Assembly (NCBI GenBank): GCA_947177165.1
Contig: CAMWTP010000009.1
Span: 32,761 to 96,760, forward strand
Origin: an uncultured Lachnospiraceae bacterium
GTDB taxonomy: Bacteria > Bacillota > Clostridia > Lachnospirales > Lachnospiraceae
Length of the DNA stretch: 64,000 nucleotides
Direction of reading: 5' to 3'
In this document: piece by piece, positions 1 through 64,000 of the stretch
Numbering within the stretch: position 1 is the first letter of the stretch
How the letters are laid out: every line of letters starts with the position of its first letter
The notes under the pieces: model-generated
What the model was told of the DNA's origin: nothing
The model's input: only the letters and a program-made list of their open reading frames with translations
The model's database searches: none
Program-made: the position numbers and the translations under genes

Positions 1-2457
1 ACGTATATCACTACAACCGATTTTACGATACCGATTGGAAGTGTTGACCAGGGGGCACAGAGTATCAGCGCCTCCGCTTCTTCAAAACCTGCCAGTCTGA
101 TGGATCTGCAGAACATACCCATTATAACAGGGAGAGGGACAACGATAGCCCTTTCAGATATCGCGACAGTATCCATGTCGTCAAGGGCGAACAGCAGTAT
201 CAGCCGTTTTAACGGGCAGGACAGTATCAGTGTCGGTATTGCCAAGGTTCAGAGTGAAGGCACGGTTGATGTTTCTAACCATGTGAAAGCGCTGGTTGAG
301 CGTGTAGCCGCAAAAAATTCGGCAATTCAGATATCTGTGGCGTATGATGCGGCAGACAGTATTAAGTCTTCCCTGAGTTCAGTGGCAGAGACGCTTGTGC
401 TTGGCGTCCTGTTTTCCATGCTTGTGCTGTTTATCTTCTTCGGGGATTTTAAGGCCAGTTTGATCGTTGGCAGCTCCATGCCGATATCGCTCCTGGCGAC
501 GCTTATTTTTATGAGTTTTGCTGGATTTTCATTGAATGTAGTCACCATGGGAGCACTTGTCATAGCCATCGGTATGATGGTTGACGCATCAATTGTTGTG
601 TTGGAGAGCTGTTTCCGGCTGAAGGATGAAAAACCGGAATTTAAGGATGCCGCATTTGTGGGCACAAAGGTGGTGGCCTCTTCTGTCTCTGCATCAACGA
701 TCACCACAGTCGTTGTGTATCTGCCGCTTGCCACGATGAAGGGACTTGCCGGACAGCTCTTTTCGCAGCTCGGATTTACGATTATTTTTGCCATGATGTC
801 GTCTTTGATCGTGGCGATCACGCTGATTCCGATTTTTTTCTGGAAATACAGGCCAAAGGAGAAAAAGAACACGCTGGCAAACCAGATTGTGGGAAAGATC
901 GGAGACGGCTACAAGACGCTGCTCAAACACATTATGCTGAAGAAAAAGACTGTTATGCTCGTTGCAGTGGGACTTCTGGCACTGGCGATTTTTCTTGCAT
1001 CACAGCTTGACAAAGAGCTGATGTCAGCGACGGGACTTGACAATATGAGCATTTCCATCGAGCAGCGCTCGGGAACCAGACTTGAGGTGATGGATGAAAA
1101 TATCCAGTTTATAGAGCAGATGATCATCGATGATCCGGATTTTGCAGGGTGCAATCTGACGATCAGCGGCTCCGCGGCAACGATTACAGCATATCCCTCG
1201 GATACCTGCGAAAAGAGTATCAATCAGCTTGTGGATGAGTACAATGCGAAGCTGATGGACAGCACGAACATGAGCATTATCGTCTCAGCAGCAGGAAGCG
1301 GAATGTCCTCCATGATGAGTGTTATGTCGAGCACGGAAGTTGATATGGTTGGGGACAGTATTGATGACCTGAAAATAGCCGCAAGGCAGGTGGATGCGAT
1401 CATGATGGATATTCCGGGTGTCATCAAGACTTCGAGCAACCTGACCTCGGATGCCACACAGGTAAAGATACAGATAGACCCGTTAAAGTGTATGAATGTA
1501 GGTTTGACAGCTGTGCAGGTTGCAGGTGAGATGTACAATGCCAGCAGCGGTGTCGAAGTTATGGACATGACAATCGGAACGGAAGAATATACTGTGAGAA
1601 TGGAATACCCGGAGGATAGCTATACGACCATGAATCAGCTTCTCAATCTCGAAATAGCCACTCCGATGGGAAGTATGATCACAGTAGGTGACGTGGCTAA
1701 GGCAGTATATTCTGATGTGCCGGACACACTTGTAAGAGAGGATGGAAGGTATCAGGTTGCGATTACAGCCTATACGACGGATGCTGCAAAGTTTACGGCG
1801 CAGTCCGCCATTATCAGGGCAGTGGACGAGGCGGAGCAAAATGGAATGTTCCCGGAGGGGGTAGGACAGACGCAGAATATCATGAATGAGATGATCGAGG
1901 AGGAGTTTACCGCGATTGGAAAGGCAATCTTTACAGCGGTTTTTCTGATTTTCCTCGTCATGGCAATGCAGTTTGAGTCGCCGGTATTCTCGCTCATGGT
2001 CATGCTCAGTATTCCGTTTAGTCTGATTGGTTCGTTTTTCCTGTTGTTTATCACAGGATCGACGCTGAATATGACATCACTGATGGGTGTGCTGATGCTG
2101 GTAGGTATCGTTGTAAATAATGGTATTTTGTATGTCGATACGACAAACCAGTTAAAGGAAACGATGGCGTTAAATGACGCGCTGATGGAGAGCGGGCGTC
2201 TGCGTCTGAGGCCAATCCTCATGACGACGTTGACGACGATCCTGTCAATGATACCGATGATTTTTACCCAGAACGAGAACGCAGCGATGATGAAAGGAAT
2301 GTCCCTCATCATTATCGGAGGTCTGATTACCTCCACGTTGTTGATACTGCTGCTCTTGCCGAGTTTCTATCTGTTGATGAGCAGTCAGGGCAGAAGAGAG
2401 GCAAAGGAGAGACGGCAGATGAAACGCCAGAAACGGCTTGCAGAAAGAGATAAGTAA
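1..2457 (+). CDS. RND-family efflux transporter (AcrB/HAE1-like), 5' truncated by window edge
   Basis: Frame +1 is open from base 1 through the listed ORF start at 100; multi-TM RND features such as 'GALVIAIGMMVDASIVVLES' and 'LMGVLMLVGIVVNNGILYVD'. Confidence 0.93.
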   Translation, partial: TYITTTDFTIPIGSVDQGAQSISASASSKPASLMDLQNIPIITGRGTTIALSDIATVSMSSRANSSISRFNGQDSISVGIAKVQSEGTVDVSNHVKALVERVAAKNSAIQISVAYDAADSIKSSLSSVAETLVLGVLFSMLVLFIFFGDFKASLIVGSSMPISLLATLIFMSFAGFSLNVVTMGALVIAIGMMVDASIVVLESCFRLKDEKPEFKDAAFVGTKVVASSVSASTITTVVVYLPLATMKGLAGQLFSQLGFTIIFAMMSSLIVAITLIPIFFWKYRPKEKKNTLANQIVGKIGDGYKTLLKHIMLKKKTVMLVAVGLLALAIFLASQLDKELMSATGLDNMSISIEQRSGTRLEVMDENIQFIEQMIIDDPDFAGCNLTISGSAATITAYPSDTCEKSINQLVDEYNAKLMDSTNMSIIVSAAGSGMSSMMSVMSSTEVDMVGDSIDDLKIAARQVDAIMMDIPGVIKTSSNLTSDATQVKIQIDPLKCMNVGLTAVQVAGEMYNASSGVEVMDMTIGTEEYTVRMEYPEDSYTTMNQLLNLEIATPMGSMITVGDVAKAVYSDVPDTLVREDGRYQVAITAYTTDAAKFTAQSAIIRAVDEAEQNGMFPEGVGQTQNIMNEMIEEEFTAIGKAIFTAVFLIFLVMAMQFESPVFSLMVMLSIPFSLIGSFFLLFITGSTLNMTSLMGVLMLVGIVVNNGILYVDTTNQLKETMALNDALMESGRLRLRPILMTTLTTILSMIPMIFTQNENAAMMKGMSLIIIGGLITSTLLILLLLPSFYLLMSSQGRREAKERRQMKRQKRLAERDK

Positions 2458-2476
2458 AATAATTCATAAAAACTGG

Positions 2477-2506
2477 CACTGATATTTTTTTGAAAAAATA
2501 TCAGTG
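2477..2506 (+). terminator. Rho-independent terminator after RND gene
   Basis: Perfect inverted repeat CACTGATATTTTTT-TG-AAAAAATATCAGTG followed by a T-rich stretch. Confidence 0.8.
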
Positions 2507-2586
2507 TCGTTTATTTTATAAAAAAATCCATATACTACAATCAGTCAAAAGTATGCAATGAATCAACTTAGTAAGGTAGTGAATGG

Positions 2587-3840
2587 ATGGAAGCAGAGAA
2601 AATAAAACATAAATATCTCGTATTTTTATATGTATTTTTAGGGTTTGCGATCGGGTTATTCTGTTGGGCAACTTACGCATATTACCAGAGTACTGTTCCT
2701 AGTACGATCAGCGTCAAGGCCGGTACAAGCGAGGAATTTAATCTGCGCATTCCCGCATCCGGAATCCTCAGCACGGATTCTGAGACGATTCTGGCACTGA
2801 ATCAGCCGCTCACGATTGTGGCAGGAGATACGACCAGCTCCTATCAGATGCGGCTGAAACTTTTTGGCTTTGTACCGCTGAAGGATGTGGATATACAGGT
2901 CATAGAGAATACAACCCTGACGCCTGTGGGCAGACCGATCGGCATCTATGTCAGGACACAGGGGGTACTGGTGGTAGATACTGGCAGTTTTGAGGGGGTG
3001 AACGGCGACAAATATGCGCCTTCCGATTACAAACTGCAGGCGGGGGATTATCTCACCGCAATGGACGGCGTGGCGATCAGTGACAAGAAACAGATCAGAG
3101 AGTATGTGGAAAAGGGAAACGGGGAAGAAATTATTTTTCAGGTCTCCAGAAAGGATGAGCTGATACAGGTAAAGATCAAGCCGGAAGCAGATGGGAACAA
3201 TGTCTATAAGATGGGCGCATGGCTTAGGGACAGCGCACAAGGGATAGGGACGATGACATATATAGACGGTCAGAACCAGTTCGGCGCATTGGGACATGGC
3301 ATCAATGACATGGATACAGGGGAGCTCCTGAAGCTTGGGAGCGGGCTGTTGTATCATACAGAGATAGTGGCTGTCAAGCGCGGCGAGAGGGGAAATCCCG
3401 GTGAACTGACAGGCGTGATTGAGTATAAACCAGACCAGGTGTCAGGGGTGATCGTGGACAACACAGTACAGGGGATCTATGGCGTGGCGAATGCAGAACT
3501 TCTGAGCGAATATACTGCCGGGCGGGAAGCGCTGCCCATCGCGCTAAAGCAGGAAGTAACTACTGGTTCGGCTCAGATCTTATGTACCATTGACGGGGAG
3601 GCGAAGTACTATGATGTGGAGATCACGAAACTCACGCCGGGGAAGGATGCAGTGAACCGTCAGATCTCTCTTGAGGTTACAGATACGGAATTGCTCTCTA
3701 TAACGGGGGGAATCGTACAAGGCATGTCAGGAGCTCCGATTGTCCAAAACGGCAGGTTTGTGGGCGCTGTCACACATGTACTCGTGCAGGATAGCACGAA
3801 AGGGTATGGAATATTTATTGAGGATATGCTGGGACATTAA
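2587..3840 (+). CDS. spoIVB: SpoIVB peptidase (stage IV sporulation protein B, S55 family)
   Basis: N-terminal TM, PDZ-like segment, C-terminal 'GGIVQGMSGAPIVQNGRFVGAVTHVLVQDSTKGYGIFIEDML' typical of SpoIVB. Confidence 0.93.
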   Translation: MEAEKIKHKYLVFLYVFLGFAIGLFCWATYAYYQSTVPSTISVKAGTSEEFNLRIPASGILSTDSETILALNQPLTIVAGDTTSSYQMRLKLFGFVPLKDVDIQVIENTTLTPVGRPIGIYVRTQGVLVVDTGSFEGVNGDKYAPSDYKLQAGDYLTAMDGVAISDKKQIREYVEKGNGEEIIFQVSRKDELIQVKIKPEADGNNVYKMGAWLRDSAQGIGTMTYIDGQNQFGALGHGINDMDTGELLKLGSGLLYHTEIVAVKRGERGNPGELTGVIEYKPDQVSGVIVDNTVQGIYGVANAELLSEYTAGREALPIALKQEVTTGSAQILCTIDGEAKYYDVEITKLTPGKDAVNRQISLEVTDTELLSITGGIVQGMSGAPIVQNGRFVGAVTHVLVQDSTKGYGIFIEDMLGH

Positions 3841-3858
3841 TCAGTTGATTACTTATAG

Positions 3859-3899
3859 AGCATAAAAGCGTTCATGTATATGTGAACGCTTTTATGCTC
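3859..3899. terminator. Bidirectional terminator between convergent genes
   Basis: AGCATAAAAGCGTTCA ... TGAACGCTTTTATGCT long perfect stem between convergent spoIVB and the 335-aa gene. Confidence 0.85.
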
Positions 3900-3915
3900 T
3901 AGCTCATAGTCCGCA

Positions 3916-4923
3916 TTATATCTGTGTGTTAATAATCGATACACCGAGTTTGTCGGGCTGTACAATATCGTTGAAGATATTTTTGCAATACGCTGAGACT
4001 GCATTTCCGAACGCGGCATTTTGACCAAATAACTCGTTGTAGGCGTTCTGGAAATCAGGGGTGGTCATATCAATACTGTCGGCATCAAATATCATTTTTT
4101 CCTGTTGGCTGTCAAAGGTAAGTCCGAGTTTTGCAAGTTTATCCTTGTGATCGAGACACAGCTGGTTAAGTTTGTCTATATTTTCACTTTCGTTCGTGCT
4201 GTCTGTGCGATAAACCAACTGGGCAAAAGATGATAGCAGTATTCCCAGATCCCGGATCGTGTCACTGTCTAACCTGCCGGACTGGACAAGCGTGTCACAT
4301 GATTTTATGGTTGATGTAGCCTGTCCTGCCAGTGTCATATAGTCCGCCAGTATCATATCCGCTTCTTCATACTTCTGGGTCTGGCTTACGCGATATTCGC
4401 TAATGTTGTACTGTGCGTCACTTGCGGTTTCATCCACTTTGCGCATGATCTTGTCTGCCTGTCCGATGAAAGAATCGTGGCCGGAGAAAAGGGCATTGAT
4501 GGTCTTGTCAGAGGCATCTGCGAAAGTTTTACTGTCAAACGAATATTTGCCGCTGACTTTCTCGACACCGATTTTTTTCAGATTCGTCTCGTTGTCAGAG
4601 AACAATTTTTCAAGCTTTGAGAGCTGTTTCTGCACATCCTTATCCGTCACTTTGTCGGAGCTGCTCTTCATATTATTATAAGATTTTATCAGATCCTCGA
4701 CCTGGCTCTCAAGCAAATCTCTTGAGATTCCGCCAGAAGAATAGCGCTTTAATTTTTTGACGCTTTTTTTGAACGCTTCCGCTTTGTCCTGGAGCTTTTC
4801 AATGTTGGCATCTGCTTCCGTTATCTTTTTGGTGATGGAGTGTGTATAGGAATAATTGTTTTGCCTGATTTGGTTGATTAGGTCTGTCGGTTTATATTGA
4901 ATGGTCATAGAAAATCCCTCCAA
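3916..4923 (-). CDS. Coiled-coil protein with two FliD-like segments; uncharacterised (start may be a few codons downstream)
   Basis: 335-aa ORF, helical/coiled-coil composition; see findings. Confidence 0.75.
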   Translation of the reverse strand: MEGFSMTIQYKPTDLINQIRQNNYSYTHSITKKITEADANIEKLQDKAEAFKKSVKKLKRYSSGGISRDLLESQVEDLIKSYNNMKSSSDKVTDKDVQKQLSKLEKLFSDNETNLKKIGVEKVSGKYSFDSKTFADASDKTINALFSGHDSFIGQADKIMRKVDETASDAQYNISEYRVSQTQKYEEADMILADYMTLAGQATSTIKSCDTLVQSGRLDSDTIRDLGILLSSFAQLVYRTDSTNESENIDKLNQLCLDHKDKLAKLGLTFDSQQEKMIFDADSIDMTTPDFQNAYNELFGQNAAFGNAVSAYCKNIFNDIVQPDKLGVSIINTQI

Positions 4924-5135
4924 AGTTAATATATTAATGTTATCGGCAGATTTATGCTGAAGTTAAAGGGATGTCGGCAATAAAATAATTTTTCAGTAGC
5001 AATTCTTGCGAGTATATGGTACACTACAAAGTGATGCATTAGCGTTACACTTTAAAAGATAATGAGCGATGGCTATATGTACTGCAAGGGCATAGACATT
5101 GCAGGCAGGAGTTTACGAAATGAGGAGGACAGGCG

Positions 5136-6569
5136 TTGGGCGAAAATATTATCGAATTAAAGCATATCAGCCGTACTTTTGACGACGGCTTTCGTGTGGT
5201 TGACGATTTCAACCTTACAGTACAGAGAGGTGAGTTTGTCACATTTCTCGGACCCTCGGGGTGTGGAAAGACGACAACGCTGCGCATGATTGCGGGTTTT
5301 GATAAGCCGACAGAGGGCGAGCTGCTGTTAAACGGTGAGGATATTCGGGATTTGCCGCCCAATAAACGTCCTATCAATACAGTGTTTCAGAGATACGCGC
5401 TTTTTCCTCACCTGAATGTATTTGAAAATGTCGCCTTCGGGCTGAAATTAAAGAAGCTTCCGAAAGCGGAGATTGTAAAGAAGGTCAAGAAAGCGCTGGA
5501 GATGGTGGACCTTGAGGATTTTGAGGACAGGAGAATACAGACGCTCTCGGGCGGTCAGCAGCAGCGTATCGCCATCGCGCGGGCAATCGTCAATGAGCCG
5601 GAAATCCTGCTGTTGGATGAACCGCTGGGCGCACTGGACCTGAAGATGCGCAAAGAGATGCAGCTTGAGCTGAAGGGCATGCACGAGAAGCTGGGGATCA
5701 CGTTTATCTATGTGACGCACGACCAGGAGGAAGCGCTCACGATGTCTGACAAGATTGTCGTGATGTCAGAGGGAAAAATCCAGCAGATCGGCACGCCGGA
5801 GGATATCTACAACGAGCCAAAGAACGCTTTTGTCGCCGATTTTATCGGGGAGAGCAATATTTTTACTGGTATAATGACGGGGAAATACAGAGTGCGGTTC
5901 TGTGGGGCAGAGTTTGAATGCGTGGACGATGTCGAACATGGCACAATGATTGATGCGGTGGTGAGGCCGGAGGACGTGACGATCACGGCGCCGGATCAGG
6001 GAATTATCAAGGGGATTGTGACTTCCGTCATCTTTAAGGGCGTGCACTATGAGATTGCAGTGCAGTCCGGCAAGAATGAGATCGTGGTGCAGTCCACCAG
6101 AAAGACGGAGTTAAATGCCCTGGTGGGACTGTATATCGAGCCGGAAGGGATTCACATCATGCTGGCGGAGAACAGGATCAACCGCATCGAATCCGGGTTG
6201 GACAAGGACTACAGGCTTGCGTTTCTCGGGGGTATGCTTGACTGTGACCTGACTGCCCTGATACCGGGCTCCGCATTCAGCGCAGACGGCGCACTTGTGG
6301 ACGCACATGGCGATATGATTGAGCCGGACCGGATCAAGGTGATTGTGTCTGTCAATCCGGATGACATCACAATGAGTGATGACAAGGAGGCGGGGATTCT
6401 CCGGGGACACATCATCAATCTGATCTATAAGGGCGATCACTACAGCTATGTCGTGCGGACGGAGGAGGACGAGGATTTTATCGTTTCCGACGAGTATTTG
6501 TGGAACATGGATGACTACGTGAGTCTGTTGATTCCAAAGGATAAGTTTCATTATGCCATCAAGAAATAG
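5136..6569 (+). CDS. potA: Spermidine/putrescine ABC transporter ATP-binding protein (TTG start)
   Basis: Walker A GPSGCGKTT, signature LSGGQQQR, Walker B; C-terminal TOBE-type domain; followed by two permeases and a binding protein. Confidence 0.92.
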   Translation: MGENIIELKHISRTFDDGFRVVDDFNLTVQRGEFVTFLGPSGCGKTTTLRMIAGFDKPTEGELLLNGEDIRDLPPNKRPINTVFQRYALFPHLNVFENVAFGLKLKKLPKAEIVKKVKKALEMVDLEDFEDRRIQTLSGGQQQRIAIARAIVNEPEILLLDEPLGALDLKMRKEMQLELKGMHEKLGITFIYVTHDQEEALTMSDKIVVMSEGKIQQIGTPEDIYNEPKNAFVADFIGESNIFTGIMTGKYRVRFCGAEFECVDDVEHGTMIDAVVRPEDVTITAPDQGIIKGIVTSVIFKGVHYEIAVQSGKNEIVVQSTRKTELNALVGLYIEPEGIHIMLAENRINRIESGLDKDYRLAFLGGMLDCDLTALIPGSAFSADGALVDAHGDMIEPDRIKVIVSVNPDDITMSDDKEAGILRGHIINLIYKGDHYSYVVRTEEDEDFIVSDEYLWNMDDYVSLLIPKDKFHYAIKK

Positions 6570-6595
6570 CTGGCATAACTGAATGGAGGTTGCGG

Positions 6596-7399
6596 ATGAA
6601 CAAATTTCGTTTTCAGAGGTCGCAGCTGTGCATACCGTACGGTTTGTTTCTGGTATGTTTTGTGATGGCGCCTTTGATCGTGATTATATACTATGCATTT
6701 ACGAACGGGGAAGGGCAGTTTACGCTGGAAAATCTGATGGGATTTTTTTCAAGTCCCAATACGATCGGGACGCTGGCTTACAGTCTTGGCATTGCGGTGG
6801 CCACCACCTGTATCTGCCTGCTGCTGGCGTATCCGATCGCATATATACTGGCGAGAAGCAGCATGAAACACAAATCCGTGGTTCTGATGATTTTTGTTAT
6901 GCCGATGTGGATTAACTTTACGCTTAGAATCACGGCCCTCAAGGAAATCCTGACCATGATCGAGGGAAATCTCGCCTATCACCCGTTTTTGAACACGCTG
7001 GTTGGTATGACGTATGATTTCCTGCCGTTTATGATACTTCCTATCTATACAACGCTGCTGAAGCTCGACGGAAGTCTTCTGGAGGCGGCGGCAGATCTTG
7101 GAGCGGACACGGTTCAGACATTTCTGAAGGTGACACTTCCGCTGTCTGTTCCGGGGATTATCAGCGGGATTGTGATGGTGTTTCTGCCGTCCATGACCAA
7201 CTATGTCGTGCTCGATATGCTCTACAACAGCACGTATATCATGGGAAGTCTGATCGGAGCGTATTTCAGTGCCTACGACTGGCACAACGGCTCGATGATC
7301 GCGCTGATCCTGCTGGTGATCATTCTTGTGTTTACCCTGGTTACGAACCGCTATGCAGATGAGGATGCAGGCAGCAGCAGGGGAGGTGTACTCGGATGA
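6596..7399 (+). CDS. potB: Spermidine/putrescine ABC transporter permease PotB
   Basis: ATG after GGAGG; BPD_transp_1-like 'EAAADLGADTVQTFLKVTLPLSVPGI'; ATGA overlap with next gene. Confidence 0.9.
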   Translation: MNKFRFQRSQLCIPYGLFLVCFVMAPLIVIIYYAFTNGEGQFTLENLMGFFSSPNTIGTLAYSLGIAVATTCICLLLAYPIAYILARSSMKHKSVVLMIFVMPMWINFTLRITALKEILTMIEGNLAYHPFLNTLVGMTYDFLPFMILPIYTTLLKLDGSLLEAAADLGADTVQTFLKVTLPLSVPGIISGIVMVFLPSMTNYVVLDMLYNSTYIMGSLIGAYFSAYDWHNGSMIALILLVIILVFTLVTNRYADEDAGSSRGGVLG

Positions 7400-8223
7400 T
7401 GAAAAAGTTTTTCTCCAGGGCTTTTCTGGCGGTGATGGTGATACTGCTGTACCTGCCAATCTTTGTGCTGGCAGTATATAGTTTTACGGACTCTGCGAAC
7501 ATTGGAGCGATTCATGGTTTTTCGCTGAGAAATTATGAGACGCTGTTTACCAAGCCTGATCTGCGGGCGATGATTTTTGGAACGCTTGTTCTTGCAATCG
7601 GTTCCGCCTTTGTGTCAACGGTGCTGGGAACGTTTGGCGCTGTGGGCGTCTTTTATTCGGGTCGGTTTGGAAATATGGTAGTGGGCTCATTGAATCAGGT
7701 GCCTGTCGTAAACGCAGAGGTGGTGACTGCGTTCTCACTCTGCATCCTCCTGATCGGGGTGTGCGGTGTGGATAAGAGCAGTTATATTTCATTATTAATC
7801 GGTCATGTGGTGTTGGAAGCGCCCTTTGTGTATCTGTCTGTGGTGCCAAAACTGAAGCAGATGGATAACAGCCTCTATGAGGCGGCGCTCGACCTGGGGG
7901 CTTCTCCAGCGATGGCGCTGCGGCGTGTGGTGTTTCCGCAGATTTTTCCGGGCGTTGTCTCAGGATTTGCGCTGGCGGTTACGCTGTCGCTTGATGATTA
8001 TTTTATCACAAGCTACACGAAACCTGCGACTTTTGATACGATCAGCACTTATGTGGTCAATGCGACAAGAGGTTCCCAGACAGAGATTAAGACGGCGTTG
8101 TGGGCGCTCTCCACGATCATCTTTGTGGTGGTTGTGCTGATGGTAATGATGATGAATATGAGTGGAAATAAAAATGACAAAAATCAAAAGAGGGCAGGTG
8201 CAGACAGTGAGAAGAATCGATAG
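7396..8223 (+). CDS. potC: Spermidine/putrescine ABC transporter permease PotC
   Basis: 'YEAALDLGASPAMALRRVVFPQIFPGVVSGFALAVTLSLDDYF' typical of PotC. Confidence 0.92.
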   Translation: MMKKFFSRAFLAVMVILLYLPIFVLAVYSFTDSANIGAIHGFSLRNYETLFTKPDLRAMIFGTLVLAIGSAFVSTVLGTFGAVGVFYSGRFGNMVVGSLNQVPVVNAEVVTAFSLCILLIGVCGVDKSSYISLLIGHVVLEAPFVYLSVVPKLKQMDNSLYEAALDLGASPAMALRRVVFPQIFPGVVSGFALAVTLSLDDYFITSYTKPATFDTISTYVVNATRGSQTEIKTALWALSTIIFVVVVLMVMMMNMSGNKNDKNQKRAGADSEKNR

Positions 8224-9697
8224 TACAGCGCTTGGACTTGCTGTGTCCGGCGCGTTTGTGGTATGCGGCTTTGCCGGGCAGACAGCTTTTGCCAAAGAGG
8301 AGCCTGTCGTATTGCGTGTGTGCAGCTGGGAGGAGTATATCGATCTTGGAGAGTGGGATGAGGAGGAAGCGATTGCACTTGACAACGGCGCTGTGATCTT
8401 CGGGGAGCGCCCGCTCTATGAAGAATTTGAAGACTGGTACAGAGAGATGTACGGCAGGGAAGTGCGGGTAGAGTACTCCTGCTTCGGTACCAATGAGGAT
8501 CTATATAATCAGCTGAATATGGGGGATACGTATGATCTGGTGTGTCCCTCGGAGTATATGATCATGAAGCTGATGGCGGAGGACAGGCTTCTGCCGTACT
8601 CGGATGGTTTTTATGACACGCAGAATGTCAATAATTTCTATATTAATAACGTCTCACCCTTTATACAGGAGACGCTGGAGCAGAATGAAATCGGCGGTGA
8701 GAGCTGGAGTAAGTATGCCGCAGGATATATGTGGGGGATTACAGGCGTTTTATACAATCCGGAGCTTGTCACAGAGGAGGAGGCATCGACATGGGCAATT
8801 TTTGGAAATCCCAAGTTTAACAGGCAGGTCACATTGAAGGACAATGTGCGTGACTCCTATTTTGCCGCACTTGGAATTCTGAAGGCTGACGAGCTGATGG
8901 ACGGGAATTTTATCCGTTCCGCAGATTACCATGAGCGTCTGGCGGATGTGATGAATGACGTGAATCCCGAGACGATTGCACAGGCGCAGGAGCTTTTGGA
9001 CGAGCTGATGGACAATGTGTATTCCCTCGAGACAGACAGCGGGAAGGCGGATATGATAACGGGTAAGATTGTGGCGAATTACCAGTGGTCGGGCGATGCG
9101 GTTTACGCGATGGACCAGGCAGACGAGGATGATTTTGAGCTGCGGTTTGCGGTGCCCAGAGAGAGCACGAATCTCTGGTTTGACGGCTGGGTGATGTTAA
9201 AGAGCGGCATTGATGGCAATGCGGACAGACAGCACGCGGCGGAGGCGTTTGTCAATTTTGTGTCAAGGACGGACAATGCTGTCAGAAATATGTATTATAT
9301 CGGCTATACTTCGTCCATTGCAGGAAACGAAAATGATGATACCATGTATGAATACCTGAACTGGTGCTACGGCGCTGACGAGGAGGACGGGGACATCATG
9401 GAGTATCCTGTGGGCTATTTTTTCAGCGGAGACAACAGCGATGAGAATTACATCGTGCAGACGACGCGCAGCCAGATGGGCAGACAGCTCTACAGTCAGT
9501 ATCCGCCGGAGGATGTCATGGAAAGGACAGCGATCATGCGGTATTTTGACGCGGACGCGAACAGGGCGATTAATCAGATGTGGATCAATGTCAGATGTTT
9601 TGACATCTACGATGTGCCGACCGGTGTCTGGGTGGCACTGCTGGCAGGGCTGCTTGTACTGATCTGGATGGGATATAGAAAGAGTAAAAGGAGATGA
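8207..9697 (+). CDS. potD: PotD-like spermidine/putrescine-binding protein with C-terminal TM anchor (GTG start; ORF open from 8162)
   Basis: Signal-peptide-like N-terminus, 'VLRVCSWEEYIDLGEW', operon context; C-terminal 'VWVALLAGLLVLIWMGYRKSKRR'. Confidence 0.87.
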   Translation: MRRIDSTALGLAVSGAFVVCGFAGQTAFAKEEPVVLRVCSWEEYIDLGEWDEEEAIALDNGAVIFGERPLYEEFEDWYREMYGREVRVEYSCFGTNEDLYNQLNMGDTYDLVCPSEYMIMKLMAEDRLLPYSDGFYDTQNVNNFYINNVSPFIQETLEQNEIGGESWSKYAAGYMWGITGVLYNPELVTEEEASTWAIFGNPKFNRQVTLKDNVRDSYFAALGILKADELMDGNFIRSADYHERLADVMNDVNPETIAQAQELLDELMDNVYSLETDSGKADMITGKIVANYQWSGDAVYAMDQADEDDFELRFAVPRESTNLWFDGWVMLKSGIDGNADRQHAAEAFVNFVSRTDNAVRNMYYIGYTSSIAGNENDDTMYEYLNWCYGADEEDGDIMEYPVGYFFSGDNSDENYIVQTTRSQMGRQLYSQYPPEDVMERTAIMRYFDADANRAINQMWINVRCFDIYDVPTGVWVALLAGLLVLIWMGYRKSKRR

Positions 9698-9703
9698 GTT
9701 ATT

Positions 9704-11521
9704 ATGTCAGATTTTGATCAAAGTAAAATCAGAAATTTCTGCATTGTGGCGCATATCGATCACGGCAAGTCCACACTTGCGGACAGAATCATAGAGAAAA
9801 CGGGACTCCTGACGAGCCGTGAGATGCAGGACCAGATCCTCGACAACATGGAACTGGAGCGGGAGCGCGGCATTACAATCAAGGCGCAGACCGTCCGCAC
9901 TGTGTACAAAGCACAGGATGGTGATGAATACATTTTTAATCTGATCGACACACCAGGACACGTTGACTTTAATTATGAAGTGAGCCGCGCGCTGGCAGCC
10001 TGCGACGGGGCAATTCTCGTGGTTGACGCAGCGCAGGGGATTGAGGCGCAGACACTTGCAAACGTGTATCTGGCACTGGATCATGACCTCGATGTGTTTC
10101 CCGTCATCAATAAGATCGACCTCCCGAGTGCACGGCCTGACTGGGTGAAAAATGAGATCGAGGACGTCATCGGCATTGAGGCGCAGGACGCGCCGCTGAT
10201 CTCGGCAAAAAACGGTGTCGGAATCGAGGAAGTGCTGGAGGCAATTATCGCAAAGATACCAGCTCCCCGGGGGAATGCGGACAATCCGCTGCAGGCGCTG
10301 ATCTTTGACTCTGTCTATGATTCCTATAAAGGGGTGATCGTATTCTGCCGTATCATGGAAGGAAAGGTTTCCAAGGGGACAAAGATTAAGATGATGGCGA
10401 CAGGTGCATCCTTTGACGTGGTGGAGGTAGGATATTTCGGGGCTGGACAGTTTATCCCGTGTGATGAGCTGTCGGCTGGTATGGTTGGATATCTGACAGC
10501 ATCGATCAAAAATGTGAAGGACACCGCAGTCGGGGATACGGTCACGGATGCGAATCATCCCTGCGCCGAGCCGCTTCCGGGATACAAAAAGGTGCAGTCG
10601 ATGGTCTACTGCGGGCTATATCCTGCTGACGGCGCAAAATATCCTGATCTGAGAGATGCGCTGGAAAAGCTGCAGTTGAATGACGCGTCGCTTTTTTATG
10701 AGCCGGAGACCTCTGTCGCGCTGGGATTTGGCTTTCGGTGCGGCTTTTTGGGACTGCTGCATCTCGAGATTATTCAGGAGCGGCTGGAGCGTGAGTACAA
10801 TCTTGACCTTGTGACGACAGCGCCGGGTGTAGTATACAGAGTTTACAAGACAAACGGTGATATGGTCGAACTGACGAATCCCTCCAATCTGCCTGACCCG
10901 TCAGAGATTGACTATATGGAGGAGCCGATTGTCAGTGCCGAGATCATGGTGACAACAGAGTTTATCGGTTCCATTATGGAGCTCTGTCAGGAGCGGCGCG
11001 GGCGTTATCTTGGCATGGAATATGTGGAGGAGACCCGTGCATTGCTGAAATATGAGCTTCCGTTGAATGAGATTATCTACGATTTCTTTGATGCGCTCAA
11101 GTCGCGCTCAAGGGGATATGCCTCATTTGATTATGACGTGAAGGGATATGAGCAGTCCGAGCTTGTCAAGCTTGACATTCTCATCAACAGGGAGGAGGTC
11201 GATGCTTTGTCTTTTATTGTGCACAAAGAGTCTGCCTATGACAGGGGCAGGAGGATGTGCGAGAAGCTCAAGGATGAGATACCGAGGCATCTTTTTGAGA
11301 TACCGATACAGGCGGCTGTGGGCGGCAAGATCATCGCCAGAGAGACAGTAAAGGCGATGCGCAAGGATGTTCTTGCCAAGTGTTACGGCGGAGATATCAC
11401 GCGCAAAAAGAAGCTTCTTGAAAAACAGAAGGAGGGCAAGAAGCGTATGCGTCAGGTGGGCAGTGTGGAGATACCGCAGAAAGCGTTCATGTCGGTACTG
11501 AAGCTTGACGATTCGAGATAA
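9704..11521 (+). CDS. lepA: Elongation factor 4 (LepA)
   Basis: '[26 protein letters not shown]', full-length 605 aa, LepA C-terminal domain. Confidence 0.98.
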
Positions 11522-11563
11522 GTTATGGGAATATTGAGAATTAAGGAGAGGAAAATAGCCAGA

Positions 11564-11956
11564 CTATTTCCTTTCCTCCAGCTCGCGTATGCGGGCTTCT
11601 TTTTTTTGTTGTTCCTCGGAGCGAACCGTTTCCCTCTCTAAAATGATATCGACGGTTTCCCGGCCATGTTCATCAAGATTGCGGTATTTTTGTATATGCT
11701 GCTGTTCACTGTATGAGAGCATCATCTCCGAATCGGGATATACACCGTAGATGTCATTGATCGAGACGTGAAGCGTCCGGCAGACTTCGAAAAGGATATC
11801 GATTGTCGGACAGTTGGCGCCCTGCTCCCAATTGGATATGCGGGAGGGGGTGATTCCCAACTGCTGTGCCAGCTCTCTTTGGGAGAAACCGGCATTTTCC
11901 CGGTATTTTGTTATATTTCTTGATATATTTTTCTTGATGTCGTCACTGGAAATCAT
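11564..11956 (-). CDS. XRE-family HTH transcriptional regulator
   Basis: 'FSQRELAQQLGITPSRISNWEQGANCPTIDILFEVCRTL' HTH_3 signature. Confidence 0.88.
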   Translation of the reverse strand: MISSDDIKKNISRNITKYRENAGFSQRELAQQLGITPSRISNWEQGANCPTIDILFEVCRTLHVSINDIYGVYPDSEMMLSYSEQQHIQKYRNLDEHGRETVDIILERETVRSEEQQKKEARIRELEERK

Positions 11957-12011
11957 TGTGTCTCCTATTCCATTTCTTGATTTTCAAAATTTTTCATAAA
12001 ATGAATGTATC

Positions 12012-12114
12012 ACAGTAGTTCTGTAAAATCAATAAAAAAATACAGAATCACAGCCAAAACTATTGACAATATACAGAAAAACTGTTAATATATGGAAATG
12101 TACAGAAAATCTGT
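12012..12114. promoter_or_regulatory. Intergenic control region: three ACAG-N5-CTGT palindromes and a TTGACA-N17-TAATAT promoter
   Basis: Sites at 12012-12024, 12073-12085, 12102-12114; -35 at 12063-12068, -10 at 12086-12091; the middle site lies inside the spacer. Confidence 0.75.
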
Positions 12115-12362
12115 TCAAACGAACAGAAAATACAGAAGTACGAGAGGTGGTGAGTTTGTTGTTTGGGATAAAGATTAAAACATATCTTGACGACAACGGC
12201 ATCAGATACACACATGTGTCTGAAAAAACAGGGATTCCAATGGATATTCTGAGTTTATTGTTAACTGGGAAAAGGAAAGTCGAGGCGACAGAGTATTTTG
12301 CAATATGTAATGCGTTAAATGTGCCCCTGACAAAATTTGCGGATGACGGTGTGAGCGCATGA
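12063..12362 (+). CDS. Small HTH (XRE-like) regulator; true start probably downstream, near 12157
   Basis: 'IKTYLDDNGIRYTHVSEKTGIPMDILSLLLTGKRKVEATEYFAICNALNVPLTKFA' HTH-like; the first 30 residues overlap operator sites and are unlikely to be translated. Confidence 0.65.
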   Translation: MTIYRKTVNIWKCTENLFKRTENTEVREVVSLLFGIKIKTYLDDNGIRYTHVSEKTGIPMDILSLLLTGKRKVEATEYFAICNALNVPLTKFADDGVSA

Positions 12363-12386
12363 GGTGTGCGGAAATTTAATCATGTT

Positions 12387-12416
12387 TGAAACGTTTCTGG
12401 AGACAGAAACGTTTCA
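12387..12416. promoter_or_regulatory. Perfect 13-bp inverted repeat containing two GAAACGTTTC palindromes
   Basis: TGAAACGTTTCTG-GAGA-CAGAAACGTTTCA upstream of the secreted-protein gene; no T-tract follows. Confidence 0.6.
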
Positions 12417-12475
12417 TATAGATATGGTAATCTGCCCAGGCAGATTATCAAAAACAAAAAGGAGGAAGGGAAACA

Positions 12476-13168
12476 ATGAAATCTATCAAAGTGAAGAGGA
12501 TTCTTGCGGCGGTCCTTGCGGCGTCAATGGTCATGGCATCTGCAGTGACAGTCAGCGCATCAGGCTCAGACACGACTGAACCGGGTGTGAGTTCCAGTGA
12601 ATCGTCTAGCAGCTCAAGTGAATCATCTGACAGCTCAAGTGAGTCATCCAATGTGACAGTAACTTATGCACAGACAATGTCAAAAGCAGCGGATGCTGCT
12701 ATGAGCGTGGCTGGCACAAGTGTCAGAACTTCTGTAGCTGGCGTGTATGCGGCTCAGAAGGTACAGGGAGTGGCAGTAGTCACACCGCTGGCGGCAGTCA
12801 GGACATCGCTTGGTCTGGCTGGCAATCAGACTCCGGCGATCATCATTTATGATACGGACGAGAGCAAGAGTTACCGTGCGATGGAATGTGTCAATGCGGC
12901 AGCAGGGGCAATCGGCGGTACAGTCGTGGCAACCATGAACATTGATCTCGGCGCGAAGGAGAGCGGAAAATGGGTTGCATTGTCAAGCGGAACAGTGGGA
13001 CTTGTCACAGGACTTCCGAAGGGCGCTGACACAAGCAAAGAGTACTGCGCAATCTGCGTTCAGCCGGGCGGTGTTATCACAATCCTCGAAGATCAGGACT
13101 TAAATCCGGCAACCGTTACATTTGAGGTACAGGCTGGTCTTGGAACCTATGCAATTACTGCGAAATAA
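12476..13168 (+). CDS. Secreted protein with Ser/Glu-rich low-complexity linker
   Basis: RBS aaggagg; signal peptide ending VSASG; linker 'SSSESSSSSSESSDSSSESS'. Confidence 0.8.
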   Translation: MKSIKVKRILAAVLAASMVMASAVTVSASGSDTTEPGVSSSESSSSSSESSDSSSESSNVTVTYAQTMSKAADAAMSVAGTSVRTSVAGVYAAQKVQGVAVVTPLAAVRTSLGLAGNQTPAIIIYDTDESKSYRAMECVNAAAGAIGGTVVATMNIDLGAKESGKWVALSSGTVGLVTGLPKGADTSKEYCAICVQPGGVITILEDQDLNPATVTFEVQAGLGTYAITAK

Positions 13169-13183
13169 TTGCATACAGAAAAC

Positions 13184-13222
13184 AAAGCTATGGTGCATGC
13201 ATCATGCATATACCATAGCTTT
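13184..13222 (+). terminator. Terminator/attenuator-like hairpin overlapping the start of the next gene
   Basis: AAAGCTATGGT ... ACCATAGCTTT 11-bp perfect stem immediately after the 13168 stop. Confidence 0.5.
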
Positions 13223-14945
13223 CCTTCTGGTTTTGTGCTGTTTTTTTGGCTACAGTATTGGAAAAATCTATGGGTTTGCGATTCTTCCGGATGAGTTCGG
13301 GTATTGGTCGTATGCGGCGGCAGCTGCAGGATACGACTGGTCGGGAATCGTGTCATTGAACTCCTATTATTCTTATGGATACAGTGTCATCCTGCTACCT
13401 GTTTTTCTGTTGTTTCGGGATGGCTTAATGGCATATCGCGCGGCGGTTATAGTGAATTTTGTGATGCTGGCAGGGATTGGTCTCATGCTGCGTTATTTGG
13501 CGGGAAGGATATTTCCCAATGGGAACCGAAAACTCCTGTCTGCCTTTGCAGCAGTGGCCGCACTATATCCCACCCTCCTTCTATATGCCAGAACCACAAT
13601 GGCAGAAACGCTGTTGGTGTTTCTGTATGTACTGGCTGCCGTGCTGCTGTATCAGTACCTGGAGCGCAGGAGCGTATCTTGGCTGTTCCTGCTGCTCGTG
13701 GTACTTGTCTATGTACATTTCGTACATATGCGGACTATTACACTGCTGGCGGCGGGGGTGTTGTCTGTCCTGCTTGACAGACTGCTGTTCCCAGAGGTCA
13801 GAGAGGACGACAGGCAGGATAATCGATGGCTGTATGTGCTCGCGGTGGCTGCGGCAGTTCTGTTATTTGTGTCGGGAATGGCTGTGAGGAATGTGGTTTT
13901 TGACCATGTTTACACAGGACAGTCCCAGATATTTCAGACAAATGATTATCAGGGACAGCTTGGAAAGTTTCGTTATATCATGACGTTGGAAGGGTTCGGG
14001 AACCTGATTGTCAGCGTGGCCGGAAAAGTGTTGTATCTCGGGGTGGCAACTTTCGGGACTGGTTTCTGGGGGCTGTGGCATGCATGGAAAGGTGTCAGAC
14101 GCGGACAGGAGCGGAAGGAAAGAGTATTTTGGTGTTTCATCCTTTTGTCGGCGGCAGGGGCATTGATGCTCAATGCTGTCTATACAGTATATCCCGGACG
14201 AGTGGATGCGCTGGCATACGGCAGATATCATGAGTATGTATTTCCTGTATTGATGCTCGCGGGGCTGTATGAGATGCGGCATGCGCAAAGGCTGTGGAGG
14301 GGAATGCTCATAAATGCAGTGCTGGAGCTGTGCATGCTGATACCGGTGCTGTGCAGTCTGTGCAGGTATCGCCAGACAAGTCTGCACGCCTGTATGGTAT
14401 TTGGGATGAGTTATCTGTATGATGCGGGTGATCCTGCTCCTGTGAAATTTTATCTGGGAGCATATGGATTTGGTATTCTGTTGATGGTGATCGTCACGGC
14501 GCTGACCGCGGTCGGGCGCAAAGCGGTAAACCGGATATCTGTACTGTTTATGATTGCTGTCATGGAGGTTTTTCTGGCGATGAGGGCATCCGCAGCCGTG
14601 ATCGACACAGGCAGTATCGGGGCGTACAGGGATTCTGTTGTTGCGGATCGGATTACAGAGCTTATGGGGAACACTGCTGATGAGAAAGCGCAGTCTGCGA
14701 GGAGAGTCCTGTATCTGGACGGAGGCGGTGACAGTGCCATCGGTATCATACAGTTTTTGCTGCGAGATACCCGGATCACTGTCCTGGATAAGCGGGAAAG
14801 TATAGACGATTACGGGGAGAATGAGATGGGGACACGGGATTTCGTGCTGATCGACTACAGAGATGATTATGGCGGGGAGCTTTGTAAGCGGTATGCGTAC
14901 ACCTTGTCGAGCGGTCATTTTATTCTCTATTACAATCGGTTTTGA
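13197..14945 (+). CDS. Polytopic membrane protein, GT-C (PMT/GT39-like) glycosyltransferase candidate (ORF open from 13122)
   Basis: Many TM segments; first-loop 'LPDEFGYW' acidic motif typical of GT-C enzymes; paralog of 26710-28476. Confidence 0.72.
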   Translation: MHHAYTIAFLLVLCCFFGYSIGKIYGFAILPDEFGYWSYAAAAAGYDWSGIVSLNSYYSYGYSVILLPVFLLFRDGLMAYRAAVIVNFVMLAGIGLMLRYLAGRIFPNGNRKLLSAFAAVAALYPTLLLYARTTMAETLLVFLYVLAAVLLYQYLERRSVSWLFLLLVVLVYVHFVHMRTITLLAAGVLSVLLDRLLFPEVREDDRQDNRWLYVLAVAAAVLLFVSGMAVRNVVFDHVYTGQSQIFQTNDYQGQLGKFRYIMTLEGFGNLIVSVAGKVLYLGVATFGTGFWGLWHAWKGVRRGQERKERVFWCFILLSAAGALMLNAVYTVYPGRVDALAYGRYHEYVFPVLMLAGLYEMRHAQRLWRGMLINAVLELCMLIPVLCSLCRYRQTSLHACMVFGMSYLYDAGDPAPVKFYLGAYGFGILLMVIVTALTAVGRKAVNRISVLFMIAVMEVFLAMRASAAVIDTGSIGAYRDSVVADRITELMGNTADEKAQSARRVLYLDGGGDSAIGIIQFLLRDTRITVLDKRESIDDYGENEMGTRDFVLIDYRDDYGGELCKRYAYTLSSGHFILYYNRF

Positions 14946-15045
14946 AAACATTTTGAATATGAGATTTTGAAAAAGAAATTTTGATAAAAGAGATTTTGAA
15001 TAAAGAGATTTTGATTTAAGACAGGATAGATAGAGAGGCTGTTTT

Positions 15046-15552
15046 ATGAAGAAGATATTGATTATGGCTGCAGCAGTGTGGACATTGCTGGCAGCGATGT
15101 TCGTGCCGGTTAGAGCAGAGGAAGCAGCTGCATCGGTGGTGGGAACCGTGTTAAAGACGGATGCAGAGGTCAGGGTGTATCAGGATGCATCTGAGACATC
15201 AGAGATGATCGCTGAGCTGGAAGCAGGGACGGCGGTTCTCGTGACTGACGATGACGGGGAAGGCTGGTGCAGAATATCTGTCAGGGAGATTACAGGGTAC
15301 ATAAGGTCAGGGTATCTGGTGCCGCTCTACAGCAGTGATGAGATGAGTCAGGAATTTGAGCAGGTCGGGAACAATTACCATATGGTGTTCAACGAAGTGC
15401 AGCAGCTGGACAAGCAGCAGTCACAGACGAAAATATGGGGGACGGTCATCGCAGTGCTGACCGCTGGTGTCATCGCGGCAGGTATCATCCCTGTGTTAAA
15501 GAAAAATAAGGAAGATGAAACGAATAGGACAAATACGGAAACAATACGATGA
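15046..15552 (+). CDS. Secreted SH3-domain-like protein with C-terminal TM
   Basis: Signal peptide; 'EVRVYQDASETSEMIAELEAGTAVLVTDDDGEGWCRISVREITGYIRSGYL' bacterial SH3 pattern. Confidence 0.8.
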   Translation: MKKILIMAAAVWTLLAAMFVPVRAEEAAASVVGTVLKTDAEVRVYQDASETSEMIAELEAGTAVLVTDDDGEGWCRISVREITGYIRSGYLVPLYSSDEMSQEFEQVGNNYHMVFNEVQQLDKQQSQTKIWGTVIAVLTAGVIAAGIIPVLKKNKEDETNRTNTETIR

Positions 15553-16924
15553 ACGGTCAGATTTATTTATCCTTATTCTGACGGGAATCCATAATCTTAT
15601 ATTTGCAGATGTTTCGCTCGCAGGAATGCCGCTGCGGACACTGTCTCTGCTCCTGGCGGATTTTGTCTGTATCGCTGTATATATCTATCAGAGGGAGATG
15701 ATACTGCCGCGCTGGAAAGAATGCAGTGTATATGAGAAGACAATGACAGTGCTGCTTGCCTCATCGGCTGCGGTGTTAATCGTTTCTGCGCTTGCGGGTT
15801 CCGATTACTTTTGGGAAGGTGTGGATTTCGTAGCACTGCTGCTGGTATATTTATGCATTTATGGCAGGAAAAAGTTTCCGCAGAACATATTCTGTGTGCA
15901 CAGCGTTTGCTGCTGTGTGACCTGCAGCCTGCTGTTGTGCTATTACCTGACTGGCGGAGTTGGGGAATCGCTCGTGGCGCTCTTAGTCCGGAATGATGCA
16001 GCGGTGTCGTGGCTGGTGCTGAGTGTTCTGATGAATATGATAGCGTATTGTTTTGAGGAAAAGGGGCGGGTATGGTACGGAGGCAATATTCTGCTGGCGG
16101 CATTTCTGCTGGCGATACAGAAGAATGTATATGGAATGATCGTTGTGGGGCTGATACCGCTGCTGCTTCCGGTCTTCTGCAGACCGTCAAAGGTGCTCGT
16201 GGGACGGGCGGCGCAGGCAGAGTTATTGTATGTGTTCCTGGTCTGTAACATGTCTCTGATTGCAGGATACACACCGCTGCTGGAGGGGATTGTCACATAT
16301 GACCTGGAAGTCAGTGTGTATATGGAATTGTTCCTGGCTGCTATGGGAGTATGGTTTTTCAGCTACTGGGACAAGCAGGCCCGGGATGTCAGTATGGATG
16401 TCACGCTGCCGCAGATGCGGGAGTGGTGCCGAAAAGCGGCGGTGGCTTACCTGACTGTTGTCGCAGGAGTTTTTGCGGCATCGGCACTTTTTTATACAGA
16501 CGATACTTCAGCGTGGAGAGGTGTGGCACAGGTTATTATCGATGATTTGAGGGAAAATCCCGGTTGGAGGGCAGGACTCCTGGGACAGATGGGACAACGA
16601 TTTGGGGTTTTCGGTGTGGCGGCTGGGTGTGGCTTGTGTTATCTGTGCATCGTGCGAATATATGGGACAAGGCGCTGGCGCGTGAAAGCGCATAAGCTGT
16701 ATCGTCTCATCGCTGTAATCTGTCTGCTGCAGGCGGTATTTGTGCCGCAGAACATGGTGTCGTTGCCGTTATCTACCGTTTTTTTCTTCCTGTTTATGGA
16801 AGCGGAGGAGGAACAGTCACGGAAAATCACTGCGGATTATGGAGAGTGGAGGAAGACAAATGAAACTGATTATACAGATTCCCTGTTTCAACGAGGCGGA
16901 GACTTTGGAAATCGCGTTGAATGA
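15515..16924 (+). CDS. Polytopic membrane protein, possible polysaccharide polymerase/ligase
   Basis: 469 aa, about 10-12 hydrophobic segments, in glycosyltransferase locus. Confidence 0.6.
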   Translation: MKRIGQIRKQYDERSDLFILILTGIHNLIFADVSLAGMPLRTLSLLLADFVCIAVYIYQREMILPRWKECSVYEKTMTVLLASSAAVLIVSALAGSDYFWEGVDFVALLLVYLCIYGRKKFPQNIFCVHSVCCCVTCSLLLCYYLTGGVGESLVALLVRNDAAVSWLVLSVLMNMIAYCFEEKGRVWYGGNILLAAFLLAIQKNVYGMIVVGLIPLLLPVFCRPSKVLVGRAAQAELLYVFLVCNMSLIAGYTPLLEGIVTYDLEVSVYMELFLAAMGVWFFSYWDKQARDVSMDVTLPQMREWCRKAAVAYLTVVAGVFAASALFYTDDTSAWRGVAQVIIDDLRENPGWRAGLLGQMGQRFGVFGVAAGCGLCYLCIVRIYGTRRWRVKAHKLYRLIAVICLLQAVFVPQNMVSLPLSTVFFFLFMEAEEEQSRKITADYGEWRKTNETDYTDSLFQRGGDFGNRVE

Positions 16925-17900
16925 TCTGCCCAGGAAGCTGGACGGCATTGACCGGATTGAATACCTGATTATCAATGACGGAAGCAAGGACAACACTGTT
17001 GAGGTGGCCAAAAAATGGGGCGTGCATCATGTCGTAAACTTCACGCAGAACAAGGGACTTGCAAAGGGCTTTATGGCAGGACTGGACGAGTGTCTGCGGC
17101 AGGGGGCGGACATCATTGTCAACACGGATGCGGACAATCAGTACTGCGCGGAGGATATCCAGAAGCTGATACAGCCGATTCTCGAGGGCAGGGCGGACTA
17201 CGTAATCGGCGCAAGACCAATCGACGAGACGGAGCATTTTTCATTGATCAAGAAAAAGCTGCAGCATCTCGGCAGCTGGGCGGTGCGAAAGGCTTCAAAC
17301 ACAGATATCCCAGATGCTCCCAGCGGATTCCGCGCGCTGAGCCGTGAGGCTGCAATGCGCATCAACGTGGTAAATGATTATACATACACATTGGAGACGA
17401 TTGTGCAGGCAGGCCGTGAAAAGCTTGCGATCATGAGTGTGCCGGTCCGCACGAACTCTGAGCTGCGCCCGTCGAGATTGTTTAAGAGCATATGGAGTTA
17501 TGTGAAAAAGTCGATGGTCACGATCCTGAGAGCATACATGATGTATAAGCCGCTGAAATTTTTTACCTTTCTGATGCTGCCGCCGGCAATCGTAGGGCTT
17601 GCGTTTATCATCCGCTATTTCGTATATGTGGCGGCGGGTACTGCGACAGGCCATGTGCAGTCACTGATACTGGCATGCACATTGTTGATTATGGGATTTG
17701 TGACCTTTACAATCGGGCTGGTTTCCGATGTGATCGCCGCGAACAGAAGGCTTTTGCAGGACACACAATACCATACGCGCAGAGCGGAATACGATGCGAT
17801 TTACGCGCAGCTCCAGCTCGAGCAGAGACCAGTGCGGACGTACCATGTTGTGAGCGAGAAGCCGCAGTATGGGGAGGGATATGAGAGCTCTGCGATATAG
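16860..17900 (+). CDS. GT2 glycosyltransferase, polyprenyl-phosphate sugar synthase type (GtrB/DpmA-like) with C-terminal TMs
   Basis: 'MKLIIQIPCFNEAETLEIALNDLP', 'NDGSKDNTVE', 'NTDADNQY'; two C-terminal TM helices. The listed ORF start 16740 is upstream of the probable ATG. Confidence 0.88.
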   Translation: MKLIIQIPCFNEAETLEIALNDLPRKLDGIDRIEYLIINDGSKDNTVEVAKKWGVHHVVNFTQNKGLAKGFMAGLDECLRQGADIIVNTDADNQYCAEDIQKLIQPILEGRADYVIGARPIDETEHFSLIKKKLQHLGSWAVRKASNTDIPDAPSGFRALSREAAMRINVVNDYTYTLETIVQAGREKLAIMSVPVRTNSELRPSRLFKSIWSYVKKSMVTILRAYMMYKPLKFFTFLMLPPAIVGLAFIIRYFVYVAAGTATGHVQSLILACTLLIMGFVTFTIGLVSDVIAANRRLLQDTQYHTRRAEYDAIYAQLQLEQRPVRTYHVVSEKPQYGEGYESSAI

Positions 17901-18053
17901 CTGGAATTGCTTGATATAGATTGGTAGATTTTTATGCTGCACCTTGACAATTGCATACTTTACGTTAGGAAAAAATGTTGTAATGTACCTTTGGAACAGC
18001 TATAATGAGATTAAGCAGATAATACTGGTTTCATAAATGGCAAGGAGGGTTAT

Positions 18054-19781
18054 ATGTTAGGCAGACCAGCTCTTGGATATCAGAACTATGAGGAAGTTAT
18101 CACGGAGAATATCTTTTACATTGATAAGACAGATTTCATCAGGGAATGGTGGGAGAACGGCGATAAAGTTACGCTAATCACACGCCCCCGCAGATTTGGC
18201 AAGACACTCAATATGAGCACGGTTGAATGCTTCTTTTCAAATAAATACGCAGGACGAAGTGATTTGTTTGAGGGAAAGGCTATCTGGAGCGAGGAGAAGT
18301 ACAGACGGCTGCAGGGAACGTTTCCGGTGATTTTTTTGAGTTTTGCATCAGTTAAGACTGGGAAAGCTGACGGAATGAAGGCAGTGGTGAAACAGATTAT
18401 TTCTGATGTGTATCGTAAACACAGGGACATGATGTCTTCTGAGGTATTTCATGACGATGAACGGGTATATTATAATTCCATCAATGATAAAATGTCTGAC
18501 ACTGATGTATTCATGGCGGTGAACCGTCTTAGTGCATTTATGGAAAAACGTTTTGGCAAAAAGGCAATCATACTGCTTGACGAGTATGACACTCCGATGC
18601 AAGAATCATGGCTGGCGAACAGCTGGGATGAATCGGTTGAATTTTTCAGGAACTTTTTCAATGCTACATTCAAGACAAACGATCATATTTACCGGGGAAT
18701 CATAACAGGGATCACAAGAATCTCGAAAGAGAGCATCTTTTCAGACCTGAATAACCTGGAGGTTGTGACAACAACGTCTGACAAATATGCATTATCTTTC
18801 GGGTTTTCGGAAAAGGAAGTCTTTGCAGCACTCGACGAAAAGGGACTCGGAAATGAAAAACAAAGTGTAAAAAAGTGGTATGATGGTTTCGTGTTCGGAA
18901 CATACTCTGATATCTATAATCCGTGGTCGATCGTGTCATTTATTGGTAAGAATGGACGATATGACACGTATTGGTCAAATACAAGCGGAAATGGCCTTAT
19001 AAACTCACTGATTCAGAGAGGTGGCACCAGTATCAAGCAGACGATGGAGGAGCTTCTTCGGGGAGGAAGCTTTGAGGCGAAAATTGATGAACAGATCGTG
19101 TTCAGCCAGTTGAATGGTAATGTCAACGCAGTCTGGAGTCTGTTATTGGCAACCGGGTATCTCAAAGTATTGAAAGTGACAACCGTGAGTCCCGGATATG
19201 ATACAGATTCGGATTCGGATTCGGATAAAGAGGGCGATTCCAGTTACACGCTCGCGCTCACGAATTTTGAAGTGAGGAAAATGTTCAGAAACATGATAGA
19301 GGGATGGTTTAATGGCAGCGCAGAGGCAGATTACAACGACTTTATTAAGGCGCTGCTCCTCAATGATAAAAAGGCGATGAACCGTTATATGAACCGTGTC
19401 GCGCTCGCGACATTCAGCTATTTTGATACAGGGAACAAGCCATCAGAATATGCGGAACCAGAGCGATTTTACCACGGATTTGTGCTTGGGCTGATGGTGG
19501 AGCTGTCAGGCAGGTATTCCATGACTTCGAACCGTGAGAGCGGATTCGGGCGGTATGATGTGATACTTGAGCCATTGAATGAAAACGATGATGCGATCAT
19601 CATGGAATTTAAAGTGCATGATCCCGAGGATGAGAAGGCGCTTGACGACACAGTGCAGAGCGCACTTCGCCAGATTGAGGAAAAACGGTACAGTGCTTCA
19701 CTCGAGGCAAAAGGAATAGCACCTGGGCGGATTCGGAAATATGGGTTTGCGTTCCGGGGGAAGGAATGCAGGATCGGTTAG
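18054..19781 (+). CDS. AAA-ATPase-like protein with C-terminal PD-(D/E)XK (PDDEXK_9-like) domain
   Basis: '[41 protein letters not shown]', '[11 protein letters not shown]', C-terminal '[25 protein letters not shown]'. Confidence 0.88.
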
Positions 19782-19879
19782 GAATATAGAGAATATACAA
19801 TAAAGATTAAGGGAACTCCCAATGTAAAGTATGCGATTGTCGGAAGGGCATAGGATGCTTTGCGTTGGGGGTTTTTTTG

Positions 19880-21031
19880 ATGGGGAAGACAGAAGCAAAA
19901 ATTGTATTGATCGGGCCTGTATATCCGTATAAAGGCGGAATATCACATTATACAGGTTTGCTGTACAGGGCATTGTGCAAAACATATCATGTGACAATGG
20001 TGTCATATAAATTTCAGTATCCAAAGCTCTTATACAAGAAGGAACAGAGAGATTACAGTAATGACAGTTTTAAAATTGATGATACACAGTATTTGCTACA
20101 TACTGCAAACCCATTAAACTGGCTGTGCACAGCTAAAAAAATAAATGCGATGAAGCCCGAAATGATTATCATTCAGTGGTGGCATCCGTATTTTGCGCCG
20201 TGCTATTATATGCTCTGCAGATGTTTGAGAAACACGAAAATCTTGTTTGTCTGCCACAATGTATTTCCGCACGAAAGGTTTCCGATGGACAGAATATTGA
20301 CGAAAGCAGTCCTGAGACAGGGCAGCTGTTATATCGTGCAGTCTAAGATGGATGCAGAGGACCTGCAGACAATTATGAAACATCCAGTATTCCGTCAGAC
20401 AGTGCATCCAACATACAATGCTTTTAAGCTTGAAAACATATCCAAAGAGGAGGCGCGCATCAGGCTTGGCATACATACCAGCGAAAAAGTACTTCTGTTT
20501 TTTGGGTTTGTGCGGGAGTACAAAGGATTGAAATATCTGATTCAGGCAATGCCATTAATTATAAAACGTGTTGCGGATATAAAGCTGTTAATTGTGGGTG
20601 ATTTCTCAAGTGAGGAATCCAAAAGGCAGTATGAGGATATGATTGCGCAGACAGGCAGCGGTGATCATATTGCGATATATGATGGTTATATTCCGGACAA
20701 AGAAGTGGAAAAATTCTTTGCTGCGTGCGATATCGTGGTACTGCCATATATCAGCGCTACACAGAGTGGTATCGCACAGATTGCATACGGTTTTGAAAAG
20801 CCGGTGTTAGCTACAAGGGTTGGAGGGTTGCCAGATGTAGTAATTAATGGAGAAACTGGATATTTAATTGAACCACAGAATCCAGAACAGATTGCAGGTG
20901 CTGTTATTGATTTTTATACAATGAATAGAGCAGATACATTTGCGGATGGGATTGAAAGAGAAAAGTATAAGTATTCATGGGAACGCATGGAACATGTTAT
21001 TAATGATTTTTTGGACAAGGAAACAGAGTAA
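19880..21031 (+). CDS. GT4 glycosyltransferase
   Basis: 'LIGPVYPYKGGISHYTGLLYRAL' and 'VVLPYISATQSGIAQIAYGFEKPVLATRVGGLPDVVINGETGYLI'. Confidence 0.9.
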   Translation: MGKTEAKIVLIGPVYPYKGGISHYTGLLYRALCKTYHVTMVSYKFQYPKLLYKKEQRDYSNDSFKIDDTQYLLHTANPLNWLCTAKKINAMKPEMIIIQWWHPYFAPCYYMLCRCLRNTKILFVCHNVFPHERFPMDRILTKAVLRQGSCYIVQSKMDAEDLQTIMKHPVFRQTVHPTYNAFKLENISKEEARIRLGIHTSEKVLLFFGFVREYKGLKYLIQAMPLIIKRVADIKLLIVGDFSSEESKRQYEDMIAQTGSGDHIAIYDGYIPDKEVEKFFAACDIVVLPYISATQSGIAQIAYGFEKPVLATRVGGLPDVVINGETGYLIEPQNPEQIAGAVIDFYTMNRADTFADGIEREKYKYSWERMEHVINDFLDKETE

Positions 21032-22155
21032 TGGCAAAAAAAGTATTAGTAGTATGTGGACAGGAAATAATTTATGAGAGAAATGATGGGGGAAAGAAAT
21101 GCAGTTATAGAAATTATGAGCTGTTTTGTAAGGTATTTGGTAGCAAAAACGTATACTTATGTATGCTTACAAATTATAGTGCAGAAGATAAAGAAATGAT
21201 TTTTCGTATAGCTGCATATAGAACAATAGTTGATAGAGGAGTTAATATTTTGCGAGGCACATTATTTACAAGTGCAGCAAATGAGCAAAAAATTGTGAAT
21301 TTTATTCAAAAAAATAATATTGATATAGTTTTTTTAGAACGTTCTATGTATGGTTCATTGATTCGCAAAATAAAGAAGCGGAAGTTGAAATGTGAAATAT
21401 GGGTATTTGTACATAATATAGAAAAGCGATATTTTGCGAATAAAATGAAAGATAATAGATTTTTGTATTTCTTTCCATATCGGAAGATTACAGAGAGCGA
21501 AAAAAGAACATTTAAGTATGCAGATTATATTATTACATTAACTGAGAGAGATGCAGGATTAATAAAAGAGATTTATGGGAAAAAGAATAATTTAACGCTT
21601 CCAATGGCTTTTTATGATGAGTTTGATGATAAAAAGTTAATAAAAGATGACAGTAATTATGGAACAAAAGAGCTTTTATTTATTGGTACAATGTTTGCTC
21701 CGAATTACGATGGTATTAAGTGGTTTGTAGAGAATGTCATGATTGAATTAAATGATTTTCATTTGACAATTGTAGGGAAAAAATTTGAATTAAAAAGGAG
21801 TGATTTGGAGAGAAAAAATGTGCAGGTAATTGGAACAGTAGAATCGTTGGACAAGTATTATTATTCTAAGAATATTATGGTAATGCCTATTTTTTATGGA
21901 GATGGGATGAAAATTAAAACAGCAGAGGCAATGATGTATGGAAAAACTATCTTGGCATCTGATGAAGCTTTAGAGGGATATGAGGTGGATGGTATACATG
22001 GAATATACAGATGCAATACAAAGGAAGAATATATAAAAGTCATTCGCACATTAGGTAAAAAAGAAAGTTATTATAATAAAATGGTCAGACAGTTGTTTCT
22101 TTCGAAATACTGTCTTGAGAGTCAAATAAATCAATGTAAAAATTTATGGACATAG
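21031..22155 (+). CDS. GT4-like glycosyltransferase (paralog A)
   Basis: 'LLFIGTMFAPNYDGIKWFVENV...VMPIFYGDGMKIKTAEAMMYGKTILAS'. Confidence 0.85.
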   Translation: MAKKVLVVCGQEIIYERNDGGKKCSYRNYELFCKVFGSKNVYLCMLTNYSAEDKEMIFRIAAYRTIVDRGVNILRGTLFTSAANEQKIVNFIQKNNIDIVFLERSMYGSLIRKIKKRKLKCEIWVFVHNIEKRYFANKMKDNRFLYFFPYRKITESEKRTFKYADYIITLTERDAGLIKEIYGKKNNLTLPMAFYDEFDDKKLIKDDSNYGTKELLFIGTMFAPNYDGIKWFVENVMIELNDFHLTIVGKKFELKRSDLERKNVQVIGTVESLDKYYYSKNIMVMPIFYGDGMKIKTAEAMMYGKTILASDEALEGYEVDGIHGIYRCNTKEEYIKVIRTLGKKESYYNKMVRQLFLSKYCLESQINQCKNLWT

Positions 22156-22189
22156 AATGTAAGTATATAGAAAATATTTTCTTGAAAGA

Positions 22190-23320
22190 ATGGAATTAAT
22201 AATGAAAAAGGTTTTATTTATTACAAGTGCAGACTTGATGAAGTCATATAATAATGGCGGTGAACATGGATGTTGGAGTAATATTGATTTCTTAAAAAGG
22301 TTATACGGAGAACAAAACGTCAGTTTTTTGTTTTTTAGTGAATGGAAGGGAAGTTTTCCAAAGCAGTATTACGCTTTTCCAAGACTGAGGAGATGGAAGG
22401 CGTTATGTGCTCAAATATTAAGATACAAAATGTATTTTCCATGGAATGAAAGGAAGATATTAAAATGTATAGAAAATATTTCACCAGATATTATTTTTTT
22501 TGATGGTGTGCTGGTTGGTAATATTTTGTCAAGAATTTCCAGTAATATATATACTATTGTTTTTGAACATAATTGTGAGAAAAGATATTATTATTTAAAG
22601 ATGAAACATGAAGGTTTAATGTTTGCAATTGAATATTGGGCGGTAAGTCAATGTGAAAGAATCGCAGTATCTGAATGTTCTATGCTCATTTGTATAAATG
22701 AACGAGATCAACTTGATATTGATCGGTTATATTCCAGAAAGGCTGATCTTTTATTACCTATTTCGTTTGAAAATAAGTTGTGTAAGAAAAAAATTAAGAA
22801 AAATATAAATAAAGAGATGTTATTTGTAGGTACAAATTTTGGTCCTAATTTACAGGGAATAACTTGGTTTGTGGAGAATGTTATGTCCGAGTTACCAGAT
22901 TATAAGTTATATATTGTCGGAAAGGGGTTTGAAAGGGAAAAAGAAAATCTAGAGAAAAAAAATGTTATTGTAGTTGGGACAGTAGACAGTGTAGAAGATT
23001 TTTATTATCGTTTTCCGGTGGTTGTAATGCCAATTTTTTATGGATCAGGTATGAAGGTTAAAACAGCAGAGGCAATGATGTATGGCAGAACAATACTGGC
23101 TACAGATGAAGCTTTGGAAGGATATGATATTGAAGGTGTTGAGGGAATTTTTCGATGCAATACCAAAGAGGAATTTGTAAACGCTATAAGTCAATTATTT
23201 AAAAATAATATAATGGAATTTAGAGAAAAAGTTCATCAAAAGTATTTGGAGAAATATAGTAGAGGAGCTGTTTTGGATGTTTTGAAAAAGGCATTGTCAA
23301 CAGAAGAAATATATGAGTGA
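22190..23320 (+). CDS. GT4-like glycosyltransferase (paralog B)
   Basis: Strong similarity to the preceding ORF over the C-terminal half. Confidence 0.85.
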   Translation: MELIMKKVLFITSADLMKSYNNGGEHGCWSNIDFLKRLYGEQNVSFLFFSEWKGSFPKQYYAFPRLRRWKALCAQILRYKMYFPWNERKILKCIENISPDIIFFDGVLVGNILSRISSNIYTIVFEHNCEKRYYYLKMKHEGLMFAIEYWAVSQCERIAVSECSMLICINERDQLDIDRLYSRKADLLLPISFENKLCKKKIKKNINKEMLFVGTNFGPNLQGITWFVENVMSELPDYKLYIVGKGFEREKENLEKKNVIVVGTVDSVEDFYYRFPVVVMPIFYGSGMKVKTAEAMMYGRTILATDEALEGYDIEGVEGIFRCNTKEEFVNAISQLFKNNIMEFREKVHQKYLEKYSRGAVLDVLKKALSTEEIYE

Positions 23321-24290
23321 TCTAATATCAATTATTGTACCTGTATATAATACAGAGAATTATCTTAGAGAATGTATTCAAAGTGTTATAAGTCAATCAT
23401 ATAAAGAATGGGAATTAATTTTAGTTGATGATGGTTCGACGGATACCAGTGGAGAGATATGTGATGAGTATATAGATGCAAGAATTCATGTTATACATCA
23501 GAAGAATGGAGGGCAATCTAAAGCTAGAAATACTGCATTAGAGGTATGCCAAGGGAAATATTATGTTTTTTTAGATTCGGATGATAAATTGTATTATCGC
23601 GCACTTGAGATTTTATATATGGGAGTGAAAAAGAGTGGTGCAGGAATTAGTTGTGCTGGTATTCAGATATTTGGAAATGGAAAACAAAGAAAAGTACATA
23701 TGTTTTCTAAAGGTTATATCATGACAGCGAAAGAGGCCTGTGAAAAAATGTTTTTACAGGAGGAATTAGATAGTAATACATTTGCCAAGATGTATGATGC
23801 TTCTTTGTGGGATAATATCAGATTTCCTGAAGGAACAATATTTGAAGATGTTCCAATTATGTATAAAATAATTCTAAATAGTGGGACAGTTATGTATTGT
23901 AATGAATGTGTATATGAACAGCGTAGCCGTGTGGGAAGTACAACGAGTTCAGAATTTTCTGAGAATAGATTAGTATACACTGAATATACGAGCGATGTAT
24001 ATAGAGATATTGTAAAAATATATCCAGATCTGGAAAGAGCAGCAAAAGTATATTATCTATATTCTGTAGTAGACAATTTTATACATTTGTCATGCAGTAG
24101 AAATGTAAATAAGTATAAAACCTATTGGAAAGAATTAAGAAGAGAAATTGTTAGTAATTGGAGATTGATGGTGTCATATTCATTGTTTAAAGACAGAATT
24201 ACGAGAGTAATTTGTTGTTGTCTGGGTTTAGGCAGAATTGCATCAAAGATCACTAAATTGTTAATTAGAGAAAAGAAAAATTCTTTGTGA
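23313..24290 (+). CDS. GT2 glycosyltransferase (paralog A)
   Basis: 'LISIIVPVYNTENYLRECIQSVISQSYKEWELILVDDGSTD'. Confidence 0.93.
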   Translation: MSDLISIIVPVYNTENYLRECIQSVISQSYKEWELILVDDGSTDTSGEICDEYIDARIHVIHQKNGGQSKARNTALEVCQGKYYVFLDSDDKLYYRALEILYMGVKKSGAGISCAGIQIFGNGKQRKVHMFSKGYIMTAKEACEKMFLQEELDSNTFAKMYDASLWDNIRFPEGTIFEDVPIMYKIILNSGTVMYCNECVYEQRSRVGSTTSSEFSENRLVYTEYTSDVYRDIVKIYPDLERAAKVYYLYSVVDNFIHLSCSRNVNKYKTYWKELRREIVSNWRLMVSYSLFKDRITRVICCCLGLGRIASKITKLLIREKKNSL

Positions 24291-24307
24291 CATCGAAGGA
24301 GAGAATA

Positions 24308-25273
24308 ATGGAAAATGGCTTGGTGTCCATAATTGTACCTGTATATAATACCGCTGAGTATATAGGTGAATGCATAAGAAGTGTGTTGAGGCAGACGTAT
24401 GCTAATTGGGAATTAATATTAGTAAATGATGGTTCTACTGACGGAAGCCAAACCATTTGTGAGCAGTATCAGGTTAATGATAATCGAATAAAATTAATTC
24501 ATCAGGAAAATAGCGGACAATCAAAGGCGAGAAATGAGGCACTCAAATTGTGCAATGGAGATTTTTATGTTTTTTTGGATTCAGATGACAGATTGACATC
24601 TGATGCATTGGCAGTTTTACATAAAGCAATTATTGAGAACAATGCAGATATTTCGTGCGGAGTGATAACAAAATTTGGTAGAAATAAAATAAAAAATATT
24701 TATGTAACAGATAAGAACTATATTTTGGAACCAAAAGAAGCTTGCAGGAATATGTTTGTACAAAAAGGATTAGATAGTAATACGTTTGCAAAAATGTATA
24801 GGGCATATTTATGGAAAAACATGATTTTTCCAGAAGGAACTATCTTTGAAGATGTACCAATTATGTACAAAATTATTTTACAAAGTAACAAGATTGCTTT
24901 TTGTCAAGAATGTGTATATGAGCAGCGTTCAAGAGACGGAAGTACGACTAGGATAGACTATTCTGACAAAAGAAAAGTATATGTAGATTATTCTTTCAAT
25001 GTTTATGAAGATATAAAACAAAGATTGCCAGAGTTGAGTGAGGAAGCGTTTGTATACTATTTGACGGCAGTGATTGATAATTATATTTCTATTTCATGTA
25101 GCAATAATGTAAAAGAATATAGACCATACAGACAGAAATTATATTGCATTATACGGACAAACAGGAAAGTTATAAAGGAATATGCATGTCTAAGCAGAAT
25201 GTTGATTCGAATAGGTATCTGTAGAGTGGGTGTAGGAAGATTGTTTTATCAACTATATCAAAAAGTAAAATGA
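24308..25273 (+). CDS. GT2 glycosyltransferase (paralog B)
   Basis: 'LVSIIVPVYNTAEYIGECIRSVLRQTYANWELILVNDGSTD'; closely similar to the preceding ORF. Confidence 0.93.
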   Translation: MENGLVSIIVPVYNTAEYIGECIRSVLRQTYANWELILVNDGSTDGSQTICEQYQVNDNRIKLIHQENSGQSKARNEALKLCNGDFYVFLDSDDRLTSDALAVLHKAIIENNADISCGVITKFGRNKIKNIYVTDKNYILEPKEACRNMFVQKGLDSNTFAKMYRAYLWKNMIFPEGTIFEDVPIMYKIILQSNKIAFCQECVYEQRSRDGSTTRIDYSDKRKVYVDYSFNVYEDIKQRLPELSEEAFVYYLTAVIDNYISISCSNNVKEYRPYRQKLYCIIRTNRKVIKEYACLSRMLIRIGICRVGVGRLFYQLYQKVK

Positions 25274-25277
25274 TAAA

Positions 25278-26723
25278 ATGGAAGAAAAGAAGAAATTTAT
25301 AAAAGATATAATTTCAGTGATGATTGCTAACATTATTTCTTTATTAGGTAGCATAGCAAGTGGATTTTTGCTTCCTAAAATATTTAATATAGAAGAGTAT
25401 GGATATTATAAAATTTTTACATTGTATTTATCATATGCGGGGGTATTGCATTTTGGCTTTTTGGATGGAATACTGTTAAAAATAAGTGGAAAGAAATATG
25501 ATGATTTGGATAAGCAAAAATTTAAAAAAATCACTTGGTTTTATGTGATGTTTCAATTCATTGTTTGTTTATGTGCGTCATTTATGTTATTAATGGTGGT
25601 AAGCCAATATCATTATATTATCTTTTTTTTGGGACTATGCTTTTTTTCTACTAATTTGATAACTTATTTTCAATTCATATCACAAGCAACAATGCGTTTT
25701 AATGAGTTTTCAATAGTAAAAATTGTGACATCATTGCTTACATTTTTTTCAATATGCTTTTTATATGGTATTAATATTTTCTATGGCAGTGAGATAAAGA
25801 GTAAATTTTATATTCTAATCTTTACAAGTATCAATTGGTCTATTTTAATATACTATCTATATAAATATAGGACCATTGTATTTGGTAAAATAACTTGTGA
25901 TAATTCTGTAATAAAAGATATAATCAATTTTTTTAAAAATGGGTTTGTACTTACAATATCATATCAAATTTTACAGATAATTTTGAATTTGGATAGACAA
26001 TTTGTATCAGTGGCATTTTCAATCTCAGAATATGCCGTGTATTCCTTTGCGTATTCACTGATTTCAATGGTTACAACAGTAATCAGTGCTATATCGTTAG
26101 TATTGTTTCCGACATTAAAGCAGGTAAACAGGGAGACCGCAATTAAAATTTTACCTAAAAGTCTGTTAAGTGTTGAAGTGTTTGTATTAGCATGTTTAGG
26201 TGGTTATTTTCCATTAGCTAAAATAATTGAAATTTTTTTACCGGAATATATGGCATCATTGGAATATTTAATTATTTTATTCCCAGGTTTGGTAATATCT
26301 TCATGTATCACTATTGTTATCTTTACATATTACAAGTTATTTGATTATAATATTCATTTTTTTACAATGAGTTGTATTACGTTAGCCATATCCTTTCTTT
26401 TAAATATGTGTGCATGGAAATTATATGAAAGTACCTGTGCAATATCTTTTGCATCCATAATTTCAATGCTTTTCTGGTATATTACTACAGTCGTCAGTTT
26501 AGGACATAAAGTTCGGATTAAATGGAGAGTGAATTTCATATATGTAGTAATGGTAGGATGTACATTTTATCTAATTACTTATAGTGCAAAGGATCTAATA
26601 GCAGGTTTTGTAATGTATGAATTGTCTTTTATTTTTCTATCTGTGTTATTTCATTATAGTGAAATAAATAAGTTTATAAACATATTAAAGAAAAAGAGGA
26701 ATATTAGAAATGCGAAAAGATAG
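25278..26723 (+). CDS. Wzx-like polysaccharide flippase/export protein
   Basis: 481 aa, about 12-14 TMs, N-terminal 'GSIASGFLLPKIFNIEEYGYYKIF' typical of MATE/MVF-like flippases. Confidence 0.82.
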   Translation: MEEKKKFIKDIISVMIANIISLLGSIASGFLLPKIFNIEEYGYYKIFTLYLSYAGVLHFGFLDGILLKISGKKYDDLDKQKFKKITWFYVMFQFIVCLCASFMLLMVVSQYHYIIFFLGLCFFSTNLITYFQFISQATMRFNEFSIVKIVTSLLTFFSICFLYGINIFYGSEIKSKFYILIFTSINWSILIYYLYKYRTIVFGKITCDNSVIKDIINFFKNGFVLTISYQILQIILNLDRQFVSVAFSISEYAVYSFAYSLISMVTTVISAISLVLFPTLKQVNRETAIKILPKSLLSVEVFVLACLGGYFPLAKIIEIFLPEYMASLEYLIILFPGLVISSCITIVIFTYYKLFDYNIHFFTMSCITLAISFLLNMCAWKLYESTCAISFASIISMLFWYITTVVSLGHKVRIKWRVNFIYVVMVGCTFYLITYSAKDLIAGFVMYELSFIFLSVLFHYSEINKFINILKKKRNIRNAKR

Positions 26724-28476
26724 GTTGAATACAAGATCTATATTGCGCAATTGCATTTATAACATAATATTACTGATTATAGTGATCAGCCAATTAAGAT
26801 ACGCGACGGGACCTGTAATAATGCCAGATGAAGTTGGATATTGGGCAGCTGGAGCAACAATTGCAGGTCTTAATTGGTCTGGTGTAATGTATGTGTCCCC
26901 ATATTATGGATATGGATATGGATTTATTCTAAGTGTTTTATTTAAAGTTTTTGATGACCCATTGATAATGTTTAAGGGAGCAATTGTTATCAATGCACTG
27001 TTTTTGGTAATTACTTACTGGTTGGCTTATTGCATTATTAAAATAATAGCTTTTGATTTAAATGATAGATTAAAAAGTCTGATTAGTTTTAGTGTGACAG
27101 TATATTCTTTTAATATTTATTATTCTCAGAATACTGAGGCAGAGATTTTACAAGTAGTGTTATATCTTTTGATATGTTTATTAGTAATACAATGCAGTTT
27201 TTATAACAAAAATTTTGAATGGAAAATGATTCTCTTATCGCTGACTTCAGGATATTTGTTGGCATGTCATTTAAGAAATATTGGAGTATTATTTGTGTTG
27301 TGCGTTTCGGTGGTTATATTATTTCTGACAAAAAAAATATCCATAAAGTCATTTGTGGGGTTTGTGGTTAGCATGATTGTATGTATTTTCATGTTTTTAA
27401 AGGTAAAGACATATATAAATATAAATTTATATGCAGTAACAAATTATACAAGTGAAGAAGCGGTTAAAATACAAGGGGCATTAGGTATTTTTTCCTTAGA
27501 AGGAGTGAAAAGTTTTTTTACTAATGTGTGCGGAAGATTATTTTATATTGGATGTGCTACATTTCTAATTGGATATAGAGGAATTTGGTTTATAATTTAT
27601 GAGCTTATTAAGGATATAGTAGACAGTATAAAAAGAAGAAAATTAGATGTGGATGGTCAAAGTATCTTTCGGTTTTTCGTCCTATTTTCTCTTGTTTCAG
27701 AAATTGCAATCGGATCGTTAAGTTTTTTAGGGAATCAAAGCAGAATAGACGGTTTTTTGTATGGAAGGTATAGTGAACATGTATTGATGCCTTTGTTAAT
27801 TTATGGGGTTATTAGTGTGGGGAAGTCTGCTCAATGTATTAAAAATCAACTCATTTGTACAGTTATATTACTTTTACAATCAATATTTATGAATCATATA
27901 TATGTCATAAATAATGCAACCGAATCTGGTACACATTCGATTGCTGGTATATTAGGGTTTGGGGTAAGTAATAATTTAAATGCTGATACAATTCAATTTA
28001 TTTATTCGTTTGGTATTGCGATATCTAGTGTATTGGTAGCGTGCGTTATGTATACTTTGTCGCGTAGGAAGGATATTCGTATGCAATTTGCAGGCATATT
28101 TTTTGTGGCATCATGTTGGATTATATGTTCATTAACCGCATTACATAATTATTTTTTTGATTTTGCGGATTATAACAGAGAATTATATTCATTTGCGAAA
28201 GAAGTGTCAAGTCAAACGGAATCTCCGATATATTATATCACCGATAAAGAGAGTGAAGCTTTGATGCATACTTCATCTACTTGGTTAATGTATCGTATAC
28301 AATATTTTTTGCCTGATACAGACATTAGGGTAATTGATATTGGTGAGTTTTCAGACCAAGACCTGATCATGACATATAAATACTCATTAGAAAATGAATG
28401 GATTTTAGAAAGCTCAAAATATAGTGCAATAATTGAAGGCCAAAGGTTAATATTGTATCAATATAATAGGGAATGA
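26710..28476 (+). CDS. Polytopic GT-C-like membrane protein (paralog of 13197-14945)
   Basis: 'MPDEVGYWAAGATIAGLNWSGVMYVSPYYGYGYG' parallels 'LPDEFGYWSYAAAAAGYDWSGIVSLNSYYSYGYS'. Confidence 0.75.
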   Translation: MRKDRLNTRSILRNCIYNIILLIIVISQLRYATGPVIMPDEVGYWAAGATIAGLNWSGVMYVSPYYGYGYGFILSVLFKVFDDPLIMFKGAIVINALFLVITYWLAYCIIKIIAFDLNDRLKSLISFSVTVYSFNIYYSQNTEAEILQVVLYLLICLLVIQCSFYNKNFEWKMILLSLTSGYLLACHLRNIGVLFVLCVSVVILFLTKKISIKSFVGFVVSMIVCIFMFLKVKTYININLYAVTNYTSEEAVKIQGALGIFSLEGVKSFFTNVCGRLFYIGCATFLIGYRGIWFIIYELIKDIVDSIKRRKLDVDGQSIFRFFVLFSLVSEIAIGSLSFLGNQSRIDGFLYGRYSEHVLMPLLIYGVISVGKSAQCIKNQLICTVILLLQSIFMNHIYVINNATESGTHSIAGILGFGVSNNLNADTIQFIYSFGIAISSVLVACVMYTLSRRKDIRMQFAGIFFVASCWIICSLTALHNYFFDFADYNRELYSFAKEVSSQTESPIYYITDKESEALMHTSSTWLMYRIQYFLPDTDIRVIDIGEFSDQDLIMTYKYSLENEWILESSKYSAIIEGQRLILYQYNRE

Positions 28477-28940
28477 TAGAACTAGATGAGGATTTTGCAG
28501 AACGTTTGCAGGCTGTGGATACTAAGAAGGGGGCAGAACTTGCAGACAGACTTCAACAGGCTCTCCCTGCAATTGCATTGAGCAATCATAATAGTCTAAA
28601 TACGGCTTTTCTAAATGATGTGGATGGTAGTATGTGTTTTGCACAACAGGTAAATGGATATGGTAATGCAGGAGATGTGCTTTTAGCGATATCTACGTCA
28701 GGTAATTCCACGAATATTCTATATGCTGCCATTACGGCAAAGGCAAAGGGAATGGAGGTAGTTGGTTTAACAGGTAGAGGCGGAGGAACACTAAAGAATT
28801 TGACAGATGCAATAATCTCTGTGGATGCAACAGAAACATATAAAATTCAGGAATTACATTTGCCGATCTATCATTGTTTGTGTTTAATGTTAGAAGATTA
28901 CTTTTTTAGGGAGAGATTCAAGAGTGGAGTTAAATGTTGA
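28473..28940 (+). pseudogene. SIS-domain (GmhA-like phosphosugar isomerase) gene lacking its 5' part
   Basis: Retains 'GDVLLAISTSGNSTNILYAAITAKAKGMEVVGLTGRGGG...YKIQELHLPIYHCLCLMLEDYFF' but lacks the usual N-terminal GNGGSAADA segment. Confidence 0.7.
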
Positions 28941-28970
28941 CCTCTCAGCTTGAATGAAAGAAGGGGGATT

Positions 28971-29099
28971 ATGAGATACATTCTTATAAAGCTTATTTTA
29001 CTTATGCCGCTATTTATAATGATTATCATATCAGCATTGTATTCTCTTTTTGCCTGGATTTTGCGGAAGCAATTACAGGATAATTGGGACTGGCTATGA
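28971..29099 (+). CDS. 42-aa single-TM small protein
   Basis: RBS aagggggatt then MRYILIKLILLMPLFIMIIISALYSLFAWILRKQLQDNWDWL*; shorter than the ORF-track cutoff. Confidence 0.55.
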   Translation: MRYILIKLILLMPLFIMIIISALYSLFAWILRKQLQDNWDWL

Positions 29100-29118
29100 G
29101 AACGTCAGACAAATTTTT

Positions 29119-29140
29119 GACCGTCGGATAACCGACGGTC
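29119..29140 (+). terminator. Rho-independent terminator at end of polysaccharide locus
   Basis: GACCGTCGG-ATAA-CCGACGGTC followed by TTTATGTCTTT. Confidence 0.8.
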
Positions 29141-29299
29141 TTTATGTCTTTAGAATTTTCATAAATAATAACTACAATAATATGTTCCGAAAATACTTTC
29201 GATATTTATTGACAATTCTATCTTCATCCTGTATAGTATATACAGAACAAATGAACGATTGAATAAAGCATTCAAATTTAGTATAATAAGGGAGACAGA

Positions 29300-30292
29300 A
29301 TGACAAAGATAAAAATGACAATAAACAGGTTCATTAGAAGGCTGAGTATCAGGAAGAAATACAAGGACGCTCTTTTCAGGAGATGTTTTGAGGATAAGAA
29401 GGATCTGTTGGAGCTCTATAATGCGCTGAATGGGACAGACTATGAAGATGCAGACGAGCTTAAAATCACAACACTTGAAGACTGTATTTACCTGTCATAC
29501 AAGAACGATTTGTCGTTTATCATATCGGCAACTTTAAATCTTTATGAGCATCAGTCAACATACAATCCGAATATGCCGATACGCGGACTGATTTATTTTG
29601 CAAGGATATATGAGGCATACATAAAAGAAAACAAACTGAGTATATATGGCAAAACGCTCGTGAGTCTGCCTGAACCCCGGTATGTGATCTTTTATAATGG
29701 CAGGGATGACGAACCTGACTGGCAGGAGCTCAGGCTGTCGGATGCATTTAAAAAAGAGAACGAAGAGGATGGCGGGACAGCAAAGGAACCCGCGCTTGAA
29801 TGCATTGCGGTGATGCTGAACATCAATTACGACCATAATAAAGAACTTCTGGACAAGTGTAAAAGACTCCACGATTATGCATATTTTGTCAGTGAGGTAA
29901 ATAGAAATACGGCAAAGGGATATCCATACGAAAAGGCAATCGGTCTGGCCATGGAGCAATGCGTGAAAAATGACATTCTAGCGGATATTCTCGGAAAACA
30001 TAGAAGTGAGGTGTTGAATTTGTTGTTGAATGAGTTTGATGTGAAGAGTTATGAAAACTGGATTCGAAATGAGAGCAGGGAAGAGGGAAGAGCGGAAGGA
30101 ATATTATTAGGTAAGGCATATGGAATCATAGAATTGCTGGATGACATCGGAGAAGTGCCCGATTCCTTAAAAAACCTGATCATGGAACAAAATAACCTTG
30201 AGGTTTTAAGGATGTGGCATAAGGCGGCAGCAAAGGCGCAGTCTGTCGAGGAGTTTGAAAGGGCAGTTGGGTTGGTAAAATCAGAGGTTTAG
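29300..30292 (+). CDS. Rpn/PD-(D/E)XK nuclease family transposase-like protein
   Basis: 'KYKDALFRRCFEDKKDLLELYNALNGTDYEDADEL' N-terminus typical of Rpn-like proteins. Confidence 0.75.
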   Translation: MTKIKMTINRFIRRLSIRKKYKDALFRRCFEDKKDLLELYNALNGTDYEDADELKITTLEDCIYLSYKNDLSFIISATLNLYEHQSTYNPNMPIRGLIYFARIYEAYIKENKLSIYGKTLVSLPEPRYVIFYNGRDDEPDWQELRLSDAFKKENEEDGGTAKEPALECIAVMLNINYDHNKELLDKCKRLHDYAYFVSEVNRNTAKGYPYEKAIGLAMEQCVKNDILADILGKHRSEVLNLLLNEFDVKSYENWIRNESREEGRAEGILLGKAYGIIELLDDIGEVPDSLKNLIMEQNNLEVLRMWHKAAAKAQSVEEFERAVGLVKSEV

Positions 30293-30324
30293 GATGATGA
30301 TAATCAGGAGGGAGTGGAATCGTA

Positions 30325-31557
30325 ATGCGTTCGATGGGTGTTTATATTCATATTCCTTTCTGTGTCCGAAAATGTGTTTACTGCGATTTTCTGTCAGCGC
30401 CAGCGACAAGACAGAGACAGCAGGAGTATATAGAAGCGCTCAAAAGAGAGATAGTACACGAGGCAAAACGGTATGCCGGATATATTGTGAAAACAATATT
30501 CTTTGGAGGCGGGACACCTTCTATATTGGAGGCGGGAGAGATCGCAGAAATTCTTGCTTGTCTGGGGAAATATTACCAGATTGATGCTGCTGCTGAGATT
30601 ACGATGGAGATGAATCCGGGGACAGCGGATAGTGACAAGTTATTGAAATTGCAACGATCCGGGATAAACAGACTGAGTATCGGACTGCAGTCCGCAGACG
30701 ATAAAGAGCTGGAGCTGTTAGGACGTATACATACATATCAGGATTTTATTCGTACATATCAACAGGCAAGGGAGGCTGGAATTCGAAATATTAATATAGA
30801 TTTGATGTCAGCGTTGCCAGGACAGGATATGAAAAGCTGGGTGCGAACGCTTGGGACAGTGGTAGCGCTGCAGCCAGAGCACATATCGGCCTACAGTCTG
30901 ATCATTGAGGAGGGAACACATCTGTATGACAAATTAGACGAATATCCGTCTGTGCCTGATGAGGATGAGGACAGGCTGATGTATCAGGCGACCAGACAGA
31001 TTCTCGCAGAAAACGGCTATCACCGCTATGAAATATCAAATTATGCGAGAGAGGGATACGAGTGCAGGCATAATTGTATCTATTGGCAGCGCGGAATCAG
31101 ACATACGGCGGATTATGTTGGCTTCGGACTGGGGGCTGCATCCTTGGTAGATAATGTTCGTTGGAAAAATACAGATAATATGAAGCAGTACCTCTATGCG
31201 TTTAACAGGGATAAGGAAACGGAATGTGATAAGCTCATTGCAGGAGGAGCGGACAAAACCGTAAAAGGGCAGGGAGATGGAAAGGAAAATCTAATTGAAC
31301 ATATTAAAAAAGATGTACAGAAGTTATGTCATAATGACTGGATAGAAGAATTTATGTTCCTGGGGATGCGCATGACAAATGGTGTGTCTAAGCAGGAATT
31401 TGCCGATAGTTTTGGCGTTGGGATGAGTGAAATTTATGGCGATGTTTTGTGTAAGTGGGAGAAACAGGGAATGCTGATACAGAGTGGAGACAGTGTAAGA
31501 CTGACAGATGCAGGAATTGATATCAGCAATATGATACTGGCAGATTTTTTGTTATAA
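30325..31557 (+). CDS. hemW: Radical SAM heme chaperone HemW
   Basis: 'YIHIPFCVRKCVYCDFLS', 'FFGGGTPS', 'GLQSADDKELELLGRIH'. Confidence 0.95.
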   Translation: MRSMGVYIHIPFCVRKCVYCDFLSAPATRQRQQEYIEALKREIVHEAKRYAGYIVKTIFFGGGTPSILEAGEIAEILACLGKYYQIDAAAEITMEMNPGTADSDKLLKLQRSGINRLSIGLQSADDKELELLGRIHTYQDFIRTYQQAREAGIRNINIDLMSALPGQDMKSWVRTLGTVVALQPEHISAYSLIIEEGTHLYDKLDEYPSVPDEDEDRLMYQATRQILAENGYHRYEISNYAREGYECRHNCIYWQRGIRHTADYVGFGLGAASLVDNVRWKNTDNMKQYLYAFNRDKETECDKLIAGGADKTVKGQGDGKENLIEHIKKDVQKLCHNDWIEEFMFLGMRMTNGVSKQEFADSFGVGMSEIYGDVLCKWEKQGMLIQSGDSVRLTDAGIDISNMILADFLL

Positions 31558-31626
31558 TTATTGAGTTCGAGACAAAATGATATCAAAAATAGATAGCGAT
31601 AGTGATATATCATGAGGAGGACAGGA

Positions 31627-31971
31627 ATGGAAAAGGAACTGACACACGGTGAGATGCACAAAGAGGGCATTGCGCATGATCATACACACGAACACGGACA
31701 TTCACATACGCATACACACAGGGAAACAAAGGCTGTTCTGAACAGAATGTCCAAAATCATCGGTCACATGGAGGCTGTAAGGACGATGGTGGAAAATGGC
31801 AGGGACTGCAGTGAGGTATTGATACAGCTGGCAGCGGTAAAGTCGGCAATCAGCAGTGTAAGCCGTGTAATATTAAAAGACCATATTGATCATTGTATTG
31901 TAGATGCAGTGCGAGAGAACGATACAGAATCAATTGAAGAGCTGAAAAAAGCAATTGATAAATTTTTGTAG
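31627..31971 (+). CDS. CsoR/FrmR-family metal-sensitive transcriptional regulator with His-rich N-terminus
   Basis: 'RMSKIIGHMEAVRTMVENGRDCSEVLIQLAAVKSAISSV' DUF156 core; N-terminal HDHTHEHGHSHTHTH. Confidence 0.92.
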   Translation: MEKELTHGEMHKEGIAHDHTHEHGHSHTHTHRETKAVLNRMSKIIGHMEAVRTMVENGRDCSEVLIQLAAVKSAISSVSRVILKDHIDHCIVDAVRENDTESIEELKKAIDKFL

Positions 31972-31990
31972 GAAAGGCTGGGTATCATAT

Positions 31991-32425
31991 ATGAAAGAAG
32001 CACAGAAAAGTATGATTCTGTACTATGTACAGGATGAAAAGAAGAAGATACAGATGGAGGTGCTTGGCATGAGTATGTCCATCTCGACCAGGCAGCTGAA
32101 GCCATCGGACCTGAATACGCAGGTTGGCGTTCTGGTTGGATTGAAGAACATTACACCACTGGACTTGTCGCAGGTGGAGAAGGCACCAGCGATATTCTGT
32201 ATGCCGGAGGTTATCATTTTTTCAGGATTACCAGATAAAAAGCTGGATGAATTTTTATTCTCATATAAGAAAGTAGGACTTACTCCGACAAAGCTCAAGG
32301 CAGTCGTTACGCCCAAAAATGTCAATTGGACATTGTATCAGCTGATCAGGGAGCTTTCCGCTGAGCGGGCACAGATAGAGGGGACTGTTAAGAGACTTTC
32401 AGAGGCAAAAAAGGAAAGGGAGTAG
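31991..32425 (+). CDS. DUF3783-like protein
   Basis: Length and sequence 'AIFCMPEVIIFSGLPDKKLDEFLFSYKKVGLTPTKLKAVVTPKNVNWTLYQLIRELSAE'. Confidence 0.7.
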   Translation: MKEAQKSMILYYVQDEKKKIQMEVLGMSMSISTRQLKPSDLNTQVGVLVGLKNITPLDLSQVEKAPAIFCMPEVIIFSGLPDKKLDEFLFSYKKVGLTPTKLKAVVTPKNVNWTLYQLIRELSAERAQIEGTVKRLSEAKKERE

Positions 32426-32437
32426 GAGCGATTTATT

Positions 32438-32995
32438 ATGCATATCGATTTACTGAAACATGAGGACAACTGGCAGGATATCAAGGATTCTGCCATGAAT
32501 ACGATCAATAAGACAACGGGAAAATATCCCGATTCCGAGTGGAAACGAAAACTCATCATGTCAGAACATTCTCCGATCAGGCGCATGCGGTTTTACTGGC
32601 GGTGGAAGGATTTGAAGTCGTGGGTGAGTGTCCATATGGTGCGGCACAAGATTGGAATTGAACATTGGGTATCGACACAGCGGAGTGACAGAACCGGTGT
32701 GAGCCGGGATGAGCTTCCGCAGGGGTCACTGGTCAATCATGCCTGCGAGGCAGATGCGCAGGCACTGATCAATATCAGCCGCAAGCGGCTGTGCAGCTGT
32801 GCGAGTCCGGAGACGCGGGAGGCGTGGCAGCTTGTCAAGGATGAGGTTGCAAATACAGAACCAGAACTTGCAAGCTGTATGGTGAAGGAATGCATTTACA
32901 GAGGTTTCTGTCCGGAAATGTTTTCCTGTGGATATCATAAGACAGAGGCGTACCAGAAGGAGCTCGCCGAGTACCGAAAAGGGATTAACGAGTAG
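32438..32995 (+). CDS. ThyX-like (FAD-dependent thymidylate synthase fold) protein, divergent motif
   Basis: 'HMVRHKIGIEHWVSTQRSDRTG' resembles the ThyX RHR-x7-S region. Confidence 0.55.
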   Translation: MHIDLLKHEDNWQDIKDSAMNTINKTTGKYPDSEWKRKLIMSEHSPIRRMRFYWRWKDLKSWVSVHMVRHKIGIEHWVSTQRSDRTGVSRDELPQGSLVNHACEADAQALINISRKRLCSCASPETREAWQLVKDEVANTEPELASCMVKECIYRGFCPEMFSCGYHKTEAYQKELAEYRKGINE

Positions 32996-33153
32996 ATTTG
33001 TATTAAATACGGAAATCACTGCATTCACGCAAAAACCATTGTGTGAAATGAAATTGTGCGGTAAAGTGTACTTATCAGGAATGGAAGAGGTTTTTGCAGC
33101 TATGAATGTACGGAGATAGCTGCAGGCTTTCTGATAAGGAAGGAGGAGATATC

Positions 33154-33594
33154 ATGATGAACACAATGGTATGGCTGGCTGCTATGATTATACTCATCAT
33201 TATTGAGATTGTGACGGTAGGACTCACCACGATCTGGTTTGCAATCGGAGCGCTGGTGGCAATCATTGTCTCTATGCTTGGTGGGGGAATCATACTCCAG
33301 CTGACAGTATTTTTGCTGGTATCACTTGGCATGCTGATATTCACGAGGCCCTTGGCGATAAGGTACATAAACAATTCGCGTACAAGGACAAATTACGAGG
33401 GTATCATCGGTAAGGTAGTGAGGATCACGCAGGATGTCGACAACATTGCTGACCAGGGCTGTGCCGTCGTAAATGGTCAGGAATGGACAGTCCGGTCAGT
33501 TGACGACAAATGCAAAATTGCAGCGGGGAGTCTGGTAAAGGTCGTCGATATTAAAGGTGTGAGACTTGTTGTTGAAAGGTATGAGGAGGAGTAA
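33154..33594 (+). CDS. NfeD family protein
   Basis: N-terminal TMs then C-terminal OB-fold-like 'GKVVRITQDVDNIADQGCAVVNGQEWTVRS'; adjacent to an SPFH gene. Confidence 0.87.
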   Translation: MMNTMVWLAAMIILIIIEIVTVGLTTIWFAIGALVAIIVSMLGGGIILQLTVFLLVSLGMLIFTRPLAIRYINNSRTRTNYEGIIGKVVRITQDVDNIADQGCAVVNGQEWTVRSVDDKCKIAAGSLVKVVDIKGVRLVVERYEEE

Positions 33595-33596
33595 CT

Positions 33597-34511
33597 ATGG
33601 CTTATATTTTATTGGGTATTGCAATTTTTCTTGTTGTGATTTTCGCAGCAAATGTACGTATTGTACCGCAGGCATCGGCATATGTTATCGAGCGTCTCGG
33701 CGGGTATAACACCACATGGAGCGTCGGACTCCGGTTCAAAGTTCCTTTTCTTGACAGGGTTGCCAAGAAAGTGAACTTAAAGGAACAGGTAGTGGATTTC
33801 CCGCCACAGCCTGTAATCACAAAGGATAACGTTACAATGCAGATTGACACGGTTGTCTTTTTCCAGATTACAGATCCGAAGATGTATGCATATGGTGTGG
33901 ATAATCCGATTATGGCGATTGAAAAGCTGACAGCGACAACACTGAGAAATATCATCGGTGAGATGGAGCTTGACCAGACATTGACATCAAGGGAGATTAT
34001 CAATACAAATATGCGTTCGGCGCTTGACGTTGCCACAGATCCATGGGGTATCAAGGTGAACCGTGTAGAGCTGAAGAACATTATCCCTCCGGAAGCCATC
34101 AGAAATGCGATGGAGAAGCAGATGAAGGCAGAGCGCGAGAGACGTGAGGCGATTCTTCGTGCAGAAGGTGAGAAGAAGTCGACAATCCTTGTCGCAGAAG
34201 GCCAGAAGGAATCTGCAATTCTTGAGGCAGAGGCGGAGAAGCAGGCAGCAATTCTTCGTGCAGAGGCTGAAAAGGAGAGAAAGATCCGCGAGGCGGAAGG
34301 TCAGGCAGAGGCAATCCGCATTGTGCAGATGGCAAATGCGGAAGGTATTAAATTTCTGCGTGAAGCAGGCGCTGACGATGCGGTGCTTACCATCAAGAAG
34401 CTTGAGGCATTTGAGAAGGCTGCAAACGGCAGTGCTACAAAGATTATTATTCCCTCGGAGATTCAAGGGGTGGCAGGACTCGCGAAATCAGTCGGAGAGA
34501 TTTTGAAATAA
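33597..34511 (+). CDS. SPFH/Band 7 (slipin/stomatin-like) protein
   Basis: 'RIVPQASAYVIERLGGYNTTWSVGLRFKVPFLDRVAKKVNLKEQVVDFPPQPVITKDNVTMQIDTVVFFQI'. Confidence 0.95.
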   Translation: MAYILLGIAIFLVVIFAANVRIVPQASAYVIERLGGYNTTWSVGLRFKVPFLDRVAKKVNLKEQVVDFPPQPVITKDNVTMQIDTVVFFQITDPKMYAYGVDNPIMAIEKLTATTLRNIIGEMELDQTLTSREIINTNMRSALDVATDPWGIKVNRVELKNIIPPEAIRNAMEKQMKAERERREAILRAEGEKKSTILVAEGQKESAILEAEAEKQAAILRAEAEKERKIREAEGQAEAIRIVQMANAEGIKFLREAGADDAVLTIKKLEAFEKAANGSATKIIIPSEIQGVAGLAKSVGEILK

Positions 34512-34622
34512 GTACCAGACAAACAGCATCGCCTGAATGATGCCCAAAGCATTACGAGTGCATGCAATTATTGCACAGAAACGTCTCTGCGGAAAAAGGT
34601 ATCAGAAGGGATCGCGTGAAAT

Positions 34623-35378
34623 ATGAAACAGGAGGAGACAACGGACATGACAAGGATATTGATACTGGAGGACAGTAAGGACTGCTTAAAAGCGATTACT
34701 GTGATGGTAGAGAGTGTATCCGAGCATGTGCATGCTGTTCCGGTAAATAGTCTGAAGGAGGCAAGGGCTGCGCTCGAAGATACAGCGCAGCCGCCCTTTC
34801 AGGCTTTTTTGCTTGACATTAATTTGGATAGTGACAACAACGATGACATTTCAGGGATAACCTTTGCGCGGGAGATACGTATGAGAAAGGAGTATGTATT
34901 CACACCGATTATCATGATTACCTCGCTGGCAAACATGGAACTGACTGCGTACAGAGAGCTCCACTGTTACCAGTATCTTGTAAAACCGTACAATGAGGAG
35001 GATATTCAGAAGCTTGTGGGAAAGCTGCTGTTTCTGTCCCAGCAGGGGGAGACAAGGGATGCGTTTGTGGTTGTGAAGAAGGACAGTATTAATTACAAAT
35101 TGTTTTGTAAGGACATCGTGTGTATCAAGGCAGTGCCAAGGGGAGTCAATTTCGTGCTCTTAAAAGAAGAAATGAAGATTTTGTACCTTTCTATAAAGCA
35201 GCTTTTGGAAAAACTTCCGGGCGACAAATTTTTGCAGGTACATCGCATGTGTGTTGTAAATCAGGATTATATAGATTACGTAGATACTGTTAACGGACTG
35301 ATTTGTATGAAAAATGGCGAACAGGTGGAAATCGGTATTACATACAAGAATGAGATTAAGAAAAAACTGCGAATGTGA
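34623..35378 (+). CDS. LytTR-family response regulator (AgrA-like)
   Basis: Receiver 'RILILEDSKDCLKAI', 'AFLLDINLD'; C-terminal LytTR 'DKFLQVHRMCVVNQDYIDYVDT'. Confidence 0.92.
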   Translation: MKQEETTDMTRILILEDSKDCLKAITVMVESVSEHVHAVPVNSLKEARAALEDTAQPPFQAFLLDINLDSDNNDDISGITFAREIRMRKEYVFTPIIMITSLANMELTAYRELHCYQYLVKPYNEEDIQKLVGKLLFLSQQGETRDAFVVVKKDSINYKLFCKDIVCIKAVPRGVNFVLLKEEMKILYLSIKQLLEKLPGDKFLQVHRMCVVNQDYIDYVDTVNGLICMKNGEQVEIGITYKNEIKKKLRM

Positions 35379-35476
35379 CAGCCGCTAAAAGAAAATGAAA
35401 GACATTACTGTATATAATGGCATAATTTATTATTTTGAGTCAGGTGTCAAATCTGAAATAAAGGGAGTGTATCGCA

Positions 35477-36325
35477 ATGGCTGAGCTTGGCAGAAAATTT
35501 TTGTACAGAATCTTTTGTGTGGTTGCGCTGATTATAACACTATATCTGTTAGTTGACTTATATCTTAGTCGTACACTGGATGTCAAGGTGATGGTTCTGT
35601 TTGGCATTGTCTTTTCTGTCATTCTGTTCGGACTGCTGGATTGGGCACAGAACTATGCGGCACTGCGGCGTCAGGAACAGGAGCTGAAAATATACAAGCT
35701 CTACATAAAGCCGATGGAGGAGTTGACAAAGGATATCAGGGCGCGGCAGCATGAGTTTGACAATCATATGAATGCAATACTCAATATGCATGTGACGATA
35801 GCGGATTACAGTGAGCTAGTGGAAGCGCAGTCGGCGTACTGCAAGGACATTTATGAGGACAAATCGCGCTGCAATCCGGCTCTTCTGCGGATATCTGACA
35901 AGATACTGGCCGGATTCCTGTACAGTAAGATTATCAGCGCGCCCGGATATATCGATATCGACATTCAGGTATTGAGTCAGGAAATTGTGACACCGGTGTC
36001 AGAACATGCGCTGGTTGAAATCATAGGAACGCTCACAGACAATGCATTTGAGGCAGCGTCACCCAGGAAAAATAAAGTGGAGATGGTGCTGGATGCTCAA
36101 AATGATAAACTGATCTTTGCGATTAAAAATCAGGTGGAAAATCTGACAATGGGTGAGATTGCCCACTTTTTTGAAAAGGGATACACGACGAAGGACAACC
36201 GCGGAGACAGGGGGCTTGGACTCTACCAGGCAAACCAGATTGCAAAACGCCACAAAGGGGAGATTACGGTGGAGTTGTCAGAACAGGAAGATGGGCAGGA
36301 GATCTGCTTTTGTGTGAAGATATGA
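35477..36325 (+). CDS. GHKL-domain sensor histidine kinase (AgrC-like C-terminus)
   Basis: 'RQHEFDNHMNAILNMH', 'LVEIIGTLTDNAFEAA', 'RGDRGLGLYQANQIAKRHKGEI'. Confidence 0.92.
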   Translation: MAELGRKFLYRIFCVVALIITLYLLVDLYLSRTLDVKVMVLFGIVFSVILFGLLDWAQNYAALRRQEQELKIYKLYIKPMEELTKDIRARQHEFDNHMNAILNMHVTIADYSELVEAQSAYCKDIYEDKSRCNPALLRISDKILAGFLYSKIISAPGYIDIDIQVLSQEIVTPVSEHALVEIIGTLTDNAFEAASPRKNKVEMVLDAQNDKLIFAIKNQVENLTMGEIAHFFEKGYTTKDNRGDRGLGLYQANQIAKRHKGEITVELSEQEDGQEICFCVKI

Positions 36326-36510
36326 TGATTGCAGGTTATTGGTTAGACATACACATAAGTAGAGGGATTATTACGATTTGCGGGTCAGGAATGCGCTGAA
36401 CTGCGCATTTCGTGAGAATATGATTCCGAGGGGCGGTTTTTGTGAAGCAAAATTTTGAATATCGCCCTGAATCGTAACGAGGGAATTCTTGTGCTGTATA
36501 TAAAATAGTT

Positions 36511-36539
36511 GACAATATGGCATATATACCATATTATAG
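36511..36539 (+). promoter_or_regulatory. TTGACA-N17-TATTAT promoter with ATATGG/CCATAT inverted repeat in the spacer
   Basis: -35 at 36511-36516, -10 at 36534-36539; IR 36517-36536, consistent with HigA autoregulation. Confidence 0.7.
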
Positions 36540-36566
36540 ACATATAAACACAGAAGAAGGGGCAGG

Positions 36567-36841
36567 ATGGATCAATTTAGAGTAGAATTTTATGAAGATC
36601 GAAACGGAGACAGACCAGCAGAATTATTTTTGGATTCTTTAGATATTAAAATGAGAACCAAATTGGTTATGATAATGAAAGTACTGCAGGAAAAAGGAGG
36701 GTTTTATATTTCTTTTATCGTGGGGGAAAGATAATTGTGACAAATGGTTTTGTCAAGAAAACACAAAAAACTCCTGTGGAAGAAATTGAAAAGGCAAAAA
36801 AATACAGAAAAGATTATTTGGAAAGGTATGGTGAATCATAA
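36567..36841 (+). pseudogene. HigB/RelE-superfamily (Gp49-like) toxin with internal deletion and frameshift
   Basis: 5' part MDQFRVEFYEDRNGDRPAELFLDSLDIKMRTKLVMIMKVLQEKG; 3' part in another frame RVLYFFYRGGKIIVTNGFVKKTQKTPVEEIEKAKKYRKDYLERYGES*. Confidence 0.85.
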
Positions 36842-36842
36842 C

Positions 36843-37136
36843 ATGAAAACACTTGATGCATATTTGGATGAACAGTTACAAAATGATGAATTCAGGGAAG
36901 CGTGGGAAGACAGCCAGCCTGAGATGGATGTAATTCGTGCAATGGTAGACGCCAGAATATCACAAAACCTTTCACAGAAAGAACTGGCCGAGAGAACAGG
37001 AATCAATCAGGCTGATATCAGTAAATTGGAAAACGGGACAAGAAATCCATCTTTAAAATTGTTAAAAAGACTTGCTGATGGAATGGGAATGACATTAAAA
37101 CTGGAATTTGTTCCCAAAAAGTCTACGCAGGTATAA
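36843..37136 (+). CDS. HigA-like XRE antitoxin (intact)
   Basis: MKTLDAYLDEQLQND...ISQNLSQKELAERTGINQADISKLENGTRNPSLKLLKRLADGMGMTLKLEFVPK. Confidence 0.9.
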   Translation: MKTLDAYLDEQLQNDEFREAWEDSQPEMDVIRAMVDARISQNLSQKELAERTGINQADISKLENGTRNPSLKLLKRLADGMGMTLKLEFVPKKSTQV

Positions 37137-37171
37137 ATAAAATTATTGATGATGAGAGGAGGCGCAGATAC

Positions 37172-37900
37172 GTGCTGGAATTAAAGAATATATCCTACCA
37201 TGTCGAGGATGAGAACGGTAAGGATATATTGAACCATATTAACTTAAAAATAGACGACCGGTTTACTGCAATCACCGGACCAAATGGTGGAGGAAAATCC
37301 ACTTTGGCCAAGATGATTGCAGGCATCATACAGCCGACGGAGGGACAGATTTTCTTTGAGGGGCAGGATATCACCGAAATGTCCATCACTGACAGGGCAA
37401 ACCTGGGCATCAGCTTTGCATTTCAACAGCCAGTAAGATTTAAAGGGATTACAGTCCTTGATTTAATCAGACTGGCAGCGGGGGATAAACTCAGCGTGGA
37501 AGGTGCATGCAAATATCTCTCAGAAGTGGGGCTTTGTGCGAGGGATTATATCAGCCGCGAGGTGAACGCCAGTCTTTCCGGCGGGGAACTCAAACGGATT
37601 GAGATTGCGACTGTGATCGCCAGAGGTATGAAGCTGTCCGTGTTCGATGAGCCAGAGGCAGGGATTGACCTTTGGAGTTTTCAGAATCTGATCAAAGTAT
37701 TTGAGAAGATGCATGATAAGACACAGGGAAATATTGTGATTATCTCGCACCAGGAGCGCATTCTGAACATTGCGGACAAAATCGTGGTGATTGCAAACGG
37801 CGAGATACAGAATACAGGGACGAAGGAGGAGATACTGCCGGGACTGTTGAACGGCAATCTTGAGTGCAGACATAATGCGGGAGGTTGTATACATGGATGA
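37172..37900 (+). CDS. SufC-like ABC ATPase
   Basis: Walker A GPNGGGKST, 'LSGGELKRIEIATVIARGMKLSVFDEPEAGIDLWSF'; followed by a SufB/D-like gene. Confidence 0.88.
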   Translation: MLELKNISYHVEDENGKDILNHINLKIDDRFTAITGPNGGGKSTLAKMIAGIIQPTEGQIFFEGQDITEMSITDRANLGISFAFQQPVRFKGITVLDLIRLAAGDKLSVEGACKYLSEVGLCARDYISREVNASLSGGELKRIEIATVIARGMKLSVFDEPEAGIDLWSFQNLIKVFEKMHDKTQGNIVIISHQERILNIADKIVVIANGEIQNTGTKEEILPGLLNGNLECRHNAGGCIHG

Positions 37901-38810
37901 GATTCAGAAGACATTATTGATGCAAGTGGCAGATTTGCATGAAGTACCGGCGGGCGCTTACAATATCCGTTCCAATGGAGAGTCCGCGGGAAGGCGTTCG
38001 ACAGAGCATATTGAGATTGTCCCGAAAGAGGATAAGCCGGGGATTGACATCTTTATCAAGCCCGGAACAAAAAAGGAGAGCGTGCATATTCCGGTACTGA
38101 TGACGCAGACTGGGCTCAAAGAACTGGTTTACAATGATTTTCATATCGGAGAGGACTGTGATGTCACGATTGTGGCCGGCTGCGGTATTCACAACGGCGG
38201 CGATAAGGCGAGTGAACATAGTGGTATTCATTCCTTTTTTATCGGAAAAAACGCCAAGGTGAAATATGTGGAGAAACATTATGGCTCTGGTGAAGGCACT
38301 GGCGAGCGTGTGATGAATCCGGAGACGATCGTAAGCATGGATGAGGACAGCTACATGGAGATGGACACTGTGCAGATACGGGGAGTGGATTCCACGGACA
38401 GGGTTACGCGGGCAAAGCTTGGAAAGGGTGCACAGCTTGTCATCAGAGAAAAGCTTATGACACATGGAAAGCAGAAAGCCACGACAAATTTTTATGTGGA
38501 TCTGGACGGGGAAGATTCCAGCACAAATGTGATTTCCCGTTCGGTGGCAAAGGACTCGTCGGAGCAGGTATTTTATTCCCACATTAATGGAAATAACAAG
38601 TGTGCAGGCCACTCCGAGTGCGATGCGATTATCATGGATAACGCGGTGGTGCGCGCGATACCAGAGATTACAGCAAACAATATTGACGCAAGCCTGATTC
38701 ACGAAGCGGCAATCGGAAAAATCGCAGGAGAGCAGCTGATTAAGCTTATGACGCTGGGGCTCACAGAGGCACAGGCGGAGGAGCAGATCGTAAATGGATT
38801 CTTAAAATAG
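37893..38810 (+). CDS. SufB/SufD-like scaffold protein (short form)
   Basis: Overlaps sufC-like gene; 'SRSVAKDSSEQVFYSHINGNNKCAGHSECDAIIMDNAVVRAIPEITANNIDASLIHEAAIGKIAGEQLIKLMTLGLTEAQAEEQIVNGFL'. Confidence 0.9.
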   Translation: MDEIQKTLLMQVADLHEVPAGAYNIRSNGESAGRRSTEHIEIVPKEDKPGIDIFIKPGTKKESVHIPVLMTQTGLKELVYNDFHIGEDCDVTIVAGCGIHNGGDKASEHSGIHSFFIGKNAKVKYVEKHYGSGEGTGERVMNPETIVSMDEDSYMEMDTVQIRGVDSTDRVTRAKLGKGAQLVIREKLMTHGKQKATTNFYVDLDGEDSSTNVISRSVAKDSSEQVFYSHINGNNKCAGHSECDAIIMDNAVVRAIPEITANNIDASLIHEAAIGKIAGEQLIKLMTLGLTEAQAEEQIVNGFLK

Positions 38811-38849
38811 TACAAATACAAAACACACAAAGGAAAGAGAGGTATCTTT

Positions 38850-39392
38850 ATGGAGGCAATCAAATGTATCGAGACAAGGAGAAGTATCAGAAAGTTTAAG
38901 GCAGAGCAGGTGCCGCATGAGACCATGCAGGAGATCGTGGCGGCAGCGTCGTTTGCTCCGTCATGGAAAAACACACAGGTGACCAGGTATGTCGTGATCG
39001 AGGATGCTGATATCAAGGCAAAAATCGCGGAGGAGGCAACGCTTGGATTTGAGCACAACAACGGCATTATCAAGAACTGCGCTGCACTTGTTGTAGTCAA
39101 TATGGTGCATGGCAGAAGCGGCTTTGAGAGAGACGGTTCCTACACGACATCAAAAGAAGACCGCTGGGAAGTGTTCGACGCAGGACTTGCGACACAGACA
39201 TTTTGTCTGGCAGCACATGACAAAGGAGTAGGTGCTGTGATTCTTGGTATCTTTGATGAAGCGAAGGTGGCGGAGATCATCGGTCTTGAGGAAGGACAGA
39301 AGGTAGCAGCGCTCGTTGCTGTAGGCTATGCTGATGAAGAGCCGGCTGCACCGAAGAGAAAGAGCGTGGATGAGCTTGTAAAATTCATGTAG
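38850..39392 (+). CDS. Nitroreductase family protein
   Basis: 'MEAIKCIETRRSIRKFKAEQVPHETMQEIVAAASFAPSWKNTQ'. Confidence 0.94.
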   Translation: MEAIKCIETRRSIRKFKAEQVPHETMQEIVAAASFAPSWKNTQVTRYVVIEDADIKAKIAEEATLGFEHNNGIIKNCAALVVVNMVHGRSGFERDGSYTTSKEDRWEVFDAGLATQTFCLAAHDKGVGAVILGIFDEAKVAEIIGLEEGQKVAALVAVGYADEEPAAPKRKSVDELVKFM

Positions 39393-39478
39393 TCTGGTGA
39401 GCGGTTCAATATTGCGAATCGGTTGGCACAGATTGAGGTGCCAGCCTGAGTCGATGCATGGATTATGGGAAAGAGGAA

Positions 39479-39517
39479 CAAAGTGCAAGGTCTGTTTCAG
39501 AAAGATCTTGCACTTTG
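39479..39517 (+). terminator. Terminator-like hairpin
   Basis: CAAAGTGCAAGGTCT ... AGATCTTGCACTTTG (one G.U pair). Confidence 0.6.
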
Positions 39518-39600
39518 TGCTTATATAATAAAAGCAGTGATCGGCTGGCTGCAAAATGTTTTTGCCGACAATAGTATTGTAATGACGGGAGGAAATCGTT

Positions 39601-40134
39601 ATGACAAATAAAACAGAAGATGAATTGTGGGATCTTTACACGAAGGACAGAGAGAAAACGGGCAAGCAGCATAGGCGAGGGGACGAGATGAAAGCCGGGG
39701 AATATCATCTCGTTGTACATGTCTGCATCTTTAACAGCAAAAATGAGCTGTTGATTCAGCAGAGACAGCCTTTTAAAGATGGATGGCCGAATATGTGGGA
39801 TCTGACAGCAGCTGGATCTGCATTGCAGGGCGAGAACAGCTGTCAGGCGGCAGAGCGGGAAGTGGCTGAGGAGATTGGCCTCAAGATTGATTTGTCGGAC
39901 AAGAGAGCAGATTTTACCATAAACTTTGCAAATGGATTTGACGATTATTATCTGTTGGAACTGGAGGTAGATATTACGAAACTTCACTTGCAGGAAGAGG
40001 AGGTGCAGGCTGTAAAGTGGTGCAGTAAGGCGGAGGTGCTCGCGATGCAGGAGCAGGGCATTATGGTTCCATACTGGTTTCTGGATAAACTGTTTGAAGT
40101 CAGGGGAATGCATGATGCCCATGGAGCACGTTAA
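39601..40134 (+). CDS. NUDIX hydrolase
   Basis: NUDIX box 'GSALQGENSCQAAEREVAEEIG'. Confidence 0.92.
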   Translation: MTNKTEDELWDLYTKDREKTGKQHRRGDEMKAGEYHLVVHVCIFNSKNELLIQQRQPFKDGWPNMWDLTAAGSALQGENSCQAAEREVAEEIGLKIDLSDKRADFTINFANGFDDYYLLELEVDITKLHLQEEEVQAVKWCSKAEVLAMQEQGIMVPYWFLDKLFEVRGMHDAHGAR

Positions 40135-40238
40135 TGAGATGAAATGAAAAAACATTTGTAAAGAGAATTGCTTTGGCTGTGTCGGGGCTGCTGTTGTGAC
40201 AAGAAAACGACAATTCCCGCAGGCAGTAAGTGCATCGA

Positions 40239-41378
40239 TTATAAAAAACATTCAATTAAACGGAAAACCTGCTCAACTGTGGCGGACAGGTTTTTCCCTG
40301 CATTTTCTGGCTTCATTGCTTCTGAGCGTGTCTGCACATCGCGAAGGATTGGGAAGAAAGCATCAATTCCATGCATGTTGCAGGCCGTGGCTCCGGCTGT
40401 GGCACAGCCGGAAAAAGCGATTACTTTTTTGCCGCATTTTTTGGCAGCCTTAGCGACACCAATCGGGGCTTTGCCCAATAGGGTCTGTTCATCAAGCCTC
40501 CCCTCACCTGTCACAACAAGGTCAGCCGATTGGATAAAATCCTCGAGTTTTGTTACTTCTAAAACAATTTGGATACCGGATGTAAGCACCGCATTGGTGT
40601 AGGAGAGAAAGGCAAATCCCAATCCGCCAGCGGCTCCTGTTCCTGGATGATTTGCATTTGCGCAAGGATATTTCCGGACTGTGAGTTCTGCATAGCGTGC
40701 AAGCCATCGGTCCATCTGGGCGATCATGTCAGGAGTGGCTCCTTTTTGCGGGCCAAAGACTGTACTGCAGCCCTGAGCGCCGCACAGAGGATTCGTCACA
40801 TCACAGGCAATTTTGAAAGTGCATTCCCTGAGCGCTGGGAGCACTGATTTGTCTGATATTGTTTTTATTTCTTTCAAACCCTTTGCACCGAAAGGAACCT
40901 GTTTTTCATCTTTGTCAAGGATGTCATATCCTAACGCCTGCAGCATGCCGATTCCGCCGTCATTGGTTGCGCTGCCGCCAATACCGATGATAAAGTGTCT
41001 GCATTTTTTTGAAATCGCATCTTTTATGACCTCGCCGACGCCGTAGGTCGTTGTGTTGAGGGGATTCCGATTCTGTTTTGGCACGAGAGTAATTCCCGCA
41101 GCACCAGACATTTCAATGACTGCCGTTTTGCAGTTTTCAAGGATTCCATAGATACATTCCACAGGTGTTTCCAAGGGACCGGTCACGGTTACTTTTTCCA
41201 GTTTTCCACCCATACCGGAAGTGAGCGCTTCAACGGTACCTTCACCGCCGTCAGCGAGCGGGCGAACACATACCTCGGCGTCGGGCATCACTTTTTCAAT
41301 TGCATTTTTGATGACAGTGCCAGCCTCCATGGAGGACAGGCTGCCTTTGAATGAATCGGCAGCAACAACAATTTTCAT
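40239..41378 (-). CDS. Glycerate kinase (GarK/GlxK family)
   Basis: 'MKIVVAADSFKGSLSSMEAGTVIKNAIEKVMPDAEVCVRPLADGGEGTVEAL'. Confidence 0.95.
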   Translation of the reverse strand: MKIVVAADSFKGSLSSMEAGTVIKNAIEKVMPDAEVCVRPLADGGEGTVEALTSGMGGKLEKVTVTGPLETPVECIYGILENCKTAVIEMSGAAGITLVPKQNRNPLNTTTYGVGEVIKDAISKKCRHFIIGIGGSATNDGGIGMLQALGYDILDKDEKQVPFGAKGLKEIKTISDKSVLPALRECTFKIACDVTNPLCGAQGCSTVFGPQKGATPDMIAQMDRWLARYAELTVRKYPCANANHPGTGAAGGLGFAFLSYTNAVLTSGIQIVLEVTKLEDFIQSADLVVTGEGRLDEQTLLGKAPIGVAKAAKKCGKKVIAFSGCATAGATACNMHGIDAFFPILRDVQTRSEAMKPENAGKNLSATVEQVFRLIECFL

Positions 41379-41736
41379 TTTACCTCTCCGTTATTGAAAC
41401 ATTTTCTTATCTAAGCGTTATTATTTTATTTTACCATAACAAACTCTGTAGTTCTATCTTTTTTTATTCTTGTATTTTGGTGCACGATTTCAACTACTTA
41501 TTTGAATGTCTGAATAGAAATAAAATGTAACGTTCTGGAAGCAGATTGGCTAGAGCGTGTTTGTATGAAGACAATGGTATGGATATATTGAATCTTTAGG
41601 ATTGGCATGATAGTATGAAAAGGGTGGGCAGATTCTTCAAATTGTGATTTGCGAGGGGTTAATTTGTATCATGTGGCTCACAGTGAGTCGTTGAAGCAGG
41701 AGCAGGGAAATTGTGAAATAAACAGGAGATGGTTGG

Positions 41737-42021
41737 ATGGTAAAGACATTTGATTTTATATTTGCTGCACATCGCGATGAAAGCTTTATGAAGCAGCTCA
41801 AAGAAGCTGTTTCAAGTGATGTGGATGTAGAAATCTGCACAGACATCATGAGACTGCACTTTGACAGTAAGAATAAAGTCGTCATAGTTCGGCCATTTTC
41901 GGAAACAAGTGCGTTTCACTGCAAGGTGGTACCGGCGGAGATCACCTATCATGCGCTGTTAAAGATGCTCGCAAATGAATGGGAAGGGATTGATTATCAT
42001 AATGGTATCGAATGGTTATAG
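41737..42021 (+). CDS. Hypothetical 94-aa protein
   Basis: ORF with ATG after 'aacaggagatggttgg'; no family recognised. Confidence 0.6.
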   Translation: MVKTFDFIFAAHRDESFMKQLKEAVSSDVDVEICTDIMRLHFDSKNKVVIVRPFSETSAFHCKVVPAEITYHALLKMLANEWEGIDYHNGIEWL

Positions 42022-42050
42022 CGCAATGGAGCTGCAAGCCATGCAGCCCA

Positions 42051-42620
42051 TTACACTGTCTCTCCCAAATCGAAACTGGAAAAGTTAATATATAAATCTT
42101 CATAAATGCCTGCTTTGATGGGTTCGTGGAACGAGTAGGTTTTTAATGGCAGTTCGCCTCCGTTCATGTCATAGACATAGACCGTTTCGTTTTTGGGTTC
42201 CACAATCCAGTATTCGCGTACGCTGGCATTATTGTACAAATTCAACTTCGTGATATAGTCATAGCTTGGATTGGAAGGCGATACGATCTCAATCACCCAG
42301 TCGGGAGCGCCGACACAGCCATGTTTTGTCAGCTTGTCAGTGTCACAGATGACAGAGATGTCAGGTTCAAGAACCACGTCTTCGTCTTCTTTGAGCTGCA
42401 CGTTAAAAGGCGCGGCAAACACACGGCATTTCCCGCCTTTTTCTTTGATATAGCTTTTAATTGCAAAAAACAGTTCACCAGATATTTCCTGATGTAACCG
42501 GCTTGGGGCAGACATATAGACAATCTCCCCATTCACTAATTCCGCGCGGATATCTTCTGACATTGCGTAAAAATCTTCTGCAGTATAGTGCTTTCCTTGT
42601 GGCAGCGGCATCATTTTCAC
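42051..42620 (-). CDS. Uma2 family endonuclease (DUF820)
   Basis: 'YTAEDFYAMSEDIRAELVNGEIVYMSAPSRLHQEI...PDISVICD...GAPDWVIEIVSPSN'. Confidence 0.93.
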   Translation of the reverse strand: MKMMPLPQGKHYTAEDFYAMSEDIRAELVNGEIVYMSAPSRLHQEISGELFFAIKSYIKEKGGKCRVFAAPFNVQLKEDEDVVLEPDISVICDTDKLTKHGCVGAPDWVIEIVSPSNPSYDYITKLNLYNNASVREYWIVEPKNETVYVYDMNGGELPLKTYSFHEPIKAGIYEDLYINFSSFDLGETV

Positions 42621-42747
42621 TTCCTTTCTAAGCTTAGTATACTTTATTTTCGTGTGAATCTCAATCCTTAAATTGATTCAGGATTGAGATTCACAGATGT
42701 TTTTGGTTGGTTCGTTTCTGGACAGTTCCTTATCGTGGCAGCGGGAA

Positions 42748-43407
42748 TCATTCGTGGCGCATTGCCTGATAACCGATCAGGACAGTCCACACATAGGCAC
42801 AGGTTTTGGGAATCATCAGCATACCAATCATTGGTATCGCATCAGCCCAGAGTACAACAGGAATATAAAATCCGAAACTCAGTACGATCGTCAGCCACAT
42901 CCATCGGAAGGCTGTGTCATTCTGTGCTTTGGCCTCCTGATAGAACAGTACAATGATGAGCAGACCAAGCAGCGCAAAGGGAATATTGCGGTAAATTCCC
43001 CAACTTAGCGGCGGATTTGCGCTCAGCCATCCGTTTTGCGGGAAAAGACACAGAATAATCCGAAGCGCGGACAAGATAAAGATTAGAATTGTTATTCCAT
43101 TTCTGCCGTCAATGCGATAGCGGTTTCGCCACACATAGTATAAGAGAATATAGAAAATGGTCATGGTGACGGAAGTGATGAGTTTTCCGAGTCCGAGAGC
43201 GATGGTGAAATTGTCGAGTCCAGTGGTGCATAGTGCAATGGCGCGCGGCACCAGATGAAAGGAGTCTCCCAAACCAAGAACGACAGCCATAATGCCAAAC
43301 AGACGGTACTGTCTGTTCCCGCCGCTTTTTCGGATCATGACGATTCCAAGTGTGATGACAGTAATCAGATATACTGCGTCAAATAAAGTTTCTACGATAG
43401 CCTGCAT
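42748..43407 (-). CDS. Polytopic membrane protein, unknown function
   Basis: 219 aa, about 7 hydrophobic segments; directly downstream of a TetR gene on the same strand. Confidence 0.75.
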   Translation of the reverse strand: MQAIVETLFDAVYLITVITLGIVMIRKSGGNRQYRLFGIMAVVLGLGDSFHLVPRAIALCTTGLDNFTIALGLGKLITSVTMTIFYILLYYVWRNRYRIDGRNGITILIFILSALRIILCLFPQNGWLSANPPLSWGIYRNIPFALLGLLIIVLFYQEAKAQNDTAFRWMWLTIVLSFGFYIPVVLWADAIPMIGMLMIPKTCAYVWTVLIGYQAMRHE

Positions 43408-43447
43408 AATTTTTTCTTCCTCTCTTTCTTTGATTAATTTCTTTCAA

Positions 43448-44005
43448 TCAATAAAGCATTCTCCTGATCATTTCCAGAATGGCGCTGTCATCGTAATTCT
43501 GCTGTATCAATGCCGCAAGGATCAAAGAAAATACAATATCTACAAATTTCTTTGGATGAAATGTGTCGTCAAATGCTTCCGGGCGGACTTTCTGATCCTT
43601 TGTTAAAATCGCACAGAGTCTCGTCTGCATATGTTCCCAGGACTGCGCCATCAGCTGTTGGCCGTCCGATTTATCTGCTTCTATGAAGTTCATGGAATGT
43701 GAGGTGAAAAATCCGGGGTATTGTTCGCTGCCTTTTCGGATGCTGTCAAATATCCATTGCACACAGCTCAAAAAGCTGTCAAAGTCCGGTTCGGATTCTG
43801 AAAAATGGAAAATATCGCACCAGATACTTTCAACTGTGGCAGCTGTCAAAGCTGTTTTCGAATCAAAATAGTAGTAGATGGAACCGACAGAAACACCGCA
43901 GGCAGCGGCGACGTTCCTGATATTGACTGCCGGCCAGCCCTGCTCTTTGACCAGCTGGCGGCAGGTATCTAAAATTGCTTCTCTGGAAGTGATAACTGTA
44001 TTCAT
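43448..44005 (-). CDS. TetR/AcrR family regulator
   Basis: N-terminal HTH 'REAILDTCRQLVKEQGWPAVNIRNVAAACGVSVGSIYYYFDSKTALTAATV'. Confidence 0.93.
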   Translation of the reverse strand: MNTVITSREAILDTCRQLVKEQGWPAVNIRNVAAACGVSVGSIYYYFDSKTALTAATVESIWCDIFHFSESEPDFDSFLSCVQWIFDSIRKGSEQYPGFFTSHSMNFIEADKSDGQQLMAQSWEHMQTRLCAILTKDQKVRPEAFDDTFHPKKFVDIVFSLILAALIQQNYDDSAILEMIRRMLY

Positions 44006-44164
44006 ATCATTTGCTCCTTTTTACTATACTGAACAATGTTCAATATAACATAATAATATGTTCCTGTCAAGCGGTATGAAAAAAAATCAAAATTTTCTCT
44101 TGACAGATTCTGACAAAGTGATTATGATAACTTTAAGATTTGATTTTCAAAATAAATAGCGATA

Positions 44165-44476
44165 TGAAACTGATGACCAAGAGGAGTACATATTTTGGGC
44201 GATTCACAGAGAGCTGCAGGTGGTGGGATTGCGGCAGTCAAAGAGATATGGAATGGACTTGGGAAGGTGGGAGCAAAGAGTCAAAGCGTATGATGGCGGT
44301 AAAGATGCTGTCAGGAGATTCGAGTAATGCCCAACGGGATTTCCGCCCGTTATCAAGGGAAAGCGCATGATGGTGCGTGTGTAGAGAGGGTGTATTTTTG
44401 ATATGCCAAATTAGGTGGTACCGCAGAAGTTGAGAGCTTTTGTCCTAGTAGAGATATTAGGACGAAAGCTTTTTTT
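44165..44476 (+). ncRNA. T-box leader (tRNA-Trp-responsive by context) upstream of trpDCFBA
   Basis: T-box-like TTAGGTGGTACCGCAG (44411-44426), terminator 44435-44476 (AGCTTTTGTCCTA/TAGGACGAAAGCT + T-run), stem-I-like region with TGG codons near 44249-44256; 5' limit approximate. Confidence 0.85.
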
Positions 44477-44586
44477 ATGCGCACGGGCACCAAAAGGAAG
44501 TATGTCAGCTGGAGCTGACAAGTGCCCGGCGCGCAAATGGGGGAAGACAAATCTCCCATACTCGATTGCACAGGGGGGAATAAAAA

Positions 44587-45597
44587 ATGATTGTGGAAGC
44601 AACAAAAAAGGTCGTAGAGAAGATTGATTTGACAGCTGACGAGGCAGAGCAGGTGATGGATGAGATTATGAGCGGTGGGGCGGAGCAGATTAATATGGCT
44701 TCGTTTCTCACAGCACTGCGCATGAAGGGCGAGACGGTTGAGGAGATTACCGCATTTGCGAAGGGCATGAGAAAGCATGGCACAAAAGTACCTGTACACG
44801 GAGATGTGCTTGAAATCGTGGGAACAGGCGGGGACGAGGCCGATTCCATCAATATCAGTACAACGGCAAGTATCGTTGCAGCGGCGGCGGGCTGTAAGGT
44901 TGCAAAGCACGGGAACAGAAGTGTGTCAAGCAAAAGCGGCGCAGCTGACTGTCTGGAGGCGCTTGGCATAAAGCTTGACGTGGAACCGGAGAAAAATGCA
45001 GAGGTTCTTGAGAAAGGAAATATCTGCTTTATGTTTGCACAGAAATACCACGCAGCAATGCGCTTTGTGGGTCCTGTGAGAAAAAGAATCGGACTCAGGA
45101 CAGTATTTAATATCCTTGGACCGCTCGCCAATCCGGCGGAGGCAAATGTGGAGTTGATGGGCGTGTACAGCGAGGAGCTGGTGGAGCCGTTGGCGCAGGT
45201 GCTCAGCAATCTCGGTGTGAAGCGCGCGCTGGTAGTGTATGGACAGGACAGACTTGACGAGATTTCCCTGAGTGCACCTACGACTTGCGTAGAGGTCAAC
45301 GACGGTACGTTTCAAAAGTACGAGATCACACCGGAGCAGTTCGGATTTCATCGGTGCCGGAAGAGCGATCTGACAGGCGGTGACGGCGCAGAAAACGCGA
45401 AGATTACAGAAGCGATTTTAAAGGGGGAATGTACGGACGCCAGGGCAGACGCAGTGCTTTTAAATGCAGGGGCAGGGATTTATCTGATGGGCGGTGCGCC
45501 TTCCATTGGGGAGGGTGTGAAAATGGCAAGAGAGGCGATCGAAAGCGGTAAAGCATATAAGACGCTTCAGAATTTTGTAAAGCTTACAAATTCGTAG
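44587..45597 (+). CDS. trpD: Anthranilate phosphoribosyltransferase
   Basis: 'VGTGGDEADSINISTTASIVAAAAGCKVAKHGNRSVSSKSGAADCLEALG'. Confidence 0.97.
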   Translation: MIVEATKKVVEKIDLTADEAEQVMDEIMSGGAEQINMASFLTALRMKGETVEEITAFAKGMRKHGTKVPVHGDVLEIVGTGGDEADSINISTTASIVAAAAGCKVAKHGNRSVSSKSGAADCLEALGIKLDVEPEKNAEVLEKGNICFMFAQKYHAAMRFVGPVRKRIGLRTVFNILGPLANPAEANVELMGVYSEELVEPLAQVLSNLGVKRALVVYGQDRLDEISLSAPTTCVEVNDGTFQKYEITPEQFGFHRCRKSDLTGGDGAENAKITEAILKGECTDARADAVLLNAGAGIYLMGGAPSIGEGVKMAREAIESGKAYKTLQNFVKLTNS

Positions 45598-45668
45598 GAT
45601 AAAAACGTTCTGTTTTTGACAGGGACAATAGGGGAGCAGAAATCTTTATCAATAAAAAGGAGGAAGTC

Positions 45669-46460
45669 ATGATACTTGATGATTTGGCAGCTGCCACCAG
45701 AGCCAGGATAGAGCGAAAAAAAGCGGAAGTGCCGTTTGATGAGGTGAGGAAAAAAGCGGTACAGCTTGCAAAGGAGGAGAGGACATTTACATTTCCTTTT
45801 GAGACAGCGGTTGCAAAAGGTGATATCAGTTTTATATGCGAGGTAAAAAAAGCTTCGCCTTCAAAAGGGATTATCGCGGAGGAATTTCCTTATCTGGACA
45901 TTGCAAGGGATTACGAAAAGGCAGGTGCGGACTGTATATCCGTGTTGACGGAGACAGATTATTTTAAGGGTGATGACAGGTTTTTAAGGGAAATCAATGA
46001 TAACGTTGCGATACCAACAATCAGAAAGGATTTTTTCATAGATACATACATGATCTACGAAGCAAAACTTCTGGGGGCCTCATGTGTTCTGCTGATTGCG
46101 GCACTTCTTGACACAGATATGCTCAGGGAATACAAGGCGGTCTGTGATGAACTTGGGCTTTCGGCGCTTGTGGAGGCACATGACGAGGCGGAAATTCAGA
46201 GAGCGCTCGATGCCGGAGCCAGAATGGTCGGAGTCAACAACCGGGACTTGAAAACGTTCACAGTCGATATCAATAACAGCACGAGGCTGAGAAGTCTGGT
46301 TCCCGAAGAGATACTCTTTGTCGCGGAGAGCGGCATCAGCACAGCGGAGGATATACAGGTGCTCCAGCAGGCAGGAGTAAACGGTGTGCTGATCGGGGAG
46401 ACGCTGATGCGGAGTGGCGATAAAGCGGGAATGCTTGCGCAGTTAAAGGGTGTGAGATAG
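45669..46460 (+). CDS. trpC: Indole-3-glycerol phosphate synthase
   Basis: 'FICEVKKASPSKGIIAEEFPYLDIARDYEKAGADCISVLTETDYFKGD'. Confidence 0.97.
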   Translation: MILDDLAAATRARIERKKAEVPFDEVRKKAVQLAKEERTFTFPFETAVAKGDISFICEVKKASPSKGIIAEEFPYLDIARDYEKAGADCISVLTETDYFKGDDRFLREINDNVAIPTIRKDFFIDTYMIYEAKLLGASCVLLIAALLDTDMLREYKAVCDELGLSALVEAHDEAEIQRALDAGARMVGVNNRDLKTFTVDINNSTRLRSLVPEEILFVAESGISTAEDIQVLQQAGVNGVLIGETLMRSGDKAGMLAQLKGVR

Positions 46461-47210
46461 ATGACAAAAGTGAAAATATGCGGCTTAAAGACGCTGGCAG
46501 ATGTAGAAAAGGTCAATCGGTATCTGCCGGAATACATTGGTTTCGTGTTTGCAGATACAAAACGCTTTGTCACCGATGAACAGGCGCTTCGTATGAGGAA
46601 GGCACTTGACAAGCGCATTCAGGCTGTCGGGGTGTTTATAAATGAACCGATGGAGCATATCGTTGAATTATGTGACAGAGGTGTCATCAATGCGGTGCAG
46701 CTGCACGGCGAGGAATCAGAGGATTACATTCGGGAATTAAGACAGGAAACTGACACGACTGTCATAAAAGCGGTCAAGGTGCAGAGTGTGGAGCCGGTAT
46801 TAAAACGGATGTCGCAGGAAGCAGATTATATGCTGTTTGATACTTATAAAAAAGGCGAGCCTGGTGGCACAGGAGAGCGGTTTTCACTGGATATATTAAA
46901 AGAGAGCCTGAAAAAGCTGAGAGTCTGCGGTCAGGCAATAAAGCCATATTTCCTGGCGGGAGGACTGCACTGGCAGAATGTGACGGAAGTGCTTGGCCAG
47001 ATGGAATGTAATACATTCAGAGAATGCAATATGTTTGCAGACTGCAATACATTTGCAGAACGTAATGTGTTTGCAGAATGTAATACATTAGCAGAATGTA
47101 TTGCAGTCGATGTGAGCACAGGCGTTGAGACAGACGGGATAAAGGACGAGAAGAAGATCAGACAGTTTATAGAAAATGTGCGAAATATGAATAAAGTCAG
47201 GCCGCTTTAA
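46461..47210 (+). CDS. trpF: Phosphoribosylanthranilate isomerase with repeat insertion
   Basis: 'KVKICGLKTLADVEKVNRYLPEYIGFVFA', 'AVQLHGEE', 'YFLAGGLHWQNVTEVL', 'AVDVSTGVETDGIKD'. Confidence 0.95.
   Translation: MTKVKICGLKTLADVEKVNRYLPEYIGFVFADTKRFVTDEQALRMRKALDKRIQAVGVFINEPMEHIVELCDRGVINAVQLHGEESEDYIRELRQETDTTVIKAVKVQSVEPVLKRMSQEADYMLFDTYKKGEPGGTGERFSLDILKESLKKLRVCGQAIKPYFLAGGLHWQNVTEVLGQMECNTFRECNMFADCNTFAERNVFAECNTLAECIAVDVSTGVETDGIKDEKKIRQFIENVRNMNKVRPL
47004..47099 (+). repeat. 18-bp in-frame tandem repeat within trpF (hexapeptide ECNTFA)
   Basis: Units start at 47004, 47022, 47040, 47058, 47076, with a partial unit at 47094. Confidence 0.93.
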
Positions 47211-47306
47211 GGCTGCAGATGATAGGGCAGGAGTGTGCGGCAAATAATTTGCAGTGTATGAGTGAAGAATTTGTGATTTCAATGTAAGAAAGGGAGATTT
47301 ATGAAA

Positions 47307-48497
47307 ATGGAAGAAAAGAAAGGCAGATACGGGGTATATGGCGGACAGTACATCCCGGAGACACTGATTACGGCAGTGCAGGAGTTGGAGCAGGAGTACG
47401 AAAAATACAAGAATGATCCTGCATTTCAGGCGGAGTTAAAGGTTCTGATGGAGAAGTATGCAGGGCGTCCCTCACTTTTGTACTATGCGGAGAAAATGAC
47501 AAAGGATTTGGGCGGAGCAAAAATCTATTTAAAAAGGGAAGATTTGAATCACACAGGTTCCCACAAGATCAATAACGTATTAGGTCAGGTACTCTTGGCG
47601 AAGAAGATGGGCAAGAAACGCGTCATTGCGGAGACCGGTGCGGGACAGCACGGCGTGGCGACAGCCACAGCAGCAGCTCTGATGGGGCTGGAATGTGAGA
47701 TTTTCATGGGAAAAGAGGACACGGACAGACAGGTGTTAAACTGTTATCGAATGGAGCTTTTGGGTGCGAAAGTGCACCCGGTAACGTCGGGAACCATGAC
47801 CTTGAAGGACGCTGTCAACGAGACCATGCGCGAATGGGCTTCCCGAATGGATGATACCTTATATGTGCTTGGCTCGGTTATGGGGCCGCATCCTTTTCCG
47901 ATGATTGTCAGGGATTTTCAGAAAGTGATCAGTGAGGAAATCAAGGAACAGCTTATGGAGGCGGAGGGAAAGCTGCCCGATGCTGTGATTGCCTGCGTGG
48001 GCGGGGGAAGCAATGCGATGGGTTCCTTCTATGAGTTTATCCCGGACACAAGTGTGAGATTAATCGGCTGCGAGGCGGCGGGACTTGGCGTCGATAATCC
48101 CAAGAACGCAGCGACCGTCGCAAATGGAAGCGTCGGTATTTTCCACGGTATGAAGTCCCTGTTCTGTCAGGATGAATATGGGCAGATCGCGCCTGTCTAT
48201 TCGATATCAGCAGGGTTGGATTACCCGGGTATCGGACCGGAGCACGCAAACCTGAACGAGACAGGGCGCGCGCAGTATGTGCCAGTCACGGACGAGGAGG
48301 CTGTGGAGGCTTTTGAATATCTGTCAAGGACAGAAGGCATTATCCCGGCGATTGAGAGTGCGCACGCGGTTGCGTACGCAAAAAAGATTGCGCCGGAATT
48401 TGGCAAGGATCAGGTGATTGTAGTGACGATTTCCGGGCGCGGCGATAAGGACGTGGCGGCAATCGCGCGGTATAGAGGTGTGGAGATTTTTGATTAA
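47307..48497 (+). CDS. trpB: Tryptophan synthase beta subunit (ORF begins 47301; ATG at 47301 or 47307)
   Basis: '[52 protein letters not shown]'. Confidence 0.97.
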
Positions 48498-48498
48498 A

Positions 48499-48584
48499 AA
48501 ACGAAAAGTAATTCTAAGTCAGCAAAAAACGCTGACCAAGAATTACTAAATTTCGTTTAAAAGAACGCCAAGGTCAGGCGTTCT
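48499..48584 (+). promoter_or_regulatory. Two consecutive hairpins in the trpB-trpA intergenic region
   Basis: AAACGAAA-AGTAATTCT-GTCAGC paired with GCTGAC-AGAATTACT-TTTCGTTT (48499-48558); AGAACGCC/GGCGTTCT (48562-48584). Confidence 0.65.
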
Positions 48585-48643
48585 TTGTGGAGGTCAAAAC
48601 GAAAAGTAAATCTAAGTTTCATTTAAAAGAAGGAGAGATTAAA

Positions 48644-49420
48644 ATGAGCAGAATCAGCAAAGCATTTGAGAATCAGAAAGCGTTTATCGCATTTGTGACA
48701 GGGGGAGATCCGGATTTGGAGACGACGGAGGCTTTGATACCGCAGATGGCAGCGGCGGGGGCAGATTTGATCGAGATCGGGATTCCATTTTCGGACCCGA
48801 TTGCGGAGGGCGCTGTTATTCAGGCGGCAGATGAGCGGGCGCTCAGGGCAGGGACGACGACTGACAAACTGTTTGACATGGTGAAGCGTGTACGCCAGAA
48901 GGTCGACGTACCGCTGGTATTCATGACCTATATCAATCCGGTGTATACCTATGGAACGGAGAAGTTTGTAAAAAAGTGTGCCGAGTGCGGCATTGACGGA
49001 ATGATTATTCCAGATGTTCCGTTTGAGGAAAAAGAGGAAGTGAGCGGTGCCTGCGAGGCGGCAGGAATCGAGCTGATTTCCATGATTGCGCCGACATCAC
49101 ACGACCGTATCAACATGATTGCGAGTCAGGCAAAAGGATTCCTCTACTGCGTGTCATCTCTTGGCGTCACAGGTGTCAGAGGCAGTATTACGACAAATAT
49201 TAAGGAGATGGTAGACCAGGTGAAAGAAGTGTCAGACATACCGTGTGCGATTGGGTTTGGTATCGCCACGCCGGAGCAGGCGAAGGAGATGGCAGCAGTG
49301 TCAGACGGAGCGATTGTGGGCAGTGCGATTGTCAGGATTATCGCCCAGTATGGGAAGAACTGCATTGGACCAGTATGTGATTATATAAAGGATATGAAGG
49401 CCGCTGTGGCGGCTGCGTAG
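48644..49420 (+). CDS. trpA: Tryptophan synthase alpha subunit
   Basis: 'FIAFVTGGDPDLETTEALIPQMAAAGADLIEIGIPFSDPIAEGAVIQAADERAL'. Confidence 0.97.
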   Translation: MSRISKAFENQKAFIAFVTGGDPDLETTEALIPQMAAAGADLIEIGIPFSDPIAEGAVIQAADERALRAGTTTDKLFDMVKRVRQKVDVPLVFMTYINPVYTYGTEKFVKKCAECGIDGMIIPDVPFEEKEEVSGACEAAGIELISMIAPTSHDRINMIASQAKGFLYCVSSLGVTGVRGSITTNIKEMVDQVKEVSDIPCAIGFGIATPEQAKEMAAVSDGAIVGSAIVRIIAQYGKNCIGPVCDYIKDMKAAVAAA

Positions 49421-49671
49421 CGGCGGGAGGAATATGAAGATAAAAAGTTTGTGGTAGACCATTTCCAAAAATCCTGTATGGAAGATATAGATGATATGGA
49501 TGAAGCAAGGCTTGAAACGGATCATGGGGATATGGTGTGTTACAGACCAATGAGTTTTGGAGAAGAGTTGGATTTTTGGTTTGAAATTGAGTTTTTCATA
49601 GAGAATGGGCAAATAAAGGCGGTATTTGATGTAAATCTATAAAAATTCAACTTCTTAGGTGTTGTGGCGGA

Positions 49672-50241
49672 TTGGATATGCGGGCGATTATAATTAGAAC
49701 TTGGAAGGGTAATAGAATGATATTGCTAGTTGTTGATACTCAAAATTTAATTATGAATAATGACTTATATGAATTTCCGACTTTTGTATATCGTATTAAA
49801 ACACTAATCAAAGAGGCGCGCAATAATAATATAGAAGTTATTTATGTTAGACATGATGATGGTGTTGGACAGAAATTAACGAAAGGCGCAGCAGGCTATG
49901 AAATATACGAAGAATTTCAGCCAATGCCAAATGAGCGTGTTTTTGATAAAAATGTAAACAGTGCTTTTCGAGATACAGGGTTGTTGGAGTACCTGCATGA
50001 AAAAGACGAAGATACAATTATTATTGTAGGGCTGCAAACAGATTACTGCATAGATGCAACAGTGAAATGTGGTTTTGAACATGGGCTTAAAATGATTGTT
50101 CCAGCAAATACAAACAGTACGTTTGATAATGCGTATATGACAGCGGAAAAGTCTTATAGATATTATAATGAGTTCATGTGGAATGGAAGATACGCTGAAT
50201 GTATTTCATTTGAAAAAACGCTTGAATTGATGAATAGATAA
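49672..50241 (+). CDS. Isochorismatase/cysteine hydrolase family protein (start probably 49717)
   Basis: 'MILLVVDTQNLIMNNDLYEF', 'DTIIIVGLQTDYCIDATVKCGFEHG'. Confidence 0.9.
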   Translation: MDMRAIIIRTWKGNRMILLVVDTQNLIMNNDLYEFPTFVYRIKTLIKEARNNNIEVIYVRHDDGVGQKLTKGAAGYEIYEEFQPMPNERVFDKNVNSAFRDTGLLEYLHEKDEDTIIIVGLQTDYCIDATVKCGFEHGLKMIVPANTNSTFDNAYMTAEKSYRYYNEFMWNGRYAECISFEKTLELMNR

Positions 50242-50384
50242 ATTCAAATTTATCTACTAACTGCCTTAACTTTCCTTTATTTTCAAGGCTTTGCGGTATG
50301 CCCAGTCTCAAAATATGTATCCTTTTCCCTTGTTTTTGCCCTTACTAGCAAGTTACAAGGGAAAGTTTTTGTTATTCAGTTTTT

Positions 50385-51683
50385 TTAACTCATTCCCACA
50401 ACCTTATCCAATAGCTTTGCGGAATCTCGCTTAGCCTCCCTTGTGGCGTGTGCATAGACATTCATGGTTGTGCTTACGTCCGAATGCCCTAAAAGCTCCT
50501 GCACGTCTTTTGGTTGCGCCCCATTTGATAACAGGTTCGTCGTGTAAGTATGCCTTAATGTGTGGAAGTGGAAACCCTCTAACTCCGGTACTTTCCTTGC
50601 CGCTGTCCGGCAGGCTGTTTCTACGGTGGCAGGAAGTTCAAGACAGCCATCTTCCCTCAGACATACAAAGGAGACTTCCGTATAATCCTCCGGCGCATCT
50701 TCTGTCATTGGCAGGTTGTAATACTCATAATGCACCCTGTTCTTCTCTGTGACTTCCCTGTAGAAATTCCTGTGGTAGAGTCCGCCATACTGCATACGGT
50801 TTTTAAGCTGTTGTTTTCTTGCTTCCTTCAAAATGTCAGCGAGGGCGTTTCCAAAATCAACTGTACGCACTTTTTTCCTCTTGGTCGAGCCGATTTCGTG
50901 CTTATGGGTAGCGCCGTTGTAACGGACACTCCTGCGGACTGTCAGATATTGTTCCTCAAGGTTGATGTCCTGCCAAGTCAGACCTGTCACTTCCCCAAGC
51001 CTAAGTCCTGTAAAATAGGCTATCTGTACAGGCAGGATTGCGTCTTTGCTGCGTTTTCCAAGCTGTGAAATCAGTTTTTGATACTGTTCATACGAAATAG
51101 GCTTGACCTTGCCTGTTTCAGTGTCCGTTTCCTCTGCAAACAAGTCCATATCGTCCTTTTTGTGCCTCATTACCACATACTGCATGGGATTGAATGTGAT
51201 GTACTGTTTCGGGAACACCGCAAAGCGGAAGGACTGCTGCAATACTGCGGAATAAGACCGTATATAGTCAATGGAATATCCCTTTGAAACAAAGTCCTCA
51301 ACCGTTCCGCCGAATGAGAGCAAATCCATGAACTGCTGTAAATGCCCCGAAGTAACCGTTTTTAGCTTTCGTCTGCTTACAGGGTGCTGTTTAATGCGGT
51401 TGATTGCCTGTAAATAAGTACCGACAGTGCCATTGCTCAATATGCCTGTCTTTAATTCTTCCTCCGCCCATGTGTCAAGCAACTGTCCGAGGGTGATATT
51501 GTCCGCCTTTGCAATGAATTTCTTGCTTTCATAGTCCTCCATTGCCTGCCTTAACAGCTTTTCCGTTTCGCTTTTGCTTTCTGTTCCTGCACATTCTTTC
51601 TGTACCAAGTTACCGCTTGCATCCTCCACATAGAAGCGGTAGTACCATTTTTTACCTTTCTGCCGTACTGATCCTTTTGCCAT
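50385..51683 (-). CDS. Tyrosine recombinase/integrase (ORF open to 51728)
   Basis: Catalytic motifs 'TGLRLGEVTGLTWQDI', 'HTLRHTYTTNLLSNGAQPKDVQELLGHSDVSTTMNVYAHA'. Confidence 0.95.
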   Translation of the reverse strand: MAKGSVRQKGKKWYYRFYVEDASGNLVQKECAGTESKSETEKLLRQAMEDYESKKFIAKADNITLGQLLDTWAEEELKTGILSNGTVGTYLQAINRIKQHPVSRRKLKTVTSGHLQQFMDLLSFGGTVEDFVSKGYSIDYIRSYSAVLQQSFRFAVFPKQYITFNPMQYVVMRHKKDDMDLFAEETDTETGKVKPISYEQYQKLISQLGKRSKDAILPVQIAYFTGLRLGEVTGLTWQDINLEEQYLTVRRSVRYNGATHKHEIGSTKRKKVRTVDFGNALADILKEARKQQLKNRMQYGGLYHRNFYREVTEKNRVHYEYYNLPMTEDAPEDYTEVSFVCLREDGCLELPATVETACRTAARKVPELEGFHFHTLRHTYTTNLLSNGAQPKDVQELLGHSDVSTTMNVYAHATREAKRDSAKLLDKVVGMS

Positions 51684-51800
51684 AATCGTTTCTCCTTTCA
51701 ATGAACGCATTTCTGCGTATGTAATCATTGAACAGATATGGCAGTCGAAACTGATGGAATGCTTTCTGAAAATAAGGATAGCATAAAATCTGCTGTCCCG

Positions 51801-52421
51801 CTATACCGAATCGGAATCTTCCCCTGATAAAAGAACGGAAAGCCTTGCAGCGGCGGCGTCAGGATTTTTGGAGTAGAGCCTCACTATGTCGCTCATATCA
51901 TTAAGGGCATTTACGGTGTGGGTAATCTCCCGAAGGAACATGATTTCATTATATTCCCTGTCCGATTCAAATCCCATTGTCTTTGCAAGCTGTGCGCTTT
52001 CCCCGTTGCCCTTAAACTTCCTGCACGCAAGGCGGAACGAATCCACAAACAGCTCATATTCCTGCAACATCAGCAGAAACAGGTCTTTTGAAAAGTCTGA
52101 TTCGGAAGTTTCCATGTCATAAGGCAGCTTTGAAAGAATGGAGGACATGGCATCACGGATTAACATTTCCTTTTTATCCGTAATGTCAGATTCATATTCC
52201 TCCGTTTCGCCTTTTAGCCACTCTACGGAAACATGGAGTGCGTCTGCCAGACCGTCAAGGACAAGTTTCTTGGTATTGTCAATCGTTCCTGCCTCATACC
52301 TCTGAATGGTGGATGCGGTAACACCCATTTTTTCAGCAACATAAGGCTGGTTGACGCCTAATTCCAGTCTCCGATGTTTTGCCCTGACGCCGATTACCTT
52401 GCGCAGCTCTTTGTCTTTCAT
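51801..52421 (-). CDS. XRE-family regulator of the element
   Basis: 'RRLELGVNQPYVAEKMGVTASTIQRYEAGTIDNTKKLVLDGLADALHVSVEWLKG'. Confidence 0.92.
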   Translation of the reverse strand: MKDKELRKVIGVRAKHRRLELGVNQPYVAEKMGVTASTIQRYEAGTIDNTKKLVLDGLADALHVSVEWLKGETEEYESDITDKKEMLIRDAMSSILSKLPYDMETSESDFSKDLFLLMLQEYELFVDSFRLACRKFKGNGESAQLAKTMGFESDREYNEIMFLREITHTVNALNDMSDIVRLYSKNPDAAAARLSVLLSGEDSDSV

Positions 52422-52441
52422 GTTGGTTTTCCTCCTTTATC

Positions 52442-52579
52442 GGTATGGTTAGAGTATACCATACCAAAACCATTATTGCAATATGCAAGTTAAAGATAAT
52501 TTACAAAATCACATAACGCTTGACAAGGAAATATAAATGATATATATAGTAAGCATACTAAAAATTGCATAATGCAATT
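52442..52579. promoter_or_regulatory. Divergent xre/xis control region with inverted repeats
   Basis: GGTATGG...CCATACC (52442-52465); AATTGCAT-A-ATGCAATT (52563-52579); TTGACA (52520-52525)-N17-TATATA. Confidence 0.6.
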
Positions 52580-52596
52580 CAAGAGGAGGAGAATGA

Positions 52597-52827
52597 ATGA
52601 CAGAAATGAAGATTGCCCTTTCTATTGAGGAAGCGGCAGACTACACAGGTATCGGTCGGAACACACTAAGAAAGCTGGTGGAATGGGATAAACTCCCTGT
52701 ATTGAAAGTGGGAAGAAAGGTGCTTATCAAAAAGGACATTCTGGAACTGTTTATGACAGTCAATGAAGGAAGGAATTTGCGGGACAAGGGAAATGTCAAG
52801 GCTGTCACAAGAAAGGCAGTTGTATAA
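52597..52827 (+). CDS. Excisionase-like (Xis) helix-turn-helix protein
   Basis: 'ALSIEEAADYTGIGRNTLRKLVEWDKLPVLKVGRKVLIKKDILELFM'. Confidence 0.88.
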   Translation: MTEMKIALSIEEAADYTGIGRNTLRKLVEWDKLPVLKVGRKVLIKKDILELFMTVNEGRNLRDKGNVKAVTRKAVV

Positions 52828-52847
52828 AGGGCAGACAAGCAGTTACA

Positions 52848-52999
52848 GTGAACTTAAAAAATACAATCACTTTTGAAAAGTGAACTCAAAAAATGCAGTC
52901 ACTTTTGAAGAATGAACTTAAAAAGTAAGTTCACTGAAAAGACTGTGGGATATGTTCCGCAAAAAAATGAACTTAAAAAGTGCAATCACTTTGAACAAA
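52848..52999 (+). repeat. Four iteron-like imperfect 31-32-bp repeats
   Basis: GTGAACTTAAAAAATACAATCACTTTTGAAAA-type units at 52848, 52880, 52912 and 52968. Confidence 0.85.
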
Positions 53000-53181
53000 G
53001 TCAGTTGACCGCCGGAAACAGCAGAAATGTAATTCAGCATAACCAGTACATTTGGGGAAGATAAGGATAACAAAGACGGGCAGAAATAAAAGGATTGCCG
53101 GAAAAACAGGCATAAAACAGCCGGAAAATTGTTTCCAACATGCTGAAAGCGCATTTCGCTGGATACCCTCGGAGAGCTCCC

Positions 53182-53265
53182 GCAGTATTGGCGAAGGCAA
53201 TGGAACATTGACTTTGACAATACTGCTAGGGGGTTATCATCTATGGCAGAGCCAAGATGATAACC
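53182..53265 (+). other. oriT-like region upstream of relaxase
   Basis: Two perfect inverted repeats: GCAGTATTG/CAATACTGC (53182-53226) and GGTTATCATCT/AGATGATAACC (53232-53265) just before mob. Confidence 0.5.
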
Positions 53266-53299
53266 GCACTGCTCCAACATGAAATCAGGGAGGAAAGAC

Positions 53300-54580
53300 A
53301 TGGGAGAAATCTCTTTCAGCAACCACATCAGCAACAAGAAAAGCGCCATCAACAGCAAGGCAAAACTTGCAGGGGTTGCAAAACACAATCTGAGGAAGTA
53401 TCATTCGCAGGATTACAGCAGGGATAACATCACACTTCTTTATGGGACAACGAATCTCATGCAGGACGTGAAAGATGTTTATCGTAAAGAGTTTGTCGCT
53501 GCCCTGCATGAATACAATACGAAGCAGACAAGACCGGAAAGACGGATTGACGATTATTTTGAACATGTATCCAAAACAGAACAGGATATAGCAGTGGAAA
53601 TCATTATACAATGCGGGGATAAGGGCTTTTGGGAACAGAACATGGATGGCAGGATATTTATGAAGCCGGTTTATAAGCAGCTTCTTTTAAAACTGCAGGA
53701 ATACCTGCCGGATTTTAAGATTGCCAATGCGGTGATCCATTTTGATGAGGCAAGCCCGCACATGCACGTTGTAGGGATTCCGATAGGGAGAGGATTTAAG
53801 CGGGGGCTGTCAACAAAAGTGTCAAAACGTTCCGTATTCACTCCCCAAGTCCTGTCAGAAATCTTACAGGATAAAATGCGGGCAGATGCAAACCATTATA
53901 TGAAAGCCATATTCCAGCAGGAAGTAAAGGAAAAGAAAAAGGGAAAAAACCATGACCTGACGGTTGCGGAATACAAAGTTGCAAAGGAAGAAGAGAAAAT
54001 TGAAAAATTATCAACAGATAAAATAGGATTGGAGGCTGACCTTCTCGTCCTGAACCATAAAAAATCCACTACACAAAAGAAACTGGAGGAACTGGACGGG
54101 GAGATAGAAAGTTCCAATATCTTTCTTAAAGCAATCCGACAGATAAAACAGTTTATACAGGCGTATCTTCCATTTGCACCATTGATTGAGGAATTTGCGA
54201 ACCATGTGGAACGTGGGGCGAATATAGAGGCAGGAAACAGCTTTCACGGCTTGCTGACCGCACTTGGGGAACTGCTGAATTCGTTTAAGGAGATCATAAA
54301 AGACGGGTTATGCTGGTTCCCACGCCTTATGCGGTGGCAGACCTCAAAAGGCGAAGTTTCTCCTGTGTTTGAAGATAACAGGAATGAAGGATATTACTAC
54401 CGGCTAAAATCCTATATGGATATCCATACAAGGCAGGAATACCCAAAAGAACTGATACAGCAGGAAATCAAGCCGGAAAACCGTACAGGCACAATAGAGC
54501 AGTTAGCGCAGAATGTGGAGGCTGTCGAAAAGCAGGTACAGCTTATGGGTGTAAAAATGAATAGGAATCAAATGTATTAG
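53300..54580 (+). CDS. MOBV-family relaxase (Pre/Mob)
   Basis: 'ANAVIHFDEASPHMHVVGIPIGRGF' = HxDExxPHxH motif. Confidence 0.93.
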   Translation: MGEISFSNHISNKKSAINSKAKLAGVAKHNLRKYHSQDYSRDNITLLYGTTNLMQDVKDVYRKEFVAALHEYNTKQTRPERRIDDYFEHVSKTEQDIAVEIIIQCGDKGFWEQNMDGRIFMKPVYKQLLLKLQEYLPDFKIANAVIHFDEASPHMHVVGIPIGRGFKRGLSTKVSKRSVFTPQVLSEILQDKMRADANHYMKAIFQQEVKEKKKGKNHDLTVAEYKVAKEEEKIEKLSTDKIGLEADLLVLNHKKSTTQKKLEELDGEIESSNIFLKAIRQIKQFIQAYLPFAPLIEEFANHVERGANIEAGNSFHGLLTALGELLNSFKEIIKDGLCWFPRLMRWQTSKGEVSPVFEDNRNEGYYYRLKSYMDIHTRQEYPKELIQQEIKPENRTGTIEQLAQNVEAVEKQVQLMGVKMNRNQMY

Positions 54581-54630
54581 ACCTAGCCAATTATAAAGCA
54601 GCAGACTAAAACTAAAATCTTTTAATGCTC

Positions 54631-54665
54631 AAAAGGACATTTCCATTCTTTGAAAATGTCCTTTT
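54631..54665 (+). terminator. Terminator after relaxase gene
   Basis: AAAAGGACATTT ... AAATGTCCTTTT. Confidence 0.7.
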
Positions 54666-54737
54666 GCATACACGAGGATGCGAGAGTGTGCATATCTCTG
54701 AAATAGAGTTTTGGGGCGTGATAAAATGAAGCTGTTA

Positions 54738-56741
54738 TTATGTAAGATTTTGTTTTGCAAACTCTTTTAGCTTATCAATGAGTTTTTGAGCATCTTTGGA
54801 TAATGCACCATTTTCATAAGTTTTAATTAGTTGGTTTGGAAAATAGTTCTCATATATATCCATTTTTTTAGACCATGAAGTATCGTAATCCTCTGTGCCA
54901 AGCATACCAACATGTTCCCAGAACATTTTCTTGCCACTTGGGAGATAAATAGTAAAATCTGGATTTATAGTTTTTCCATTTCCATATTCCAATAATTCCT
55001 CGTATTTATATTTAATACCAGATGCATGAAGTAAATCACAAATGATAACCTCGGATTTGCTTCGTACGTTATTACCATCTACGGTTGTATAGATACGATT
55101 CAGTTGATATTTATCCATTCCTAAATAACGTGCAATTTCCTGATGTAAATACTGGGAGTTAGGGTTATCTTCAAGTAATTTTACGAAGTAGTTTAATAAT
55201 TCATGCTTATATTCTTTCTTTTCGGTAATATCATCAAGCATTATTTTCATCTGCTCGTCTGATATGTCAGTTGATGTGACCTCTATTACTAACCATCTTT
55301 CTAAGGGTTTTTTGAGTTTTGCTTTTCCTCTAATAATAGAATCGTACACTATATCAGATAATTCTTCAGCAGTTATGTTATTTGCTTTCATTATACGAAC
55401 AAAGCCTTTGGATCGTGTGCTATCATAGAGTTCTTGTAATTTAGTATCTTGAATATCATATAATTCTGTAAGACCGGAAAAACCTTTACAGATTATTTTA
55501 ATTAGACCAGCTTTCATATAGTATGGCAAACATTCTTGAATGTCTTCATTGTCAAAATAAGCAATCACTCTGTATCCATCACGTTTTCCTATATTCTTGT
55601 AGACTTCCTGTAGCTTTGCCTCTGTTGGAAATGACCTGTCTATAAAATGTGTTCTCTTTACATCTATATTCTTATTGGAATATAGTAAATAGGCATTAGC
55701 ACCATATCCGTCACGAGCAGCTCGACCAACCTCTTGATAATATTGCTCTGCTGATTCTGGTATCATAAAATGAATCACATTTCTTATATCTTTTATATCA
55801 ATTCCCATACCAAATGCGTTGGTTGCAAACACAAGGTTGATGTTCCCATTACGGTATTGCTCTATAATATCCATTCGTTCATTTGAGGACATTTCTCCAT
55901 GAAACCATGCTGCCTTATAACCTTTAGAAATTGCCTCCTCACATAAGCCCTCTACAGCACGTTCCCCTTTTTTTCGATACACATATACCAATGTTTTTTC
56001 GTGACGATGGTTTTTAATTATTTCCCAAAATTTATCTTCTTTTTCATCTTCTTTGTTGAATTTAAGAGTATGGAGTTGAATTTCGTTTCGCATTAAAACA
56101 GTCTGTTTGAGGATATTGTACTTTGAAATATGAAATTCTTCGCAAATATCTTTCAATTCTTTTGGATTAAGAGTAGCAGTTAGGGCTAAAATTCTGCACC
56201 ACTTGTCTGCACCGAAAATTCTATCCAGAAAATTTGGTATGCGTTTGTAAAATGGTCTAAAGCTCATGCCCCACTGACTGACACAGTGAACCTCGTCAAT
56301 TACTAAGAGTTTTATATCCTCTTTTCTTTGTTTTAGAGAGTATTCAAAAAAGCCATCTGTAGCAAATTTTTCGGGACTGGCAAAGATAAATTTGGGCGTA
56401 CTTTTCTTATTGGCAAAACCGGATAATACAGTCATTTGTTTCTTGACATTTATACCACCATGAATAACCAGTGTTTCATACCCCTGATCATTTAGCTTTT
56501 CAGCCTGTTCAGCAATCAATGCAGTCAATGGGGAAACAACCATTGTTATTCCTCCAACCTCCATAGCAGACATCCAGTAAATTATGGATTTACCACCGCC
56601 AGTAGGCATAATACATAAAGTATTATCTTTTACTACAAGGTTGTTTATAACATCCTTTTGAAATTCTTTCAGTTGAAAATCAAAAGAAGGAAAGTATTTT
56701 TCAAAATCTTTATCCAAATTAAGCAAATCCCATACCTCCAT
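54738..56741 (-). CDS. RecQ-family helicase fused to C-terminal PD-(D/E)XK-like nuclease domain
   Basis: 'MPTGGGKSIIYW', 'VIDEVHCVSQWGMSFRP', 'FATNAFGMGIDIKDIRNVIHF', 'YYQEVGRAARDG'; C-terminus 'RSKSEVIICDLLHASGIKYKYEELLEY...NPDFTIYLPSGKKMFWEHVGM...YDTSWSKKMDIYENYFP'. Confidence 0.9.
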   Translation of the reverse strand: MEVWDLLNLDKDFEKYFPSFDFQLKEFQKDVINNLVVKDNTLCIMPTGGGKSIIYWMSAMEVGGITMVVSPLTALIAEQAEKLNDQGYETLVIHGGINVKKQMTVLSGFANKKSTPKFIFASPEKFATDGFFEYSLKQRKEDIKLLVIDEVHCVSQWGMSFRPFYKRIPNFLDRIFGADKWCRILALTATLNPKELKDICEEFHISKYNILKQTVLMRNEIQLHTLKFNKEDEKEDKFWEIIKNHRHEKTLVYVYRKKGERAVEGLCEEAISKGYKAAWFHGEMSSNERMDIIEQYRNGNINLVFATNAFGMGIDIKDIRNVIHFMIPESAEQYYQEVGRAARDGYGANAYLLYSNKNIDVKRTHFIDRSFPTEAKLQEVYKNIGKRDGYRVIAYFDNEDIQECLPYYMKAGLIKIICKGFSGLTELYDIQDTKLQELYDSTRSKGFVRIMKANNITAEELSDIVYDSIIRGKAKLKKPLERWLVIEVTSTDISDEQMKIMLDDITEKKEYKHELLNYFVKLLEDNPNSQYLHQEIARYLGMDKYQLNRIYTTVDGNNVRSKSEVIICDLLHASGIKYKYEELLEYGNGKTINPDFTIYLPSGKKMFWEHVGMLGTEDYDTSWSKKMDIYENYFPNQLIKTYENGALSKDAQKLIDKLKEFAKQNLT

Positions 56742-57720
56742 CTCTTATCTGCGATTTCATAACAGAAATATCAGCATCATGTTCAAGGGCAACATATTCA
56801 AGGAAAGCATCTACTATGATATAGCGATAATCCGGATCTATGTAAGCATTGAGTTCGGTAGCTTTATCACGAAGAAGTTTGTAGATTTCAAAAGCATAAT
56901 ATACAAATAATGTGTACGGATAAAAGTAATTCTGTTGGACTACTCCCTTATCTACATCTATCATTAAAAACTCAGAGTCCATAGTACAGTTATATTTCGA
57001 TTTGCCTGACAAATACCACAATGCCCATAATGCACTTCTGCTACGATTTGGGAAAAGTCCTGGGTATACTTTATACAACATATGCGTTTTTATACCACCG
57101 CCGATTACTCCATAGGCTGTGTAATCATCGGTATCCATTAGATTCATATTTAAATCTTCATAGGTTTCGTGGTTCTCATATTCTTCTTCATCATAATTTT
57201 CGGCATATTCATCAGCAAACTCACATAGATTTGTGACCACCTCCAAGAGCCAATCAGCATCGGCATGGCTGAAATTTCCTCTGTATTTATCAAGTTCTTT
57301 TGCTTTTCTGTTTGCAAGAGTTTTTCGGATAATGGGGCATTCATTTCTAAGGATTTTAGACTTAAAATGATCGGCATCATCAACTAAATCTTCCAATAGT
57401 TCTATATCCATTATCTTTAAATAATCCTCTTGATCCTTTTCGTATTTAACTAAGGATTCTTTTATTATCGACTTATAATTAATGGAGAGCTTTTTGCTGG
57501 ATATAGGTTTGGTACATCTCTCGTCTATACCAAATTTCTTTTGAAGTTTTGTAAAATCTTCTTCTGTTAATCCATTTCCGGCATTTGTTTCGAGGAAACG
57601 TTGAAAATATCCCTCAAAATTCTTCTTGATTTCTCCTAAAACTTTTTTGATATGTTCATAATCGTAACAAGGTTCTTCTACATCAATGCCTGCACCCACA
57701 TACATGGTTTGTACCTCCAA
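56719..57720 (-). CDS. Uncharacterised 333-aa protein, 5' partner of RecQ-nuclease gene
   Basis: Same strand, overlaps the RecQ-like ORF by 23 nt; no family recognised. Confidence 0.82.
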   Translation of the reverse strand: MEVQTMYVGAGIDVEEPCYDYEHIKKVLGEIKKNFEGYFQRFLETNAGNGLTEEDFTKLQKKFGIDERCTKPISSKKLSINYKSIIKESLVKYEKDQEDYLKIMDIELLEDLVDDADHFKSKILRNECPIIRKTLANRKAKELDKYRGNFSHADADWLLEVVTNLCEFADEYAENYDEEEYENHETYEDLNMNLMDTDDYTAYGVIGGGIKTHMLYKVYPGLFPNRSRSALWALWYLSGKSKYNCTMDSEFLMIDVDKGVVQQNYFYPYTLFVYYAFEIYKLLRDKATELNAYIDPDYRYIIVDAFLEYVALEHDADISVMKSQIRDGGMGFA

Positions 57721-58179
57721 TTCTTTTGTTGCTATATTGTTTTGTCATGGCGTGAATCTACTTCGTAAATCAATATGTAAGTTATAAAACATACATGTTG
57801 ATTATTCCACGCCAAGAGACCCAGATTCCACTGTGGATAGGCTCCACCAGATTTCCTAGTGGTGCCATCAGTTCGCAGAACAGATCCACCCTTACTTTTG
57901 CTTAATTACCCCCCCCCACTCAAATGGGGATTTTGTGTCAATGATGCGCGGCAGCGCAGGCGATAGTCCTTGTCATTGACACAGAAGCTCCACTTTGAGC
58001 ATTCTGGGGCATGGCAAAAGGCAAGGGGATCCTACCAGTGTGCAAGTGGATCTCAAACAAATATTGGTAGACTCAGATACATGGAATATTTACATATTGT
58101 AATTATAAAGTTTCTATGTTGTAAAAGCAATACAAAATACCGTAAATATTATACAGAACTATTCAAGTGTTTCCCTTAA

Positions 58180-58830
58180 AAATCATCAATAACACGGATG
58201 AGGTTCTGTTTTGCATACCAGCTGTCGCAGAGAATGATGACATTCTTCTTGCTGTAGAGTGCAGGCATCACCTGTCTGAGCATGAAAACGGCAAGGTCAA
58301 GCTTCGTGGCGTCTTTTTTCCACATGTGATATCCCAGGGGGACGGCAGTGTAAGAGCTCTTCTACCCTTTCCAGCTGTGGACGCAGAGCATGAGGCTGGC
58401 AAAGTAGTGGTCGTTAAGGTAATTGGAGCCGTTGTGTGCGGCATGATCGAACAGTTTTGAAACATCTTCAAACTTTGTACCGAATTTTTTGTCCATGGTA
58501 TCGTCAGCACAGAGGAACACCGGCTGAGTGTCAAGTCTCTGTGGGACAATCTTCAGAGCCAGAGCCGCAGTTACTCCCATAAATCACGTGTAATCAGCCT
58601 TTGCATAGGAGCAGGTATAATAGAAAGCCTTGAGCGACTTTTCTGTAATCTTCGATAGGAAATGCCTGAAGAGGAAGCGGATTGAATCAGCGGCTTCCAG
58701 TGCTAGCATGGAAAACACCAAAAGGAAAAGAGCTTTTGCCGTTGGAGCTGAGAACGCGGAAAAATATATGTAAAGTTTGTCAATCACGGTATTTCTGTTG
58801 TATAATAAATTTGACGTACAGGGTCGCACT
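58180..58830 (-). pseudogene. Degenerate DDE (IS4-like) transposase
   Basis: Minus-strand fragments 'MRPCTSNLLYNRNTVIDKLYIYFSAF...AFYYTCSYAKADYT*FMGVTAALALKIVPQRLDTQPVFLCADDTMDKKFGTKFEDVSKLFDHAAHNGSNYLNDHYFASLMLC'; internal TGA and later frame changes. Confidence 0.75.
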
Positions 58831-58916
58831 CCTTCGTGTATTATTTGAACGCAAACTTATTATACAATGGGGAGAGCTTTGTGCGTCAATTTATTTGAAA
58901 AACTTGTAAATTGGTG
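58801..58916 (-). repeat. IS-end copy 1, inverted relative to 62206-62321
   Basis: 116 bp, 108/116 identical by manual alignment to the reverse complement of copy 2. Confidence 0.92.
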
Positions 58917-59075
58917 TGCTTTGATTATCCATTATGGATACCTCCTTTGATTTTGATGTGGCTACAAACCCACACCATTATTTTTTAGTGCTTCAAGCAA
59001 CGCTACGGCTCATTTTATTCTCCCCATCTCAGATGGGGGATTAGAATACGTTGTCATTAAAATTTTAGAAAAAGA

Positions 59076-59104
59076 TTGACACGTATTGAAATACGTGTTA
59101 TACT
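59076..59104 (+). promoter_or_regulatory. hicAB promoter with palindromic operator in spacer
   Basis: TTGACA (59076-59081)-N17-TATACT (59099-59104); ACACGTATT-GA-AATACGTGT palindrome 59079-59098. Confidence 0.8.
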
Positions 59105-59182
59105 GAAATGGTAGCAAGAGGCCAGTAGACAATGTTGAGTATGCAAAGACATTTGCCAATACTGACTTAGGAGGTTCCTTGA

Positions 59183-59377
59183 ATGAAAGGTGCTGTTGCT
59201 ACAAGACATGTCCTAAAAATCTTAGGACAAAATGGCTGGAGAAGAATAAGGGTGAATGGTAGTCATGCTATTTATTCTAAAGATGGAATTTCAGTTCCTA
59301 TCAAGGTAACAAAAAAAGAAATCCCCATTGGTACATTATCCAGCATAATGAAAATAACCGGGCTTAGTTTTGACTAA
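59183..59377 (+). CDS. hicA: HicA-family mRNA interferase toxin
   Basis: 'VLKILGQNGWRRIRVNGSHAIYSKDGISVPIKVTKKEIPIGTLSSIMKITGL'. Confidence 0.88.
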   Translation: MKGAVATRHVLKILGQNGWRRIRVNGSHAIYSKDGISVPIKVTKKEIPIGTLSSIMKITGLSFD

Positions 59378-59407
59378 GCTCGGTTATTTAAAAGAAAGGA
59401 TATAGAA

Positions 59408-59803
59408 ATGGAAAAATATATTTATCCAGCAGTGTTTTCTTATGAGGAAGTAATATATATTCGTTTTCCTGATTTTCCAGAATGTGTATCAGATGCAGAA
59501 TGTGAAACAGAAGCATATTCAAATGCAAAAGAGATATTGGAGTTATGGTTATATGATATGGAATGTAGGGGAATTAGTTTTCCAAGGAAAAGTGTGTTAA
59601 AAGATATTCCTCTATCTGATAATGAGATATTGGTTTTAATTGAGGTTTCCATGCCAGTAGTTAGAGATAAGGTAAAAAATATCTATGTTAAAAAAACTTT
59701 AACTATACCCAAATGGCTGGATGAATTAGGAAAGGCAGAAAATGTTAATTTTTCGCTTTTGTTACAAAATGCGTTAAAAGAATATTTAGGAGAAAATAAA
59801 TGA
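59408..59803 (+). CDS. hicB: HicB-family antitoxin
   Basis: 'YIYPAVFSYEEVIYIRFPDFPECVSDAECETEAYSNAKEILELWLYDMECRGISFPRKS' plus C-terminal DNA-binding-like segment. Confidence 0.9.
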   Translation: MEKYIYPAVFSYEEVIYIRFPDFPECVSDAECETEAYSNAKEILELWLYDMECRGISFPRKSVLKDIPLSDNEILVLIEVSMPVVRDKVKNIYVKKTLTIPKWLDELGKAENVNFSLLLQNALKEYLGENK

Positions 59804-61179
59804 ATGTAAATGCATATATAAAATGCAATGTATGTGGATGTGTTACTAGGGTAAAAGTGCAGGCCGGATGGTTGAGAGAGCATCCTATTGCGATATATTG
59901 TGGAGAGTGCAATATTTTGATTGAGGGCACAGTGTTTCAAGATCCTGATGAAGGACAGATTGGATTACAGTTTAAAAATGCTACTAGAGTATCATATGGC
60001 GAAGAGGCTGACTATTTTGTAGAGTCATCGGGTGAGTTTATAACTTTCAAAATGGTTTCTGAAGATGATCCAAGAGCAATGCTGTCATCTGTTATGACGC
60101 CGTTTATCCGAAATGCACATGATGATAAAAATGAGATTTACAGACATAATTTTATGGCATTGCTTAAAATGAAAGAGGATGAATGGAGAACTATTCGGAG
60201 GGTATTTGAATTATGGAGTAATCATAGTAGTGAACTGTATTTAAAGCAAGAATTGAAAAGAAACTTAATAAAACTGCAAGAAGGTGACCTCCTTTGGCAA
60301 GAGAAGGGATTGCATACTTTGTTTAATAGGGTTGGAAAATTCATGAAATATGACGAGGGAAAATTAGATGAAATTATTACAAGTATGAAGAAACTGCCAT
60401 ATAAGGAAGTGAAAGAGTTATTGAAATTTTTAAATTCAAAAGAATATCTGGTTAATTGTAAAAGAAGAATATATGAGATTACTAATCAATATATTGACAA
60501 GTTTCAATATATGATGCCGGCATATAAGGAGTTGCTAAAAGAGGTAGAGGTAGATTATAGTAATTTTGGAATTACAACAACATCATTTGAAATGCTTAAA
60601 GATTTTTACATTAGTTGTTATGAATTATTGGGAGATATGGTTCCGATTCTTAATGGGTTAAATAATATTTTACTACGGAAAAGATATAATGAAAGTACGG
60701 ACGCAAAAATAAAATACGAGGATCTTTTATATAAGCCGAATTCATTAAAAGTGAAAAAATATATTCCAGAGGAAGGATTTTCAAAATTAGTTTCAATAAA
60801 TTTTAATGAAAGGATGAGGAATGCCATTGGGCATTATGACTATAAAATAGAAGGAAAGAGTCAAAAAATTCTGTATACAAGAAATACAAATCATACAGAG
60901 CATGAAGAATATGAGGATGAAATCTATTTATTGGAGTTTACCATAGATTGTTTGAAATTATATCAGTCTGTAGTGTATATGGAAGAAATAATTTATTTAC
61001 TGGAAACGGCAGATTATAGCGGAAGTGGAGAAAAAATATCTTATTTAAAAAAGAAAATATATCCAAATGATCCATGTCCATGTGGGAGTGGAATGAAGTA
61101 CAAAAAATGTTGTGATAAATTGATTGATAAGTATTGCAATTATATAGAGGTAATGGGAGGTATAGACAATGCAATTTGA
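59800..61179 (+). CDS. 459-aa protein: N-terminal zinc ribbon, HEPN-like Rx4H motif, C-terminal SEC-C motif
   Basis: 'CNVCGC...CGECN', 'MRNAIGHYDY', 'PNDPCPCGSGMKYKKCC'; start ATG overlaps hicB stop (ATGA). Confidence 0.85.
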   Translation: MNVNAYIKCNVCGCVTRVKVQAGWLREHPIAIYCGECNILIEGTVFQDPDEGQIGLQFKNATRVSYGEEADYFVESSGEFITFKMVSEDDPRAMLSSVMTPFIRNAHDDKNEIYRHNFMALLKMKEDEWRTIRRVFELWSNHSSELYLKQELKRNLIKLQEGDLLWQEKGLHTLFNRVGKFMKYDEGKLDEIITSMKKLPYKEVKELLKFLNSKEYLVNCKRRIYEITNQYIDKFQYMMPAYKELLKEVEVDYSNFGITTTSFEMLKDFYISCYELLGDMVPILNGLNNILLRKRYNESTDAKIKYEDLLYKPNSLKVKKYIPEEGFSKLVSINFNERMRNAIGHYDYKIEGKSQKILYTRNTNHTEHEEYEDEIYLLEFTIDCLKLYQSVVYMEEIIYLLETADYSGSGEKISYLKKKIYPNDPCPCGSGMKYKKCCDKLIDKYCNYIEVMGGIDNAI

Positions 61180-61480
61180 TTCGGAAGATGTAATGTATAA
61201 AGTTCTTGCTGAAATATTAGATGTTGATTTATGGATTATTCAGTTAATAGAATCATATATAGGAGAGGATACTGGAAGTTCAAAAGAAGAATGGCATTAT
61301 GGATATTATGTTGAAATTCCATCTTATGAAAGTCTTGATAAAACAGTGCAGGAAGAGATAGAAGAACAAATAGATATTGAAACGTTTCCGTTTGGTCAAA
61401 CACTGTATTTTACAGACGGAGAGTTATCAGAAACTAAAGCCGACCCATTAGGATGGCGTACTGATTTCGAAGCTGAATAA
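61169..61480 (+). CDS. Acidic 103-aa protein, overlaps preceding gene
   Basis: 11-nt overlap with the SEC-C ORF; rich in E/D. Confidence 0.75.
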   Translation: MQFDSEDVMYKVLAEILDVDLWIIQLIESYIGEDTGSSKEEWHYGYYVEIPSYESLDKTVQEEIEEQIDIETFPFGQTLYFTDGELSETKADPLGWRTDFEAE

Positions 61481-61545
61481 TATTACCAAAGGAACCCCCT
61501 TCAGAAAGATAATGTTATTGATGAATTATATTCAATATCAAAAAA

Positions 61546-61845
61546 TTGAGAGTATATGATGATGCAATAAACACCAAGGCTTTGCTATTTAGCGCTTTTA
61601 GTATTACGGAGAGTTATGTCCGTTCATTGATTTGGGATAAGATGACTGATTTGGATAGCGAGGTAAAAAATACGAAACTATGCAAGATATTGAAGAAACA
61701 TTTGTACGACAAATTAAGTAGAACTTCTGGGAGAGAAGAATTGTATAAAGAATTTACAAGTAAAACATTAAAAAAATTCCCTTTAGTGATCCATATAGGA
61801 ATTCGTTGGCACATGATATCGGACAAGCACAAGTATAGTAAAAGA
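61546..61845 (+). pseudogene. Frameshifted HEPN-domain (RiboL-PSP-HEPN-like) protein
   Basis: 'LLFSAFSITESYVRSLIWDKM...LYDKLSRTSGREELYKEFTSKTLKKFPL' in frame 1; 'PYRNSLAHDIGQAQV*' continues in another frame from 61791. Confidence 0.7.
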
Positions 61846-62205
61846 TAAAAATGATAAAGAGTGCAGGCACAATATAGATGCAATTATAAATAACTTAATA
61901 GTTTATGTCCAAAGTGTGGATAATTAAACAGACATTTGAAATATAGCATATATTTTCATTCATCTGTATAACTTTCCTAAATGTGAATGTTGAGAAATGG
62001 AATGTTAAATTTAAATTGAGCGTGAAGGAATGCAAAGACTTTTTAAATGGCAATTACGAGTCAAGCGCATAGTGACTGAAACCAAGATAAACTTATAAAC
62101 TTGTTTAGCAATGCCCATCAGGCGTTATTAAAAAGATTTGCTCTATTTTATGGGAGATTTCCCACTGGTGTAGCGTTTCTTTTATAGGTAATGTAATAAT
62201 AATTT

Positions 62206-62321
62206 CACCAGTTTACAAGTTTATCAAATAAAATGACGCACAAAGCTATCCCTGTTGTATAATAAGTTTGCGTTCAAATAATACACGAAGGAGTGTGACC
62301 CTGTATGTCAAATTTATTATA
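62206..62321 (+). repeat. IS-end copy 2, inverted relative to 58801-58916
   Basis: See copy 1; sequence diverges right after TTTATTATA. Confidence 0.92.
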
Positions 62322-62601
62322 AATAAAGCATTTCATTCAGTTCTTCCTGTCCTGTTCATTTCATGTTATAATTTATTACAGGTTTTTCTTTCCCTTATTT
62401 TTGCCCTTATAAGGGTTCGTAATACGAGAGAAAAGGATATAACACATGGGAAAGTCTAAGGGCAAACACACACGCTATAAATTTAGCATTTTCAAGGGAT
62501 TATGAACTTTTTGGAGATAAGATATAACAGTTATTAAATGTTATAAATTAGGTCTTATCAGAATTCCAGATTGTAAGCTTAGTGATTTGCACAATGCCAG
62601 C

Positions 62602-62715
62602 CTCCCCTGCCGCTGTCCGGCAGGCTGTCTCTACGGTAGCTGTTTCGGGATTTTTGGAATAGAGCTTCACGATGTCGTCAATGTCATTAAACATATTTAC
62701 GGTGTGGGTGATTCG
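62602..62715 (-). pseudogene. Chimeric remnant of a sibling element: integrase fragment joined to XRE fragment
   Basis: 62602-62640 resembles 50592-50630 (integrase); 62648-62715 resembles 51862-51929 (xre). Confidence 0.8.
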
Positions 62716-62829
62716 CCGTCCGGGCAAAAATCTTTATTCGCAACTGTGGGGTGCCAAAAAGAACTTTAATGTTGGTGGTAAACAGTATTGTTATTATGTA
62801 TAATACAATCAGAAGGAGGAGGCGTGACA

Positions 62830-63447
62830 GTGAAATTATCAGAAAAAATTATAGAACTAAGAAAAGCAAATGGAATGACTCAGGAAGAACTTGCGGCAAT
62901 ATGTAACGTCAGCAGGCAATCTGTATCGAAATGGGAAGCGGATATTGCATTGCCGGAGACAGAAAAACTATTGATACTAGGAGATACTTTTCGGGTATCT
63001 ATGGATATTTTATTAAAAGATGAGTTGACGTTGAATGCTGCAAAAGATGTTCATGGTTGTGGCAGCAATGCAGTCCATAAAAAGAAACAGGAATTATATG
63101 AAGGAATATTGATTAAAGAAAGCATAGCGGACGATAGTATTCTCGATTGCCTTAATATTCATAAAATTGAATTGTGGAATACTGGCGGAAAACCCAAATA
63201 CTGGACTGCACTATTTTTTACAAGTGACAGAAAAGATTTTCCCGAACAAATTTCAAAAGTCATGCTGTCTGATGCTGATACACATGCGAATTGGTTTGTT
63301 GATTTTAAGGCAGGTAATGACAAATACATTGTGTTTAAAGACAGGATTTTAAAATATCAGATTGGAAATCAGACTGAAAAAGAATATGTGTGCAATGAGT
63401 GCAGGAAATTAGGTATATCTAATGAGCAGATGAACTGGTCAGAATAG
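62830..63447 (+). CDS. XRE-family HTH regulator with C-terminal extension (exact start uncertain)
   Basis: 'LSEKIIELRKANGMTQEELAAICNVSRQSVSKWEADIALPETEKLLILGDTFRVSMDILLKDE'. Confidence 0.9.
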   Translation: MKLSEKIIELRKANGMTQEELAAICNVSRQSVSKWEADIALPETEKLLILGDTFRVSMDILLKDELTLNAAKDVHGCGSNAVHKKKQELYEGILIKESIADDSILDCLNIHKIELWNTGGKPKYWTALFFTSDRKDFPEQISKVMLSDADTHANWFVDFKAGNDKYIVFKDRILKYQIGNQTEKEYVCNECRKLGISNEQMNWSE

Positions 63448-63455
63448 GAGGAAAC

Positions 63456-64000
63456 ATGAGGGTATTATTAACGTCAGCAGGTTTAGAAACTGAAGAAATT
63501 AAAGAGTGTTTTGTGGATATGGCAGAAAAAGATATGTCTCTCGTAAAAGTCTTATTTATTCCTACAGCGGCAATCGATGCAGATGCAATAGAAGTTTTGC
63601 CAAAATGTATGCATGATCTGTTAAAATGCGGTATCTCAGATAAGAATATTGACGTATGCGATTTACATGCCGGAATGGAGTTTGAGAAGCTGCAGCAATA
63701 TGATGTGGTATATTTGTGCGGCGGAAATACACGTTATTTGCTTGAAAGAATCAATGCTACAAGGTTTAATGAGTCTTTGATGGAGTATATCAATGACAAT
63801 GGCCTGGTAATAGGGGTAAGTGCTGGAAGTCTCATTTTCTCCAATAATTTAGATAATAATTTGGGTTTGATTGATACGAAATTGGACGTTCACTGCATAA
63901 TTGGGGAAAAAAGGGGCAAATTGACATATCCATTTAAAAATAATGTAAAACTTACAAATACATGTGCGCTTGTAATACGGGATTTTCCGGATGGTGTGGA
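63456..64000 (+). CDS. Peptidase S51/dipeptidase E-like protein, truncated by window edge
   Basis: Manual translation MRVLLTSAGLETEEIKECFVDMAEKDMSLVKVLFIPTAA...VVYLCGGNTRYLLERI...GLVIGVSAGSLIFS; not in ORF track. Confidence 0.88.
   Translation, partial: MRVLLTSAGLETEEIKECFVDMAEKDMSLVKVLFIPTAAIDADAIEVLPKCMHDLLKCGISDKNIDVCDLHAGMEFEKLQQYDVVYLCGGNTRYLLERINATRFNESLMEYINDNGLVIGVSAGSLIFSNNLDNNLGLIDTKLDVHCIIGEKRGKLTYPFKNNVKLTNTCALVIRDFPDGV

Follow-up and report, generated by a model that had tools for sequence, protein, structure and literature searches.

In-frame tandem repeats in trpF of a Lachnospiraceae clade match the antisense of the adjacent strand-8 codons

The trpF gene of an uncultured Lachnospiraceae bacterium carries an in-frame array of 18-bp units directly before the codons of barrel strand 8, and the core of these units matches the reverse complement of those same codons. 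We consider it probable (roughly 0.7) that the array arose in the ancestor of a six-species clade as an inverted copy of the strand-8 codons made by template switching, and was then expanded by 18-bp slippage in a tolerant loop. The array was found in a window of 64,000 nucleotides (contig CAMWTP010000009.1, positions 32,761 to 96,760), in whose numbering coordinates are given here.

The gene (46461..47210, plus strand) encodes an array-bearing phosphoribosylanthranilate isomerase of 249 aa. It matches the Pfam PRAI profile (PF00697, E = 5.7e-40) and falls below the NCBIfam equivalog cut-offs (153 vs 215 bits). In Foldseek the top PDB matches are structures of PRAI enzymes, with TM by target reaching 0.85, and a profile search found this single TrpF in the genome. 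The operon, on the plus strand throughout, has the order trpD-trpC-trpF-trpB-trpA behind a T-box leader (44164..44450; Rfam RF00230). Profile matches identify trpD (44587..45597), trpC (45669..46460) and trpB (47301..48497); the start of trpA (48644..49420) is inferred, a longer GTG-started ORF beginning at 48587. The trpB/trpA gap (48493-48592) is palindromic and has 12 matches in the genome (74-100% identity), making it a dispersed palindromic element. Downstream of trpA lies a tyrosine recombinase gene (Phage_integrase; 50385-51728, minus strand), and a 32-bp repeat of ~2.5 copies at 52847-52935 lies outside any open frame.

The five units, each a 15-nt core with a 3-nt spacer, occupy 47004..47093 on the plus strand and translate as ECNTFR ECNMFA DCNTFA ERNVFA ECNTLA. 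They stand between helix 7 (NVTEVLGQM) and strand 8 (ECIAVDVS). An initial annotation had described an in-frame 18-bp minisatellite in TrpF, inserted just before the strand that carries the conserved motif. Both statements hold, as the array is in frame and directly precedes the DVSTGVE strand, and TRF recovers it at 47004-47100 (period 18, 5.4 copies, 74% matches, score 103; score 129 when taken as a 36-bp period). The same annotation gave five units plus a partial one in a 32-residue loop. The five units stand, and the insert is corrected to 30 residues, five units of six, since the last two letters (‘EC’) are ancestral, with relatives reading ...T-E-C-F-A-V-D-V-S. Across the six species the spacer is the most variable part of the unit (AGA, GCA, TCT, ACA, GGA, TTT, AAA). 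Against a background of 464 kb of the same genome (400 kb of genome stretches plus the 64-kb window), this is the top-scoring short-period (<30 bp) array. Judged from ORF sequences, it is also the only one among the arrays listed that sits in a core metabolic enzyme, the remaining coding arrays on the list being confined to coiled coils, low-complexity stretches, linkers or tails. Ordinary sequence at the trpA start gives a weak match of two copies.

Among 38 genomes of the genus, 31 gave a TrpF match, and 29 complete ORFs were read out. Units occur at precisely this position in six Lachnospiraceae species that form one clade (SH-aLRT 96), with five units in the present genome, three each in G028, G004 and G025, two in G020 and one in G029. 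The repeat is absent from the other 23 complete TrpFs, although in three of these the loop is lengthened by five unrelated residues. The present trpF and that of G028 are 98.0% identical in DNA, yet have five and three units; those of G025 and G020 are 98.9% identical, yet have three and two. The latter two proteins are identical outside the array, all seven differences being synonymous. Since both sister pairs are near-identical in the flanks and unequal in units, the array changes faster than its flanks. Copy number thus varies between close genomes with the frame kept, as in a coding VNTR or minisatellite, and the variation anticipated by the initial annotation is borne out between species, each represented by one genome. 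An assembly artefact was also considered; divergence among the units and their presence in six separate assemblies speak against one.

The native strand-8 codons, GAATGTATTGCAGTC (ECIAV; 47094..47108, plus strand), are the proposed source, and their reverse complement, GACTGCAATACATTC, translates as DCNTF, the unit core, a relation that the initial annotation does not mention. The core GAMTGYAATRYATTY matches these codons in reverse complement at 15/15 positions, and the core of unit 3 (47040..47053, plus strand) is a perfect complement (14/14) of 47095-47108. All 17 units of the six species were scored on both strands against all 15-mers of the loci around them, leaving out the array itself (5,362-7,256 nearby 15-mers per unit). 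The antisense native site ranked first alone for 14 units and shared first rank for one, so that 15 of 17 units are best or equally best described as the reverse complement of this nearby segment. A better place existed for two, the diverged unit 4 of the present array and the second unit of G025. In G029 the antisense native site was the best of 7,040 15-mers for the single unit present, a match that tandem copying cannot have multiplied because G029 has one unit only. The antisense match exceeded the direct match in 15/17 units (mean 12.1 vs 10.1 of 15). Unit 2 of G025 has its closest fit to the native site when read directly, and over its 18 nt it agrees with the sister species’ array at 15/18 positions in reverse complement and 13/18 directly. 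As a putative flipped unit, this exception fits template switching.

These scores are to be read with two properties of the units in mind. Because the core is close to a palindrome, few positions distinguish a direct from an antisense origin, and the 17 units are not independent because they are related by descent. Self-complementarity of the native site is 10-12/15 in the array-bearing species vs 6/15 in the nearest array-free relative. Only in G004 is the native codon GCT in place of GCA, and only there does a unit contain the paired AGC (GAC AGC). When native sites were swapped between species, 0.04-0.10 of permutations paired units and sites at least as well as the true pairing, a marginal result. 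Inverted spacer pairs are present (AGA/TCT, AAA/TTT).

Folding was compared with synonymous-codon versions of the array and native site that encode the identical peptide. Hairpin energy z values were -3.4 for the present genome, -3.2, -4.2, -5.1 and -2.5 for four others and -1.1 for the one-unit species G029, where the excess is not significant. In four or five of the six species, hairpin formation therefore goes beyond what the peptide itself demands. The mean z of 32 control windows from the operon was -0.4, with one at -3.9, and dinucleotide shuffles gave z values of -3.7 and -4.5 for the DNA strands and -5.0 for RNA. Elsewhere in the family, those TrpFs with split profile matches that were read out have inserts at other places. 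Two from other Lachnospiraceae genera are in-frame tandem repeats, one of 33-bp units between strands 4 and 5 (G167, L107) and one of 15-bp DEKLx units after strand 5 (G123, L109); neither insert showed a hairpin excess.

We propose that the array had a single origin in the ancestor of the six-species clade. A template switch during replication would have placed the reverse complement of the strand-8 codons (GAATGYATTGCAGTC) beside the codons themselves, leaving a 3-nt hairpin loop. Core and loop would together make 18 nt, a multiple of three, and so keep the frame. Slippage by 18 bp would then have added and removed units, while further template switches between the inverted arms may have re-copied or flipped some of them. 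The array would persist because the unit length is a multiple of three and because a disordered chain is tolerated in the alpha7-beta8 loop, across the barrel from the active site. The data themselves give the array's position and frame, the differences in copy number, the antisense match, the excess of hairpins, one flipped unit and a predicted barrel. We infer the replication mechanism, the order of events and a near-neutral effect on the enzyme; the sequences compared include no intermediate of the first event.

Ordinary minisatellite slippage is the most serious competitor, and we regard it as rather unlikely. Here a direct duplication of GAATGT..TTTGCA with 6 nt of filler would have been expanded later, and the inverted symmetry would be a by-product of the near-palindromic core. 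The 18-bp tandem structure is what slippage produces, and the unit flanks GAATG..GCA do resemble the native GAATGTATTGCA in direct orientation. The preference of 15 units for the antisense native site nonetheless counts against direct duplication, and in simulation a direct copy with the observed matches rarely looked this antisense (P <0.01 in 14/17 units). Ordinary slippage also sits poorly with one flipped unit, and G029 comes close to a state that direct duplication does not predict, a clearly antisense first unit beside a unit-free state.

Maintenance by selection is improbable, whether it acted through the protein (its stability, or the binding of a partner or a metal) or through an mRNA hairpin that paces translation before trpB. 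It would explain why the frame is kept in 6/6 species, why N and F codons recur in 16/17 units and why the RNA fold is strong (z -5.0). However, length is not fixed (one to five units), the sixth residue varies (R/A/S/T/G/F/K), Cys is lost in 4/17 units, the array is predicted to be disordered, and related species lack it altogether. Least probable, and already largely refuted, is that a dispersed palindromic element of the RPE or PARCEL kind was inserted into trpF. A palindromic core inside a coding gene recalls both, but such an element should have copies at several loci, whereas the present genome holds no second locus of the unit at <=2 mismatches, and the two-unit pattern occurs in 3/38 genomes of the genus, every time in trpF, and in 0/396 family genomes outside it. 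Database matches elsewhere are few and consist of unrelated short arrays or of single loci: a loose two-unit pattern had 20 matches in genome collections, and those outside the genus all fell at unrelated loci. Two of these are short 18-bp arrays, in Nitrospira (L072) and in Clostridiales (L077). That of the Nitrospira MAG (reverse strand, ~4323-4420) has a near-palindromic core and 3-nt spacers and lies inside a 1812-residue open frame; in another frame it reads THSVNV/THSLNA. Viral contigs gave two matches, both unrelated.

The initial annotation suggested that the barrel enzyme could withstand the insert, and for the fold structure prediction agrees. With 28 sequences from the genus as input, AlphaFold predicts a confident TrpF barrel (mean pLDDT 84.4) in which residues 183-209, between helix 7 and strand 8, have pLDDT <50; the array is thus predicted to be disordered and the barrel kept. 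Array-free G017 has an identical order of barrel elements in its predicted model. C7 and D127 are invariant in the 28 sequences and, in alignment to 1lbm, correspond to the catalytic residues of the T. maritima enzyme, Cys7 and Asp126. Loops that lead into a strand of a (beta/alpha)8 barrel sit on the side turned from the active site, and the models place the array in the alpha7-beta8 loop, where the enzyme can probably tolerate the added length. Metal or redox binding by the loop, a further suggestion of that annotation, is disfavoured because the repeat Cys is not conserved: it is replaced in 4/17 units (R, R, S, Y), and the sole unit of G029 has none.

The same operon has a second peculiarity. 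In this assembly trpE and trpG are absent, and across 44450-44587 the T-box leader is followed directly by trpD. In the sister G028 the same leader precedes trpE, and in G029, G020, G004 and G017 both trpE and trpG separate the leader from trpD. A profile search of the present genome found no PF04715 or PF00425 match and no TrpE-like protein elsewhere. The gap is either a real deletion or an assembly join. The present trpF differs from that of G028 by seven nonsynonymous and six synonymous changes, and since trpE and trpG are absent its product may be under weaker constraint. The other five array-bearing species have TrpE, so the array is not a consequence of trpE/trpG loss.

The closest parallel in an enzyme is VNTR4155 in leuA (alpha-isopropylmalate synthase) of Mycobacterium tuberculosis. 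Its 57-bp unit varies from 2 to 21 copies between strains, and the 2- and 14-copy enzymes are both active with differing properties (PMC2704214). Both are in-frame, variable-copy tandem repeats in enzymes of amino-acid biosynthesis, the leuA segment disordered in a structure and the trpF array in prediction. Unlike the trpF array, VNTR4155 lies in a C-terminal domain outside the barrel, and it is not reported to be of antisense origin (PMC2704214). Template switching between inverted repeats leaves arm homogenisation and spacer inversion as marks (PMC8604942; PMC8794818), and in yeast coding genes these alter protein sequence (PMC8604942). The inverted spacer pairs of the trpF array are of this kind. 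The yeast events are substitutions, whereas in the bacterial trpF an antisense copy would have been inserted and then multiplied in tandem. Nematomorph mitochondrial genes likewise hold inverted repeats inside translated conserved genes, with template switching proposed, but as long single palindromes without tandem units rather than tandem 15-nt cores (PMC6649704). PARCEL shares with the trpF array a tandem, palindromic, translated repeat of variable copy number, but has a 25-residue unit, transfer between taxa and ORFs without assigned function (PMC2996958); the trpF array has six residues, one locus and a local origin. A literature search found no earlier report of repeats in trpF and, within its partial coverage, none in which the unit of a tandem repeat in a protein was copied in antisense from adjacent codons.

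On balance we favour the view that these genes record a bacterial route to new protein sequence, in which an antisense self-copy made by template switching grows through slippage into an expanding in-frame array in a core enzyme. Read in antisense, the codons for ECIAV in the adjacent strand give nearly the peptide ECN(T/A)F, and the natural series of 0, 1, 2, 3 and 5 units suggests how an insert in a protein can originate and lengthen. The path from a template-switch error to a tandem protein repeat would be traceable and testable here, in a gene with a simple complementation assay. The array also carries a warning that fast amino-acid change in such repeats need not mean adaptation.
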